In this document: positions 1-64,000 of the stretch, in pieces | How positions within the stretch are numbered: the stretch's first letter is position 1 | How the letters are laid out: every line of letters begins with the position of its first letter | Origin: Bradyrhizobium sp. LLZ17 | GTDB lineage: Bacteria > Pseudomonadota > Alphaproteobacteria > Rhizobiales > Xanthobacteraceae | DNA: 64,000 nt | Direction: 5' to 3' | NCBI RefSeq assembly: GCF_041200145.1 | Contig: NZ_CP165734.1 | Span: 2,356,001-2,420,000, forward strand | Notes under the pieces: generated by a model | Told to the model about the DNA's origin: nothing | Databases searched by the model: none | The model's input: only the letters and a program-made list of their open reading frames with translations | Made by a program: the position numbers and the translations under genes

Positions 1-882
1 CTGTCCGTCACCCAGCGCCGCCTCAATGCCGGCGACGTCACGCCGACCGATACCGCCCAGGCCGAAGCACGCCTCAATCGCGGCCTTGCCGATCTCAATG
101 CAGCCGAAGTCGCGCTTGCGGTGAGCCAGGCGACCTACGCCCAAGTGATCGGCAATGCACCCTCGGCGCTTCGGGCCGCCGAGGTGGTGGACCGCTACCT
201 GCCGAAGAGCCGCGAAGATGCGATGACGATGGCGATCCGCGAGCACCCGGCCGTGATGGCCGCGGGCTTCGACGTCGACGTCGCCTCCACCAACATCCGC
301 GTTGCCGAAGGCGCGCTGCTGCCGAGCGCCAGCGTCCAGGGCAGCGCCAGCAAAAGCCGCAACAACGACCCGACGCTCGGCACCTTCGCCGAAGACCAGG
401 CCTCGATCGTCGCCAACGTCACCGTTCCGATTTATGACGGCGGCCAGGCCGCCTCGCAAACCCGCCTGGCCAAGGAAGTCACGGCGCAGAGCCGGCTCGT
501 GCTCGACCAGGTGCGCAGCCAGGCGCGCACGGCGGCTATCAGCGCATGGGTGGCCAATGAAGGCGCCAAGATCGCGGTGTCGGCCTCGGAGTCCGAGGTG
601 AAGGCGGCGACGGTCGCGCTTCAGGGCGTGCAGCGCGAGGCCGCCGGCGGACAGCGCACGACGGTCGACGTGCTGAACTCGCAGGCCGATCTGATCCAGG
701 CCAAGGCCCGCCTGATCGGCGCCAGCCGCGACCGCGTCATCGCCTCCTACACGCTGCTCAGCGCAGTCGGCCATCTCGACGTCAAGACGCTCAGCCTGAA
801 CACGCCGGACTATCTGCCAGAGGTGCACTACCATCAGGTCCGCGACGCCTGGCACGGCCTGCGCACGCCGTCCGGGCAGTAG
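1..882 (+). CDS. TolC-family outer membrane efflux protein, 5'-truncated by window edge
   Basis: The reading frame is already open at base 1 and continues to a stop at 880-882, giving about 293 residues of a family usually 430-500 long, so the N-terminus and signal peptide lie outside the window. The visible part has the alternating Ala/Gln/Arg-rich helices of the periplasmic alpha-barrel. It also contains the second beta-strand block ending in VPIYDGGQAA, typical of outer membrane efflux proteins, and a late helix with GGQRTTVDVLNSQADL. TolC-type proteins form the outer-membrane exit duct of tripartite RND, ABC or type I secretion systems. The RND genes 2.4 kb away are on the other strand, so partnership with them is only a possibility. 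Confidence 0.88.
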   Translation: MSVTQRRLNAGDVTPTDTAQAEARLNRGLADLNAAEVALAVSQATYAQVIGNAPSALRAAEVVDRYLPKSREDAMTMAIREHPAVMAAGFDVDVASTNIRVAEGALLPSASVQGSASKSRNNDPTLGTFAEDQASIVANVTVPIYDGGQAASQTRLAKEVTAQSRLVLDQVRSQARTAAISAWVANEGAKIAVSASESEVKAATVALQGVQREAAGGQRTTVDVLNSQADLIQAKARLIGASRDRVIASYTLLSAVGHLDVKTLSLNTPDYLPEVHYHQVRDAWHGLRTPSGQ

Positions 883-951
883 TCGTCCGCGAAGCACCGC
901 CTCCAAGCTCGCTGCACCGCCCGCCGGCCGCTTGCGCCGGTTTGGAGTTCT

Positions 952-980
952 TTGACATTCTGTAGCCCATGGACTACAGT
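952..980 (+). promoter_or_regulatory. Promoter with embedded operator for the toxin-antitoxin operon
   Basis: TTGACA (952-957) and TACAGT (975-980) are separated by 17 bases, a good sigma-70 type promoter. A 6-bp inverted repeat, CTGTAG (960-965) and CTACAG (974-979), lies inside the spacer and overlaps the -10. That is where an autoregulating antitoxin would bind. The predicted transcription start falls around 986-990, at the toxin ATG. Confidence 0.5.
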
Positions 981-989
981 TGTCGCTTC

Positions 990-1280
990 ATGATCGAGGT
1001 GAGGCAAACCGAGCAGTTTTCGGAGTGGCTGAACCGCCTCAAGGACGCGAGTGCTGCTGCCCGGATCACTGTCCGCATTCGCCGCATGGAGATGGGCAAT
1101 CCTGGCGACAGCAAAAGCGTTGGCCGGAACGTCCGGGAAATGCGCATCGACTACGGCCCGGGCTACCGGATCTACTATGTGCAGCGTGGAGCGCAGGTTG
1201 TGATCCTGCTAAGTGGCGGCGACAAGCGCACGCAGCGACAAGACATCAAGCTAGCCCAGCAACTAGCGGAGACATTGTGA
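990..1280 (+). CDS. RelE/ParE-superfamily toxin (HI1419/HigB-like addiction module killer)
   Basis: The 96-residue product begins MIEVRQTEQFSEWL and carries the conserved core VREMRIDYGPGYRIYYV followed by VVILLSGGDK, the signature of the 'putative addiction module killer protein' family related to RelE/ParE. Members of this superfamily usually cleave mRNA at the ribosome, though ParE types poison gyrase; the sequence alone does not decide which. I chose the ATG at 990 rather than the one at 969 because the family starts at this point and 969 lies inside the promoter spacer. No Shine-Dalgarno sequence is visible, so translation may be leaderless. Its stop overlaps the antitoxin start by one base. 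Confidence 0.85.
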   Translation: MIEVRQTEQFSEWLNRLKDASAAARITVRIRRMEMGNPGDSKSVGRNVREMRIDYGPGYRIYYVQRGAQVVILLSGGDKRTQRQDIKLAQQLAETL

Positions 1281-1630
1281 TGCCAAGGGCAACAAAAACG
1301 ACAGTCAAAGCGGCATCCAAGACGACGCGCTTCGACGCCGCCGACTATCTCAACACCGAAGAGCGTCAGGCCGCCTATATCGCGGCCGCGCTAGAAACCG
1401 GCGACGCAGATTTCGTGCGTGACGCGCTTGGGCTCGTCGCACGTGCGCGCGGCATGAGCGCGATCGCAAAGAAAGCCGGCTTGAACCGCGAAAGCTTGTA
1501 CAAAGCACTCGGGGAAACCGGCAATCCCGAGTTCGGCACGGTGATGCGCATTCTCGGAGCGTTGGGCCTGACATTGTCAGCCCAACCCGCGACCAGCGGA
1601 CGGATCTCAAAGCGCCGCCGCGCCGCGTGA
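1280..1630 (+). CDS. Antitoxin of the HI1420 / addiction-module antidote family (HTH)
   Basis: This 116-residue protein starts at the ATG that shares its A with the toxin stop codon (1278-1280), which implies translational coupling. The central segment, around residues 54-80, has a helix-turn-helix with the family motif AKKAGLNRESLYKAL, followed by GNPEFGTVMRIL. This layout is typical of the dnstrm_HI1420 antidote family. It should neutralise the upstream RelE-like toxin and repress their shared promoter. The basic tail (SKRRRAA) is poorly conserved in the family. Confidence 0.87.
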   Translation: MPRATKTTVKAASKTTRFDAADYLNTEERQAAYIAAALETGDADFVRDALGLVARARGMSAIAKKAGLNRESLYKALGETGNPEFGTVMRILGALGLTLSAQPATSGRISKRRRAA

Positions 1631-1701
1631 GGGAGCTCGGCGCGTGCAACGTCGTGATCGCTGTCAGCGCCAAACCGGATCAGGCGGTCTCTGGATACGA
1701 C

Positions 1702-2259
1702 ATGAAAAGTCGCCGCATTCATCTGATGGGCGCGTCAGGCTCCGGCGTGACGACGCTCGGTCGTGCGCTTGCCGGCGGGCTTGCGCTGCCGCATCACGAC
1801 AGCGACGATTATTTCTGGCTGCCGACCGCGCCGCCCTATCAGACCACACGCCCAGCCGCAGATCGGCTGCGTCTCATGCGCGAGATCTTCCTGCCGCGCC
1901 CCGACTGGGTGCTGAGCGGGACCGTGACCGGCTGGGGTGACGAGCTCATCCCGTTGTTCGATCTCGTCATCTACGTGACCACGCCGCGTGAAATCCGGTT
2001 GAGGCGTCTGCGCGCCCGCGAGGCCACGCATTTCGGCGCCGATGCCGTCGCGCCGGGCGGCTGGCGACATCATGAGACTGAGTCGTTCATCGAATGGGCC
2101 TCGCACTACGAAGCCGGCGATCGCGAAGGCCGCAGTTTCGCAAAACATGAAGCGTGGCTCGCGGGCCTGCCCTGCCCGGTCGTGCGCGTCGACGGCTCAC
2201 GCCCGCTTGCGGAGCTTGTCGAGCAGCTATGCAGTGACGCACAGCAGCTGTCCGGCTGA
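1702..2259 (+). CDS. P-loop NTPase, adenylate/shikimate-kinase-like
   Basis: This 185-residue protein begins MKSRRIHLMG and has a Walker A loop GASGSGVTT at residues 9-17, followed by HHDSDDYFWLP, which resembles the substrate-binding region of small nucleotide or shikimate kinases. LFDLVIYVTTP is the Walker-B-like strand, and RLRARE is the arginine-rich lid. An in-frame ATG at 1627 would overlap the antitoxin gene by four bases, but the family N-terminus fits 1702 better. The substrate cannot be deduced. It may be cotranscribed with the toxin-antitoxin pair, though nothing suggests a shared role. Confidence 0.72.
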   Translation: MKSRRIHLMGASGSGVTTLGRALAGGLALPHHDSDDYFWLPTAPPYQTTRPAADRLRLMREIFLPRPDWVLSGTVTGWGDELIPLFDLVIYVTTPREIRLRRLRAREATHFGADAVAPGGWRHHETESFIEWASHYEAGDREGRSFAKHEAWLAGLPCPVVRVDGSRPLAELVEQLCSDAQQLSG

Positions 2260-2310
2260 TGTGATACTCTCGCGCTGCCCGCTTCCAAAACAAAAGCAGG
2301 GAGAGAAACC

Positions 2311-3273
2311 ATGCTCAATCGGCGCGGCGTTCTGCTTGCCTCCCTTGCCGCCGGAGTAGCCATGACCAACAGAGCCAACGCCCGCGCGTCGCAGCCCGCG
2401 ACGCCGGTCAATTTCGACGTTCCGGCCTATGCCTGCGACTGCCACACCCATATCCACGGCGATCCCGAGAGATTCCCGTTCTTCGCAGGGCGCGTTTACA
2501 CGCCCGGGCCCGCCTCTCCCGAGGAGATGGCCGCGCTGCACAAGGCGCTGCATATCGAGCGCGTGGTCATCGTGACGCCGAGCGTCTATGGCACCGACAA
2601 TTCCTCCACCCTGTTCGGCATGAAGGCCCGCGGCACGAGCGCGCGCGGGGTGGCCGTGATCGACGACAAGACCACCGAAGCCCAGCTCAATACGATGCAG
2701 CAGGAAGGTTTTCGCGGCATCCGCATCAATCTCGCGACCGGCGGCATCAGCGATCCCGATGTCGGACGTGCCCGCTTCACCGCAGCGGTCGCCCGCATGA
2801 AGGCGCGCGGCTGGCACGTGCAGCTCTACACCACGCTGCCGATGATCACCGCGATCAAGGACCTCGTGCTGGCCGCCCCGGTGCCGGCGGTGTTCGATCA
2901 TTTTGGCGGTCTCGAAGCCTCGCTCGGGGTGGAGCAGCCGGGCTTTGCGGACCTGATCGAACTGGTCAAATCCGGCAAGGCCTATGTCAAGATTTCCGGC
3001 GCCTATCGCTCGTCCAAGCTCGCCCCGGACTATCAGGACATGGTGCCCTACGCGCGCGCGTTGATCGCGGCGAACCCGGACCGCATCGTCTGGGGCACCG
3101 ACTGGCCGCATCCGGATTCAAGCCATGTCGAGGGACGGAAAGCCACCGACATCGCGCCGTTCTATCCGATCGACGACGGCCGCCTGCTCAACCAGCTTCC
3201 GGTATGGGCGCCGGATGCGGACATGCGCAAGAAAATCCTGGTCGACAATCCGGCGCGGCTCTACGGGTTCTGA
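2311..3273 (+). CDS. Secreted amidohydrolase-2 family TIM-barrel hydrolase
   Basis: The 320-residue product opens with NRRGVLLASLAAGVAM, a short twin-arginine-like signal ending near ANA, so it is probably exported. The mature enzyme begins with the metal-binding DCHTHIHGD (residues 43-51) and later has VFDHFGG and WGTDWPHP, the hallmark blocks of the amidohydrolase-2 family that includes 2-pyrone-4,6-dicarboxylate lactonase. It probably hydrolyses a cyclic ester or amide of a dicarboxylic acid. A GGAGAG ribosome site precedes the ATG. No pathway neighbours identify the substrate. It is convergent with the RND permease, five bases away. Confidence 0.82.
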   Translation: MLNRRGVLLASLAAGVAMTNRANARASQPATPVNFDVPAYACDCHTHIHGDPERFPFFAGRVYTPGPASPEEMAALHKALHIERVVIVTPSVYGTDNSSTLFGMKARGTSARGVAVIDDKTTEAQLNTMQQEGFRGIRINLATGGISDPDVGRARFTAAVARMKARGWHVQLYTTLPMITAIKDLVLAAPVPAVFDHFGGLEASLGVEQPGFADLIELVKSGKAYVKISGAYRSSKLAPDYQDMVPYARALIAANPDRIVWGTDWPHPDSSHVEGRKATDIAPFYPIDDGRLLNQLPVWAPDADMRKKILVDNPARLYGF

Positions 3274-3278
3274 CGGTC

Positions 3279-6395
<3,117 letters not shown>

Positions 6396-6425
6396 TCGGG
6401 TCTTCGCAATTTCTTGGGTCGTCGA

Positions 6426-7670
6426 TCAGCTACCGGACGCCGCGCGGTCGATGAACAGGCTGCCTTTGGTGACGACCTGCTCGCCGGGTTTCAGATTGCT
6501 GGTCACCTCGACGAGGTTGCCATTGACGAGGCCGATCTTGATCTGGCGCAGCTCGACCGATTTGTCCTCGCGCGCGACCCAGATGCGGACCTGGTCTCCT
6601 TCGTAGATCAGCGCCTGCTTCGGCACGGCAGGTGCCGCGCGATCACCGGCCGAATAGATCGTGACATTTGCGAACATTTCCGGCTTGAGCAGGCCGTCCT
6701 TGTTGTCGATGGTGGCGCGAACCAGGAGGCGGCGGGTGTTGGGATCGATCGCGGTGGCGACGTAGTTGATCTTGGCGGTCAGCGGACGGCCCGGCAGTGC
6801 CATCACATTAAAGTTGATCTCCTGCCCGACGCTGACGGAAGCGGCGTCGCTCTCGCGCACGAAGGCGGTGAGCCAGACCGTGGAGAGATCGCCGATCACG
6901 AACACCGGATCGCTAGCGCCGGAATTGACGTACTGGCCGGGACCGATCTTGCGCTGCACGACGGTGCCGGCGATCGGCGAATAGATCGTGATCTCCGGAT
7001 TGATGACGCCCTTGTCCTGGAACGTCTTGATGGTCTCGTCGGTGAAGCCGAGGATGCGCAGCTTGTTGCGCGCGGCTTCCAGCGCCGTCACCGAGGAGCG
7101 CATGTCGTTCTGCGCCTGGACCTGGGTCGCTTCCGCCTGCTGATAGTCCTTCAGCGGGACGGCATGGCCCTCATAGAGGTCCTTGGCGCGCTTGAACTGG
7201 ATGTCGGCAAGATCGACGGCCGACTTCGCCTTGTTCTGCGACGTCATCGCCGCGATGAAATCGTTCTGGGCCTGCACGGTGTCGGCGGCCTCGATCGTGA
7301 ACAGCGGCTGACCTTGCGTCAGGCTCTCGCCCGGCTTGGCGAGCAGCTTGGTCACCCGGCCCGCATAGGGCGAGAACACCGGCGTCGAGCGGTCCTCGTC
7401 GACCGCGACCTTGCCTTCGGTGACATATTCGGCCCTGAAGGCTTTGCTCTTGACCGGCTCGATGGTCAGCGTCGCCCATTCCGACGGTGTGGGCGTGAAA
7501 TTCTGCGCATTCCGGCGCGACTGGCTGGAGACTTCGGAGTGGCTCTTGTCCTTCGCGCCCGCAGAGAGGAAGCCGTAGGCGCCGGCCCCGGCAAGCGCCA
7601 GTAAAACTACGGATGTGATCATCCGTTGTTTTGTAAACAACTGAAATCGCTTGGTATTTTTAACTACCAT
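6426..7670 (-). CDS. RND efflux periplasmic adaptor (membrane fusion protein), CusB/CzcB-like
   Basis: The 414-residue protein has an N-terminal membrane anchor (residues 17-35). A barrel-sandwich half follows at GRVTKLLAKPGESLTQGQPL, then an alpha-hairpin rich in Ala/Gln, the second lipoyl half at IYSPIAGTVVQRKIGPGQYV, a beta-barrel, and a membrane-proximal domain. This is the standard periplasmic adaptor order, linking the permease to a TolC-type duct. It is transcribed first in the two-gene operon. No metal-binding His/Met-rich extension is visible. An internal start at 7622 is possible but would shorten the cytoplasmic tail. Confidence 0.92.
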   Translation of the reverse strand: MVVKNTKRFQLFTKQRMITSVVLLALAGAGAYGFLSAGAKDKSHSEVSSQSRRNAQNFTPTPSEWATLTIEPVKSKAFRAEYVTEGKVAVDEDRSTPVFSPYAGRVTKLLAKPGESLTQGQPLFTIEAADTVQAQNDFIAAMTSQNKAKSAVDLADIQFKRAKDLYEGHAVPLKDYQQAEATQVQAQNDMRSSVTALEAARNKLRILGFTDETIKTFQDKGVINPEITIYSPIAGTVVQRKIGPGQYVNSGASDPVFVIGDLSTVWLTAFVRESDAASVSVGQEINFNVMALPGRPLTAKINYVATAIDPNTRRLLVRATIDNKDGLLKPEMFANVTIYSAGDRAAPAVPKQALIYEGDQVRIWVAREDKSVELRQIKIGLVNGNLVEVTSNLKPGEQVVTKGSLFIDRAASGS

Positions 7671-7815
7671 GGGGCCCGGTCAAGTCTGCGACGATCTCGG
7701 CAAACGACTGCCTCATCGGTCGCGCTAATAGTGCCGAATTGAGATTTCAAACAACCTAAAAAACGGGGAGCGTCTTTCGGTTTGCGTTAAAATTCTGCAA
7801 CGCGTCAGCTTCACG

Positions 7816-9217
7816 TCAGCTTCGTGACGGCCATTGCGGCGGATGGCTGCCGAGCGGCATCGCCGGACGGCTCCATCGTGCCGGCGTTGCCGACAGCACG
7901 GCAGAATGGCGTATCGCTGTCAGCGTGCCAAAGCCAGATGACACCGTTTCCATGAACGCTGCATGTACGGTCTCGCCCGCAAGATCCGGGGTGTTCAGGC
8001 CGTGCGCGAGCCGGCCGAGATTCCACAGCCAGCGCCCGGTCTGTGCCAGCGACACGCGTACGTGCCAGCTGCCGCCTTCGCGAGCCTGCCGCGCCTTGGC
8101 CATCATCGCGCCAAATCCCATCAGATATCCGGTGGCGTGGTCGAGCATCTGCGCCGGCAATTCCTTCGGCGCGTCGATGCCGGCGGCCTGTCCCTCGGCG
8201 TGGTTGAAGCCGGTCGTGGTCTGCACCAGCGAGATCGAAGCCGCGCCGCTCGGCCCAGGGGCCGGCGTGGCCGTAAGCCGACAGCGTCACATAGACGATG
8301 CCGGGATTGATGCTGGCTGCGTCCTCCGGCGAAAAGCCGAGGGCTGCGAGCGCGCGCGGACGATAGCCTTGCGAGAATATATCGGCGCTCTTCAAGAGCT
8401 CGCGCAATTGCGCCCGTCCCGGCTCGCTCTTGAGCTCGATGAAGGTGGTGAGCTTGCCGCGGCCGGTGTCGATGGTGAGCCAGGGAATGGCCGGCAGCTC
8501 GGGTCCGGAGATCAGCAGCACATCGGCGCCATGCGCCGCGAGGGTGCGGCCGGCGACGGGGCCCGCGATGACGCGGGAGAGATCGAGCACGCGCAGACCG
8601 GCCAGCGGACGATCGCCTTTCGGCCACGGCTTTGGCGGGGCATCGCCGATCTTCTCGATCGCTATCAGCGGCAGCTCCGCCAACGCACGCGCCTGCGGCA
8701 GCGCCGACCATTCGTCATAGCTGCGCATCAGGGCAACGACCCCGCCGGCGGCATAGGCCGCGGTCTCGAAGTCCTCGCCCTTCCATTGCATCAATGCGGC
8801 CTGCACCTTCTCGCGCTCGGGCTCGCAAGCCAGCACCTTGCAGACGGCGTCGCGATGATGCCTGAAATTGGTGTGGCAGCGGACGAAACGGTTGTCGCCG
8901 GTCCTGTAGACGCCGGCAATGGCGTCCCAGGCCGGGGGCGGCGGCTTGTCGTCGAGGCGAAGATATCGTTCGGAGCGGCATTCGACGAGGGCGTGGCGCA
9001 TATCCACATGAACGTCCTGTGCCTCGCCGCCTCGCAGCTTCCATATCTCGGCGGCGGCAAGGCCGGCGGCCGCGATCGTCGTTTGTCCGGCGACAGCGAC
9101 GCGAAACGAGGATGGAATCTGCGGCTCTTCGCCGGTCAGCCGCACGCGCTCGAGTGCGGCCGCATCGCCGCCAACCGAGCTCCAGAGATCGTTGAGAACG
9201 CCGGTTGGGCTTTGCAT
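7816..9217 (-). pseudogene. CaiB/BaiF CoA-transferase family protein, single-base frameshift
   Basis: Translation from the ATG at 9217 (GGAGAG site upstream) gives a class III CoA-transferase. It includes LAGLRVLDLSRVIAGPVAGRTLA, with the nucleotide-binding start, and INPGIVYVTLSAYGHAGPW. After ERRGFD the frame breaks near 8233, where one extra base is present. The correct continuation, SLVQTTTGFN and onward, lies in another frame and ends at 7816. Removing one base restores a 466-residue protein typical of the family. Such enzymes move CoA between carboxylic acids. The break may be a sequencing error. Confidence 0.8.
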
Positions 9218-9249
9218 GTCCGCTTCTCTCCGTTTCGGGTTATTGTTTG

Positions 9250-9322
9250 AGCATGATCTCCGCGCAAACGCGTTCCGCATTTGTCGCGAGGAAAAACGCT
9301 GCGCAAGCGTCCGGATCATGCT
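9250..9322. repeat. Palindromic intergenic repeat (AGCATGATC type)
   Basis: AGCATGATC (9250-9258) and its reverse complement GATCATGCT (9314-9322) bracket about 55 bases. It sits between the divergent CoA-transferase and small membrane protein genes. The 'gatcatgct' palindrome is a widespread intergenic element in Bradyrhizobium-type genomes (general knowledge). Confidence 0.55.
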
Positions 9323-9363
9323 GTAGCTTCTCGCGCCTATCCACTAGCACAAAAGGGAATGTC

Positions 9364-9651
9364 ATGGCCGCCATCGATCCCCTCACCGCAGGCGCCGTGC
9401 TCATCGCAACGGCGGCCACCGACGCGGTCTATGTGATGTTCACCTCGGCCGTGGTCGCGCGCAAGCGCGTGCCGGCGGCGAGCTGGAGCGCGATCTGGTA
9501 TCTGCTCTCCTCCTACGCTGTGATCAGCTACACCGAAAACGCCTTCTATGTCGCTTTCGCGGCGATCGGCTCCTGGGTCGGCGCCTATGCGTCGCTGACT
9601 TTCCTGCACCGCCCACCCGGCGGCCCGCCGGTCGGCGCTGCGCCGGAGTAA
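9364..9651 (+). CDS. Small membrane protein of unknown function
   Basis: This 95-residue protein starts MAAIDPLTAGAVL after an AGGGA ribosome site. It has two or three hydrophobic stretches: about residues 8-30, then a long segment from SAIWYLLSSYAV through AAIGSWVGAYASLTFL. It ends in a Pro/Gly-rich cytoplasmic tail. I do not recognise a named domain. It stands alone, 60 bp upstream of the SDR gene on the same strand, and may be cotranscribed with it. Confidence 0.68.
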   Translation: MAAIDPLTAGAVLIATAATDAVYVMFTSAVVARKRVPAASWSAIWYLLSSYAVISYTENAFYVAFAAIGSWVGAYASLTFLHRPPGGPPVGAAPE

Positions 9652-9711
9652 GGCTTCTGCGTATCTCCTGAAGCGGCTACACTTCCTCCGACCAACAAAA
9701 AGGAGCCAACC

Positions 9712-10482
9712 ATGGATCTCGGTCTCAAAGGAAAGAACGCTGTCGTGCTCGGCGGCACGCGCGGCATCGGTCGGGCGATTGCGGCAACGCTCGCCGGTGA
9801 AGGCACCAACGTCGCGCTGTGCGCACGCAATGCGGATCAGGTTGCCGCGACCGTCGCGGAGTTGAAGGCCGGCGGCATTCGCGCGGCCGGCAGCCCGGTC
9901 GACGTCACTGACGGCGCGGCGCTGAAGTCCTGGATCGAGGCTGCAGCGAAAGAGCTTGGCGGCATCGATATGCTGTTTTCCAACGCCGGCGCCATGGCGC
10001 AAGGCCACGATGCTGCATCGTGGGAGCAGAATTTCCGGCTTGACCTGCTCGGCGCCGTAGATGCGTTCGACGCCGCACGGCCGTTCCTCGAAGCCAGCGG
10101 TGAGACGAGCGGTGACGCGGCCTTCGTCATCATCTCCTCGATTTCGGCGGCGCAGGCCGATCTGGCGAGCTCCTATGGCCCGATCAAGGCGGCGCTGATC
10201 CACATGGCCAAGGGACTGGCGCGGCAATATGCGAAGAAGAAGATCCGCGTCAACGTGGTCTCGCCCGGCACGGTCTATTTCAAGGGCGGCGTCTGGAACA
10301 CGATCGAACAGAACATGCCCAAGCGCTACGAGGATGCGATCAGCCGAAATCCGACGGGTCGCATGGCCACGCCACAGGAAATCGCAAGTGCCGCGGTGTT
10401 TCTGGCAAGTCCGGTGTCGTCGTTCACCACGGGCTCCAATCTCGTCGTTGATGGCGCGATCTCAAACCGGGTGAATTTTTAG
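9712..10482 (+). CDS. SDR-family NAD(P)-dependent oxidoreductase
   Basis: The 256-residue product is a classical short-chain dehydrogenase. The cofactor-binding GGTRGIGRAIA is at residues 14-24. The structural NAG appears in LFSNAGAMAQG. The catalytic Ser lies in IISSISAA and the YxxxK pair in SYGPIKAA. The C-terminus VDGAISNRVNF resembles that of FabG-like reductases. It would oxidise or reduce a hydroxyl/carbonyl substrate that cannot be deduced. An AAAGGAG ribosome site precedes the ATG. Confidence 0.9.
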   Translation: MDLGLKGKNAVVLGGTRGIGRAIAATLAGEGTNVALCARNADQVAATVAELKAGGIRAAGSPVDVTDGAALKSWIEAAAKELGGIDMLFSNAGAMAQGHDAASWEQNFRLDLLGAVDAFDAARPFLEASGETSGDAAFVIISSISAAQADLASSYGPIKAALIHMAKGLARQYAKKKIRVNVVSPGTVYFKGGVWNTIEQNMPKRYEDAISRNPTGRMATPQEIASAAVFLASPVSSFTTGSNLVVDGAISNRVNF

Positions 10483-10543
10483 AGGGCTACGTTCTCGAAG
10501 CCCGCTCCGGCGAGAGTGTGGCGCCCAGTCATTGCAACAAGCT

Positions 10544-10629
10544 CGTCATTGCGAGCGCAGCGAGGCAATCCAGACTGTTTCTGCGAAGGCAGCTGGATTG
10601 CTTCGTCGCAAGAGCTCCTCGCAATGACG
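10544..10629. repeat. REP/BIME element, CATTGCGAG family
   Basis: The 12-bp arms CGTCATTGCGAG (10544-10555) and CTCGCAATGACG (10618-10629) are perfect reverse complements. Inside them, GCAATCCAG pairs with CTGGATTGC. It lies between the convergent SDR and dnaE2 genes, where it may act as a terminator-like hairpin. If the dnaE2 frameshift is not corrected, the element is read as a spurious protein tail. Confidence 0.8.
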
Positions 10630-10650
10630 GCGCGGACACAACAACGGCCT

Positions 10651-13600
10651 TCAATGAAAATCCCGCGACGGCGGCAGGACGCGGACGTTGCGGGGGTGGC
10701 GGATTTTTGCGCGGGGGCGTCGGGATGGACGCGAGGGTCGTCGTTGAGCGGCTCGATCAGGGCGACGCCTGATGGCTCCGGGTGCTTGCGGCTGAGGGCG
10801 TCGTTGGCAAGGCCGATCAGATCGTGCGAACGGTCGACCATGCGCTGCGCGATCAGATGCGTCACCTTTTCGGGGCTGCTCTGGATATAGCCTTCGACCA
10901 GGACGAGGCGCGCGCCCATCACCTCCTTGCGGTACTGCTCCATGATCTTCGGCCACACCACGATATTGGCGATGCCGGTTTCGTCCTCCAGCGTCATGAA
11001 CACCACGCCGCTGGCACTGCCCGGCCGCTGCCGCACCAGCACCACGCCGGCGCAGCGGACGCGGCGCCGATCGTTCTCATGATTGATGTCCTTGCAGGCG
11101 ACGATTCGTTCGCGCGAAAACATCTCGCGCAGAAATTCCATCGGATGGCCCTTCAGCGAGAGCCGGATGGTCTGATAATCCGCGACCACCTGCTCGGCGC
11201 GCGGCATCACCGGCAATGGCTTTGCGTGCTCGTCCGGCTGCTCGCGCGCAGTGGCCGCCTCGAACAACGGCAGCGGCACGTCGTCGGGCAGGCGCCGCAC
11301 CTGCCACAGCGCCTCGCGGCGGTCGAGCCCGAGCGAGCGGAAGGCGTCGGCGTCCGCCAGCAGGATTAACGCGCGCTTGGGCAGGCCGGTGTCGCGGGCG
11401 AAGTCTTCGAGTGAGGTGAAGCTCCGGCGATTGCGGGCGGCGACGATGCGGTCGGCCCAGTCCAACTCTCCGCCGTCATTCCGGGGCGCGCCAAGTGACG
11501 CGCCCCGGAATGACGACTGGATGATCTTTAGTCTCTCCTCATCCTCGTCCCGCCAGTGAAAGCCGTCGATCTGGCGAAAACCCAGTCGCACGGCGCAGTA
11601 TTTGCCGCTCCCCTCCTCCAGCGTGTTCTGCGCAAAGCTGTAGGACACGTCGATGTCGCGCACCTCGACGCCGTTCTTGCGCGCGTCGCTGACGATCTGT
11701 GCCGGCGCATAAAAGCCCATCGGCTGCGAGTTCAGCAGGCCGCAGCAGAATGCGTCGGGATGGTAGTGCTTCAGCCAGGACGAGATGTAGACGAGTTGCG
11801 CGAAGCTGGCGGCATGGCTTTCCGGGAAACCGTAGCTGCCAAAACCCTTGATCTGCTCGAAACAACCTTTGGCGAATTCGGGATCGTAGCCCCGCGCGAC
11901 CATGTTGCCGATCAGCTTGTCCTCGTATGTGCCGATGGTGCCGACATTGCGGAACGTCGCCATCGAACGGCGCAGGCCGTTGGCTTCCTCGGAAGTGAAT
12001 TTCGCGGCCTCGATCGCGATACGCATCGCCTGTTCCTGGAACAGGGGCACGCCGAGGGTTTTGTGCAGCACCTTGAAAAGCTCGTCCTTGTCGCCATGCT
12101 GCGGCGACGGCGATGGATAGCTTACTTTTTCCAGGCCGTTCCGCCGGCGCAGATAAGGATGGACCATGTCGCCCTGGATCGGACCGGGGCGCACGATCGC
12201 GACTTCGATCACGAGATCATAGAACTCCCGCGGCTTCAGACGCGGCAGCATGTTCATCTGCGCGCGGCTCTCGACCTGAAACACACCGAGTGATTCCCCG
12301 AGGCACAGCATGTCGTAGACCTTGGGATCATCCTGCGGGACGCTCGCCAAAGCCCAGCGCTCACCCTTGTGCTGATCGATCAGATCAAAGCACTTGCGGA
12401 TGCAGGTCAGCATGCCGAGCGCCAGCACGTCGACCTTCATCATATTGAGCGCGTCGACATCGTCCTTGTCCCATTCGATGAAAGTGCGGTCGTCCATCGC
12501 GGCATTGCCGATCGGCACATAGGTGTCGAGCCGGTCTTGCGTGAGCACATAGCCGCCGACATGCTGGGAGAGATGGCGCGGGAATTCGATCAGTTCGGTC
12601 GCAAGCTCGACCGCAAGGTTGATCATGGGATTCTGCGGATCGAGCCCGGCCTGCTTGACCTGCATGTCGTTGAGGCCCTTGCCCCAGCTGCCCCAGACGG
12701 TGTCGGCGAGCGCGGCGGTGACGTCCTCGGTCAGTCCGAGTGCCTTGCCGACATCGCGAATGGCGCTGCGCGGGCGATAATGGATGACGGTGGCGATGAT
12801 CGCGGCGCGGTGGCGGCCATAGCGGCGATAGACATATTGCATCACCTCCTCGCGCCGGGAATGCTCGAAATCGACGTCGATATCCGGCGGCTCGAGCCGC
12901 TCCTTGGAGATGAAGCGCTCGAACAGCAGATCGACCTTGGTCGGATCGACCGAGGTAATGCCGAGCACGTAGCAGACGGCCGAATTCGCCGCCGATCCGC
13001 GCCCCTGGCACAAGATATTCTGGCTGCGCGCGTAATGCACGATGTCGTGCACGGTGAGGAAGTAGTGCGCGTATTTCAGCTCGGCGATCAGGGCGAGCTC
13101 TTTCTTGAGGGTCGCGCGAAGCTTGTCGTCGATGTTGCCGTTGAAATAGGTCTGCACGCCGGCCCAAGTCAGATCCTCCAGATGGCCTTGCGCGGTCTTG
13201 CCCGGAGGCACCGGCTCATCCGGATACTGGTATTTGAGCTGGTCGAGCGAGAACTCGATGCGATCGGCAAACCGCATGGTCTCCGCGATCGCCTCCGGAA
13301 AATCACGGAACAAACGCGACATTTCTCTGGGAGGTTTCAAGAACCGTTCGGCATTGGCTTCGAGCCTTCTCCCGACCGCCTCGATCGTGGTCTTTTCCCG
13401 GATGCAGGTCAGCACGTCCTGCAGGGGACGGCGGGCCGGATCGTGATACAGCACCTCGTTGGTCGCGAGCAGCGGCACCTTTGCTGTCGTCGCGAGATCA
13501 TCGAGCTGCGCCAGGCGGCGCCGGTCGTCGCCGCGATAGATCAGGCTCGCCGCCAGCCACACGCCCTCGGCGCGGCTTGCCCTGAGTTTTGCGAGAATAT

Positions 13601-14042
13601 CCAGCGCTTGCGCTTGGTCAAAGCGATGCGGCAGCGTCAGGACCAGGAGCTGGCCTTCGGCAAACGCAAGGAGATCGGCGAGAGTGAGATGGCATTCACC
13701 CTTCTCAATCCGCGTGATCTCGTCGCCGCGCTTGCCTTTGGTGAGGAGCTGGCACAACCGGCCGTATGCGGCGCGATCGCGCGGATAGACGAAAATGTCG
13801 GGTGTGCCGTCGATGAAGACGATGCGCGCGCCGATCAGGAGTTTTGGCTTGTGCAACACCTCGGTGTTGTCGAGCTCGTTGTAGGCGCGCACGACACCGG
13901 CCAGCGTGTTGTGATCGGCAATCCCGATCGCGGGGATGCCCAAAATGCTAGCCTGATGCACATAGGCGCGCGGGTCCGATCCGCCGCGCAGGAACGAGAA
14001 GTTGGTGGTGATGCCGATCTCGGCATAGGCTGATGTCGTCAT
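10651..14042 (-). CDS. dnaE2: Error-prone DNA polymerase DnaE2, with C-terminal frameshift
   Basis: This C-family polymerase starts MTTSAYAEIGITTNFSFLRG (PHP domain). The catalytic block PPDIDVDF follows in the polymerase III alpha core, then helix-hairpin-helix and OB-fold regions. It performs translesion synthesis with ImuA and ImuB. Its ATG overlaps the imuB stop (ATGA). The frame breaks at a five-T run (10704-10708, plus strand). One more base restores the usual family C-terminus, KIRHPRN to SRDFH, with a stop at 10651 and about 1130 residues. Without the correction, translation runs through the downstream REP to 10479. An in-frame palindrome interrupts a variable part of the coding region. 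Confidence 0.88.
11474..11515. repeat. Palindromic element inserted in frame within dnaE2
   Basis: CGTCATTCCGGGGCGCG (11474-11490) and CGCGCCCCGGAATGACG (11499-11515) are a perfect 17-bp inverted repeat around an 8-base loop. The element lies inside the dnaE2 coding frame, near residue 845, and is translated as roughly SSFRGASLGAPRND. Both frames on either side read normal DnaE2 sequence, so it adds residues without breaking the gene. Confidence 0.85.
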
Positions 14043-15622
14043 GCGAAGAGACCGTGCACATACCATTTGGCGGGAATGGACTTGCCCTCGTCGTCAATCA
14101 GCTCGTCGTAGAGACCATCGCGAAACATCCAGAAGCGCAGGCCTTCGGCATTCTCGATGCGGAAATAATCCCGCGTCAGTTGCCTGCCGTCCTGCCGCCA
14201 CCATTCCATGGCGATACGCTCGGGCCCTTCCACCCGCACCACGGCATGCTGCGCGCGCCGCCAGGTGAATTGATGCGGCGGGCCGTCGGGCACGGTCGCG
14301 AACGGCACCGTAACCTGCTCCGGTTTTTCAAACAGCCGCAAGGGCCGCAACGGCGGCTCGCTCGCGGTGCGCGACGGCCATTCGACCTGCATGGCGGCGG
14401 CAAGATGATGCTGCGCAGGCGCAGCCAGCACGGCGTACTCTGGAATATGGGTATCCTGCGGCAGGTGCACGACGACGCGCTTTCCGCCGATGCGCGCGGC
14501 AATGCGGTCGACCAGTGCCGCCAGCTCGTCATTGTCGTGGACGTGAGCATCGAGATCGCGCTGCTCCTGCACCACGATTTCGGTGCGGCTCGCCGACAGC
14601 CGCACCATGTCGAAGCCGAAGCCGGGATCGAGGGGGTCGGCGAGCGCGTCGAGACGCTCGCGGAACAGACGGTCGATGACCTTGCTTTGCGTGACCGGCC
14701 GCCCGGTCTCGACCATGATCGCGCGCACCACGCCGTCGGTGCGGAAGAACGCGGCCTCTAGGCGGCGCGCGCCCTTGCCCTGCTTCTCCATGGACGTAAC
14801 AAGCGTGTCCGCCAGGCGCGACAGCGTCATCGCAATCATGGTGTCGGTCGCAATCGGCTCGGCAAAACGTTTTTCCACGATGTAATCAGGCAGCGGTTTG
14901 CGCGGGCTGATCGGCGCATCGCCCTGTCCCAGCGCATGCGCGAGCAGCGTGGAGAACCGCGCGCCGAACCGCGCCGTGATCTCGTGCGGCGCGCGGGAGG
15001 CAACATCGCCGATGGTTTTCAGGCCGGCACGGCGCAGGCCGGTGGTGATGGCCTCGCCCGCGCCGAGCGCGGACACCGGAAGCCGGTTGATCGCTTCCGC
15101 CTCCCCGCCATCCGCGACGATGGTGCCTGAAGCCTGGCGCGTCAGCGTGCGCGCACAGACCGAGGTTCCGGCGATCGCCGCGCTGACGGCAAAACCCTGA
15201 CGAGCCAGCGCTCGAACCAGCGTCTGCAACAGCGCAGCTTCGCCACCGAACAGATGCGCGCAACCGGTGATGTCCAGGAACAGCCCGTGCGGCGGATCGA
15301 GCGCCACCAGCGGGGTGAAGCGATCGCACCAGTCGGCGATGTCACTGAGAGTCTTCGCATCGGCCACGACATCGGCGTCGAATACTTTCAAACCCGGGCA
15401 CATCGCCCGGGCATTGGCCAGGGGCTGGCCGACATGCAGCCCCAAACGCGATGCCGCGTCGTCGAGCGCATGGATCACCAGCGCATTGTTGTCCTTGATG
15501 ACAACGATGTTTGGTTCACCCTGCGCGCCGCTGCTCGGCAAGAACCGCTTGATCCTGTCGATAGGCAGGCGCGGCAGCCACAGACTGAGGATACGACGAT
15601 GGTTCAGAGAACTGGCACTCAT
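14039..15622 (-). CDS. imuB: ImuB, Y-family DNA polymerase-like mutagenesis factor
   Basis: The 527-residue protein starts MSASSLNHRRILSLWLPRLP, the typical ImuB opening. It continues with a Y-family polymerase fold (VIKDNNALVIHALDDAASRLGLHVGQPL) and a helix-hairpin-helix region around GLKTIGDVASRAPHEITARFG. ImuB proteins lack the catalytic acidic residues of active Y polymerases and act as a hub binding the beta clamp, DnaE2 and ImuA. The gene overlaps imuA by 107 bp and dnaE2 by 4 bp, so the three genes are translated as one operon. Confidence 0.88.
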   Translation of the reverse strand: MSASSLNHRRILSLWLPRLPIDRIKRFLPSSGAQGEPNIVVIKDNNALVIHALDDAASRLGLHVGQPLANARAMCPGLKVFDADVVADAKTLSDIADWCDRFTPLVALDPPHGLFLDITGCAHLFGGEAALLQTLVRALARQGFAVSAAIAGTSVCARTLTRQASGTIVADGGEAEAINRLPVSALGAGEAITTGLRRAGLKTIGDVASRAPHEITARFGARFSTLLAHALGQGDAPISPRKPLPDYIVEKRFAEPIATDTMIAMTLSRLADTLVTSMEKQGKGARRLEAAFFRTDGVVRAIMVETGRPVTQSKVIDRLFRERLDALADPLDPGFGFDMVRLSASRTEIVVQEQRDLDAHVHDNDELAALVDRIAARIGGKRVVVHLPQDTHIPEYAVLAAPAQHHLAAAMQVEWPSRTASEPPLRPLRLFEKPEQVTVPFATVPDGPPHQFTWRRAQHAVVRVEGPERIAMEWWRQDGRQLTRDYFRIENAEGLRFWMFRDGLYDELIDDEGKSIPAKWYVHGLFA

Positions 15623-16307
15623 CACACTTCCATTCCATGATCCAGCGGCCGCACGGGCCATGACGATTGCGCAAGAGCTCGGCATCGAAGCGCGGCGCGC
15701 CCCAGGCACTCCATGTCGTCCCCGGCGGCGAATGCGCCGCGCGCAGCATCCATCGCGTCTCCGCAGTCGAAGGCAGCGGCTGCGCGGCCATCCGCAGCAG
15801 CAGGCCGGTGACGCCGGAAGCTTGCGCGGCCAGCGTCAGCTTGCGGCTCGCCACGAGATCGAACTGTCTGGTCTCACCCCAGAGCTCGAGCACGACCGCC
15901 CCCAGCGCATCGCAGGCAAGCGCGTCGGCCGAGGTCCGTAACGCACTCTCCACGTCAGCCGCACGCACCAGCACCACGCGGCGCGGATCGAGACCGAGCT
16001 CGGCAAGCCCGCTCATCGACAGCGCGCCGGTTTCAGTTTCCGAAAAATCCTGCCGCACCCACAAAAGCGGTTTGCGCGCCGTCACGCGACCCGCAAGCCC
16101 GCTCACAAAACCCGTCGCGGCGGCGCCCTGGCGGCCCTCGCAAAACACCTCGTGGATTGTCGCGCGCGCGAGCCCGCCCATCAGTGCGGTGTCGGCCCCG
16201 TCGTGGCCGAGCGCGACGCGATCGCGATGATGCACGACCTCCGCCGTCTCGATGCGCTCGATCTGGCCGCGCAAGGTCGCAAGCGCGCTACTACGTGCGC
16301 CGCTCAT
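15516..16307 (-). CDS. imuA: ImuA, RecA-like mutagenesis protein
   Basis: This 263-residue protein is the first gene of the imuA-imuB-dnaE2 cassette. It has the ImuA/SulA-like layout: an N-terminal helix (LATLRGQIERIE), GLARATIHEVFCEGRQGAA, the strand KPLLWVRQDF, DPRRVVLVRAADV, and VVLELWGE. The C-terminal block RWMLRAAHSPPG to GAPRFDAELLRNRHG is characteristic. ImuA is a RecA-related accessory factor for damage-induced mutagenesis. A LexA box lies 66-81 bp upstream. Confidence 0.87.
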   Translation of the reverse strand: MSGARSSALATLRGQIERIETAEVVHHRDRVALGHDGADTALMGGLARATIHEVFCEGRQGAAATGFVSGLAGRVTARKPLLWVRQDFSETETGALSMSGLAELGLDPRRVVLVRAADVESALRTSADALACDALGAVVLELWGETRQFDLVASRKLTLAAQASGVTGLLLRMAAQPLPSTAETRWMLRAAHSPPGTTWSAWGAPRFDAELLRNRHGPCGRWIMEWKCDECQFSEPSSYPQSVAAAPAYRQDQAVLAEQRRAG

Positions 16308-16373
16308 GCTCGCCGCTCCTTCAGAGGTGATTGCCGGTGGCTCTCAAAAAGAGAACCAGCAGCTGGCTCATTT

Positions 16374-16388
16374 GTTCATGATATGTTC
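16374..16388. promoter_or_regulatory. LexA (SOS) box between imuA and udgX
   Basis: GTTC (16374-16377), seven bases, then GTTC (16385-16388) exactly matches the alphaproteobacterial LexA operator GTTC-N7-GTTC. It lies 66 bp from the imuA start and 85 bp from the udgX start. It could therefore control either or both divergent transcripts. Confidence 0.85.
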
Positions 16389-16473
16389 TAATATAAAGCT
16401 AACGGGCGCATGAGAGTCAATCGAATTGGCGCGCCTGTAGATTCATGAGCGGAATCAAGAGGATTCAAGTGTC

Positions 16474-17871
16474 ATGTACCTGATTGCCCTCGACAGCGAG
16501 ACTGACTTTGACGGCTGGCGCAAGGCGGCACGCGCGCTTGCGCTACATCACGTCACGCCGATGGAAGTGACGTGGAGCGTGCAGGGCCAGGCGAAAGACC
16601 TAGTGCCCCCTGGCCTGTCCGAAGCGCCAAGCCTTCCGCCCGTCGAGACCGAAGGCACGTTCAACGTTCCGGCCAATTTTGTCGAGCTTGCCCGCGTCGC
16701 GATCCTGCATCGGGACAGCGCACGTTTTGCGCTGCTCTATCGCCTGCTCTGGCGGCTGAAAGCCGATCACGACCTGCTGGCAACAATGACCGATCCCGAC
16801 GTGGCAGAAGCAACCGTGATGGCAGGCGCCGTGCAGCGCGATGTACAGCGGATGCGCGATCTCGTCCGTTTCCGCGAGATCGGACGCGAGCAGAAGGCGC
16901 ATTATGCCGCCTGGTTCGAGCCGGAACATCACATCGTGGCATTCGCCGCGCCGTTTTTCGCGCGCCGTTATGCCGACATGCCCTGGTCCATCCTCACGCC
17001 CGACATTTGCGCCCATTGGGACGGCCACGCGATCTCGTTCACGCCTGGGATCAGCCAGAAGGAGATGCCGGCACCAAACCGGTTGGAGGAAACCTGGCGC
17101 CGCCACTTTCGGCATGACCACCCGATCACGCCCGAAGCGCCGCAGAAGTACCGGAGGAACCTGTCGGAAGCTTCGATACTTGAACCTCTGCTTGCCGATG
17201 CCGAACGCTGGACCGGCGGAAGGATGAACCCGCGGCCGGAGACTCCGATGAAACGCAAGACCGCCGCCGACGATCTCGAAGCGCTCCGCGAGGAAGCCGC
17301 CCACTGCCGCGCCTGCCATCTCTACAAGGACGCGACCCAGACCGTGTTCGGCGAAGGCCCGAAGTCCGCCAACATCATGCTGGTCGGGGAACAGCCCGGC
17401 GACAAGGAAGACCTCGCCGGCCATCCCTTCGTCGGCCCCGCCGGCCAGATGCTCGACCGCGCGCTGGAGGAAGCCGGCGTGAACCGCAAGAAGGTCTATG
17501 TCACCAACGCGGTGAAACACTTCAAATTCGTGCCGCGCGGAAAAATCCGCCTGCATCAAAAGCCGAACACGCCGGAGATCCGGGCGTGCCGGCAATGGTA
17601 TGAGCGGGAGGTCTCCGTCATGCAGCCCGATCTCATCGTCGCGATGGGTGCGACCGCCGCGCAAAGCGTGTTCGGCAAGATCACCCCGATCGGCAAAAAC
17701 CGCGGCCGGCTGATCGACCTTCCCGACGGCCGCAAGGCGCTGGTGACGGTGCATCCGTCCTACCTGTTGCGGCTGCCCGATCCCGAGGCCAAGGCGCTGG
17801 AATATCGGCGTTTTGTCGACGATCTGAAGATCGCTGCCGCCCTGCAGCGGAAATCCGCCCACGCCGCCTGA
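16474..17871 (+). CDS. UdgX-type uracil-DNA-binding protein (DUF4130 plus UDG domain)
   Basis: The 465-residue protein joins an N-terminal DUF4130 domain (about 1-245) to a family-4-like uracil-DNA glycosylase domain (about 265-465). The UDG part has motif A GEQPGDKED (305-313), GPAGQMLDRALEEAG, TNAVKHFKF and the HPSYLLR motif. A CxxC at 278/281 plus Cys372 suggests an iron-sulfur cluster. After the VKHFKF block it has the UdgX loop ending in RGKIRLH, with His361 at the position of the histidine that bonds covalently to uracil-site DNA in characterised UdgX. It diverges from the SOS cassette across the LexA box. Confidence 0.88.
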   Translation: MYLIALDSETDFDGWRKAARALALHHVTPMEVTWSVQGQAKDLVPPGLSEAPSLPPVETEGTFNVPANFVELARVAILHRDSARFALLYRLLWRLKADHDLLATMTDPDVAEATVMAGAVQRDVQRMRDLVRFREIGREQKAHYAAWFEPEHHIVAFAAPFFARRYADMPWSILTPDICAHWDGHAISFTPGISQKEMPAPNRLEETWRRHFRHDHPITPEAPQKYRRNLSEASILEPLLADAERWTGGRMNPRPETPMKRKTAADDLEALREEAAHCRACHLYKDATQTVFGEGPKSANIMLVGEQPGDKEDLAGHPFVGPAGQMLDRALEEAGVNRKKVYVTNAVKHFKFVPRGKIRLHQKPNTPEIRACRQWYEREVSVMQPDLIVAMGATAAQSVFGKITPIGKNRGRLIDLPDGRKALVTVHPSYLLRLPDPEAKALEYRRFVDDLKIAAALQRKSAHAA

Positions 17872-17996
17872 GACGGGCTGTCATCTCCGGCAACAAGCGG
17901 TGGAGTAATCCCGCCATTTCAACTGCATGCCGGCCCATTTCAACTGCCTGTCACATGGCGCGCGCAAAGTCGGCGCATTGGGACAGGAGAATTCCG

Positions 17997-19619
17997 ATGA
18001 GTGACGTTGCTTTACCCGGCTCGATCGAGCCGGCCTTGCGTGAGGGCCCGGACCTTGAAGGCGGATTCCACCCGCTGACCGGCATCATCTATATGGGGGT
18101 CATCGCCACCGCACTGCTCTTCGTTGCCTACAGCATCTGGACCGACGTCGATGCGACCGGCACGCAAATCAAGAGCATCGCTCCCTTCCTCATGCTCTTC
18201 ATCGCGCTGCTGATCGCGCTCGGCTTCGAGTTCGTGAACGGCTTCCACGACACCGCCAATGCCGTCGCCACCGTGATCTACACGCGCTCCCTGCCCGCCA
18301 ACATCGCCGTGATCTGGTCCGGCATGTTCAACCTTTTCGGCGTGCTGCTCTCGTCGGGTGCCGTCGCGTTCGGGATCGTCTCGCTGCTGCCGGTGGAATT
18401 GATCCTCCAGGTCGGCTCCAGCGCCGGTTTCGCCATGGTGTTCGCGCTGCTGATCGCCGCGATCATCTGGAATGTCGGTACCTGGTATTTCGGCCTGCCG
18501 GCCTCGAGCTCGCACACGCTGATCGGCTCGATTATGGGCGTTGGCATCATGAATGCGGTCCTGCACGGCCGCAGCGGCACCTCGGGTGTCGACTGGTCCC
18601 AGGCCACCAATATCGGCAAGGCGCTGCTGCTGTCGCCGTTGTTCGGCTTCGCGCTCGCCGCGGTCCTGCTCTACATCCTGCGTAGCGTGCTGCTGCGCGC
18701 CGCGCCCGCTCTGTTCGGCGAGCCGAAGGGCGACCAGCCGCCGCCGTGGTGGATCCGCGGCATCCTGATCCTCACCTGCACGCTGGTGAGCTTCTTCCAC
18801 GGCTCCAACGACGGCCAGAAGGGCATGGGCCTGATCATGCTGATCCTGATCGGCACCGTGCCGACCGCCTATGCGCTCAACCGTGCGCTGCCCGCGAGCG
18901 AGATCGAGCACTTCGTCAAGAACTCGGACTCGGCCAGCAAGATCATCGAGGGCAAGGCTGCCGGTTACAACGTGCTCGGCAATCCGCGCCCCGCAGTGAC
19001 CAGCTACGTCGCGACCCGCGAAGTCAACGGCGGTACCTTCCCCTCGCTTGCCGTGCTGGTGCGCGACATCGCCAAGCAGGTGACCACCTACGGCTCGCTC
19101 GCCAAGGTGCCGGCCGAACTCGTCGGCAACACGCGCAACGACATGTACCTCGCCTCGGAAGCGCTCCGATTCCTGATGAAGGACAAGGAAGCCGAGCTTA
19201 ACGCCGACGACGTCGCCGTGCTCAACGCCTACAAGGGCTCGCTCGACAGCGCCACGAAGTTCATCCCCGGCTGGGTGAAGATCGTGGTCGCCATCGCGCT
19301 TGGGCTGGGCACCATGGTCGGCTGGAAGCGCATCGTGGTCACGGTCGGCGAGAAGATCGGCAAGACGCACCTGACCTACGCCCAAGGTGCCTGCGCCGAG
19401 ATCACAGCGGCTGCCACCATCGCCGCCGCCGACATTTACGGCCTGCCGGTCTCGACCACCCACGTGCTGTCTTCAGGCATCGCCGGCACGATGGCCGCCA
19501 ATGGCTCGGGCCTGCAATGGTCCACGATCCGCAACATCGCAATGGCCTGGGTGCTGACGCTGCCGGCCGCGATGATCATCTCGGGCTCGCTCTATTATTT
19601 CTTCTCTCACGTCTTCTGA
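17997..19619 (+). CDS. Inorganic phosphate transporter, PiT family
   Basis: This 540-residue membrane protein starts MSDVALPGSIEP after a GGAGAA site. It contains the duplicated PHO4/PiT motif: EFVNGFHDTANAVATVIYT near residue 80 and AQGACAEITAAATIA near residue 465. PASSSHTLIGSIMG and PVSTTHVLSSG are the matching second halves. A long hydrophilic region between the halves (about 290-430) is expected to be cytoplasmic. The protein takes up phosphate, probably as a metal-phosphate or by cation symport. No pho regulator gene or PhoU-like partner is adjacent, and I saw no obvious Pho box. Confidence 0.92.
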   Translation: MSDVALPGSIEPALREGPDLEGGFHPLTGIIYMGVIATALLFVAYSIWTDVDATGTQIKSIAPFLMLFIALLIALGFEFVNGFHDTANAVATVIYTRSLPANIAVIWSGMFNLFGVLLSSGAVAFGIVSLLPVELILQVGSSAGFAMVFALLIAAIIWNVGTWYFGLPASSSHTLIGSIMGVGIMNAVLHGRSGTSGVDWSQATNIGKALLLSPLFGFALAAVLLYILRSVLLRAAPALFGEPKGDQPPPWWIRGILILTCTLVSFFHGSNDGQKGMGLIMLILIGTVPTAYALNRALPASEIEHFVKNSDSASKIIEGKAAGYNVLGNPRPAVTSYVATREVNGGTFPSLAVLVRDIAKQVTTYGSLAKVPAELVGNTRNDMYLASEALRFLMKDKEAELNADDVAVLNAYKGSLDSATKFIPGWVKIVVAIALGLGTMVGWKRIVVTVGEKIGKTHLTYAQGACAEITAAATIAAADIYGLPVSTTHVLSSGIAGTMAANGSGLQWSTIRNIAMAWVLTLPAAMIISGSLYYFFSHVF

Positions 19620-19642
19620 GAGATCGCTGGCTCACTGACGTC

Positions 19643-19673
19643 AAAGGGCCCGCGCCACGCGCGAGCCCTTTTC
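19643..19673. terminator. Probable bidirectional terminator after the phosphate transporter
   Basis: AAAGGGC and GCCCTTT arms flank a GCGC-rich inner stem with one bulge, followed by a short T-rich run. It sits between the convergent PiT and M20 genes. Confidence 0.6.
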
Positions 19674-19696
19674 TTCCGTGTTACGACATCGTGGCC

Positions 19697-20869
19697 TCAC
19701 GAGGCGGCCAGCTGCTCCTCGACCAGCTTGACCCAGTAGGATGTGCCGAAGACGATCGCCTCGTCGTCGAAATTGTAGGCGGGGTGATGCAGGCTGGCGC
19801 TGTCGCCGTTACCGCAGAAGATGAGGGCGCCGGGCCGCGCTTCCAGCATATAGGCGAAGTCCTCGCCGGCCATTTGCGGCGGCATCTCGTACACATTGCC
19901 GTCGCCGGCGATCTGCTTGGCGATCCGCCGCGCCACCTCGGTCTGCGCCGCGTGGTTGTTGGTCACGGGATAACTGTTCTTGTAGGACAGGTCGATCTTG
20001 GCGCCGGTGATCTGGGCCACGCCGGCCACGACTTCGCGCACGCGCTTCTCCACGAGCTTGCGCGCTTCCGCCGTCAGCGCGCAGATCGTGCCTTTCAACT
20101 CCGCCGTTTGTGGAATGACGTTGCGGGTATTGCCGGCGTGGAATTCGCAGATCGAGATCACGGCAGAGTCCAGCGGATCCACGCTCCGCGCGACGATCGA
20201 CTGCAGCGCGGTGATCAACTGCGCACCGACCAGAACGGAATCAACGCATTTGTGCGGACGCGCCGCGTGGCCGCCGAGGCCCTCGATCTTGATGTCGACC
20301 GCATCGGTTGCCGCCATGATCGGGCCCTGCCGGATCGCGAACGAGCCGATCGGAATGCCGGGGCCGTTGTGCATGCCGTAGACCTGATCGATAGAGAAAC
20401 GCTCCATCAGCCCATCCTTGACCATGGCCGCGCCGCCGGCACCGCCCTCCTCGGCCGGCTGAAAGATCACGACCGCATCGCCGGCGAAGTTGCGGGTCTC
20501 GGCGAGGTAACGGGCTGCACCCAGCAGCATCGCGGTGTGGCCGTCATGGCCGCAGGCGTGCATCATACCCGGATTGACCGAGGCGTAAGGCAGCTTGGTC
20601 TGCTCCTCGATCGGCAGCGCGTCCATGTCGGCACGCAGACCGATCACCTTGAGATCGCCGCTCGTGGGCTGCACGCCCTTGATCAGGCCGACGACGCCGG
20701 TCCGGCCGATGCCGGTCACGACCGCGTCGCAGCCGAATTCGCGCAGGCGATCCGCCACGAATGCTGCCGTACGGTGAACTTCGTACAGCAGCTCGGGATG
20801 TTGGTGGATGTCCCGCCGCCAGGTCTGGATGTCGGGTTGAAGGTCGACGACACGGTTCACGATGGGCAT
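19697..20869 (-). CDS. M20-family amidohydrolase (hippurate hydrolase-like), copy 2
   Basis: The 390-residue enzyme starts MPIVNRVVDLQPDIQTWRRDIHQHPEL. It has the family's metal-site blocks ADMDALPIEEQT, MHACGHDGH, and FQPAEEGGAGG, a dimerisation segment around HAARPHKCVDSV, and the last metal-ligand region DDEAIVFG. It should hydrolyse N-acyl amino acids or related amides in the cytosol. It is about four-fifths identical by eye to the next gene upstream and is clearly a tandem duplicate. A palindrome just upstream may give it separate control. Confidence 0.9.
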   Translation of the reverse strand: MPIVNRVVDLQPDIQTWRRDIHQHPELLYEVHRTAAFVADRLREFGCDAVVTGIGRTGVVGLIKGVQPTSGDLKVIGLRADMDALPIEEQTKLPYASVNPGMMHACGHDGHTAMLLGAARYLAETRNFAGDAVVIFQPAEEGGAGGAAMVKDGLMERFSIDQVYGMHNGPGIPIGSFAIRQGPIMAATDAVDIKIEGLGGHAARPHKCVDSVLVGAQLITALQSIVARSVDPLDSAVISICEFHAGNTRNVIPQTAELKGTICALTAEARKLVEKRVREVVAGVAQITGAKIDLSYKNSYPVTNNHAAQTEVARRIAKQIAGDGNVYEMPPQMAGEDFAYMLEARPGALIFCGNGDSASLHHPAYNFDDEAIVFGTSYWVKLVEEQLAAS

Positions 20870-21187
20870 GGTAGTTCTTGGGATCCTAGCTGGCAGGCCC
20901 TGTGGAGCAGGCAAGAGCGGGCCAAACCGAACAAATCTTTACATCGTAAAGATACGTAGGGGCCGAACGCGGGGCTCGTCAAGCTAAATCTTGACAGTGT
21001 CAACTTTGAACAAGTGTCACTGAATTTGCACCGTCGTTTCGGCACGGCGCGAGCGCCACATCCGGAATCCTGAGATTCCAGATGCTGCACATTGGTGTTC
21101 GATGCTTTACGTCGTCCCTGGAAATGACGGATCAAGAAATACCCGGTCAAGCCCCGGCATGACCAAGGGATAGAAAGTGGGATTAGC
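20870..21187 (-). promoter_or_regulatory. Intergenic region between the two M20 genes with promoter-like and operator-like palindromes
   Basis: This 318-bp gap holds an 8-bp perfect inverted repeat, ATCTTTAC-atc-GTAAAGAT (20935-20953), 66 bp upstream of the second M20 gene, and TTGACA-g-TGTCAA near 20991-21003. On the minus strand, TTGACG followed about 18 bases later by TACGTAT could form a promoter whose start overlaps the first palindrome. That arrangement is typical of a repressor site. No gene is visible here. Confidence 0.4.
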
Positions 21188-22357
21188 TCACGCAGCGAGC
21201 TGCTCCTCGACCAGCTTGACCCAGTAGGACGTGCCGAAGACGATGGCCTCGTCGTCGAAGTTGTAGGCGGGGTGATGCAGGCCGGCGCTGTCGCCGTTAC
21301 CGCAGAAGATGAAAGCGCCGGGGCGTGCTTCCAGCATGTACGCAAAATCCTCGCCGCCCATCAGCGGCGGCATCTCAAGGACGTTGGCGTCGCCCGCGAC
21401 CTGCTTCGCAATGCGCGTCGCGACATCGGTCTCCGCAGCGTGGTTGACCACCACCGGATAATTGTTCTTGTACTGCAGATCGATCTTCGCGCCGGTGATC
21501 TGCGCCACGCCCGCCACCACCTCGCGCACGCGCTTCTCGACGAGCTTGCGCACCTCCGGAGACAGCGTGCGGATGGTCCCCCTCAGCGTAGCAGTTTGCG
21601 GAATGACGTTGCGGGCGTTGCCAGCATGGAACTCGCAGATCGAGATCACGGCCGATTCGAGCGGATCGATGCTGCGCGCGACGATTGACTGCAATGCCGT
21701 GATCAGCTGCGCGCCGACCAGCACGGAATCCACGCATTTGTGCGGGCGCGCGGCGTGGCCACCGAGGCCCTCGATCACGATGTCGACCTCGTCTGTCGCC
21801 GCCATGATCGGACCCGGCCGGATCGCGAACGAGCCGACCGGAATGCCGGGCCCGTTGTGCATGCCGTAGACCTGCTCGATGCCGAAGCGCTCCATCATGC
21901 CGTCCCTGACCATGGCCGCACCGCCGGCGCCGCCCTCCTCGGCCGGCTGGAAGATCACGATCGCATCGCCGGCGAAGTTGCGGGTCTCGGCGAGATAGCG
22001 CGCGGCGCCCAGCAGCATCGCGGTGTGTCCGTCATGGCCGCAGGCATGCATCTTGCCCGGAATCTTGGAGGCGTAAGGCAGGTTGGTCTGTTCCTCGACA
22101 GGCAGCGCGTCCATGTCGGCGCGCAGACCGATCACCTTGAGCCCCTCGCCGGCCGGCTTGTTGCCCTTGATCACGCCGACCACGCCGGTCTGGCCGACCC
22201 CGGTCACGACCTCGTCGCAGCCGAATTCGCGGAGGCGATCCGCGACGAATGCTGCGGTGCGGTGGACGTCGTACAGCAGCTCGGGGTGCTGGTGGATGTC
22301 GCGCCGCCAAGCCTGGATGTCGGGTTGAAGGTCGGCGACGCGGTTCACGATGGGCAT
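21188..22357 (-). CDS. M20-family amidohydrolase (hippurate hydrolase-like), copy 1
   Basis: The 389-residue product begins MPIVNRVADLQPDIQAWRRD and shows the same metal-binding set as its neighbour: ADMDALPVEEQT, MHACGHDGH, PAEEGGAGG, and a C-terminal DDEAIVFGTSYWVKLVEEQL. It lies upstream of copy 2 on the same strand. The divergence is spread over the whole length and both copies keep all the metal ligands. This suggests both are active, perhaps with different acyl or amino-acid preferences. Confidence 0.9.
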   Translation of the reverse strand: MPIVNRVADLQPDIQAWRRDIHQHPELLYDVHRTAAFVADRLREFGCDEVVTGVGQTGVVGVIKGNKPAGEGLKVIGLRADMDALPVEEQTNLPYASKIPGKMHACGHDGHTAMLLGAARYLAETRNFAGDAIVIFQPAEEGGAGGAAMVRDGMMERFGIEQVYGMHNGPGIPVGSFAIRPGPIMAATDEVDIVIEGLGGHAARPHKCVDSVLVGAQLITALQSIVARSIDPLESAVISICEFHAGNARNVIPQTATLRGTIRTLSPEVRKLVEKRVREVVAGVAQITGAKIDLQYKNNYPVVVNHAAETDVATRIAKQVAGDANVLEMPPLMGGEDFAYMLEARPGAFIFCGNGDSAGLHHPAYNFDDEAIVFGTSYWVKLVEEQLAA

Positions 22358-22532
22358 GGAGGGATCTCAAGCTTTTGTTGGGAACAGAGGACCGTCTAGC
22401 ATGCAAGCGGCAGTCCACCCAACTCCCACAGGCCGGACCTGGCCCTGCCCTCCAGACATGGCCGGGCTTGTCCCGGTCCGCCGCCTCTGCCTATTAGGAC
22501 AGCACGTGAGGTGACCATCCGGGTGACGCAAA

Positions 22533-24151
22533 ATGCCAAGACGGCTCGAAGGTGAGTATGATTACATTGTCGTCGGAGCCGGCACGGCGGGCTGCATCGT
22601 CGCCAACCGGCTCTCGGCCGATCCCGGAATCGGGTGCTGATCCTGGAGGCCGGCGGTGACGACAACTGGATCTGGTTCCATATCCCCGTTGGCTATCTGT
22701 TTGCGATCGGCAACCCGCGCTCGGATTGGATGTTCAAGACCGAGCCCGAGCCGGGCCTGAACGGTCGCGCGCTCGCTTATCCCCGCGGCAAGGTGATCGG
22801 CGGCTGTTCGGCGATCAACGCCATGATCTCGATGCGTGGACAGGCCGCCGATTACGATCATTGGCGCCAGCTTGGGATGACCGGCTGGGGCTATGACGAC
22901 GTGCTGCCGTCGTTCAAGCGGCTCGAAGACCACTTCCTCGGCGCGAGCGAGCATCATGGTGCCGGCGGCGGCTGGCGCATCGAGGCGCCGCGACTGTCGT
23001 GGGACGTTCTCGATGCCGTCGGCGATGCCGCCGAGGAGATGGGCATCAAGCGCATCCCGGATTTCAACACCGGCGACAACGAAGGCACGAGCTATTTCCA
23101 CGTCAACCAGAAGCGCGGCCGGCGCTGGTCGTCGGCGCGCGGCTTCCTCAAGCCCGCACTGAACCGCCCCAATCTGCGGCTCAAGAAGCACGTGCTGGTC
23201 GACCGTCTCGTCATCGAGCAGGGCCGCGCCGTGGGCGTGCGGTTCATCCAGAACGGTGAGATCGTGGAAGTCCGCGCGAGGCGCGAGGTGGTTCTCTCGG
23301 CGGGCTCGATCGGCTCGGTCCAGGTGCTGCATCGCTCCGGCATCGGTCCCGCCGACTGGCTGTCACCGCTCGGCATCGACATCGTGATGGACAAGCCCGG
23401 CGTCGGCCGCAATCTGCAGGACCATCTCCAGCAGCGTGCGATCTACAAGGTCGAGGGCGTGCGCACGCTGAACGAGACCTATTACAATCTGGTCCGCCGT
23501 GGCCTGATGGGCCTCGATTACGCCTTCCGCCGCCGCGGACCCTTGACGATGGCGCCCTCGCAGCTCGGCATCTTCACGCGCTCCAATGCGACGCGCGCGC
23601 GCGCCAACATCCAGTTCCACGTGCAGCCGCTGTCGCTCGACAAATTCGGCGATCCCCTGCACCGCTTCCCCGCCATCACCGTCAGCGCCTGCAACCTTCA
23701 GCCGACCTCGCGCGGCACCGTGCGGCTGCGCTCGGCGGCACCTGACGAAAAGCCGATCATCGCGCCGAACTATCTGTCGACCGCCGACGACCGCCAGGTC
23801 GGCGCCGACGCCATCCGCACCACGCGGCGCTTGATGCAGCAGAAGGCGCTGGCCAAGTACAGCCCGAGCGAATATCTGCCCGGCCCCTCCGTCGGCGGCG
23901 ACGATGCCTCGCTCGCCAAAGCCGCCGGTGATATCGGCACCACCATCTTCCATCCTGTCGGCACTGCGAAGATGGGCGCGCCGAATGATCCGATGGCGGT
24001 GGTTGACGAGCGCCTGCGCTTCTACGGCTTGAGCAGTCTGCGCATCGTCGACGCCTCGATCATGCCGACCATCACCTCAGGTAACACCAACACGCCGACC
24101 GCGATGATCGCCGAGAAGGGCGCGGCGATGATCTTGGAGGATGCTAAATGA
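22533..24151 (+). pseudogene. GMC-family FAD oxidoreductase (choline dehydrogenase-like), frameshifted near the start
   Basis: The ATG at 22533 opens a GMC protein whose FAD-binding motif [20 protein letters not shown] is at residues 11-30. The frame then breaks near 22627, where one base is missing. The rest continues from about 22628 as [11 protein letters not shown]. It includes YPRGKVIGGCSAINAM (GMC signature 1), SAGSIGSVQVLHRSGIG (signature 2), and the C-terminal HPVGTAKMG and SGNTNTPTAMIAE. Restoring one base gives 539 residues, normal for the family. Such enzymes oxidise alcohols, for example choline. The break may be a sequencing error; an internal GTG at 22634 would lack the FAD motif. 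Confidence 0.82.
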
Positions 24152-24156
24152 ATGCG

Positions 24157-24232
24157 TAGCCCGGGCGGGCGTGGCGAAATCCGGGAGAGGACGCACGATA
24201 GATCCCGTATTCCGCTACGCTCCATACGGGCT
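24157..24232. repeat. Degenerate REP-like palindromes after the GMC gene
   Basis: A GTAGCCCGGG half-element near 24157 pairs loosely with CCGGG at about 24181. A second small palindrome, CCCGTAT...ATACGGG, lies at about 24203-24230. Both resemble intergenic REP families seen elsewhere in the window. The gap to the next gene (24152-24336) holds nothing else I can identify. Confidence 0.4.
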
Positions 24233-24336
24233 GCGCATCCAGCCGGCTCACGAAATCGTCATCGCATCCGGGAATAAACCCGCCGCTCCCCCGGTCACTT
24301 CCCCGACGCCCAATTCCGGGCCGGAGGAGATGCGCG

Positions 24337-25281
24337 ATGAGCGGACACGATCACGGCGAAGACGGCGTCAGCCGCCGCAAGGTGCTCGAATGCATGACCT
24401 GGGCCGGCACCGGGGTGCTCTGGACCGTCACGGGCGGCGTGCCGCGCTCGCTCGGCCTCATCGATTCTGCGCAAGCCGCCACCGCGGCCGCGCCCGGCAT
24501 GACCTTCCTCCAGATCAGCGACAGCCATGTCGGCTTCGACAAGCCGGCTAACCCCAACGCGCTGGGCACGCTTGAGGAGGCCGTCAACAAGATCAATGCA
24601 ATGCCGGCCAAGCCGTCGTTCATGATCCATACCGGCGACATCACCCATCTGTCCAAGGCCGCTGAGTTCGACAATGCCGACCGGATCATCTCGCAGTCCA
24701 AGCTGGACGTGCACTACGTCCCCGGCGAGCATGATTTCCTCGACGAAGAGGTGAAGTTCTATCGCGAGCGCTACGGCCGCGGCACCAAGGGTGCGGGCTG
24801 GTACTCCTTCGACGCCGGCGGTGTGCACTTCATCGGACTGGTCAACGTCGTCGACCTCAAGGCCGGCGGTCTCGGCAATCTCGGCGCCGAGCAGCTTGCC
24901 TGGCTCGAGGACGATCTCCGCGGCAAGTCGAAATCCACGCCTGTCGTATTGTTTGCGCACATCCCGCTCTGGACCGTCTATCCGGAATGGGGCTGGGGCA
25001 CCGAGGACGGCGGCCGCGCGCTCGAATACGTCAAGGGCTTTGGCTCGGTCACCGTGCTGAACGGCCACATTCACCAGGTGATGCAGAAGGTCGAGGGCAA
25101 CGTCACCTTCCACACCGCGCGCTCCACCGCCTTCCCGCAACCGGCGCCGGGCGCCGCGCCCTCGCCCGGACCAATGAAGGTCGAGGACGCCAAGCTCCGA
25201 TCGATGCTCGGGGTCGCCAGCGTCAACTTCAAGCAGAACGAGCAGCGGCTCGCCATCATCGACACGCCGCTCCAGGGTTGA
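24337..25281 (+). CDS. Exported metallophosphoesterase (calcineurin-like)
   Basis: The 314-residue protein has a twin-arginine signal, SRRKVLECMTWAGTGVLWT (residues 12-30), with cleavage near AQAAT, so a folded metalloenzyme is probably exported. The calcineurin-like blocks follow: ISDSHVG (Asp62/His64), HTGDITH, GEHD in place of the usual GNHD, LFAHIPLW and NGHIHQ. Substrates of this family range from phosphodiesters to nucleotides. It opens a same-strand run with a cupredoxin, an ECF sigma factor and its anti-sigma factor. This suggests it belongs to the response they control, perhaps at the cell envelope. Confidence 0.85.
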   Translation: MSGHDHGEDGVSRRKVLECMTWAGTGVLWTVTGGVPRSLGLIDSAQAATAAAPGMTFLQISDSHVGFDKPANPNALGTLEEAVNKINAMPAKPSFMIHTGDITHLSKAAEFDNADRIISQSKLDVHYVPGEHDFLDEEVKFYRERYGRGTKGAGWYSFDAGGVHFIGLVNVVDLKAGGLGNLGAEQLAWLEDDLRGKSKSTPVVLFAHIPLWTVYPEWGWGTEDGGRALEYVKGFGSVTVLNGHIHQVMQKVEGNVTFHTARSTAFPQPAPGAAPSPGPMKVEDAKLRSMLGVASVNFKQNEQRLAIIDTPLQG

Positions 25282-25305
25282 TCCAAGTTCGAACGGAAGC
25301 TGACA

Positions 25306-25644
25306 ATGAAGAGACTCAATCGCCGCGACTTCGCCGTCGACTTCGGCCTCGCTTTGGCCGCGGCTATCCTGCTGCCCGTCACAAATGCCCGTGCCGACGA
25401 CAATATGGAAATCCATATCGACAATTTCGTCTTCCAGCCGGCCGAGCTCAAGATCAAGGTCGGCACGACGGTGACCTGGACCAACCGGGACGACATTCCC
25501 CATACCGTGGTATCGGCCGGCAAGTTCAGGTCCAAGACCCTGGATACCGACGACAAGTTCTCGTTCACCTTCACCAATGCGGGCGACTACAAGTATTTTT
25601 GTTCGCTGCACCCGCACATGACGGGGATGATCAAGGTTGAGTAA
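25306..25644 (+). CDS. Periplasmic cupredoxin (amicyanin/pseudoazurin-like)
   Basis: The 112-residue protein has an NRRDFAVDF twin-arginine-type signal and an ANA/ADA cleavage region near residue 31. The mature domain carries the type 1 copper ligands His66 (DIPHTVV), Cys99, His102 and Met105, in the spacing C-x2-H-x2-M of amicyanin-like proteins. It should be a periplasmic single-electron carrier or copper-binding protein. It lies 24 bp after the metallophosphoesterase gene and 139 bp before the sigma factor start, consistent with one operon. Confidence 0.88.
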   Translation: MKRLNRRDFAVDFGLALAAAILLPVTNARADDNMEIHIDNFVFQPAELKIKVGTTVTWTNRDDIPHTVVSAGKFRSKTLDTDDKFSFTFTNAGDYKYFCSLHPHMTGMIKVE

Positions 25645-25783
25645 CGTCTCGAACCAAGGCATCTCTATTCTGCCCGGCCGGTGGTCCCACCCCGGCCGGG
25701 CTCGCGCGGCTTCGCTCCAATCCAAAGACGCTGCGAAGGAAGAGACCCAGTACGAAACGCAGCAAGAGGCAAAGCGAGAGGCG

Positions 25784-26332
25784 ATGCCCGTCAGCGACGA
25801 TTTTCAGAAGGCACAGCGCTTCCGCGAGGCGGCGTTGCCCTATCTCGACGACGTCTACACGCTCGCACGCTATCTGCTGCGCGACGCCTCCGATGCCGAG
25901 GATGCGGTGCAGGAGTGCTATTTGCGCGCACTGAAGCACTTTGACAGCTATCGCGGCCCCGCGATGAAGCCGTGGCTGTTCGCGATCCTGCGCAATGTCT
26001 GTAACGCCGAATATGCAAGACGCGCGCATTCGCACGCCGGAATCGAGGACACGCCCGGCACGGCCGACCAGACCCCGATCTGGCAGGAGACCGAGGCGAG
26101 CCCGGAAACCGAAGTGCTGCGCAGCCGCGACGCCGGGGCCATTCGCAAGCTGATCGACGCGCTCGCCGAACCGTTCAGGGAAACCTTCGTGCTGCGGGAG
26201 ATCAACAACCTGTCCTACCGTGAAATAGCCGAGGCCGTCGGCGCCCCCGTCGGCACCGTGATGTCCCGCCTCGCACGCGCGCGCGCGATGCTGCGCGCAG
26301 CCTGGATGGCGGAAGAGGAGCACTCGAAATGA
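25784..26332 (+). CDS. ECF-family RNA polymerase sigma factor
   Basis: The 182-residue protein starts MPVSDDFQKAQRF, with GAGAGG seven bases upstream. Region 2 (DVYTLARYLLRDASDAEDAVQE, then RNVCNAEYARR) and region 4 (LREINNLSYREIAEAVG, then SRLARARAMLR) are both present, with no extra domains. The upstream in-frame extension to 25637 would overlap the cupredoxin stop and has no conserved content. Its stop overlaps the anti-sigma start (ATGA). It probably drives its own operon and stress genes in response to an envelope signal. The specific ECF group is not clear to me. Confidence 0.9.
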   Translation: MPVSDDFQKAQRFREAALPYLDDVYTLARYLLRDASDAEDAVQECYLRALKHFDSYRGPAMKPWLFAILRNVCNAEYARRAHSHAGIEDTPGTADQTPIWQETEASPETEVLRSRDAGAIRKLIDALAEPFRETFVLREINNLSYREIAEAVGAPVGTVMSRLARARAMLRAAWMAEEEHSK

Positions 26333-27093
26333 CCTGCGACGAAGCAAAGATCCTGCTTCACGCCCTGCTCGACAACGAGCTCGATGCCGGACACGCGCGC
26401 GAGGTCGAGGCACACATTGCAAACTGCGCGTCCTGCACGGCCGAGTTCGCTGCACAACGCGAAATGCAGCGTATGCTTGCCGATTCCAAGCTGCGCTATA
26501 CGGCACCGGTGGGCCTGCGCGCCCGCATCGAGGCGTCGCTGCCGCAACCACAGCGCCAGCCCAGCCGCCGCTCCGTGCTGCGCGGCTTCGCGATGGGGTC
26601 TGCGGTCTCCGCGCTCGCCGCCTCCGGCGTCGTTGCTGTCGTGCTGCGCCAGGACGACCAGCAACGCATCCTCTCGGAAGTCGTCTCCGCCCATCTGCGC
26701 TCGCTTCAGGCGGGCCACCTCATCGACGTGGTCTCGACCGATCAGCACACCGTGAAACCGTGGTTCAACGGCAAGCTCGACGTCGCCCCGCCCGTGATCG
26801 ATCTCACCGCGCAAGGCTTCACGCTGGTCGGCGGCCGGCTCGACTATGTCGATGCACGCGCGATCGGTGCGGTGGTCTACCGGCGCCGGCAGCACATCAT
26901 CAATCTGTTCGTGTCGCAGACCGCGAGCACCGAGCATCGGCCGCCGAAGACGCAGACCATGCAGGGCTTCAACTGCCGCCGCTGGGGCGAGCGCGGCCTG
27001 AATTTCTGGGCCGTCAGCGACATCGGCGGCGACGAGCTCGCCGAGTTCGTCGACAAGTTCGAGGCGGCGATGAAGGCGAATACGGAGGGGTAG
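26329..27093 (+). CDS. Membrane anti-sigma factor with N-terminal zinc-finger domain
   Basis: The 254-residue protein begins MTCDEAKILLHALLDNELD and has a ZAS-type motif His29-x3-Cys33-x2-Cys36. This domain binds a cognate ECF sigma factor and is often redox-sensitive. A single hydrophobic stretch, about residues 87-105 (GFAMGSAVSALAASGVVAVV), anchors it. The remainder, with TAQGFTLVGGRLDYV and the FNCRRWGERGLNFWAVSD block, is a periplasmic sensor domain. It is translationally coupled to the sigma gene. Confidence 0.88.
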   Translation: MTCDEAKILLHALLDNELDAGHAREVEAHIANCASCTAEFAAQREMQRMLADSKLRYTAPVGLRARIEASLPQPQRQPSRRSVLRGFAMGSAVSALAASGVVAVVLRQDDQQRILSEVVSAHLRSLQAGHLIDVVSTDQHTVKPWFNGKLDVAPPVIDLTAQGFTLVGGRLDYVDARAIGAVVYRRRQHIINLFVSQTASTEHRPPKTQTMQGFNCRRWGERGLNFWAVSDIGGDELAEFVDKFEAAMKANTEG

Positions 27094-27108
27094 ACGCTAA
27101 CCCCACAC

Positions 27109-27134
27109 CGTCATTGCGAGGAGCGAAGCGACGA
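27109..27134. repeat. Half REP element, CATTGCGAG family
   Basis: CGTCATTGCGAGGAGCGAAG, followed by CGACGA, is one arm of the element seen at 10544-10629. No matching second arm is present. It lies between the anti-sigma and hpnO 3' ends. Confidence 0.6.
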
Positions 27135-27158
27135 TTGCCGAAGCGTCTCAGCAAGTGA

Positions 27159-28550
27159 TTACGCCGACCGCCGCACCGCGTTGTCCACCAGCGTCTTGCC
27201 GAGCGACCAGATCGCGCCCGGGACCTTGTGGCTGCCGGCGATGACGTCGTCGAAGGCGCGCTCGATCCAGTTGCAGTCTTCTTCGGTGATGGTGAGCGGC
27301 GGCAACAGCTTGATGGTGTGGCTGCCATGGCCTGCCACCTGGGTCAGGACCTTGTGGTCCTTGAATAGCGGCACGGTGATCAGCTGGCAGAACAGGCCCT
27401 TGTTGGCGGCCTCCAGCACGTTCCAGGAGGCCCGCAGACGCAGCGATTTCGGCGGGCCGAACTCGATGCCGATCATTAGGCCCTTGCCGCGCACTTCCTT
27501 CAACAGTTCGTAGCCGGGCACCATGCGCGTCAGCGCGAGTCGAAGCTCGGCGCCGCGCTTCGCGGCGGACTCGATCAGCTTCTCGGATTCCATGACATCA
27601 AGCGTGGCAATGCCCGCGGCCATCGCGAGATCGTTCTTGGAGAACGTCGAACCGTGCACCACCGCGCGGTCCATCTGGTTGAAAATTTTGTCGAAGATGC
27701 TCTTGCGCGTCAGCACGGCGCCGACCGGCACGTGGCCGCCCGACAGCGACTTCGACAGCAGCACCATGTCGGGCTCGACGTTCCAGTGCTCGACCGCGAG
27801 GAAGCGGCCGGTGCGGCCCATGCCGGTCTGGATCTCGTCAGCAACGAACAGCGTGCCGTACTTCTTGCAGAGCGCAGCCGCCCCCGGCAGGAACTCGTCG
27901 GAGGGCATGTTGACGCCCTTGCCCTGAATCGGTTCGACGACGAAGGCTGCGACCTCGCGCGAGGCCAGCGCTTTTTCGAGCGCGGCGAGATCGTTGAACG
28001 GGACCGAGGTGCACCCCGGCAGCAGCGGCTCGAAGCCGGTGCGGAAGTTCGAATCGCCCGTCAGCGACAGCGCGCCATAGGTCAGGCCATGATAGCCGTG
28101 GGCGCAATAGACGATACCCGGGCGGCCGGTCGCGCCGCGCGCGAACTTGATTGCCGCCTCGACGCATTCGGCGCCGGAATTGGCGAAGAACACCTTGTCG
28201 AGATAGGGAACATATTTCAAAAGCCGCTCGGCGAGCACGCCGGCGAGCACCGAGACGTCGAACTGGACCAGGTTGGGCAGATCGGCATCGAGCACGCTTT
28301 TCAGGGCGTCGCGCATCACCGGATGATTGCGCCCGATCGCGAACACGCCAAAACCGGACAAAAGGTCGAGATAGCGCGCGCCGTCGCGATCGAAAAGGTA
28401 CTGCCCCTGCCCCTTCTGGAAGCCGACATCGTAGCCGATGGTCTTGAGAACCCGGACGAACTGCTCGTTCAAATAACGATTATGCAGGGAGCTACGCTGG
28501 GCCTGGCGGTCCGCGAATAGCTGAGACATGTCTGGATTTGGACTGTTCAT
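27159..28550 (-). CDS. hpnO: HpnO, class III aminotransferase for aminobacteriohopanetriol
   Basis: The 463-residue PLP enzyme has SGAE (125-128), HGYHG (151-155), the cofactor Asp238 in FVADEIQTG, and the Schiff-base Lys267 in SKSLSGG. The whole sequence fits the hopanoid aminotransferase HpnO, which converts the ribosyl/formyl side-chain intermediate to aminobacteriohopanetriol. The neighbours hpnN, hpnH and shc support this over a general ornithine or acetylornithine aminotransferase. An alternative start (MSQLFADR) lies 21 bases downstream; neither has a clear ribosome site. Confidence 0.85.
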   Translation of the reverse strand: MNSPNPDMSQLFADRQAQRSSLHNRYLNEQFVRVLKTIGYDVGFQKGQGQYLFDRDGARYLDLLSGFGVFAIGRNHPVMRDALKSVLDADLPNLVQFDVSVLAGVLAERLLKYVPYLDKVFFANSGAECVEAAIKFARGATGRPGIVYCAHGYHGLTYGALSLTGDSNFRTGFEPLLPGCTSVPFNDLAALEKALASREVAAFVVEPIQGKGVNMPSDEFLPGAAALCKKYGTLFVADEIQTGMGRTGRFLAVEHWNVEPDMVLLSKSLSGGHVPVGAVLTRKSIFDKIFNQMDRAVVHGSTFSKNDLAMAAGIATLDVMESEKLIESAAKRGAELRLALTRMVPGYELLKEVRGKGLMIGIEFGPPKSLRLRASWNVLEAANKGLFCQLITVPLFKDHKVLTQVAGHGSHTIKLLPPLTITEEDCNWIERAFDDVIAGSHKVPGAIWSLGKTLVDNAVRRSA

Positions 28551-28692
28551 CCGCTACATACTTCGGTTGAGGGCCGCTTCGTCAACTGAAAACGGTCAGT
28601 AAACAGAAAAGGATCTGTGCGGCCTTTTGCCCTTTTTCGGACCATCTTCGCAAGCACAGCTTTAGACCATGTTGCACTGCCAAGGAACACTC

Positions 28693-29316
28693 ATGCGTTT
28701 GGCCATTTACACCGGAATTATACTGGCTGGTGGTTACACCTGCCTCACTCCCGCGCTCGCAGCCGATCCGACCGGCGACTGGCGGGTCGCCGATGGCGTC
28801 GCGAACATTCGCGTCGCGCAGTGCGGCGGCAGCATGTGGGGCGCCGTTTCCTGGGAAAAGCAGCCCGGCGGCCGAGACGAGAACAACCCGGATGTGTCAA
28901 AAAAGAACAGGCCGACGCTGGGCATGGCCACCCTGATCGACATGAAGAAGAAGCCCGGCGTCGATCAATGGGAAGGACAAGTCTACAACGCGAAGGACGG
29001 GCAGCTCTACAGCGCGACCATCACCCCGGCTGGAACCGACCAGCTCGAGATCAAGGGCTGCGTGATGGGCTTCCTGTGCGGCGGGGAGACCTGGACCCGA
29101 GTCGGGCCGCCGATCCCCTCGAGCCCTGCCAATGCCATGGCCAAGGGTATGCCAAAAACCACCGGCACGGCGTCCAAGGCCGCCCCGACCGGGTCCGCAG
29201 CTCCGGCGACCGGAGCTCAGAAAACCGCTGCCGCGGCCAAGCCCGGTCAGAAGACTGCCGCCGACCCCGTCGGCGACATCTGCCTACTCCCTGAGATTGC
29301 GGGGTTTGCCCATTAG
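28693..29316 (+). CDS. DUF2147-family secreted protein
   Basis: This protein of about 207 residues starts MRLAIYTGIILAGGYTC, a signal peptide ending at ALAADP. The mature part has the DUF2147 pattern: GDWRVADGVANIRVAQCGGSMWG, then ATLIDMKKK, WEGQVYNAKDGQLYSATI and GCVMGFLCGGETWTRV. An Ala/Pro/Thr-rich low-complexity linker follows, then a C-terminal GDICLLPE. The family is periplasmic and has no assigned reaction. Its 3' end overlaps the 3' end of hpnN by 33 bp. Confidence 0.83.
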   Translation: MRLAIYTGIILAGGYTCLTPALAADPTGDWRVADGVANIRVAQCGGSMWGAVSWEKQPGGRDENNPDVSKKNRPTLGMATLIDMKKKPGVDQWEGQVYNAKDGQLYSATITPAGTDQLEIKGCVMGFLCGGETWTRVGPPIPSSPANAMAKGMPKTTGTASKAAPTGSAAPATGAQKTAAAAKPGQKTAADPVGDICLLPEIAGFAH

Positions 29317-31872
29317 AGCCGGCTGGAACAGCAGCACAGCGGCGAGCGTCGTCACCAGCGACAGCGCCAGCAGCTTGCCCATGCTGGACGTGCCGGGATG
29401 GCTCGACAGCCACAGGCTGCCGAACGCGGTCGCCGTCGTCATTGCGCTGAAAAAGATCGCGCGGGTCAGGCTGGTCTGAAGCAGGTTTGTCCTGCCGGAG
29501 CGCCAGGCCACGACATAATAGATCTTGAAGGCGACGCCGACGCCCAGCAGCAGCGGGAAGGCGACGATGTTGGCGAAGTTGAGCGGCAGGCCGATCAGCA
29601 CGCAGATCTCGAGCGTCACCGCGCCCGCAACCAGAAGCGGTACCAGCGTCATCAGCACGTCGGTGATCCGCCGCAACGTGGCCCACAGCAACAGGCCGAT
29701 CACCAGCAGCGCGTAGATGCCGGCATGAATGAAGGCGTTCACCACCGTGTCGCCGGACTTCAGGATCGAAACCGGTCCGCCGATCGCAGTCGGCTCGGCG
29801 GCAAGCACCGCTGCGGCGAACTTGCGCAGCGTATCGTTATCATTGGGATCACCCTTGGGCTGCGCCTCGACGCGGATGATGCCGTCTTTGCTCTTCCAGG
29901 CGTTCACGAGGTCGGGCGGCAATGACTTCAAAGTGACCGGCTCGGCCTGCATCGCCTTCCGGAGCTGATCGAACACGATCTTCATCGGCGTGACGAAGAC
30001 ATCTTGCGCCTTGTTACGCGTGGCCTCGTCGGCATTGGCGAGCTTCTCGAGTGCGTCGGCGAGCCGGCGCGAGGCGACTGCGCCCGGGCCCTTGCCATCA
30101 CCGGCGGTCCTGCGCAGATTGTCGACCGAGGATTTCAGCGCCTCGACGTTTTCCTGGTCGGATGGCGCCACGTCGATCTGATCCGGGTTGAGTGCGGGGT
30201 TCAGTATCTTGGCACCCTGCGCAATCAGCTTCAGCTTTGGTTGCTGGTCCTCCGGCACGAAGCTGTCGAGCGACATCACCCGCAGCACTTCCGGCACCTT
30301 CTCCAGCCTGGCCTCGACCTGCTTCGCCTGCTCCTCGGACGTGGTCATCACGTTGATGGCATTGGCGCCGGTGTTGGGATCCTTGCGCAGATCGAGGAAG
30401 GTCGCGATCGATTCCGCCTTGGGGTTGCGCAGGTTCATCGGGTTGAAGTCGAACTTCAAGAAATAGAGCAGCGGCAGGCCGGCGAGCGCCAGCAGCAGCG
30501 TGCCACCCACGACCAGCACGCGGTGCTTCTCCAGGAAGCGATCGAGCGGCGCCAGGAAGGCATAGCCGACCGGCTCCACCTCGCCGGGCGGGTTCAGCAG
30601 CTTCAGCATCGCCGGGAGTACGGTGATGCTGGAGAAGAATGCCACCAGCATGCCGACGCCGGCGATCTGGCCGAGCTCGGAGATGCCCTTGTAGTCGGTC
30701 GGCAGGAAGCAGAGGAAGCCGGCGGCGGTCGCCATCGCAGCAAGCGACAGCGGCACCGCGGAGCGCTTCGCGGCAAGCACAAGCGCGCCCGAGAGATCGT
30801 CGTGCTTGTAGCGCTCCGACCGGTAGCGGACGCTGTACTGGATGCCGAAATCGACGCCCAGTCCCACGAACAACACGGCGAACGCGATCGACAGCAGGTT
30901 GAACGAGCCCACCATCATCAGGCCGGCCGCGGTCGTGAGCGCAAGGCCGACGAAGAGATTGACGAACACCGCGAAGATGATCTTCGCCGAATGCAGCGCC
31001 AGCCACAGAATGACCAGCACGACCAGCACAGTGCCGATGCCGTTGACGATGGCGCCTTCCTGGACGGTGGCGTATTCCTCGTTGGCGATCGGGACAGGGC
31101 CGGTCAGCCGCACCCGCGCCTGGTATTTGGTCGGGAAATCCAGATCGGCGGCGGCCTTGCGGATCGCGTCGGTAGCGGCCTTGCCGGGCTCCAGCGCGTT
31201 GTAGTCGAGGATCGGCTTGAACTCGATGAAGGCGCGCTTGTCCGAATCCGACAGCGGCTGGTCGCTGACGAGCTCGCGCCAGGAGAAGCTCGCGTTGCCC
31301 TTGTTGAGCACGGTCTCGACGGTCTGGGCGATCTGGTTGAACGGCCGCTCGGTGTTGTCGAGCTTGACCTGGCCGCGCTTGACGCCGGCAAGCCCGGTCT
31401 CCAGCGCGCCGGTCAGGCCGCGGATCGAGGGATCGCCGGCCATGATCTCGATCAGGGGGGCCGCGGATTCGAACTGGTTGGTGATCTTGGCGACTTCCTC
31501 GGTCGGCAGGAACAACAGGCCGTTCTTCTCGAAGAACTCGCCGGTACCAAGCTGCTGAATCGACTGGAAGTTGGTCTTGTCGCCCTTCAGCTTGGCATAG
31601 AGCGCGTCCGCCGCCGCAGTCGTCATCTCGGGCGTCTTTGCCTCGACCACCGCGAGAATCGTCGCGTCGCGGTCGAAGGCCCGATCAAACTGCTGGTCGC
31701 GCTGGCGCCAGTCCAGATTTTGGGCAATCAGCGAATTGATGTCGGTGTTGATGGCGAAGTGCCGGGATGTGTAATAGCCCGCCCCGACTGCCAGCAGGAG
31801 CCCGAGAACGACGACGAGGGAGGCAAACCGGGTACAGGCCCTGACGATGACTACGACTACGCTTTGCAGCAC
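29284..31872 (-). CDS. hpnN: HpnN, hopanoid-associated RND transporter
   Basis: This protein of about 862 residues belongs to the MMPL/SSD branch of the RND superfamily. It has one membrane helix at the N-terminus, a large periplasmic loop, five more helices (from NGIGTVLVVLVILWLAL), a second loop, and a final six-helix bundle. In Rhodopseudomonas, HpnN moves hopanoids to the outer membrane. The GTG at 31872 is preferred because AGAAAG lies upstream and the first helix begins directly after it. Upstream in-frame codons to 31974 carry no conserved sequence. Confidence 0.87.
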   Translation of the reverse strand: MLQSVVVVIVRACTRFASLVVVLGLLLAVGAGYYTSRHFAINTDINSLIAQNLDWRQRDQQFDRAFDRDATILAVVEAKTPEMTTAAADALYAKLKGDKTNFQSIQQLGTGEFFEKNGLLFLPTEEVAKITNQFESAAPLIEIMAGDPSIRGLTGALETGLAGVKRGQVKLDNTERPFNQIAQTVETVLNKGNASFSWRELVSDQPLSDSDKRAFIEFKPILDYNALEPGKAATDAIRKAAADLDFPTKYQARVRLTGPVPIANEEYATVQEGAIVNGIGTVLVVLVILWLALHSAKIIFAVFVNLFVGLALTTAAGLMMVGSFNLLSIAFAVLFVGLGVDFGIQYSVRYRSERYKHDDLSGALVLAAKRSAVPLSLAAMATAAGFLCFLPTDYKGISELGQIAGVGMLVAFFSSITVLPAMLKLLNPPGEVEPVGYAFLAPLDRFLEKHRVLVVGGTLLLALAGLPLLYFLKFDFNPMNLRNPKAESIATFLDLRKDPNTGANAINVMTTSEEQAKQVEARLEKVPEVLRVMSLDSFVPEDQQPKLKLIAQGAKILNPALNPDQIDVAPSDQENVEALKSSVDNLRRTAGDGKGPGAVASRRLADALEKLANADEATRNKAQDVFVTPMKIVFDQLRKAMQAEPVTLKSLPPDLVNAWKSKDGIIRVEAQPKGDPNDNDTLRKFAAAVLAAEPTAIGGPVSILKSGDTVVNAFIHAGIYALLVIGLLLWATLRRITDVLMTLVPLLVAGAVTLEICVLIGLPLNFANIVAFPLLLGVGVAFKIYYVVAWRSGRTNLLQTSLTRAIFFSAMTTATAFGSLWLSSHPGTSSMGKLLALSLVTTLAAVLLFQPALMGKPRNLRE

Positions 31873-32333
31873 GTCTTTTCTTTCTGGTGTTAACAGCTTG
31901 CCGAAAACGCCCGCTGTGTATCGGAGTTCCGGGGCGAAACCTATTGCTGTTTTGAGTGGTTCCGGCGGGAACAAGGTTCGACGTCAACGCCGGGAGACGA
32001 TGGCAAAATCATCCGGGGCGGCCGGTATAGCCGGGGAGTTGAGGCGGTAAAGTGGCGAAGCGGTGAGCACAAAGGGTGCGATCTTGCCGACGCCAACCGC
32101 TGCATTATAGTACCGCGGCGGTCCCATTGGGATGAGCGTTGCCGGGAACCCAGGGTTCCCCACCTTCCCTTATTGCCGATTTTTTGACACAAAGGCCCAG
32201 CATGCGCGGGGGCCTCGGTGGGGCGTTACCGCGGTCGCGAGAGCAATGGTGCGGATATTGCAGTGCGGGCAGTATCTAGGTGCCGCCGGGCACAATTGAG
32301 CGGGATTGGTGCAACTTGCCTGATGGACGTCCG
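31873..32333. other. Divergent intergenic region between hpnN and ispH
   Basis: These 461 bases separate the divergent hpnN and ispH genes. A TTGACA at 32184-32189 has no convincing -10. On the minus strand, GGAAC-N16-CGCT (32135-32159) is one base from an EcfG promoter but is 263 bp from hpnN. In-frame codons allow ispH to be extended to a GTG at 32280, which I consider unlikely. Nothing else is recognisable. Confidence 0.5.
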
Positions 32334-33260
32334 ATGGAGGTTTATCTAGCGCAGCCGCGCGGCTTTTGCGCGGGCGTGGTGCGTGCGATCGAGATCGTGG
32401 AACGGGCCCTGGAGAAGTACGGCCCGCCGGTCTACGTGCGCCACGAGATCGTGCACAACAAGTACGTGGTCGAGAGCCTCAAGAACAAGGGCGCGATCTT
32501 CGTCGAGGAGCTGTCCGAGGTTCCGCCGAAGGCCGTGACCGTCTTCAGCGCCCATGGCGTGGCCCGTCGCGTCGAGGAAGAGGCCGCCGCCCGCGACCTT
32601 CCGGTGCTCAATGCCACCTGCCCGCTGGTCACGAAGGTTCACAATCAGGGGAAGCGCTACATCACCAAGGGCCGTACCCTGGTCCTGATCGGCCATGCCG
32701 GCCACCCCGAGGTCGAGGGCACCATGGGCCAGGTTCCCGGCCCCGTGCTGCTGGTCCAGAGCGTCGAGGAGGTTAACGCCCTGACATTGCCGGTAGATAC
32801 GCCAGTGGCCTACATCACCCAGACCACGCTGTCGGTCGACGACACCCGGGACGTCATCGGGGCCCTTCAGGCCAGATTTACAGATATTCAAGGCCCCGAC
32901 ATCCGGGATATCTGCTATGCGACACAGAACCGCCAATCTGCGGTAAGGGACCTGAGCAAGCTGGTCGACGTGATCTTGGTGGTGGGCGCTGCCAATAGCT
33001 CGAACTCGAACAGGCTCCGCGAAATCGGCACCGAGGCCGGCGTCGCGAGTTATCTGATCGCCGATGGCCGCGAGCTCAATCCGGAGTGGTTGAAAGGTGC
33101 CAGGACCGTCGGCCTTACGGCCGGCGCCTCGGCGCCCGAGGTGCTGGTGGATGACGTGATCGAAGCGCTGCGGCGGATCGGACCGGTGACGGTTTCGGTG
33201 CTCCCCGGCCGCGAGGAAAACATCGAATTCCGGCTTCCGGCCGAACTGGCTGCGAGCTGA
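32334..33260 (+). CDS. ispH: 4-hydroxy-3-methylbut-2-enyl diphosphate reductase (IspH/LytB)
   Basis: The 308-residue protein starts [15 protein letters not shown], exactly where IspH proteins normally begin. The three cluster-binding cysteines are Cys12, Cys96 (NATCPL) and Cys194 (DICYATQ). The substrate-binding His37/41, His74 (SAHGV), His124 and Glu126 (HPEVEGT) are all present. It catalyses the last step of the MEP pathway, producing IPP and DMAPP, the precursors of farnesyl diphosphate and so of hopanoids. It lies 36 bp upstream of hpnH on the same strand. Confidence 0.95.
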
Positions 33261-33296
33261 CCTATCCGAATTTCAAAGCCCAGAAAGAAACGTGTA

Positions 33297-34457
<1,161 letters not shown>

Positions 34458-34480
34458 GCGCGCACGCAGCTACCAACGAA

Positions 34481-34520
34481 ACAGGCCCGGTCGCCATCGC
34501 GACCGGGCCTGTTCTTTTGT
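34481..34520 (+). terminator. Rho-independent terminator after hpnH
   Basis: ACAGGCCCGGTCGC (34481-34494) and GCGACCGGGCCTGT (34499-34512) form a perfect 14-bp stem with a CATC loop, followed by TCTTTTGT. Confidence 0.92.
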
Positions 34521-34873
34521 TCAGCTCAAGCCCCTGGCGGAGAATAGAGGGAGTGCGCGGGCCGCGCTCGCTCCCTCGATCTGCTCCTGCCGCAAAAGGT
34601 GAAAAACAACCCCATGCACAGTAGCCGGGACACTGAAATCATTGGACTAACGCGCCTCGGCGGGCGACGCGAAGCGGATGCGCGCGTCCGCCTTTGACAC
34701 GTCGGGCAAAACACTGGCAGAATGGCAACATCGAAAGTTCGTAACACCCGCGCGGAGCAATCCGCCGCGGGTTTTTTCGTATCGGAGCACAGATTCCCAT
34801 GACCAAAATATCGCCGTCGTCCACCGCAGTCGGGAATGCCGCCTTACCGGTGAGGCCAGGATCAGATTTAGCC

Positions 34874-34906
34874 CGTAGGATGGGTTGAGCCCTTGCGAAA
34901 CCCATC
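34874..34906. repeat. Left 33-bp inverted repeat (REP) flanking a transposase remnant
   Basis: These 33 bases (beginning CGTAGGATGGGTTGAGC) are the exact reverse complement of 35420-35452. The unit is itself partly palindromic (GATGGGTT...AAACCCATC), as REP elements are. Confidence 0.88.
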
Positions 34907-34928
34907 GCACTTGTTTCGTGATAAACGT

Positions 34929-35410
34929 TGCGCCGCGACCGCGTACCGTCGGAACTTCGTTCCGGGTGTATGTTACTTCTTTCACCGTTTAATCCGACGG
35001 ACCGAAAGCTATCGTTGCTCACGGATCATGTCGAGCTATTGCGCACGGCGTTTCGTGAGACGCGCCAGCTCCATCCATTCACGATCGATGCCATCGTGGT
35101 GTTGCCGGATCATCTTCACACCGTATGGACGTTGCCCGAAGGTGACGCCGATTTTGCAATGCGCTGCCAGTTGATCAAGTCCAACTTTTTCGCGCCGTCT
35201 GGCGCGGAACGAAAGGATATCGCAAAGCCGTTCAGCCAAAGGTGAACGGGGCATCACTATGTTCATATCAATCCGGTCAAGCACGGGCTCGTCGCCCGAG
35301 TACGCGACTGGGCTCCGTCCTCGTTTCATCGTCACGTGGAGCTTGGCAATTATCCAGCCGATTGGGCGAGCGATCAGTCGGATGATGGCCGCGATTACGG
35401 AGAGCGGTGA
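34929..35410 (+). pseudogene. REP-associated tyrosine transposase (RAYT) remnant
   Basis: Three frames together spell a degraded RAYT of the IS200-like HUH family. The first is YRRNFVPGVCYFF near 34940, and the second is LHPFTIDAIVVLPDHLHTVW to LPEGDADFAMR (frame ending at 35245). The third is [20 protein letters not shown] to YPADW (ending at 35410). The HUH motif is visible as HLH, but the segment just before the last block, which normally includes the RYWEH region, is missing. The element is bounded by 33-bp inverted REPs. It is inactive and sits in the hpnH-hpnG convergent gap. Confidence 0.85.
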
Positions 35411-35419
35411 TCGGGAAGA

Positions 35420-35452
35420 GATGGGTTTCGCAAGGGCTCAACCCATCCTACG
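35420..35452. repeat. Right 33-bp inverted repeat (REP) flanking the transposase remnant
   Basis: This is the exact reverse complement of 34874-34906. The two copies enclose 513 bases of RAYT remnant. Confidence 0.88.
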
Positions 35453-35472
35453 AGACTACCGACATCAAAAGA

Positions 35473-35506
35473 AAAAGGCCCGACCGCAATCGCGACCGGG
35501 CCTTTT
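35473..35506. terminator. Bidirectional hairpin terminator after hpnG
   Basis: AAAAGGCCCG (35473-35482) and CGGGCCTTTT (35497-35506) pair around ACCGCAATCGCGAC, with A and T runs on the two sides. It serves hpnG on the minus strand. It closely resembles the hpnH terminator on the other side of the RAYT remnant. Confidence 0.8.
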
Positions 35507-35530
35507 GTTGGTCAGCTCTCCGTCCCCGAC

Positions 35531-36280
35531 TCAAACCGTCTCCGCCACCAGCGCTTCGCTGTCCCCAAGCTCCGTCCCGATCAAAAAGTCGCGGCAGCCG
35601 CGCAAAGAACGCAGCGCGCGGTTGAAGTCGAGGCCGGTCGAGACCAGTCCATGCAGCGCAGTCGGATTGCGCACGATGCCGCGCAGGACGGCGGCGAGGT
35701 CGATCTGGCCGTTCGGCTTGATCGCGGAACGGGCGAGCGCGGGCAGCGCACGATGGGCGGGGTCGCTGATGACGCGGACCGCGGCGAACGGCAAGCCGGC
35801 TTCACTGGCGTAGGCGGCCGCGATGTGGCTCTCCATGTCGACGGCCGAGGCTCCGGTTTCCGAATGCAGCGCGGCCTTGCCGGTGCTGCCGGTGACCACC
35901 TCTTCGGCGCCGGCGAGGCTGCCGCGCACCACGCGGCGGCGCCCGGAGGTCAGCTTGTCGATGAGGTCGTCGCCGAGCGACAGGCCGGCGGCCCAGCGGG
36001 CATCGCCGGCGAGCACCTCGGTCGCGACCACGACGTCGCCGGAGCGCAGCGTCGGGTCGAGCCCGCCGGCCACGCCGAACGAGATGACGCCGCGAATCGT
36101 CTCGGGATCCACCACGGTCAGAAGCGCCCGCAACTGGGTCGGGCTGCTGGACGAGCAGATCACCGCCATTCCGGGCCCGGCCGCGATGCGGGCCTCCTGA
36201 ACCAGTCCGGTCACGATCAATACCGGCCGCGGGTCAATGGCATTGCCCACGGTCAAATAGTCCCCCGTCCCCAAAGTCAC
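35531..36280 (-). CDS. hpnG: HpnG, hopanoid nucleosidase/phosphorylase
   Basis: The 249-residue protein belongs to the purine/MTA-SAH nucleosidase fold. It has ISFGVAGGLDPTLRSGDVVVA, ASAVDMESHIAAAYA (the catalytic and substrate Met-Glu-Ser) and AVRVISDPAHRALP. HpnG removes adenine from adenosylhopane to give ribosyl- or phosphoribosylhopane. I place the start at the GTG at 36280, which overlaps the shc stop as GTGA. The sequence VTLGTGDYLTVGN leads directly into the fold, and earlier ATG codons lie deep inside shc. Confidence 0.88.
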   Translation of the reverse strand: MTLGTGDYLTVGNAIDPRPVLIVTGLVQEARIAAGPGMAVICSSSSPTQLRALLTVVDPETIRGVISFGVAGGLDPTLRSGDVVVATEVLAGDARWAAGLSLGDDLIDKLTSGRRRVVRGSLAGAEEVVTGSTGKAALHSETGASAVDMESHIAAAYASEAGLPFAAVRVISDPAHRALPALARSAIKPNGQIDLAAVLRGIVRNPTALHGLVSTGLDFNRALRSLRGCRDFLIGTELGDSEALVAETV

Positions 36281-38228
36281 ATTCCGACCCCTACCACCCT
36301 GCTGTTGGTGTCCCGCAAGTTCCGATACCGCGCCAACGCCCACAGCGGAAAGAACTTCGGGTAACCGTGATACCGCAGATAGAACACCCGGGGGAAGCCT
36401 GTCGCGGTGTAGCGCTGCTCGTCCCACAGGCCTTTTTCGTTCTGTGTTGCAATCAGGTACTCCACGCCGCGGGCGACGGCCGGGTGATCAACCTCGCCTG
36501 CGGCCATCAAGGCAAGCAAAGCCCATGCCGTTTGCGAGGCGGTCGAAGGCGCCGGCTCCCAGCCCTTGTAGTCCAGCCGGTAGCTGACGGCGTCCTCGCC
36601 CCAGCCGCCGTCCTTGTTCTGGATCGAGGCGAGCCAGGCCGCCGCCCTGCGCATCATCGGATCGGTGTGGGGAACCCCGGCCATATTCAGGGCGCAGAGC
36701 ACCGACCAGGTTCCATAGATGAAGTTCATGCCCCAGCGGCCGTACCAGGAGCCCTCCGGGTGCTGGGTCTTGCGCAAATAGGCGATCCCGTCGGCAACGT
36801 GCTTGCTGGTCTGCGCGGTCTCGCCAAGCTGCGCGAGCATCGAGACGCAGCGGGCGGTGACGTCCTCGGTCGGCGGATCGAGCAGCGCGCCATGGTCGGA
36901 GAACGGAATGTTGTTCAGGTAATATTCGAGATTGTTGACGTCGAAGGCAGCCCAGCCGCCGTCGTCGCTCTGCATGCCCTCGATCCATTCCCGGGCCCGC
37001 TCGATCGCCAGATCATAGTTGGTCGCGCCGTGCTCCCGGCGCATGCGGTCCATCGACATCACCACCACCGCGGTATCGTCGAGATCGGGATAATAGGCGT
37101 TGTTGTACTGGAAGGCCCAGCCACCCGGGCGCACGTCGGGCCGTTTCACGGCCCAGTCGCCCTTGACCTCGAGCTCCTGCTTCGGGATCAGCCAGTCGAG
37201 GCCGCGCTTGGCGGCCGGCACGGCCTGCGCGTTGCCGGCCTCGATCAGCGCATGCGCCGTCAGCGTCGTATCCCACACCGGCGAGACGCAGGGCTGGCAA
37301 TAGGCCTCCTCCTCGCCGATCACCAGAAGCTTGTCGATGCCTCGCCGCGTCACCGCGCGCGGCGGATAATTCTCGTCCTTGCCGAGCGCGTCGTACATCA
37401 TGACGATGTTGGCCATCGGCGGATAAATCGCGCCCATGCCGTCATCGCCGTTGAGCCGCGGCTCGATGAAGGCGAGCGCAGCATCGATGGCGCGCTTGCG
37501 CAGGCTGTTCGGAAACATCGGCTCGATCACCCGCAGGATGCCGTCCAGCGCGCGGAACAGCACGAACCACGCCATGCTCTGGTGCGGCGCCTTCGCGGTC
37601 ATGCCGATCGAGCGCGGATCCTGCAGGAACAGCTCGTCGATGCCGACGCCCTTCGGATTCTTGGCCAGCGGCTTCAGCGCGGCGATCACCATCAGCGGCA
37701 CCATGGTGGTGCGCGCCCAGTAAGAGATCTTGTTGAGATGGAACGGCGACCAGAACGGCAGCAGCACGATCTCGATCGGCAGCACCGGCACCGCGCGCCA
37801 GGTGGTGACGCCGAAGCTTGCGAGCAGGAAACGCGTGAAGACGTTGCTGTTGATGGCGCCGCCGTGGGCGTGGATCGCCTCCGCGCGCGCACCATGTGCG
37901 GCGCATCGACGGAGTCGCCGATCATCTTGAGCGCGAAATAGGCCTTCACGCTGGCGCTCATGTCGAACGCGCCGTCATGCACCAGCGGCCAGCCGCCGTG
38001 CGCACCCTGAACGCGGCGGAGATAATTGGCGATCTTGGCTTCGAGCACGGCATCGACCGGCTCGGCCAGATAGTGGCGCAGCAGGACGTATTCGGCCGGA
38101 ATGGTGCAGTCGGCCTCGAGCTCGAACACCCAATGGCCGTCGGATTGCTGAAAGCCGAGGACGCCTTGCGTGGCTGACGCAATGCTCGATTCCAAAGCTT
38201 CGCGGGCAGTCGCGTTCACGGAATCCAT
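36277..38228 (-). pseudogene. shc: Squalene-hopene cyclase, single-base frameshift
   Basis: Two frames together give a complete class II triterpene cyclase. The N-terminal part, MDSVNATAREALESSI to DSVDAPHMVRAR, runs from 38228 to about 37882. The rest continues in another frame from WRAVPVLPIEIVLLPFW. The protonating motif DLDDTA is at about residue 382. QW-type repeats such as QNKDGGWGED are visible. Adding one base at about 37882 restores 650 residues, the normal length. The enzyme converts squalene to hopene and diplopterol in the membrane. The hopanoid operon around it is intact, so a sequencing error is likely. Confidence 0.9.
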
Positions 38229-38292
38229 CTCGCTCGATTACTCCGATAGTTGATTGCAATTGACCGGCACAAATGCCCGTCGGGGCCGCTTG

Positions 38293-39549
38293 TCAGGATC
38301 CTTTCGCGGCCAAAACCAGATCGGCGGCGCGATCACCGGACCGGACCGATCCCTCGATCGTTGCAGGCAATCCCGTAGCAGTCCAATCGCCGGCGAGAAA
38401 CAGGTTTTTCAGCGTGGTGACCGGCCCCGGACGCAAGGCATTCTGCGCGGGCGTAGCGGCAAACGTGGCGCGGCGCTCGCGCACGATCTGCCACGGGGGC
38501 AGCTCGCCCGAGACGCCGCCTGCCGTGCAGACGTCGTTCCAGATCGCCTGCGCGAGCTCCTCGCGCGGCATGTCGACCAGGCGATCGCCATTGCTGATGG
38601 TCACCGACAGCCGGTTCGGAAACGCGAACAGCCATTCAACCGTCCCGCCGATCACGCCCAGGATCGGCGCGGAGCCCGGCGGCGGCTCAATGCGGAAATG
38701 CGCGTTGACGATGGCACGGAATTCAGTCGGCGTCTTCAGGCCCGGCAACAGGCTCGCGGCGGAGCGCGGCGGCACCGCCATCACGACCATATCGCCTGCA
38801 CCGAGCTGGATCACGTCGTCGCCGCCAAAATTCAGCGCGCCGACCTTGCCATCATTGCTGACAAAGGAGCGCAGCTCATGGCCGAGCAGCACGGAGTGGC
38901 CGCGCTCGGCGAGGAATTTCACCGCGGGCTCGATCAGCACGGCGCTAAGGCCGTCGCGCGCGATTAGCGGACGACAGGCCTGGCCGCCCGCCAGCAGCGT
39001 CTCGCGCACGATCGCACCGGCAAGGCCGGCCGATCCCTCGGGCGGATCGACGTTGAGCGCTGCGAGCAGCAGCGGCTGCACCAAGCGGTGATACAGCGTG
39101 CCCTCGCAGGGAATCGACTTGCCGACCAGCGTCTGCTCCGACGCCCAGATCAGCGGCGCCAGCTTGAGGTAGTCCGTCAAGCCGGTGTCGGGGACGCGAC
39201 GGCTCTCGTCGAGCACCCAGGTCGGCAGCCGGCCATCGCCGAGATCGATCTGCCAGCGCTGCCCGGTCTTGATGTCGACGAACGGAAACTGCGCACGCTC
39301 AGGCCCGACCAGCCCCGCCTCGGTGCCGATCGAGCGCGCATAGGCGCGTGCGTGGCTGTTGCCCGACAGCAGCAAATGATTGCCGTTGTCGATGGTCAGA
39401 TTGGTGGCGCCGTCGAAATAGGAACGGCAGCGGCCGCCGGCCTGCTGCGTCGCCTCGTGCACGGCGACTTTGAAGCCGGCATTGGCGAGCCGCACGGCGG
39501 CGGAGAGGCCGGAAATTCCGGCGCCGATGATATGAGCTGTGTTTTGCAT
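38293..39549 (-). CDS. hpnE: HpnE, FAD-dependent squalene-forming desaturase/reductase
   Basis: The 418-residue protein starts MQNTAHIIGAGISGLSAAVRLANAG, a dinucleotide-binding fold for FAD, followed by EATQQAGGRCRS, the typical amine-oxidase/phytoene-desaturase second block. The C-terminus has NLFLAGDWTATGLPATIEGSVRSG, the FAD-binding end. HpnE reduces hydroxysqualene to squalene after HpnD and HpnC. Its ATG shares one base with the hpnD stop (TGATG), and shc begins 64 bp further on. Confidence 0.9.
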   Translation of the reverse strand: MQNTAHIIGAGISGLSAAVRLANAGFKVAVHEATQQAGGRCRSYFDGATNLTIDNGNHLLLSGNSHARAYARSIGTEAGLVGPERAQFPFVDIKTGQRWQIDLGDGRLPTWVLDESRRVPDTGLTDYLKLAPLIWASEQTLVGKSIPCEGTLYHRLVQPLLLAALNVDPPEGSAGLAGAIVRETLLAGGQACRPLIARDGLSAVLIEPAVKFLAERGHSVLLGHELRSFVSNDGKVGALNFGGDDVIQLGAGDMVVMAVPPRSAASLLPGLKTPTEFRAIVNAHFRIEPPPGSAPILGVIGGTVEWLFAFPNRLSVTISNGDRLVDMPREELAQAIWNDVCTAGGVSGELPPWQIVRERRATFAATPAQNALRPGPVTTLKNLFLAGDWTATGLPATIEGSVRSGDRAADLVLAAKGS

Positions 39550-40388
39550 CAGAAGAAAGCGTAGCGGAACAGGATCGCGAAGCGTGTGACCTTGGACACA
39601 CGCACCGGCTCGCGCGGCGCGCTGAAGCCGCGCGCGATCAGGAGGTCCAGAATGGCATGATAGTATTTCGACATGATCCGCGGCGCACGTACGGCGCGGC
39701 GCCTGTTGCGATTCATGATCTCGTCCGACTGCTCGAAATGCGCTTTCGCGCGCTGCGCCAGCGGCAGGCACACCTTCGGCAGCGCCCGCTCGGCGATCAC
39801 GCGGTTCGGATCGTTCGAGGTGATGCCGGCATGCAGCAGCGCCTCGCGCGGCAGGTAGAGCCGGCCGAGGCCGGCGTCCTCGTCGATGTCGCGCAGGATG
39901 TTGGTGAGCTGCAGCGCGCGGCCGAGATGATAGGCAAGCAGGATGCCGTCCTCCTCGGGCAGGCCGAACACCCGCACCGACAGCCGCCCCACCGCGCTCG
40001 CGACACGATCGCAATAAAGATCCAGTGTCGCCATGTCGGGCGCGCGGATGTCCTGCGGCACATCCATCTCCATGCCGTCGACGATCGCGAGGAAATCCTC
40101 GCGCTTCAACCCGAACGTCTTGACGGAGCTGACATAGTCCTTCAGGCGCTCCGGCGGATGGCCCTGATAGAGCGCATCGATGTCGTTGCGCCACACCTGG
40201 AGCGCGGCGAGCCGCTCGTCGCGCGGGCCGTCGGAATCGGCGATGTCGTCGACCTGGCGGCAGAAGCTGTAGATCTGGAACATCGCCTCGCGCTGGGCGC
40301 GCGGCAGGATGCGCATCGCGGCATAGAAGGAGCTGCCGGATGCGGTCGAGCCATAATTGGCGCCGGGCGTGGTCGCCTCAAGCGTCAT
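39549..40388 (-). CDS. hpnD: HpnD, presqualene diphosphate synthase
   Basis: The 279-residue protein belongs to the squalene/phytoene synthase family. It has an aspartate-rich first motif (CRQVDDIADSDGPRDE) and the second, LQLTNILRDIDEDAGLGRLYLP. It condenses two farnesyl diphosphates to presqualene diphosphate. The ATG at 40388 is chosen because family homology begins at TPGANYGSTASGSSFY. It overlaps the end of hpnC by 11 bp. The full set hpnC/D/E replaces a eukaryote-type squalene synthase. Confidence 0.9.
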   Translation of the reverse strand: MTLEATTPGANYGSTASGSSFYAAMRILPRAQREAMFQIYSFCRQVDDIADSDGPRDERLAALQVWRNDIDALYQGHPPERLKDYVSSVKTFGLKREDFLAIVDGMEMDVPQDIRAPDMATLDLYCDRVASAVGRLSVRVFGLPEEDGILLAYHLGRALQLTNILRDIDEDAGLGRLYLPREALLHAGITSNDPNRVIAERALPKVCLPLAQRAKAHFEQSDEIMNRNRRRAVRAPRIMSKYYHAILDLLIARGFSAPREPVRVSKVTRFAILFRYAFF

Positions 40389-41262
40389 GCGCAGTCCCCG
40401 GTCTGGAGATGGCCTTGCGGCCGATGGCGCGGCGGCCAAGCTCGCCGATCATCCCGGCGACGCTGAAGGTGAGCAGCTCGAACTTGTTGAGATGCACCCG
40501 CTCGCGCAGGGGATCGCGCACCTTCAACAGGCGCACGATTTGATCGGCATAGGCCTGGATCACCGCGACATCGATGCCGAGACGGACATCCCGGATCTCC
40601 GCGCTCAACGACTTGCCCTGCTCGAGCAGGGCTTCGTTGCGCGCGGCGAGCGCCTGAAGGCAGGCCAGCATCGCCGGCGGCGAGGAGGCCAGCCCGAGCT
40701 GCTCGACCGAGGCGCCGCTCGCGGCCAGCGCGTCACGCGGCAGATAGACGCGATTGAGCTCGCGAAAATCCTTGCCGCAATCCTGGAGGTGGTTGTTGAT
40801 CTGGAGGCCCGCGCAAAGCGCATCCGAGGCGGCCCAGGTCGAGGTGCTCTCGCCATGGACGTCGAGCATGAAGCGGCCGACCGGCATCGCCGAATAGCGG
40901 CAATAGTGGATCACCTCTTCCCAGGTCTCGTAGCGCAGCTTGGTCACGTCCATGCGGAACGCGACCAGCACGTCGAGCGCATGGCGCGGCGCCATGCCGC
41001 GCTCGGCGAGCGCACGCCGCAAGGTGACCGCTTCGGCCTGGGTGTCGCCCTTGCCGAGCAGTTCCGCCTCGAACAGGTCGAGGTAAGCGAGCTTCTCATC
41101 GGGCGGCAAGGTCGCGTGGTCGGCGATATCGTCGGCGGTGCGGACGAAATTGTAATAGGCCAGGATCAGCGCGCGATGACGCGGATGAATGATCCAGGAC
41201 GCGACGGGAAAATTCTCGTCGCGCTCACCCTTGCCGGATCGCAATTCGCTCGCAGAGGTCAT
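40378..41262 (-). CDS. hpnC: HpnC, hydroxysqualene synthase
   Basis: This 294-residue squalene/phytoene synthase paralogue has an N-terminal ENFPVASWIIHPRHRALILAYYNFVRTADDIADH (first aspartate-rich region) and INNHLQDCGKDFRELNRVYLP (second). HpnC converts presqualene diphosphate to hydroxysqualene. The start MTSASELRSGKGERDENF is where the family usually begins. No ribosome site is seen, and an upstream ATG at 41346 remains possible. It is the first gene of hpnC-D-E-shc-G. Confidence 0.87.
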   Translation of the reverse strand: MTSASELRSGKGERDENFPVASWIIHPRHRALILAYYNFVRTADDIADHATLPPDEKLAYLDLFEAELLGKGDTQAEAVTLRRALAERGMAPRHALDVLVAFRMDVTKLRYETWEEVIHYCRYSAMPVGRFMLDVHGESTSTWAASDALCAGLQINNHLQDCGKDFRELNRVYLPRDALAASGASVEQLGLASSPPAMLACLQALAARNEALLEQGKSLSAEIRDVRLGIDVAVIQAYADQIVRLLKVRDPLRERVHLNKFELLTFSVAGMIGELGRRAIGRKAISRPGTAHDA

Positions 41263-41455
41263 CGAGGGCTGGTCAACAATCGTTTGGACAGGAAGGCTTT
41301 TTGGCCCGCACGGGCTCGCGTTGGCAGTGCCCGCCGCGGCCCCCATATAGGGGAATACGGCCGCAAAACCAATCCTGTCGCACGATAGCTGCCCCTGGCG
41401 GATCCGGGCCTGAAAAGGTGACCCCGGACCCGCTTTTGTCGGCCAGCGGCCGAGC

Positions 41456-41689
41456 TTACTGGTTGTGGTTCTTCAGGACCTGGTCGCAGGCCTGCGAGAT
41501 CTTGGCCCGGTTCTCCTTGAGGCAGGCCAGGACAGTGAAATCGCCCTGGTCGATGACCGGACGGCAGAACTTCTGCACATCGCGCGTGCAGGCCTTCTGC
41601 TCAGAATCCGTGCCACGCCCCTGCTGGGCGAATGCAGCCGTAGAAAGGGATGCCGACAGCAGGGTGAGAGCGACGAGAAGCTTACGCAT
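41456..41689 (-). CDS. Small secreted cysteine-rich-repeat protein
   Basis: The 77-residue protein has a clear signal peptide (MRKLLVALTLLSASLSTAAFA, cleavage near residue 21). It has four cysteines in the mature part, in the pattern C-x7-C-x12-C-x11-C: ACTRDVQKFC, then LACLKENRAKISQACDQVL. This resembles one unit of the cysteine-rich GLG1/FGFR1 repeat found in small periplasmic proteins of rhizobia. Its function is unknown. It lies about 190 bp upstream of hpnC on the same strand. Confidence 0.75.
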   Translation of the reverse strand: MRKLLVALTLLSASLSTAAFAQQGRGTDSEQKACTRDVQKFCRPVIDQGDFTVLACLKENRAKISQACDQVLKNHNQ

Positions 41690-42148
41690 TGTATTCCTTC
41701 ATTCTGACGGCAGAATCGCACCGATCCGGGACAGCACAAGGCGGACGACGGGATCGGATTGTTCTGATGGCAAGTTGCCGCGGAAACAGCGGCACCGGAG
41801 GTGGCACAAGCGCTGGTAAATGCGGCCAAATTGGCACCACCTCTACCAAATCAGGGCTTCCCCCGAGCTTCATTTGGCAGATGTAAGCGGTTGATACGAC
41901 GACATAATCCCGGCACCTCGCGTTTTACTCGGCAGCTGTTGCAGAGCTGCATCTGTCCGACCCGCCGTTTCCGCCAGAAACACGCGGAAACACGAGGAAA
42001 TCCGGGGGCTGACGGTCGCGAGAGCGCTTTGCGTGCCCGACATCGTGGACGGCGAGGCTTTGAACCTGACTCAGGCTCGGAACACTAAACTTTCGATGTG
42101 GCGAGACGTCCTGACATTAGGCGGACGTCGTTCCAAAACGGGATATTC
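41690..42148. other. 459-bp intergenic region, no gene recognised
   Basis: Divergent promoters for the cysteine-rich protein (minus) and the next secreted protein (plus) must lie here. I see no clear promoter boxes, palindromic repeat or conserved reading frame. Confidence 0.4.
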
Positions 42149-42649
42149 ATGATGATATTTTTTGGGCGATCCGGACAGGCGATCAAGGCGGCCGGCATTG
42201 GGGCTACGCTGCTGTTCTCGGTGGCGGCAAGCCAGGCTCAGTCGTCCGGACCGTTTGCCGGTTTCGACGGTGCGTGGACCGGCACCGGCACGGTGGCGCT
42301 GTCCGACGGCTCCACCGAGCACATCCGCTGCAAGGCCGACTACAAGGTCGGCGGCACCGGCCTTAACCTGAAGCAGGCCCTGCACTGCGCGTCCGACAGC
42401 TACAAGTTCGACCTCACCAGCGACGTGACCAGCCAGGGCGACCGCATCTCCGGCAATTGGAGCGAGGCCAGTCGCAACATCTTCGGCAATCTCCAGGGCA
42501 CCGCCGGCGGCGGCCAGATCGACGTGTTCGTCGAGGCCAACGGCTTTGCCGCCAACCTGACGCTGCGCACCAACGGCACCAAGCAGACGGTGCAGATCTC
42601 CTCCAAGGGCGAGATCCGCGGCGTCAACATCACCATGACGAAGAGCTGA
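42149..42649 (+). CDS. Secreted protein of unknown function
   Basis: This protein of about 166 residues starts MMIFFGRSGQAIKAAG. It has a signal peptide ending near ASQAQS. The mature domain, FDGAWTGTGTVALSDGSTEHIRCKADYKVGGTGLNLKQALHC to GEIRGVNITMTKS, looks like a small beta-barrel with two cysteines that could form a disulfide. I do not recognise a named family. A strong hairpin terminator follows. It lies between the hopanoid synthesis operon and the hpnP/eut region. Confidence 0.75.
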   Translation: MMIFFGRSGQAIKAAGIGATLLFSVAASQAQSSGPFAGFDGAWTGTGTVALSDGSTEHIRCKADYKVGGTGLNLKQALHCASDSYKFDLTSDVTSQGDRISGNWSEASRNIFGNLQGTAGGGQIDVFVEANGFAANLTLRTNGTKQTVQISSKGEIRGVNITMTKS

Positions 42650-42676
42650 GGCCGTTCCCGACCGGAAGGGATCATG

Positions 42677-42707
42677 GCCCCCGGTTCTCGCGAGCCGGGG
42701 GCTTTTT
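42677..42707 (+). terminator. Rho-independent terminator
   Basis: GCCCCCGG (42677-42684) pairs with CCGGGGGC (42695-42702) around a further CGCGA-type inner stem, followed by TTTTT. It closes the secreted-protein gene. Confidence 0.9.
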
Positions 42708-42810
42708 GCTGACATGGACCAGATCTCGAAGACATCTGCTTTGGGGATTCGGGCTGTTCGCGGCCAATCGCGCCTGGGCCAACGATCAACATTCGCAACG
42801 AGAAGCCGAC

Positions 42811-43557
42811 ATGCAGCCTTCGTCGGTGAAGCCGCGCCACGTACTCTGCTTCCTCGGCAAGGATGAAGGCCTGCTGCAACCGTCAAAGGCGGTCGCAAGG
42901 ACGATCGCCGATTTCGGCTTCGAGATCGACCGCACTTATTCGCAAGCCCAACCCGATCCGCACATGGAGCGATCGTTCGCGGTCTGCTGGGATCGCGTGA
43001 TTCCCAATGCGTGGTCCGCCGCCGACGAAGCAGCCGTCGCCAACCACAAGGCTGTGCTCTACGTGCTGAGCCCGCCGATGGAGCAGCACAAGGCGGTCGC
43101 CTATTCGGCGGCGGCCCTGCGCATCGTCGAAGAGATGATCGAGGCCGGCGCCACCGCCGTGAAAGGCGAAAGCGCCGGCGTTGCCCACGGATTGAAGCGA
43201 TGGATCCAACTCGCCGGCGAATGCAAGGCAGCGGCGACGACGAACCACGGCCTCGCCGTGACGGCCGCCATGAGTCGGACCTGCCGCCTCGCCTTTGCCA
43301 AGCGTCCGGTCGACGGCGCGGCCTACCACGAAAGCGTCGGCTTTCATCTCGTCGGACTTCCGGAGATCTATGTCGCAAAATCCCGCGGCAGCGACCGCGA
43401 TGCGGCGCGTCTGATCGACGAGATCGCCGGCGCAATGAGCGAGCGCGGCATCGATGCGACGCTCGCTGATCGCAGGCTCAGCCTCTCACGCCAATCGGAC
43501 TACGCCGAGGACGACTTCAAATTCAATCCCTACGGGATCGTCCACGTCGAGGCGTGA
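42811..43557 (+). CDS. Hypothetical protein, about 248 residues
   Basis: Starting at MQPSSVKPRHVLCFLGKDEG, the protein has no signal peptide. It has a patterned alpha/beta sequence: LSPPMEQHKAVAYSAAALRIVEEMIEAGATAVKGESAGVAHG, then GFHLVGLPEIYVAKSRG. The C-terminus is YAEDDFKFNPYGIVHVEA. It resembles uncharacterised cytosolic domains of the DUF4261 type, but I am not sure of that assignment. It converges with the RND gene that follows, 27 bp away. Confidence 0.68.
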   Translation: MQPSSVKPRHVLCFLGKDEGLLQPSKAVARTIADFGFEIDRTYSQAQPDPHMERSFAVCWDRVIPNAWSAADEAAVANHKAVLYVLSPPMEQHKAVAYSAAALRIVEEMIEAGATAVKGESAGVAHGLKRWIQLAGECKAAATTNHGLAVTAAMSRTCRLAFAKRPVDGAAYHESVGFHLVGLPEIYVAKSRGSDRDAARLIDEIAGAMSERGIDATLADRRLSLSRQSDYAEDDFKFNPYGIVHVEA

Positions 43558-43584
43558 GGAACGAGGCGGCTTAAGCCGCCCCGC

Positions 43585-45952
43585 TCAGATCGCGGGCTTG
43601 TCCGGGCCCTGAAGCCTGGCGTGCAGGTTGATCAGCCACATCGCCGTCGGGCGCAGGATGAAGAGGTCGGCGACGAGCGCCGCCACCATCGAGAAGGCAC
43701 TGAGCCAACCGAACAGCCGAAGCGAAGGCAGGTCTGGAGAACACGGTGACCACGAGGCCGCAGGCCAGCACCAGCGTGGTCAGGATCAACGCCGGGCCGA
43801 CCAGCACGGTCGCACGCTCCACCGCGAGCGCCGAGCCGACGCCGGGCTTGCTCTCCAGCCTGAGGCGGTTGAGGAAGTGGATGGTCGCGCTCAGGCCGAG
43901 GCCGAACGAAACGGTCAGCGCCACGACGCTGGCGAATTGCAGCCCCTCGCCCATCGCCCACAGCACCGTCCCCGACATCACCACCGGGAAGATGCCCGGC
44001 AGGATACACGCGAACATCACGACCCAGGACCGGAAGGCCAGCCCGATGAAGATCGCGACCAGCGCGAATTCGACGGTGAGGCCGCGGTTGAGCTTTTCGA
44101 TCATGCCGGCCGAATTGCGCGCGGCAATGGCCGCCAGACCGGTGACCGCGACTTCATAGCCGGGATGTTTCTTGCGAACGGCATCGAGCTCGGCATCGAG
44201 CTTGTCCACCACCGGCAACAGCTGGCTGGAGTCGATATCCGGCACGCGGCCTGCGACCACGACGGCATCCTGGTCGGCATCGATGAAGCGCCGCACCAGA
44301 TGCTCCGGAATGAGGTTGACATATTCCTTCAGCGTCGCGACGTCGCCGCTGCCGGCCTTTTCCGCAAGCCAGCGGCGCAGGGTTTCGACCGACCAGACGT
44401 TGCCGACGCCGGCGGTCTTCTCCACGGTCGCGTGAACGTCCGCGATGGTTTGCAGGGTCTCCGGAGAGTAGAGCGATTCACCCTTCGGGAACTGGATCAG
44501 GACGTTGACCGGATTGGCGCCGGTCAATTTGGCGTCGAGCCGGTTGCTCGCGGCCACGGCCTGGCGCTTGTCCGGCACCTGGTCGGCAAGCCGATAGCGC
44601 GGCTGAAGATGGGCGTAGACGACGCCGAGGCTGGCGACGAACACCACCGCGATCAGGCTGAACAGGCCGGGGCGGCCCACCATGCGCACCGCGATCCAGT
44701 AGCAGAAATTGCGCAGCGCCTGGACGCCGGCATCCGCGCTCTGGAACTTGGTCGCAAAGACATTCTCGTTGCGCACCAACAGCACGCCGAACACGGGCAC
44801 CAGCGACAACACCGCGACCAGCGCGATGATGGTGGCGGCCAGGCCCGCCTCGCCAAACTTGCGGATCAGGTCGGAATCGGAGAACTGCAGCGCGATGAAG
44901 GAAATGCCGGCGGTGCCGTGCGTCAGCACGCAGGCCGGGCCGACCACGAGCACCGCGTTCTTGAACGCGGTGAACTTGTCCTGCCCCGCAATCAGCCGGT
45001 CGCGTGCGGCGAAGGTAAGCTGCATCGAGTCCGAGAAGCTGATGACCATGATGAGCGGCGTCATCACGTTCAGGAACATGTTGAGATTGAAATTGGCCCA
45101 GCCGAGCGCGCCGAGCGCCAGCAGGATCGCGATCATCGGCGGGAACGCCGCCACCACCATGAAGGAGATTTTCCGGAAGAAGATGATGGCGATGATGCAA
45201 CCGGCGAGGATGCCGAGGATGTTGTAGGTGAGGCCGTCGCGCTCGACGGCGTTGCGGATCTCGAGCTGCATCACCGGCACGCCGGAGAGCTGCACGCTGA
45301 GCCCGGTGTCGCCGAGATCCTCCTTCATCAACGCGCGAATGTCGCCCACGGTCTTGGTGAGCTTGCTGGAGGCGACCACCTCCGGATCGAGCGAGAGCAC
45401 GATCAGCGCGAGCGTGCCGTCCTCCGACAGCAGCTTGCCGCGGATGATCTCGTTGGATTTGACGGTCTCGATGAACTTGTCATAGGCCGCGCCCTCGGGC
45501 AGCTCGCTCGGGAACAACGCCGCCGGCAGCTTGCCGGGCGCCGGCGCCTGGCGCGCGGAGAACAGCGAGACCAGGCCGCGGGTGCCCTCGACCAGTTGCA
45601 GATCGGTGACGAAGTCGCGCAGCTTCTCGAGGTTGTTGCGCGCCAGCAGGTTCTTGCCCTCGACCACGACGAGAACGTCGAATTCTTCCGCCGGGAACTT
45701 CTTCGTCACCTCTTCGTACTGGTGGAATTCACGGGAATTGGAGCGGAAGAGCTGTGATAGCGAATCGTCGATCTTGATCCGCTCGATCCCGAAGATGGCG
45801 CCGACGATCAGCGCGAGCAGGATGACGCAGGAGACGATCGGCGCCCGGACCGCGACCAGCCCGATGCGCTCCAGCCCGAAGGCGATGGAGGACGTGGGCC
45901 CCTGCTCGACCTTGTCGACATGAACCTCACTCTCGCGGTGCTTTTCGAGCAT
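43585..45952 (-). CDS. Second MMPL/HpnN-like RND-family protein, frameshifted near the C-terminus
   Basis: This membrane protein of about 788 residues has two six-helix RND modules and two periplasmic loops, like HpnN. The first module starts RAPIVSCVILLALIVGAIFGI and the second spans GLTVEFALVAIFIGLAF to LNRLRLESKPG. Near 43736 one extra base scrambles the last 50 or so residues. Removing it restores SDLPSLRLFGWLSAFSMVAALVADLF with a stop at 43585. Substrates in this branch are usually lipids, and its position between hpnP/eutC and the hpnC operon suggests a hopanoid-related or other lipid cargo. Confidence 0.8.
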
Positions 45953-46159
45953 GCCTTGTCCAGTTCCTAATCGGTTCGGTCAGTGAGCTTATTGCGCCCC
46001 GCGAACGGCTTGAAAACGCCATACAAATGGGGAGGCTTGCCCTTTGAAAATACGCGGAAAATCGCCGTCAGGGGTTTAGCAGGTCAATAGCCCCCCTCGC
46101 AAGCAGGCGAAGCGTCATCAAACACATCAAGATGCGGCGATTTCCGACCCCGATGCTGC

Positions 46160-46944
46160 TCATCCCGCCGCCGCTTTGCCGATTCGACGCGGCGCCCGGT
46201 CCGCGCTCTCGTCCTTGAGCGCGACGCCGGTGATTTCCCGCGCCAGTCCCTCGCGGACCAGCCAGGCGATCTTGAAGGCCGCCTCGTCATAGCTCAATCC
46301 GGCGTGATGGACGTTCGAGACGCAGTTGCGCGCGGCATCGGTCAAGCCCGGCTTCGGCGCAAAAGTGAGGTAGGCGCCGAGACTGTCGGGCGCGGACAGG
46401 CCTGGCCGCTCGCCGATCAGCATCACCACCATGCGCGCGCCGAGAATGGCGCCAATCTCGTCGCCGAGCGCGACGCGCGCGCCTGAGGCGACCACGACAT
46501 GTCCGATCGCGACACCATTGTCGGCTGCAAGCAGAGCCGAGAGGCTCTTGACCAGCGCAATCGCGTGCACATGGACCGCCGCCGCCGACAATCCGTCGCC
46601 GATGACGATCACGAGCTGGCACGGCCCGCTGGCGCGTTGCGCCAGGGTCTCGGCGGATCCCCGATCGAGCTGCCGTCCTAGATCCGGCCGCCGCAGATAA
46701 TCCCCGCGGTCGGCCGCCCGGCTCCTCACCTCCGTGACGGCAAGGCCGAGTTCGCCGAGCCCGCTGGCGAGCCGCGGCGAATCAAAGGCGGCGTGCACGG
46801 CATCCCGGGCGCGGGCATGGTCCAGCGTGAAATCGAGCAGCGCTTTTGTCGGCAGGCTGGCGCCGCTGCGCCGAGCGCGACCCGCGCAGGCGTGAACGAG
46901 CGCAGGTCGAGGGTCGGGCGAGCCGGAACGGGCTTGTCGGTCAT
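46160..46944 (-). pseudogene. eutC: Ethanolamine ammonia-lyase small subunit EutC, single-base frameshift
   Basis: The ATG at 46942-46944 overlaps the hpnP stop (ATGA) and opens [25 protein letters not shown], the EutC N-terminus. One missing base near 46870 shifts the frame. The body then continues as [68 protein letters not shown] and [13 protein letters not shown]. Corrected length is 261 residues, normal for EutC. It forms the adenosylcobalamin-dependent ammonia-lyase with EutB, producing acetaldehyde and ammonia from ethanolamine. Confidence 0.85.
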
Positions 46945-48527
46945 TCGGCCGGAACGGCAGCCTCGCGCAATCGCAGCGAATAGTTCGATGCATTGGTCTC
47001 ACCGCTGGAGGCCGCGCGCGCAAAGGTGATGAGATGATGCGCAATCAGGGTGCACCCGATCAGGCCTTCGAGGTCGCCGCGCCGGATCCGCCCCAGCGCG
47101 AACTTCCAGAACACGCGCCTGTAATTGCCGAGCACGCCGACCTTCCAGAAGATGTTGCGCAGCATCACCAGCCCGCGCCGGATGTTGGGCCAGGTCTTCA
47201 TCTCGACCGGCACCGGCATCTTGAGGCGGTGCACATAGACATGGTCGCATTGATACTGGAAGCGCGCGTAGACCTTAGCCGGTTCGTAAGCGACGCCCAT
47301 GGCGTGCTTCCAGGATGCCACGACCTCGTCATAGGGCAACAGGAAGTCGACGTTGGAATCGCGCGCGTCGTCTTCGACCAGGCGACCCTCGCGCTCCAGC
47401 CGGTCCCATAACGGGGTCTTCGGCAGCGCCTGAAGCAGATTGATGGTGAGCAGCGGAATCCGCGACTCCTCGACAAAGGCGAGCAGCGCTTCCGACGTGT
47501 TCGCCTTGTCGGTGTCGAGGCCCATAATGATGCCGGACACCACCTCCATGCCGTAGGAGTTGATGGTGCGCACGCCATCGAGGATCGGGACCATCATATT
47601 GTGGTCCTTGTGCATCGCCTTCAGCGCGTCGGGATCCGGCGTCTCGATGCCGCAGAAGATGGTGATGAAATAGGCCTCGCGCATCTTTTCGAGGATCTCG
47701 GGGCGCTTGGCGATATTGAGCGTCGCCTCGCAGGCGAGCCGCACGACATAGCCGGTCCGCTTCTGCCATTCGATCAAATGCGGCAACAGGTCCATCGCGG
47801 CCTTGCGGTTGCCGATGAAATTGTCGTCGACGAAATAGACCGTGTCGGTCATCCCGCATTCGCGCAGGCGGTCGAGCTCGGCGATGATCTGCTCCGGCGA
47901 CTTGAGGCGCGGGTTGCGGCCGTAGAGGCCGGGGATGTCGCAGAACTCGCATTGGTAGGGACAGCCACTGGAATACTGGATGCTGCCGAGGAAGTATTTC
48001 TTCACGTCGGCAAGCTCGTAGGCCGGAATCGGAAACTCCGTCATCGGAATCCGGTCTTTGGTGGTCAGCACCACCTGCTCGTCAGGACGCGAGGTGTCGC
48101 GCGCCAAAATCTCGATCAGCTCGTTGGTGGCGTCGCCGAGTTCCCCGACATGGAGATAGTCGAAGGATGGATAATAGTCCGGACACGCGCTGACCGACGG
48201 GCCGCCGAGGGCGACCGGCAGATCGAATTCATGGGCGCGGCGGCAGATGTCATTCATCTGCTGGCGCTGGATGTGCATGCCGCTGACGAAGACAACTTCC
48301 GCCCATTCGAACTCGTCTTGCGTCGTGGGCCGGAGGTTCTCGTCGACGAACTTCACCTGCCATTCCTTCGGCAGATAGGCGGCGAGCAGCAACAGCCCCT
48401 GCGGCGGCATGAAGGCGCGGACACCGTCGGTCAACGGATAGGAATGCTCGAACGTACCGAACGAGGATGTGTAGCGCGGGAAGACGCAGAGGACATGCCG
48501 GCTCGTTCCGTTGCTTTCAGCGCGCAT
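46941..48527 (-). CDS. hpnP: HpnP, cobalamin-binding radical SAM hopanoid C-2 methylase
   Basis: The 528-residue protein has an N-terminal cobalamin-binding-type domain (about 10-145). A radical-SAM domain follows with Cys189-x3-Cys193-x2-Cys196 ([17 protein letters not shown]). It ends in a family-typical C-terminal region with [17 protein letters not shown]. HpnP methylates C-2 of hopanoids using SAM and methylcobalamin. The ATG at 48527 has GGGGAAAG upstream; a start at 48545 is less likely. An EcfG-like promoter precedes it. Other B12 radical-SAM enzymes are possible in principle, but the hopanoid genes nearby make HpnP the best call. Confidence 0.88.
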
Positions 48528-48582
48528 CGAACTTTCCCCAACCACGTTGTACGAACGGTACTGACGAGATCACCAGACATAT

Positions 48583-48607
48583 AACGTAACGCTGGGACTG
48601 AATTTCC
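48583..48607 (-). promoter_or_regulatory. EcfG-like general-stress promoter for hpnP
   Basis: On the minus strand, GGAAA (48603-48607), 16 bases and CGTT (48583-48586) match the EcfG consensus GGAAC-N16/17-CGTT with one mismatch. The -10 element ends 56 bases from the hpnP start. hpnP is known to be under EcfG control in Rhodopseudomonas palustris. Confidence 0.65.
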
Positions 48608-48708
48608 TCAATATTGTGGCGACGAACTAATTCGTGAGACGTGCCAATGGTTTCCCCGGTTCACAGCGGCGGGTGGAAGTTTTCGCGGCGCTCTCCGGCC
48701 TCTGCCCT

Positions 48709-50119
48709 TCATGCGATCAGCCGTGAGGCAAAATCGGGCAACAGGCCTGCATCGCCGGCAAGCCGGAAATCGACCCCCGCAATGCCCGTTTGCACCAGCC
48801 ACTCGTCGAACTCCGGCGCGCGGGCCGCACCGAAGACCTCGCGGACATAGAGCGCGTCATGGAAGGAGGTCGACTGGTAGTTCAGCATGACGTCGTCGGC
48901 GCCCGGCACCCCCATGATGAAGGTGACGCCGGCGGCCGCGAGCAGCGTCAGGAGATTATCCATGTCGTCCTGGTCCGCCTCGGCATGGTTGGTGTAGCAG
49001 ATATCGACCCCGAGCGGCAGGCCGAGCAGCTTGCCGCAGAAATGATCCTCGAGCCCGGCCCGAATGATCTCCTTGCCGTCATAGAGATATTCCGGGCCGA
49101 TGAAGCCGACCACGCTGTTGACCAGCAAAGGAGCAAAGGTCCGGGCGACCGCATAGGCGCGGGCCTCGCAGGTCTGCTGGTCCACGCCATGATGAGCGTT
49201 GGCCGACAGCGCCGAGCCCTGCCCCGTCTCGAAATACATCACGTTCTGCCCGACCGTGCCGCGCTTTTGCGACAGCCCGGCCTGCTGCGCTTCCTTCAGC
49301 AAGGCGAGGTCGATGCCGAAACTGCGGTTGGCGGCCTCCAGAGCCGGCGACCGACTGGAACACCAGGTCGACCGGCACGCCCTGGCCGATCAGCGACAGC
49401 GTCGTCGTCACATGGGTCAGGACACAGCCCTGGCTCGGAATTTTCAGTCGCGCGATGACCTCGTCGAGCAGCCGCAGCAATTGCGCGATCACGGCCGGAT
49501 CGTCGCTCGCGGGATTGATGCCGATGCAGGCATCGCCGGCACCAAGCAGGAGGCCGTCGAGGATCGAGGCAGTGATGCCCCTGGCGTCGTCGAAGGGATG
49601 GTTTGGCTGGAGCCGCGTGCTCATCCGTCCCTTCAGCCCGATGGTGTTGCGGAAGGCGGTTACGACCTCGCATTTCCGTGCGGCCAGAATCAGGTCCTGG
49701 TTGCGCATCAGCTTTGACACGGCGGCCGCCATTTCCGGGGTGACGCCTGGCGCCAGCTTGCGCAGGATTTCGGGCGTCGCGGCGTCCGACAGCAGCCAGT
49801 CGCGAAAGCCGCCGACCGTCAGCGAGGCGACCGGCGCGAAGGCGCTTGCGTCATGGCTGTCGATGATGAGACGGGTGACCTCGTCGGCCTCATAGGGGAT
49901 GACGGCTTCCTGGAGGAATTGCCGAAGCGGAACCTCGGCGAGCGCCATCCGCGCTGCGATCATCTGCGCGGCGCTACCGGCGGCGATTGCGGCCAGCCGG
50001 TCGCCGGAGCGCGGCGGCGTCGCCTTGGCAAGGAGGTCGCGCAGGTCGGAAAAGGTATAGCTCGTGGCGTCGATGGTGTGGCGGTAGACCAAAGGCACCT
50101 CCGCAGGCTGGTCGGTCAA
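48709..50119 (-). pseudogene. eutB: Ethanolamine ammonia-lyase large subunit EutB, single-base frameshift
   Basis: The ATG at 50119 gives a EutB N-terminus (YRHTIDATSYTFSDLRDLLAKATPPRSGD). The body has LQPNHPFDDARGITAS and GAGDACIGINPASDDP. After FQSVAGS the frame is broken near 49338 by one extra base. The remainder, ALLKEAQQAGLSQKRG to EYLYDGKEIIRAGLEDHFCGKLLGLPLGVDICYTNH and GVPGADDVMLNYQSTSFHD, lies in another frame. Corrected length is 469 residues, normal for EutB. It is separated from eutC by hpnP, an unusual arrangement. Confidence 0.87.
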
Positions 50120-50406
50120 TGGCCGACTTCAGATTAGCTTGAAGGCGGCGTGACGTCAGGGAATACGCACTTGGCCGCCTCGGTGCACCCAGATGTTTGG
50201 GGCAGGCCGTGAGATCCTCGGGGCCGCCTGCCGGAAAGCGATAGGATCGCTCCAAATCACTGAGACCACTCATGTTTGGCTGGAGCGGGAGCGTGCACCC
50301 CGAACTTGCGCGTTAACACTGCGTCCATCTTCATTCTGCATAGTTTTGCATGAATTTGATACGACCGCGCGCACCGGCCGCTCCCGGCCATTCGGGCCTG
50401 AACATC

Positions 50407-52145
50407 ATGACAATCGACCAAACTGGGAATGCCGCCGGCCTGGCAGGCCGGCTCACGCTTGCCAACAAGCTCTACGCGATCTTCGCGTTGTTCGCACTGC
50501 TGACTGCGGCGATCGCGATGCTGTCGGACTACAACAGCCGCCGCGGCGCTGAGCTGACCGCCGCGATCGAGACGGCGAATGCGGCGGCGCTGAACGTCGA
50601 GCGCGTCAACTCGCTGGTCTATGCGGTCGTGATGGAGTCGCGCGGCGTCTACATGTCGACGGAGCCGGCCGTCGTGAAGAAGTACGGCGAAGGCCTGCTC
50701 AAGTTCAACGGGCAGATCCTCGACGTCGTGAAGCGCTGGGAAACCATCGTCAAAACCGACGATGCCGAGCAGTTCGCCACCTTCAAGAAGCGCATCGAGC
50801 AGTTCGTCGAGTTCCGCAAGGAGTTGGTCCGCCGCGGCATCGAGATCAACGCGGCCGCGGGCCGCGAATGGGGCGACAACGACGCCAATCGCGCCGTTCG
50901 CTCGGCGCTGAACAAGGATCTCGAGGCGCTCTCCAAGGTCTATGCCGAGCGCGCCAGGCAGATCGCGCAGCAGACCGAGACCAACCGCTTGCTGTCGCTG
51001 GTGCTGACCTGCCTCGGCGGCCTGGCACTGGCACTCGTCGTCATCGGCATCATCATCATTGCCCGCTCGATCGCGCGGCCGCTCGCCGCGATCACCGCAA
51101 CCATCAAGCAGGTCGCCGATGGCGCCGAGAACGTCGTGGTGCCGCACAGTGGCCGTGCCGACGAGATTGGCGCGCTGGCCCGCGCGATCCAGGTCTTCCA
51201 GGAAGCGATGGAACGCAATCGCAATCTCGCCTCGCAGGTTTCGCAGGATTCCGCCGCGCGCGAGGAACGCGCCCGCCACATCGAACAATCCGTGGAGGCG
51301 TTTCGCGAGGCCATCAGTGCGGTGATGCGCGGCCTCACGGATAACGCCACCGTCATGCGCGAGACCGCGCAGACCATCACGCGCGTCACCGCGGACGCCA
51401 GCAGCCGCGCCGGCACGGCGGCGAACGCCACCGAACAGGCCTCCCATAATGTCACGGCGGTGGCGGGCGCCGCCGAGGAATTGTCGGCATCGGTGGTGGA
51501 AATCGGCCGCCAGGTGCGGCAGAGCGCAACCGCAGTCGAGCACACCGGCCAGCGCACCGAGAAGTCGATCTCCGAGATCGAGAGCCTTGCGGCCGCCACG
51601 CAGCGCATTGACGGGGTGCTCAATCTGATCCAGGCGATCGCCGAGCAGACCAATCTGCTCGCGCTCAACGCCACCATCGAAGCCGCGCGCGCCGGTGACG
51701 CCGGCCGCGGCTTTGCCGTCGTCGCCCATGAAGTGAAGGCGCTGGCGGGTCAGACTGCGAAAGCGACCGCCGAGATCGGCGAGAACGTCTCGATGATCCA
51801 GACCTCCACTCGCAACGCGGTCGATGCCGTGCGCGAGATCGGCGGCGCGGTGCGCGAGATCAACGACGTCACCGCGGCGATCGCCGGCGCGATCGGCCAG
51901 CAGGACGCCGCCACGCGCGAGATCTCGTCGAATGCGCAATCCGCGGCCCAGGGCAACGAGACGCTGGTCGCCAACATCACGTCGCTGCGCGATGCCATCG
52001 GCGAGACCGACACGGCGGCCTCCTCCGTGCTGACGGCGGCGAGCAGCCTGACCGCTACGGCGGAGACGCTGTCGCGCGAGGTGGAAACGTTCTTCCAGAT
52101 CTGCGGTCGGGGTCGGCGGACAGCCGCCTCGCCAAGGCCGGATAA
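50407..52145 (+). CDS. Methyl-accepting chemotaxis protein, C-terminal frameshift
   Basis: The chemoreceptor has membrane helix 1 (about residues 24-43), a periplasmic four-helix-type sensor (about 45-195), helix 2 ([21 protein letters not shown]), a HAMP segment, and the signalling hairpin with [37 protein letters not shown]. Near 52100 one missing base replaces the usual C-terminus. Restoring it yields [18 protein letters not shown] and a stop at 52145 (579 residues). As sequenced, it runs on to 52227. The ligand is unknown. Confidence 0.87.
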
Positions 52146-52223
52146 GGGCGCGCGCCCACCCGCAAGGCCGGCGGCGGTCACGCGTCGACGAAAAAGCTCG
52201 AAAGCGCTTTCGACGAAAGTCGA

Positions 52224-53599
52224 TTAGCGCTCCGATCTCGATTGATCGACAAATATTCGAACGCGGCCAACATCCTCGACTTCACGGTAACGATGCAACT
52301 CCGTTTGGAGTTCGGGATCCGAATTGGCCCAAGCCAACCAATCGAACGGGACCGAACTCTGCAAATAGGTATCCACCAGAATCACGTCTGGGCGCGCGTT
52401 TCGCAGGTCTGCCAACAACTGCCGCCGCTCGAAATCCATGATGCCGTCCAGTTTTGCTCGCTCTGCTTGGGTTGGCTGTGAGCTGTTCTCGGCCAAAATT
52501 GCACCGGCCGTCAGCGCCTGGGCACACGAACTGCCCACCCAAGTCCCACCGATTTGACGGACGAGCGGATGCCCTAAAGCGAGGTGATCGGTAATCGTGA
52601 GCAGCCGCGGATGCTTTGCATGTGACTGGATACGCTGCTCCAGCGGCGGAAACTCTCGGAGCGACAAGGACAAACAGAGCCCGATGAGCACCACGCCAGC
52701 AAAGCCGCCGATCTTGACCGACACTGGCAGATTCCTTGTGCGAACATGTAGCAAGGGCGCAGCAATCGCAAACAAGCAAAGCGCGTACAGCGTGTAAGTC
52801 CAGCCCTTGCCTTGAAGAAGGAAACTCGCGGCGCCGCCGACGGCTGCGGCCAGCCACGGGGTTGCGTCGCTGCCTATTTTGAGGCCTTGCGGAGTGACTT
52901 GGCGCAGAAACACAATGGAAGCAGTGATCACAACGATCGGGAAAGGAAGCAGACCAGCCAAATTCTTCCTCATTGGAAGATAGGTGGCAGCGACCATCGG
53001 CGCAAAGGTAAACAGATAGCCGGGAAACACGAGAGCGACCACCGCCCCATAGCCGATGACCATAGCGGCGGCTGCACACGCTTCAGGGGTGAACAACAGC
53101 CTGAGAGAACGTTGGTGGATGATGCCAAGGATGATCGGAAGGCCTGCCACCAGAGCAAGCTGGGGCTTGATGCACATGGCCAGCCCGCCACCCAGTCCTG
53201 CCAGGATCGCAACCGCTCCGGGCGAAAGGCCGCGCCAGCGAATTGCAGTGATGGCTACAAAGGGAGTGAGTGCAATGACGGCTATATGTTCACGTTGCCC
53301 GAATACGGCGTTCGGAAGCACCGCGAACAGAAAAGCGAGCACGCACGTCGAAATAGTTCGCTCTCCGGCTCCCAACTTCGCCGCCGCGGCGGCGCGATCG
53401 ATCAAAAATAGCGAGCCGATGATCTCGATCATCACCAGGACGATCACGATGATCTCGGGCGCAATGCCGGTCAATCGCGCAAGCAGGGCTGCCGGCATGT
53501 AGAAAGCAGGCAGCTCAAATCCGGGTTGAGAACGGAGGGTATTTGAACAAGCAAGGCCGTCAGGAGGATCGCGGCCACGATGATCCAACGCTGATTCAT
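52224..53599 (-). pseudogene. Polytopic membrane protein (possible glycosyltransferase-like), frameshifted and perhaps internally deleted
   Basis: The N-terminus MNQRWIIVAAILLTALLVQIPSVLNPDL is in one frame. From about 53518 the body continues in another as ELPAFYMPAALLARLTGIAPEIIVIVLVMIEI, with about ten further hydrophobic segments and a soluble C-terminus (DVILVDTYLQSSVPFDWL). Adding one base joins them as 458 residues. However, the short distance between the N-terminal helix and YMPAALLARLTG suggests a further loss, since comparable GT39/GT87-like membrane proteins carry a longer first loop there. No catalytic motif is evident, so function stays open. Confidence 0.65.
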
Positions 53600-53868
53600 G
53601 CCCCAACCGCTTCCAGGCACACCCTGGGGGATGACGGCCTTTTCTGACGTCGGCAAAAGTTCTCTCCTCGAGCCGAAGCGACCTGTTGGCCTTCATCGTG
53701 CGCGAACTTCCAAAAGCGCAGGCAGCTCCACTCTCAATCAGCGGTCGTTACTATTGTACTACAATGATCGGAAACAATGGTGTTTCAGGGCCAAAGCGGT
53801 GGACTTGCCGCCGCTCTATCAGCGCCAGCTCCGTCTGCGCCGGACCGGCTACTGCCGGATTCGTGATT

Positions 53869-53893
53869 GGAACGACGTTTTCCCCCGACCGTT
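53869..53893 (+). promoter_or_regulatory. EcfG general-stress promoter
   Basis: GGAAC (53869-53873), 16 bases and CGTT (53890-53893) match the EcfG (alphaproteobacterial general-stress sigma) consensus exactly. The -10 element is 65 bases upstream of the small gene at 53958, with GAGGAG just before that ATG. The rest of the 53600-53957 gap shows no gene. Confidence 0.8.
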
Positions 53894-53957
53894 AACGCGC
53901 CGTCTTGCCGGACGCTGCTGGTCCGACGAAGCAATGTTGCCAGCGAGGAGACTGAAC

Positions 53958-54167
53958 ATGGCAAGTGCGGCAGATCGCGATCCCCGACACCATACGCAGA
54001 AGATGCAGAAGGCGCTCCAGGATATCCGGAACCATCTGCGCGAGGACATTCAAAAAGTCGACGAACCACAGTTGAAGGCGATGTTCGAAACATCCGCAGA
54101 GGTTTTGGGCGGCCTCGAGAAGGCGTTCAAGGATTACGAACAGAAGAACGAAAAGGCCTGGCGCTGA
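53958..54167 (+). CDS. Small hypothetical protein under EcfG promoter
   Basis: This 69-residue, highly charged helical protein (MASAADRDPRHHTQKMQKALQDIRNHLREDIQK, ending in FKDYEQKNEKAWR) has no signal or membrane segment. The pattern suggests a single helical hairpin. I do not recognise its family. It is preceded by a perfect EcfG promoter and followed 57 bp later by the hemerythrin gene, so it is probably part of the general stress response. A longer upstream frame exists but has no conserved content. Confidence 0.72.
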   Translation: MASAADRDPRHHTQKMQKALQDIRNHLREDIQKVDEPQLKAMFETSAEVLGGLEKAFKDYEQKNEKAWR

Positions 54168-54223
54168 TCCTCGCGACGCCGCGGCGCAAGTTGCGAGGCC
54201 CTCGGTTCACAGGAATATTCACC

Positions 54224-54958
54224 ATGACAATAGTGATGCCCAGCAAGCGCCAGCTGCTCCTGCTTGGTGGATCATTGGCGGTCCTCGCCGCTCCGGCGGT
54301 CATCGCGACGCCGGCTCTCGCCCAACAGAGCGGAGTCGGCGAGAAGCTGAAGGAGATGGTCACGGGGAAAAAGGACGAGGAGGTCACGCCTCCCGAGGAC
54401 TTGATGCGCGAACACGGCGTGCTCGACCGCGTGCTGCTGGTCTACGAAGCCGGACTCCGAAAGTTCTCGTCCAACGAGGATTTCGATCCCGCCCTGATCA
54501 CGCAGTCAGCCGAGATCGTTCGCGATTTCATCAATAACTACCATGAGAAATCGGAGGAAGAGCACGTCTTCCCGCGCTTCAAGAAGGCCGGGAAGATGAC
54601 TGATCTGGTGGACACGTTGCTGCGCCAGCACGAAGCGGGCCGAATGGTCACGAACACGATCCTGAAACTCGCGCCGTCGAGCCGGAGCGATGCCGACGCC
54701 CGCAAACAGCTCGTCGGGTCGATCCAATCCTTCGTCACGATGTATCGGCCGCACGCGGCCCGCGAGGACACCGATCTCTTCCCGAAGCTGAAGGACGTCG
54801 TGTCCTCCAATGAATACGACGCGATGGGGGAGGATTTCGAGAAAAAGGAACACGAACTGTTCGGGGAAGACGGTTTCGAGAAAATGGTGGCCCGCGTTGC
54901 CCAGCTGGAGCAGCAGATCGGCATTCACGACCTGGACCAATTCACGCCGCGCCAATAG
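54224..54958 (+). CDS. Exported hemerythrin-domain protein
   Basis: The 244-residue protein starts MTIVMPSKRQLLLLGGSLAVLA (signal peptide, cleavage near ALAQQ). The hemerythrin-like four-helix domain provides metal ligands: LMREHGVLDR, NNYHEKSEEEHVFPRF, LLRQHEAGR, and YRPHAAREDTDLFP. Such proteins bind a di-iron site and relate to oxygen or nitric-oxide stress. It is probably cotranscribed with the small EcfG-controlled gene upstream. The start could be the ATG 12 bases later (MPSKRQ). Confidence 0.87.
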   Translation: MTIVMPSKRQLLLLGGSLAVLAAPAVIATPALAQQSGVGEKLKEMVTGKKDEEVTPPEDLMREHGVLDRVLLVYEAGLRKFSSNEDFDPALITQSAEIVRDFINNYHEKSEEEHVFPRFKKAGKMTDLVDTLLRQHEAGRMVTNTILKLAPSSRSDADARKQLVGSIQSFVTMYRPHAAREDTDLFPKLKDVVSSNEYDAMGEDFEKKEHELFGEDGFEKMVARVAQLEQQIGIHDLDQFTPRQ

Positions 54959-55326
54959 CCGGGATCTCCAGCCACCTTCCTCCTGCGACCGGATTTATTC
55001 GATTATTTCGTCGGCGGCTGTCGCGAAGGCGTGCTACACGTCTGGCGCGGAGCTTGAGTCACAGCACAAGGGCGCCCAGTATGGGGAACCAAGCGCCCTT
55101 GCACCCCCATCGCCGGCAGATCCGAGGCGTGAGTTCTGATGGATCGCTGGACGCGCCGACGAACGCTGGATGACCGGAGCGAATCATAGCTGGATCTCTT
55201 GCCGCAATTGAGGCACCCATGCGCCAAACAAGCAGCGCCCCGGTTTCGTCAGGTTGGCTTTACCGGGAGGATGCAGTGCATCGCGCACGGTCATGCCAGA
55301 GCAACCGACAATTCGAAGGTAGACAC
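54959..55326. other. 368-bp intergenic region with one hairpin
   Basis: CAAGGGCGC (55067-55075) and GCGCCCTTG (55093-55101) could form a 9-bp hairpin, without a following T run. No gene, REP of the other families, or EcfG-like promoter is visible before the next small gene. Confidence 0.45.
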
Positions 55327-55533
55327 ATGTCATATGCCTACAAGCTGAATGAAGACGTCCAGCACCTCCGCCAAGGTCCACAAGGCCGTGCCGAGACTGA
55401 TCAGCCGGTGATCTATACCATCGTTCAATGCATGCCGATCGAGGCCGACGGTCGTCTTCGCTACCGCATCAGGAGCAAAACGGGCAATGTCGAGCGCGTG
55501 GTGACGGAAGATCAGCTCTCGTACTCCCAGTGA
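55327..55533 (+). CDS. Small conserved-type hypothetical protein
   Basis: The 68-residue protein MSYAYKLNEDVQHLRQG to VTEDQLSYSQ starts after an AAGG site. It has a KOW/SH3-like small beta-barrel feel (YTIVQCMPIEADGRLRYRIRSKTGNVERVV), as in small rhizobial proteins of unknown role. It is convergent with the acyl-CoA dehydrogenase, ten bases away. Confidence 0.7.
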   Translation: MSYAYKLNEDVQHLRQGPQGRAETDQPVIYTIVQCMPIEADGRLRYRIRSKTGNVERVVTEDQLSYSQ

Positions 55534-55543
55534 TCCTGCAGCC

Positions 55544-56761
55544 CTATCCCGCCATCACCCCGCCGCGCTTGATCAGCTCCTTGCCGACCGCAGCCAGATG
55601 CACTTGGTCGGGGCCGTCGCCGATGCGGATGAAGCGGGCGTAGACATAGGCCCGCGCCAGGAACGTGTCCTGCGAGACGCCGGCGGCGCCGTGGATCTGG
55701 ATGGCGCGGTCGATGACGCGGGCGGCCATGCTGGGCACCACGATCTTGGCGGCTGCGATCAGGTCGCGCGCGGCCTTGTTGCCCTCGCGGTCCATCCTGT
55801 CGGCGGCTTGCAGTGTCAACAGCCGCGCCTGGGCGATCTCGCAGAACGAATGTGCGATGTCCTCGCGCACCGAGCCCTGCTCGGCCAGCGGCTTACCGAA
55901 CGCCGTGCGTGAGACCGCGCGCCGGCACATCAATTCCAGCGCACGCTGGGCGCAGCCGATCAGCCGCATGCAATGGTGGATGCGGCCGGGGCCGAGCCGT
56001 CCCTGCGCAATCTCGAAGCCGCGGCCTTCGCCAAGCAAAATGTTCTCCGAGGGCACGCGGACGTTGTCATAGACGATCTCGGGGTGACCGACCGGCGCGT
56101 CGTCATAGCCGTAAGTCAGCATGTCGCGGACGATGCGCACGCCCGGCGTATTCTTGGGCACCAGGATCATGGATTGCTGGCGATGGCGGTCGGGATGGTC
56201 GGGCGCGGTCTTGCCCATCACGATCAGGATCTCGCAATCCTCGTTCATCGCACCGGAGGTGAACCATTTGCGGCCATTGACGACGTAGTCGCCGCCGTCG
56301 CGCTTGATCTCGCACTGGATGTTGGTGGCATCGCTGGAGGCGACCTGCGGCTCCGTCATCGAGAAGCCGGAGCGGATGCGCCCCTCCAGGAGCGGCTTCA
56401 GCCAGCGCTCCTGCTGCGCCGGCGTGCCGTAGTTCGCGAGCACCTCCATGTTGCCGACATCGGGTGCCGAGCAGTTGAACACCTCGGGCGCCCAGAGGAT
56501 GCGGCCCATGATCTCCTTCACCGGGGCGTATTCGAGATTGGTGAGGCCCGGACCGTGCTCGCCGGAGAGAAAGAGGTTCCACAGCCCCTGCTCCCGGGCC
56601 AGCCGCTTCAGGTCCTGCAAAACGGCCGGCGTCTTGTAGCGCGAGGCCTCAGGCTTCACCTGTTCGTAATAGAGCTCCTCGACCGGCTCGACATGCGTCC
56701 GCATGAACTGGCGGACGCGCTCCTGCAGCTCCAGCGACCGTGCGGAGTGTTGAAAGTTCAT
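55544..56761 (-). CDS. Acyl-CoA dehydrogenase family protein
   Basis: The 405-residue protein starts [20 protein letters not shown] after GGGAGG. It contains [17 protein letters not shown] (FAD/substrate strand), [11 protein letters not shown], the C-terminal helical domain with [16 protein letters not shown], and [36 protein letters not shown]. It catalyses alpha-beta dehydrogenation of an acyl-CoA. By general resemblance it belongs to the ACAD10/11-like branch. No electron-transfer flavoprotein genes are nearby. Confidence 0.9.
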
Positions 56762-56798
56762 TTTAATCCTCCCGCTCGCCGACCTTCGCGTCGGTCTC

Positions 56799-56891
56799 GT
56801 AGGGTGGGCAAAGCGGAGCGTGCCCACCGCTTCTATTTCGGTGTTGGAGCGGTGGTGGGCACGGCGCAAGTGCGCCTTTGCCCACCCTACG
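56799..56891. repeat. BIME: paired GTAGGGTGGGCAAAG palindromes
   Basis: CGTAGGGTGGGCAAAG (56799-56814) is exactly complementary to CTTTGCCCACCCTACG (56876-56891). An inner pair (GTGCCCACCGCT with AGCGGTGGTGGGCAC) lies between. It sits just upstream of the acyl-CoA dehydrogenase. Confidence 0.85.
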
Positions 56892-57056
56892 ATTCCGAGC
56901 TGGCGGAGAGAGCCCCACCCCGCTCGCCGATCTTGCGCCTCACGTCCCGCGCAACAGCTTGCTCGCCACGACCGAACGCGCGGCGTGCTGCCTTTTTGTC
57001 AGCGTGTCAGATCAGCGGAGTTCGCTACGACGGTCTTGCGTCGAGTTGCTGGTGAG

Positions 57057-57632
57057 CTACTGGCGCCGCCGCAGGCTGAGGCCCAAGCTGACCCAGCCGG
57101 TCCCCGCCATGATCAGGTCGATGCCGAGAAACAGGCCGAGGATATAGACGCTGTTGACCGGCCAGCGCGCCAGGATCAGCAGCCCGAGCAAGAGCGTGAC
57201 GACGGCCGACAGCGCCACCCAGACCCACGGGCTTTCCCTCTTCATGCTGAAGGCGAGAAACAGCCTGACCGCGCCGGAGGCAAGCAGCGAGGCGCCGAGG
57301 AACAGCGTGAGCAATGCCGCCGCGAACAACGGATTGTCGAAGGTCAGGAAGCCTGCCACGATATAGAGCACGCCGAGCAGGGCCCAGATCGCGAACTTGC
57401 CCCAGCTCTTCATCTGGAACGCGCCGATCACCTCTGTCACGCCGGCGACGATCATCATCGCACCGACCACGATGACGCTCGCAACCGTCGCCATCACCAT
57501 GCTGCCGAGCGCGACGAATCCGGCGATCAGATACACGAGACCGAGAGCGACCACCCAGCCCCATTTGGCATGCAGCGCGGCAATGCCGGAGCCCAGGCTT
57601 AGGTTTTGAGACGTATCCGAAGCACTTGTCAT
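57057..57632 (-). CDS. HdeD-family (DUF308) membrane protein
   Basis: The 191-residue protein starts MTSASDTSQNLSLGSGIAALHAKWGW. It has six evenly spaced hydrophobic helices in three short repeats (GLVYLIAGFVALGSM, MMIVAGVTEVIGAF, LGVLYIVAGFL and so on), the HdeD/DUF308 layout linked to acid resistance in enteric bacteria. Here the role is unproven. It stands alone. Confidence 0.87.
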   Translation of the reverse strand: MTSASDTSQNLSLGSGIAALHAKWGWVVALGLVYLIAGFVALGSMVMATVASVIVVGAMMIVAGVTEVIGAFQMKSWGKFAIWALLGVLYIVAGFLTFDNPLFAAALLTLFLGASLLASGAVRLFLAFSMKRESPWVWVALSAVVTLLLGLLILARWPVNSVYILGLFLGIDLIMAGTGWVSLGLSLRRRQ

Positions 57633-57763
57633 GACGGCTACTCCTGCATGTGAAGCCCCCCAGAGCACATCTTCAGGATAGCACCGATAGCGCCGGGACA
57701 ACAGCCAGTCGAGCAGCCTTGCGCCACGCCAGCCATGACGCAAATCAAGGTCGACCGGGCGCA

Positions 57764-59285
57764 TCACGCGCGCGACCGTTCCATTTCGAGCTCGGCCTTG
57801 AGATTGTCGAGATCCCGATAAATCGAGGCAACCGCCAGCACGCGGCCGCCCTTGCGGTACTTCAGCAGGCAGTCCTTCCCCGAAATGCTGCCGTCGATCG
57901 CGATGTCGTCGAAGCTCTCGGCATGGCCGACATAGTTGATCGGCACATCGTAATGCTGGCTCCAGAAAAACGGCACGGCCTCGAAGCGTTCGCGACCGCC
58001 CATCATGTTGCGTGCCGCGGTCTGGCCCTGGCGCTCCGCCACCACCCAATGCTCGACGCGGATGATTTGCCGCGAATGCGGATCGGGCCAGCGCGCGATG
58101 TCACCAGCAGCGAAGATTCCGGCGACGCTGGTTTCGAGGTATTCGCTCACGCTGACGCCGCGATCGGCGGCAAGCCCCGCATGCTCGGCGAGTGCGAGGC
58201 GCGGCTTCACGCCGATGCCGACCACGACGAGGTCGGCCTCGATCACGCTACCGCTCTTCAGCGTCGCGCGCGTGCCGTCGAGTTTCTCCACGGTGTCCTT
58301 CAGATGAAAATTGACGCCGTTCTCTTCGTGCAACGCGCGCACGAAGTCGCCCATCTCGGCACCGAGCACCTTCTGCATCGGCCGTTCTTCCGGCGCAACC
58401 ACGTGCACCTCGAGCTTGCGTGCCCGCAAGGAAGCCGCGACCTCGAGGCCGATGAAGCTCGCGCCGATCACGAGCACGCGTTTCGCGCTGCCCGCCGCGT
58501 TGATGATGGCGCGGCTGTCGGCGACCGAACGCAAGGTGTGGACATGCGGCTGCTCGGCGCCGGGGATCTGCAATTTGACTGGCTCGGCGCCGGTCGCGAG
58601 CAGCAGACGGTCGAATGGCAGCCTGTCGCCATTGCCCAGCGTCACGCTGCACGCCTTCGGATCGATCGCGGACACATTGGTGTTGAGCCTGAGGTCGATG
58701 CCGACGTCCGCATAGTAATCCTCGCCCCGCAACGGCAGCCAGTCCTCCGGCGCGTTGCCGGCGAGATAATCCTTGGACAGGTTCGGCCGGTCGACCGGCA
58801 TCGCGCCGTCATTGCTGAGCATGGTGATGCCGCCGGCAAATCCCTCGCGCCGCAGCATCTCGGCCGCCGCGAAACCGGCCGCGCCGCCGCCGACGATGAC
58901 GAATTTTTCCGGCGCCGGCTCCGCGCGGTGCGATGCTGATGGCTTCAGCGCCTCCTGCTTGCGCTGAACCGAAATCCAGTCCTGATCGCGCGTCACCTCC
59001 CAGAGCGCGAGCGCGTTTAGCGCCGGCGGACGCGTGGCCTCACCGGTCCGCAAGGAGAAGCAGGCGTGATGCCAGGGGCAGCGGATGGTGTGGCCGACAA
59101 CCAGCCCTTCGGCGAGCGGGCCATGATAATGGCTGCACGTGGGCTCTATGGCAAAGACCTCGCCGCCCGCCTGCACCAGCAGCACATCTTCCTCGCCGAC
59201 ATGGCCGAGCAGCTTGCTGTCTTTGAAATCGGCGAGCGACACGCCTTTGGTCAGGTCGGGCCCGCTCGGCTTGTTATCCTCGCTC
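57764..59285 (-). CDS. Rieske-domain FAD/NAD(P) ferredoxin reductase-like protein (AIF-type)
   Basis: The 507-residue protein has an N-terminal Rieske domain with Cys51-x-His53 and Cys70-x2-His73. It is followed by a pyridine-nucleotide oxidoreductase with VIVGGGAAGFAAAEML (FAD), VIGASFIGLEVAASL (NAD) and FAAGDIARW. This fusion resembles apoptosis-inducing-factor-like reductases and ferredoxin reductases of Rieske oxygenases. The start at 59285 has GGGAG placed correctly. The open frame appears to extend into the upstream hydrolase only because that gene is frameshifted. Confidence 0.9.
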
Positions 59286-59367
59286 ATGGTCATCTCCCTC
59301 GCGAGCCCCGCCCGACTGAGGATTTGGACGGCGCTACCCGCGAAAAGTTCCCAACGGTCGGCAAAAT

Positions 59368-60262
59368 TTACGTTTGCGCCGCCTTCCACACGTCCCGCAC
59401 CGCCCGCGCCCATTCGGACGGCCGCTCCTGCGGCAAATTGTGACCGGCGCCCGCGAACACGCGCCGCTCGAAGAAACCCTCGAACTTGCGCGCGTGATGC
59501 GCAGTGCCGGGATTGACGCCGTCGCTGTCGCCGTCGATTGCGATCGTCGGGACGCAGAATCGCCGGCTGCGCCGCGAGCTTCGCCTCGATCCCGGCATAG
59601 GCGGGATCGCCCGCGACCAGCGCGTAGCGGTGGCGATAGGAGTGGATCACGACATCGACGAAATCGGGATTGTCGAACGACACGGCGCTTCGCTCGAACG
59701 TCGCGTCGTCAAATGTCCATTTCAGCGACCACATCGCCCAGAGCTGGCGCGCGAAGCCGCCGCGATTGCGCTCCAGCGCGCGGCGGCCGCGCTCGTTGTG
59801 GAAGAGATATTGATACCAGAGCGCCGCCTCCTCGGGCGGCGAAGCCGGCTCCATGCTGCGGGCGATGTTCTGGATGTTGTAGGAATTGCCGGAGACGAGC
59901 CCGACCACGCGCTCCGGATGCAGCGCCGAGACCACGCAGGCGGCCCGCCCGCCCCAATCATAGCCGCCGACGACCGCGCGTTGAATGCCAAGCGCATCCA
60001 TGAAGGCAAGGAGATCGGCGCCAAGCGCCGCCTGCTCGCCGGAGCGCAGCGTCTGCGCAGAACGAAACCGCGTCGGACCGTAGCCGCGCAGCCAGGGCAC
60101 CAGCACCCGCGCGCCGGCTTGCGCCAGGATCGGCGCGGTCTCGGCGTAGGCGTTCACGTCATAGGGAAAGCCATGACCCATGATGCAGGGCCAGCCGTCC
60201 GGCGCGCCGTAGTCGAGATAGGCGATGTCGAGGACGTCCGTGGTGATCGTTTTGTGCTGCAT
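59368..60262 (-). pseudogene. Alpha/beta hydrolase, single-base frameshift
   Basis: From the ATG at 60262 the protein shows the alpha/beta hydrolase start (YLDYGAPDGWPCIMGHGFPYD). It also has VVGGYDWGGRAACV, a nucleophile elbow with Asp as in epoxide hydrolase/haloalkane-dehalogenase-like members. One extra base near 59557 breaks the frame. The correct end is VPTIAIDGDSDGVNPG then GAGHNLPQERP, holding the late acid and catalytic His. Corrected length is 297 residues. It lies upstream of the Rieske reductase on the same strand, which suggests cotranscription. Confidence 0.85.
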
Positions 60263-60286
60263 GCCTTGCTCACGGCTTTGCGACGT

Positions 60287-60363
60287 CGTAGCCCGGATCG
60301 AGCGCAGCGCAATCCGGGCGGCGCAGCTTTTCCCGGATTGCGCGTCGCTCCATCCGGGCTACG
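60287..60363. repeat. BIME: paired GTAGCCCGGAT palindromes
   Basis: CGTAGCCCGGAT (60287-60298) and ATCCGGGCTACG (60352-60363) are perfect complements. The inner GCGCAATCCGGG (60307-60318) pairs with CCCGGATTGCGC (60332-60343). It sits between the hydrolase and the HD-domain gene. Confidence 0.87.
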
Positions 60364-60374
60364 AGAAACCCGAC

Positions 60375-61202
60375 TTACGTCTGCGGACCGGACAACGTGA
60401 TGTCGCGCTCGGCGCGGAACACGTTGCTGTAGAGATTGGCGATCCATTGCCGGCCGATCTCGGTCTTGTTGAGATATCCGATCTCGGTCTGGATGTGCGG
60501 TGCGACACTGTTCCAGTAGAATTGCGGATAGCGGTTCACGATGTCTGCGGGCGAGTCGTAGCCGAGCTGGCGGTTGATCCCGACCTCCTCGAATTCGTAG
60601 TAGAGCGCGTTGGCCTTGCGCAGATAGTTGGGATCGCCGAGCTGCCCGATGAAGTCGGCGGCGCGCAGGATCGAGGCCTCGTCGTCATATTCCTGGCCTT
60701 TCTGGGCCGGAAACCGCGTGCCTTCGATGGCGCGGGCGACGCGCTCGCTGTCGATGCCGCGGATCGGCGGCAGCCGCCGCCTTACGAAGAGCTTCGAGCG
60801 GTCAACGTGATACATCATCAGACTGGCATCCGAGGCGCCGCGCGGCAGCGACACCTTGGTCCCGGCCTCGTCGATCACGAAACCGTCTTCGTCATCCTCC
60901 GGAAACAGACCGCGGACATAGCCGATGTCATGCGCGAGGCAGGCGATCAGGACATGGATATAATCTTCCGCCGCAAGGTGCGTGTGAAGATTGCGCCCCA
61001 TGAGGATCGCCTGGGCCGCGAGCGTCACCAGCATCGTATGCTCGATATTGTGGTAAAGCGCATCGCTGTTGCCGATGCATTCCATCGCGGTGCGGGTCGA
61101 GCCCTCCACCACCCTTGCATAGGACTCGTCGTACCTGCGGCGCATGAACGAACCCAGCATCTTCTCCAGGGTTTCGGCCGCCAGTTTCGGCAACGTGATC
61201 AT
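60375..61202 (-). CDS. HD-domain metal-dependent phosphohydrolase
   Basis: The 275-residue protein has the HD signature: His51 and His55 in YHNIEHTMLV, the His91-Asp92 pair in CLAHDIGYVRG, and a later SILRAADFIGQLGDPN. Such enzymes hydrolyse phosphodiesters or nucleotides, and the substrate is not deducible. It is on the same strand as the transglutaminase and alpha-E genes, 186 bp downstream of them, and may belong to the same functional group. Confidence 0.85.
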   Translation of the reverse strand: MITLPKLAAETLEKMLGSFMRRRYDESYARVVEGSTRTAMECIGNSDALYHNIEHTMLVTLAAQAILMGRNLHTHLAAEDYIHVLIACLAHDIGYVRGLFPEDDEDGFVIDEAGTKVSLPRGASDASLMMYHVDRSKLFVRRRLPPIRGIDSERVARAIEGTRFPAQKGQEYDDEASILRAADFIGQLGDPNYLRKANALYYEFEEVGINRQLGYDSPADIVNRYPQFYWNSVAPHIQTEIGYLNKTEIGRQWIANLYSNVFRAERDITLSGPQT

Positions 61203-61388
61203 GGATGCAGCCCCGCCCGCCGGTGGTGTCCCACGCCAACTCCCGATCTCTCTTCGCGTCCTCGACGCACGCCAGCATAGCCCATCTTGGGCCGGCTGGC
61301 CAAACCCCCGGACGAGAACACGGAAATATGTTGCCGTAGCAGGTGCCGGCGCGGCACCCCCTGGGCCTGGCCAGGACGGCGAGCCTGC

Positions 61389-62267
61389 TTACTCCACCAC
61401 CAGCACGTCCACGGCGACATCGAGCTTCTGCTTCGGCGAGCCGACGATGATGCCGTCCACCGGGGAGACGTCGGAGAAGTCGCGCCCGACCGCGAGCACG
61501 ATGTGATCGTTGGCGATCAAGAGATCGTTGGTCGGATCGAAATCGAGCCAGCCGAGCTCCGCCCCGCACCACAGCGAGACCCAGGCGTGCGTCGCGTCGG
61601 CACCTTGCAGGCGCGGCTTGCCGGCCGGCGGAATGGTGCGGAGATAGCCGCTGACATAGGCCGCGGGCAGGCCGAGCCCGCGCAGGCCCGCGATCATCAC
61701 GTGAGCAAAATCCTGGCAGACGCCGTGGCGCTTGGCGAAGACCTCGTCGAGCGGCGTCGAGATCACCGTCGCCTTGGGGTCGTAGCGAAACTCGGTGCGG
61801 ATGCGATGCATCAGATCGACCGCGCCGGCGAGGATGGCCGCGCCGGGCGTGAAGCTCTCGGCCGCATAGGCGCTGACGGAGCGCAGCACCGGCACCAATG
61901 GGCTGGCAAAGACATAGCCCACCGGCGACGACGGGCCGAGACTGGTTGCTTCGAAGGCGATGTCGCGGACGCTCTCCCAGGACGGGCTGACGGCATCGCG
62001 CGCCGGCGGCTGGCGCGACACCGAGACCCGCGAGCGCGAGTCGATCCGCAGGGTCCGATGTGCCGCCTCGATCACGACGCTCTCGGTCAGCGTGCCGAAG
62101 AAGTCGCGGCGAACGTTGCGCTCGGCCGGACGCGGACGGATCTCGACGCGGTGCGAGATCAGCTCCTGGCCCCCTCCGCTCCTCGGCTCCAGCCGCAGCG
62201 TGCAGCGGGCGAAGCTGACCGCGCTCTCGTATTCATAGGTGGTGACGTGGCGGATATCGTAGATCAC
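61389..62267 (-). CDS. Transglutaminase-like cysteine peptidase-fold protein
   Basis: The 292-residue protein begins MIYDIRHVTTYEYESAV (typical N-terminal beta-sandwich domain). It has a core with catalytic Cys184 (KRHGVCQDFAHV), His227 (ATHAWVSLW) and Asp242/244 (LDFDPTND). These enzymes cleave or cross-link peptide bonds. Its ATG overlaps the stop of the upstream alpha-E gene as ATGA, so the two are coupled. In many proteobacteria this pair belongs to a conserved gene group that includes a circularly permuted ATP-grasp. Confidence 0.9.
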   Translation of the reverse strand: MIYDIRHVTTYEYESAVSFARCTLRLEPRSGGGQELISHRVEIRPRPAERNVRRDFFGTLTESVVIEAAHRTLRIDSRSRVSVSRQPPARDAVSPSWESVRDIAFEATSLGPSSPVGYVFASPLVPVLRSVSAYAAESFTPGAAILAGAVDLMHRIRTEFRYDPKATVISTPLDEVFAKRHGVCQDFAHVMIAGLRGLGLPAAYVSGYLRTIPPAGKPRLQGADATHAWVSLWCGAELGWLDFDPTNDLLIANDHIVLAVGRDFSDVSPVDGIIVGSPKQKLDVAVDVLVVE

Positions 62268-64000
62268 GCCAGCCCCGTCAGCTTTTCCGGCCGGCTGGCA
62301 TTGGGACCGTGCGGGAAATAGTGCAACCCGATCGCCTCGGCCAGCTTGAGCAAATCCTGCTCCAGCGAAAACAGCGTCTTGACCTCGAGCTTCTCGGCTT
62401 CTGCGGTCGCAAGCATCGCCTGGATCGCCACCGCGAGCCGTTGCGGCTGCTCGATCAGGCCGTGCTCCTTCAGGGTCGGCAGCGCCGCGATGTGCTCGTT
62501 CAGCGTCGTCACCTGGAACGCCACCGAACGCGGATTGTAGCCGTCGAGAACGGCGAGGTCGCGCACCGGCGCCAGGATCGGCGCCAGCAGATAGCGCGAG
62601 CGATAGGTGATCTGGGAGTCCACCAGCGTCAGCAGGATGTCGAGATCCTCGTCGCCGGCCTCGTCATAGGCGAACTGGCGCGCGAAACGCGTGGTGTTGA
62701 CGGCACGCTCGGTGCGGCGGCCGATATCGAGGAAGCGCCAGCCGGCGGCGCGGTTCATGTTCTCCTGCGCAAGGCCCGCAAAGCTCGCGAGTTCCTGCAA
62801 GGTCAGCTCGGCCGCGCTCAGCACGCTGTCGTCGTCCTCGACCTCCCAGGCCAGCCGCTCGGTCATCTCGGTAATGACCTGCCAGGCATCGGGCGACAGC
62901 CGCTCGCGCAACGAGGTCGCCGTGCGCTGTGCCGCACGCACCAGCGACAATGCCGAGCCGAAACGCTCGGCGCTCTGCAATGCTTCGGCGGTGATGCGCC
63001 CGGGGGCGACGCGCGAGGCTTGCGAGATCGCGCCCCAGGACACCAGCAGGCGCTGGATGCGCTCCGCCGATTGCAGCGAGGCCGATGTGCCCTTGTTGGG
63101 CCCGCTCGGCGAGCCCAGCGCCCGCACGAGCCGCAATGTTGCTTCGGCGCGCTCGAGATAGCGGCCGAGCCAGAACAGATTGTCGGCGGCGCGGCTCGGC
63201 AGCACGCCGGCGATGCGGCGGATGCGCACCTTGTCGGTGGCGGGCAGCAACGACGCGGTCGAGACCTTCTTCTCCGAAACGACCCAGACGTCGGCAGCGC
63301 GCGCGCCATCGCCCATCGACACCGCGCGCGCATCCGCCTGCTCGGCGATCCGGCAGAAGCCGCCGGGCATGATAGCCCAGCCATCGGGCGTGGCGGCCGC
63401 GAACACCCGCAGCACGAAGGGACGCGGGGTGAGCTGTCCCTGTTCCCACACCGGCATGGTCGAGAGCCGCACCACCTCCTGGCCGACATAGTCCATGCCG
63501 CGCGCGGCAATGGCGTCGGTGAGGCGCTGCCGCCTGCTGGCGTCGAGCTCGCTCGCAAGCACCGGACCATTGCTGTCGAAGCCGGGAACGCCGCGCTGGT
63601 AGGCACCTTCGATCGCAACCCGGTCGAGCCGCGACAACACCTCGTCGCGCGCCGAGCGTTGGCCGCACCACCAGGTCGCGATGTGCGGCATCTTCAGCTC
63701 TTCGCCGAGCAACCTCCGGCTCAGGGCCGGCAGGAAGCCGAGCATCGCGCGCGCCTCCAGCACGCCGGAGCCCGGCATGTTGGCGACCACGACGCCATCC
63801 TTGCGCAGCACGTCGATCAGGCCGGGCACCCCCAGTCGCGACGAGGCGTCGAGCTCGAGCGGATCGAGCGAATTGGAATCGACACGACGCAGCAGCACGT
63901 CGAGCCGCTTCAATCCTGCGACGGTGCGGATGTGGATACGGTCGTCGCTGACGGCGAGATCGTCGCCCTCGACCAGCAGGAAGCCGAGATAGCGCGCCAA
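62264..64000 (-). CDS. Circularly permuted ATP-grasp / alpha-E fusion protein, 5' end outside window
   Basis: The gene runs off the right edge, and 578 residues are visible. The first part (ARYLGFLLVEGDDLAVSDDRIHIRT to GKLTGHPGVLEARAM-like NMPGSGVLEAR) belongs to the DUF404/DUF407 circularly permuted ATP-grasp. The second half, from about residue 245 (LPSRAADNLFWLGRYLERAEATLRL), is an alpha-E (DUF403) helical domain. ATP-grasp enzymes ligate an acid to an amine using ATP. With the transglutaminase it forms a putative peptide-modifying or small-peptide synthesis pair. The true N-terminus is not in view. Confidence 0.85.
   Translation of the reverse strand: MARYLGFLLVEGDDLAVSDDRIHIRTVAGLKRLDVLLRRVDSNSLDPLELDASSRLGVPGLIDVLRKDGVVVANMPGSGVLEARAMLGFLPALSRRLLGEELKMPHIATWWCGQRSARDEVLSRLDRVAIEGAYQRGVPGFDSNGPVLASELDASRRQRLTDAIAARGMDYVGQEVVRLSTMPVWEQGQLTPRPFVLRVFAAATPDGWAIMPGGFCRIAEQADARAVSMGDGARAADVWVVSEKKVSTASLLPATDKVRIRRIAGVLPSRAADNLFWLGRYLERAEATLRLVRALGSPSGPNKGTSASLQSAERIQRLLVSWGAISQASRVAPGRITAEALQSAERFGSALSLVRAAQRTATSLRERLSPDAWQVITEMTERLAWEVEDDDSVLSAAELTLQELASFAGLAQENMNRAAGWRFLDIGRRTERAVNTTRFARQFAYDEAGDEDLDILLTLVDSQITYRSRYLLAPILAPVRDLAVLDGYNPRSVAFQVTTLNEHIAALPTLKEHGLIEQPQRLAVAIQAMLATAEAEKLEVKTLFSLEQDLLKLAEAIGLHYFPHGPNASRPEKLTGLA

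Follow-up and report, generated by a model that had tools for sequence, protein, structure and literature searches.

The locus raises the question of why a palindromic repeat lies in frame inside a polymerase gene. In the window, the 64,000-nucleotide stretch of DNA that was analysed, the element reads CGTCATTCCGGGGCGCG-CCAAGTGA-CGCGCCCCGGAATGACG, a perfect 17-bp stem closed by an 8-nt loop (Table 1). An inverted-repeat search returned it as 20-nt arms (11474-11493 and 11496-11515) that are 95% complementary across a 2-nt spacer, which is equal to the perfect 17-bp stem with its 8-nt loop. The original prediction of a perfect 42-bp palindrome was correct in its 17+8+17 structure and loose in its wording, as the 42 bp include the loop. 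The element codes for the 14 residues SSFRGASLGAPRND on the minus strand and is in frame within an open frame of 1195 residues; it sits inside the polymerase with the frame unbroken, as predicted, but at residues 851-864 and not near residue 845.

Table 1. Features of the window discussed in the text (positions are those of the whole stretch).
Feature	Position	Strand	Basis or location
dnaE2, error-prone DNA polymerase, 1195 aa	10479..14066	-	open frame and PRK05672 match
42-bp REP of CGTC type, 17-bp stem and 8-nt loop	11474..11515	-	residues 851-864 of DnaE2
Expanded turn of first helix-hairpin-helix motif, holds repeats	11457..11561	-	residues 836-870
Second CGTC-type composite palindrome (CGTCATTGCGAG...CTCGCAATGACG)	10544..10629	-	in DnaE2 C-terminal tail frame
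Gene upstream of dnaE2, weak Pol IV model matches; ImuB by position	14039..15709	-	
Open frame further upstream; ImuA by position	15516..16307	-	

The host gene encodes a DnaE2: it scores 1563.5 bits with the NCBIfam error-prone DNA polymerase model PRK05672, whose cutoff is 939, and its nearest named relatives are from Bradyrhizobium. The more distant upstream frame we take to be ImuA from its position alone, while the gene adjacent to dnaE2 is probably ImuB, as judged from its position and weak Pol IV matches. With a DnaE2 frame behind imuB- and imuA-like genes, the placement of the palindrome in an SOS polymerase stands, and the gene order matches that expected for an imuA-imuB-dnaE2 cassette as outlined in the consulted part of PMC3919608. 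The second composite palindrome, which has 65 genome matches on both strands, forms part of the C-terminal tail of DnaE2. The consensus end of DnaE2 in relatives (RHPRNV..LP.SRDF) is found in the window in a different frame (ORF 10651-10956); thus, the tail of the window protein (10479-10700) departs from its relatives beyond approximately residue 1126.

Alignment with E. coli Pol III alpha places the insert after the sequence IDGF, opposite E. coli IKGV, which is presumably the turn of the first helix-hairpin-helix (HhH). The Pfam HHH_6 match starts only at residue 870, at profile position 37 of 90. In the predicted structure (pLDDT 76.5, pTM 0.72, 29 sequences in the alignment), whose closest structural matches are C-family polymerases, residues 856-866 have a pLDDT below 50 and are modelled as a loop between helices 841-853 and 870-880; the expanded turn is probably disordered. 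Among 70 other DnaE2 loci the turn, measured from the alignment, consists of 3 residues in 55, which speaks against a block kept at the protein level in distant DnaE2s without the palindrome. Turns of 15-28 residues, in which a repeat was not recognised, were found in 12 of the 70, from Rhodopseudomonas, Afipia, Tardiphaga, Xanthobacteraceae and Bradyrhizobium and including several MAGs. Because these relatives have longer turns without repeats, enlargement of the turn probably came before its invasion by repeats. Two further loci (L064 and L069) have turns of 74 and 80 residues with repeat-like filling, and L109 was misread. L069, with its 80-residue filling of the same turn, is a Hyphomicrobiales MAG outside Bradyrhizobium and perhaps represents an independent invasion.

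The genome, searched as one contig of 7.8 Mb, contains 200 copies of the 14-base arm CGTCATTCCGGGGC when up to one mismatch is allowed (103 forward and 97 reverse), compared with 2 forward and 0 reverse in a reversed-sequence control. The likeness to intergenic REPs that had been noticed from the letters is borne out by this high copy number and by a location mainly outside coding sequence (see below), and the window palindrome is a REP: short, dispersed, in many copies and mainly outside genes. It shares with the CGTC REPs surveyed by Di Nocera in 2013 (PMC3733652) the CGTC ends, the A and T next to them, the high copy number and the mostly intergenic location. According to the sections of that survey consulted, the CGTC tag is unpaired, the stem is 8-9 bp long and starts with A and T, the short unpaired tails mostly fit CCA and the repeats have no transposase associated with them, whereas the window element carries CGTC at both ends paired with its counterpart, has A and T after the tag in a 17-bp stem that includes the tag, and is without CCA directly after either end. 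The REP dimers described in the survey could pair their tags as the window element does. Since the CCA tail is absent and the tag is paired, we name the element CGTC type and do not treat it as a firm CGTC-1 member.

The same survey places Bradyrhizobium among the CGTC REP carriers, with loops of unusual length, and had reported intragenic REPs already in 2013, with error-prone DnaE2 polymerases and UvrD/Rep helicases among the REP-tagged proteins. Intragenic REPs are therefore a known kind, and what is added here is the recurrence pattern at one dnaE2 site in a genus: as the survey's text has it, REPs in genes of one functional category sit at different sites, except in recB of two Xanthomonas, whereas Bradyrhizobium dnaE2 has one site that holds several families across the genus. 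The survey also counts the Rickettsia families RPE-4 and RPE-6 (R. conorii) as CGTC REPs, so the comparison with the palindromic elements of Rickettsia proposed in the original prediction was apt. Both are palindromes in frame within protein genes, the translation of the window copy being predicted, but the genus is another one, and the likeness drawn here is one of in-frame placement. Br-REP1 and Br-REP2 of B. japonicum USDA 110 are, in the parts of Hahn 2016 (PMC5082802) consulted, intergenic and in 3'-UTRs. In the open-access literature on intragenic REPs, DnaE2, UvrD and Bradyrhizobium no further paper was recognised from titles and abstracts, which is weak evidence of absence.

The same site was examined in 210 loci, 80 from named genomes and 130 same-genus dnaE2 genes that include the window's own. 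A match was present in 190 of the 195 genomes searched, and the same-genus genes come from 130 of these, picked among the listed, higher-scoring ones. Both linker anchors were matched in 182 of the 210 loci, and in all 182 the linker is in frame and stop-free; for the 28 loci without an anchor match, mostly from distant taxa, the turn was taken from the alignment, except in L075 and L088. Every one of the 130 same-genus genes has an open, in-frame linker, with an anchor-to-anchor stretch of 31-110 residues. That every linker read is open and in frame speaks for a maintained enzyme and for translation of the insert, which is thus probable. By peptide motif, a repeat-like linker is present in 103 of the 130 genes and no repeat is recognisable in 27, so that the comparison among close relatives, proposed with the original prediction, finds the site in both states. 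The repeats belong to at least four families (class A in 82 genes, B in 10, C in 7, D in 3, other in 1), as assigned with lenient peptide motifs that include degenerate remnants, e.g. L122, L123, L126, L127, L181 and L194.

The window's own repeat defines class A, which mostly takes the form of a longer composite (SFRG...PES...MDSG...PRND). Classes B (GSLPPCGG...LPRKGGG), C (LPLAGEGWGGG...PPPQAGEV) and D (LPQAP..SPQRGEV...SPYGRG) appear unrelated to A. The insert DNA of one example per class was matched against the genome it came from, which gave 141 (B), 57 (C) and 29 (D) matches over both strands, partial and palindromic double matches among them, and all four families are each dispersed in one genome, A in that of the window. 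Among unique loci, an A-like motif accompanies the C repeat in 8 of 10 inserts, the D repeat in 4 of 5 and the B repeat in 2 of 13. This suggests that they nested within a REP already present. When DNA only was searched, with at most one mismatch and no use of the peptide, A arms were found in 105 of 182 linkers, and their reading frame is identical for all 88 left and all 89 right arms. The DNA arm, again with at most one mismatch, backs 84 of the 88 A-class loci of the tree described below, and 80 of the 130 same-genus genes carry it. The single frame of all A arms fits one old A entry with later turnover as well as it fits many entries.

Close relatives often differ in their linker repeat. 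On a tree of 160 dnaE2 genes, from whose alignment the linker was excluded and row L074 dropped, the distinction between insert and none requires at least 26 changes (19 after collapsing branches with SH-aLRT <95; means of 37 and 31 under shuffling) and the six states none, A, B, C, D and other at least 50 (43 collapsed; shuffled means 65 and 56). These counts are below the shuffled values, hence the insert state partly follows ancestry. They could be inflated by recombinational exchange of dnaE2 alleles, and a short allele with KKEQAKRQGKEYV-like sequence is scattered over many places of the tree, the pattern predicted by such exchange. The 25 most closely related pairs with A inserts share members; in 16 of them the insert alignment reaches less than half of the maximum, at dnaE2 tree distances of 0.056-0.121, and the top score is 0.98. 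In a second complete genome, G122, the insert is closer to another species' dnaE2 insert (187 of 204) than to 51 copies in its own genome (166 of 204), while the window insert ties at 60 of 84 between an other-species dnaE2 insert and own-genome copies. A recent same-genome origin of the insert, sought in these two genomes, is thus unsupported, and some of the tree changes may represent allele exchange.

The A-type arms were surveyed elsewhere in both genomes with a coding test whose codon statistics were trained on dnaE2 and which may overlook atypical genes and the ends of genes. The window genome yielded 82 unique arm clusters from the stretches around all 91 listed exact arms, and G122 52 clusters around 59 exact arms; one-mismatch arms were covered where they lie within these stretches. 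Only 2 of the 82 clusters are in frame and flanked on either side by coding-like sequence, those in dnaE2 and in locus L295, and in G122 only the dnaE2 cluster is in frame within coding sequence (1 of 52). The remaining 80 and 51 clusters lie outside coding sequence or out of frame within it. L284, considered as a third genic copy, is a weak candidate seen at one of four settings of the coding test.

L295 (1348-3942; G000 at 6.9 Mb) encodes a UvrD/PcrA-type helicase, with TIGR01073 as its best model at 753 bits against a cutoff of 911. Its repeat lies in the variable loop between motifs II and III. This loop has 19 residues in each of the 15 loci read from the sister genus, where 21 genomes matched, 54-89 residues in all eight same-genus genomes and 63-86 residues among the best 120 of 7999 homologs. 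Its contents vary: VIPG...RPGMT is the A repeat in another frame, as read from the DNA in L295, SLPGLTRQ and SPRVRGEV...HPDPLSASGAR are candidate repeats, and the loops of L401 and L404 contain no recognisable repeat. An A arm within 3 mismatches is found in two of the eight same-genus loops, those of L397 and L403. Thus, one UvrD/PcrA loop shows the same recurrent behaviour as the dnaE2 turn. The L295 insert also contains a stretch that resembles, by eye, the Br-REP2 consensus as given in PMC5082802.

We consider it probable (roughly 0.78) that the palindrome is a tolerated insertion of a CGTC-type REP, a non-autonomous repeat, read as 14 extra residues in a permissive DnaE2 loop that has been repeatedly turned over. 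In the Bradyrhizobium/Rhodopseudomonas/Afipia group the turn was already longer than elsewhere among DnaE2s, also where it lacks repeats, and this would have made it permissive. Repeats would then have entered it and been nested into, replaced and partly deleted many times, or whole alleles may have been swapped by recombination, and only in-frame, stop-free states would have survived because the polymerase was kept. Permissiveness is then the likely reason for the site, with purifying selection presumably acting on the frame and little effect on the enzyme. Permissiveness alone has its difficulties, as the loops of thousands of proteins should hold REPs, yet the two genomes show them only in dnaE2 and uvrD, and tolerance by itself does not explain why both hosts are DNA-repair genes. 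These same observations (both in-frame genic copies of the window genome in repair genes, and the single one of G122 in dnaE2) would be expected if the repeats were kept because an insert in the HhH turn alters the grip on DNA or the docking of ImuB, so that turnover retunes mutagenesis between lineages. A similar speculation was made from other species in PMC3733652, and a contact of the DnaE2 (HhH)2 region with the ImuB thumb has been modelled (PMC12926913). We nevertheless regard such tuning as unlikely, given that insert sequence and family vary freely, that the linker differs so widely in length over the 130 genes and that 27 of these have no recognisable repeat. Slightly less likely still is the broader idea that the DnaE2 turn and the UvrD/PcrA loop are evolvable repeat cassettes in Bradyrhizobium, in which REP turnover sets lineage-specific mutation rates and changes mutasome or helicase behaviour, and selfish repeats are preferentially retained in mutation-controlling genes.

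The original prediction proposed that a strong mRNA hairpin could affect translation; it might slow the translation or the decay of the dnaE2 message. The sense-strand RNA of the palindrome folds with -49.9 kcal/mol (z -9.9), with 0 of 200 shuffles as good, and the B, C and D inserts also contain inverted repeats by eye, which leaves room for a general hairpin role. Moreover, the commonest synonymous codon has a share of 0.88-1.00 at arm codons compared with 0.42-0.99 at flanking sites, and this greater constancy points to renewal, conversion or constraint on the DNA. The arms themselves, compared in the 72 of 88 A-class loci with both arms (16 without a recognised arm were omitted), have changed in a one-sided manner, with no compensatory change in any of the 72 sequences, and in 24 of the 72 they are imperfectly matched within the first 9 bp, with G-U pairs retained in some. 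Renewal or conversion is therefore a better explanation of the arm codons than selection for pairing, which favours tolerated insertions in permissive loops. As the site lacks a repeat in some genes and is occupied by other families in others, an effect of the hairpin on translation does not hold up well, and we judge it improbable. Even the discrete nature of a hairpin within a conserved domain, which might suggest removal before or during translation in an intron-, bypass- or intein-like manner, carries little weight: all 182 linkers are stop-free and in frame, which removal would not need, and an Rfam search of 10300-14300 gave no match at E up to 0.1. Such removal is very improbable.

With the tolerated insertion as our preferred reading, one DnaE2 loop resembles a site where genomic repeats land, and dispersed repeats can provide protein-coding sequence. 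The 2013 survey, in the sections consulted, left undecided whether REPs in repair genes are accidental or protein-changing (PMC3733652). A genus with more than 100 natural alleles at one site, with or without repeats and from several families, makes accident versus effect directly testable. Repeat-bearing loops may also weaken model-based annotation, a possible cause of the partial HHH_6 match and of the UvrD protein falling under the PcrA cutoff. Elsewhere in the window, two similar hairpins 1 kb apart (34480-34513 and 35473-35506; arms AACAGGCCCGGTCGC and AAAAGGCCCGACCGC) are terminator-like, and a 33-nt inverted repeat starting TCGTAGCCCGG (60286-60364) looks, by eye, like a GTAG-type REP pair.
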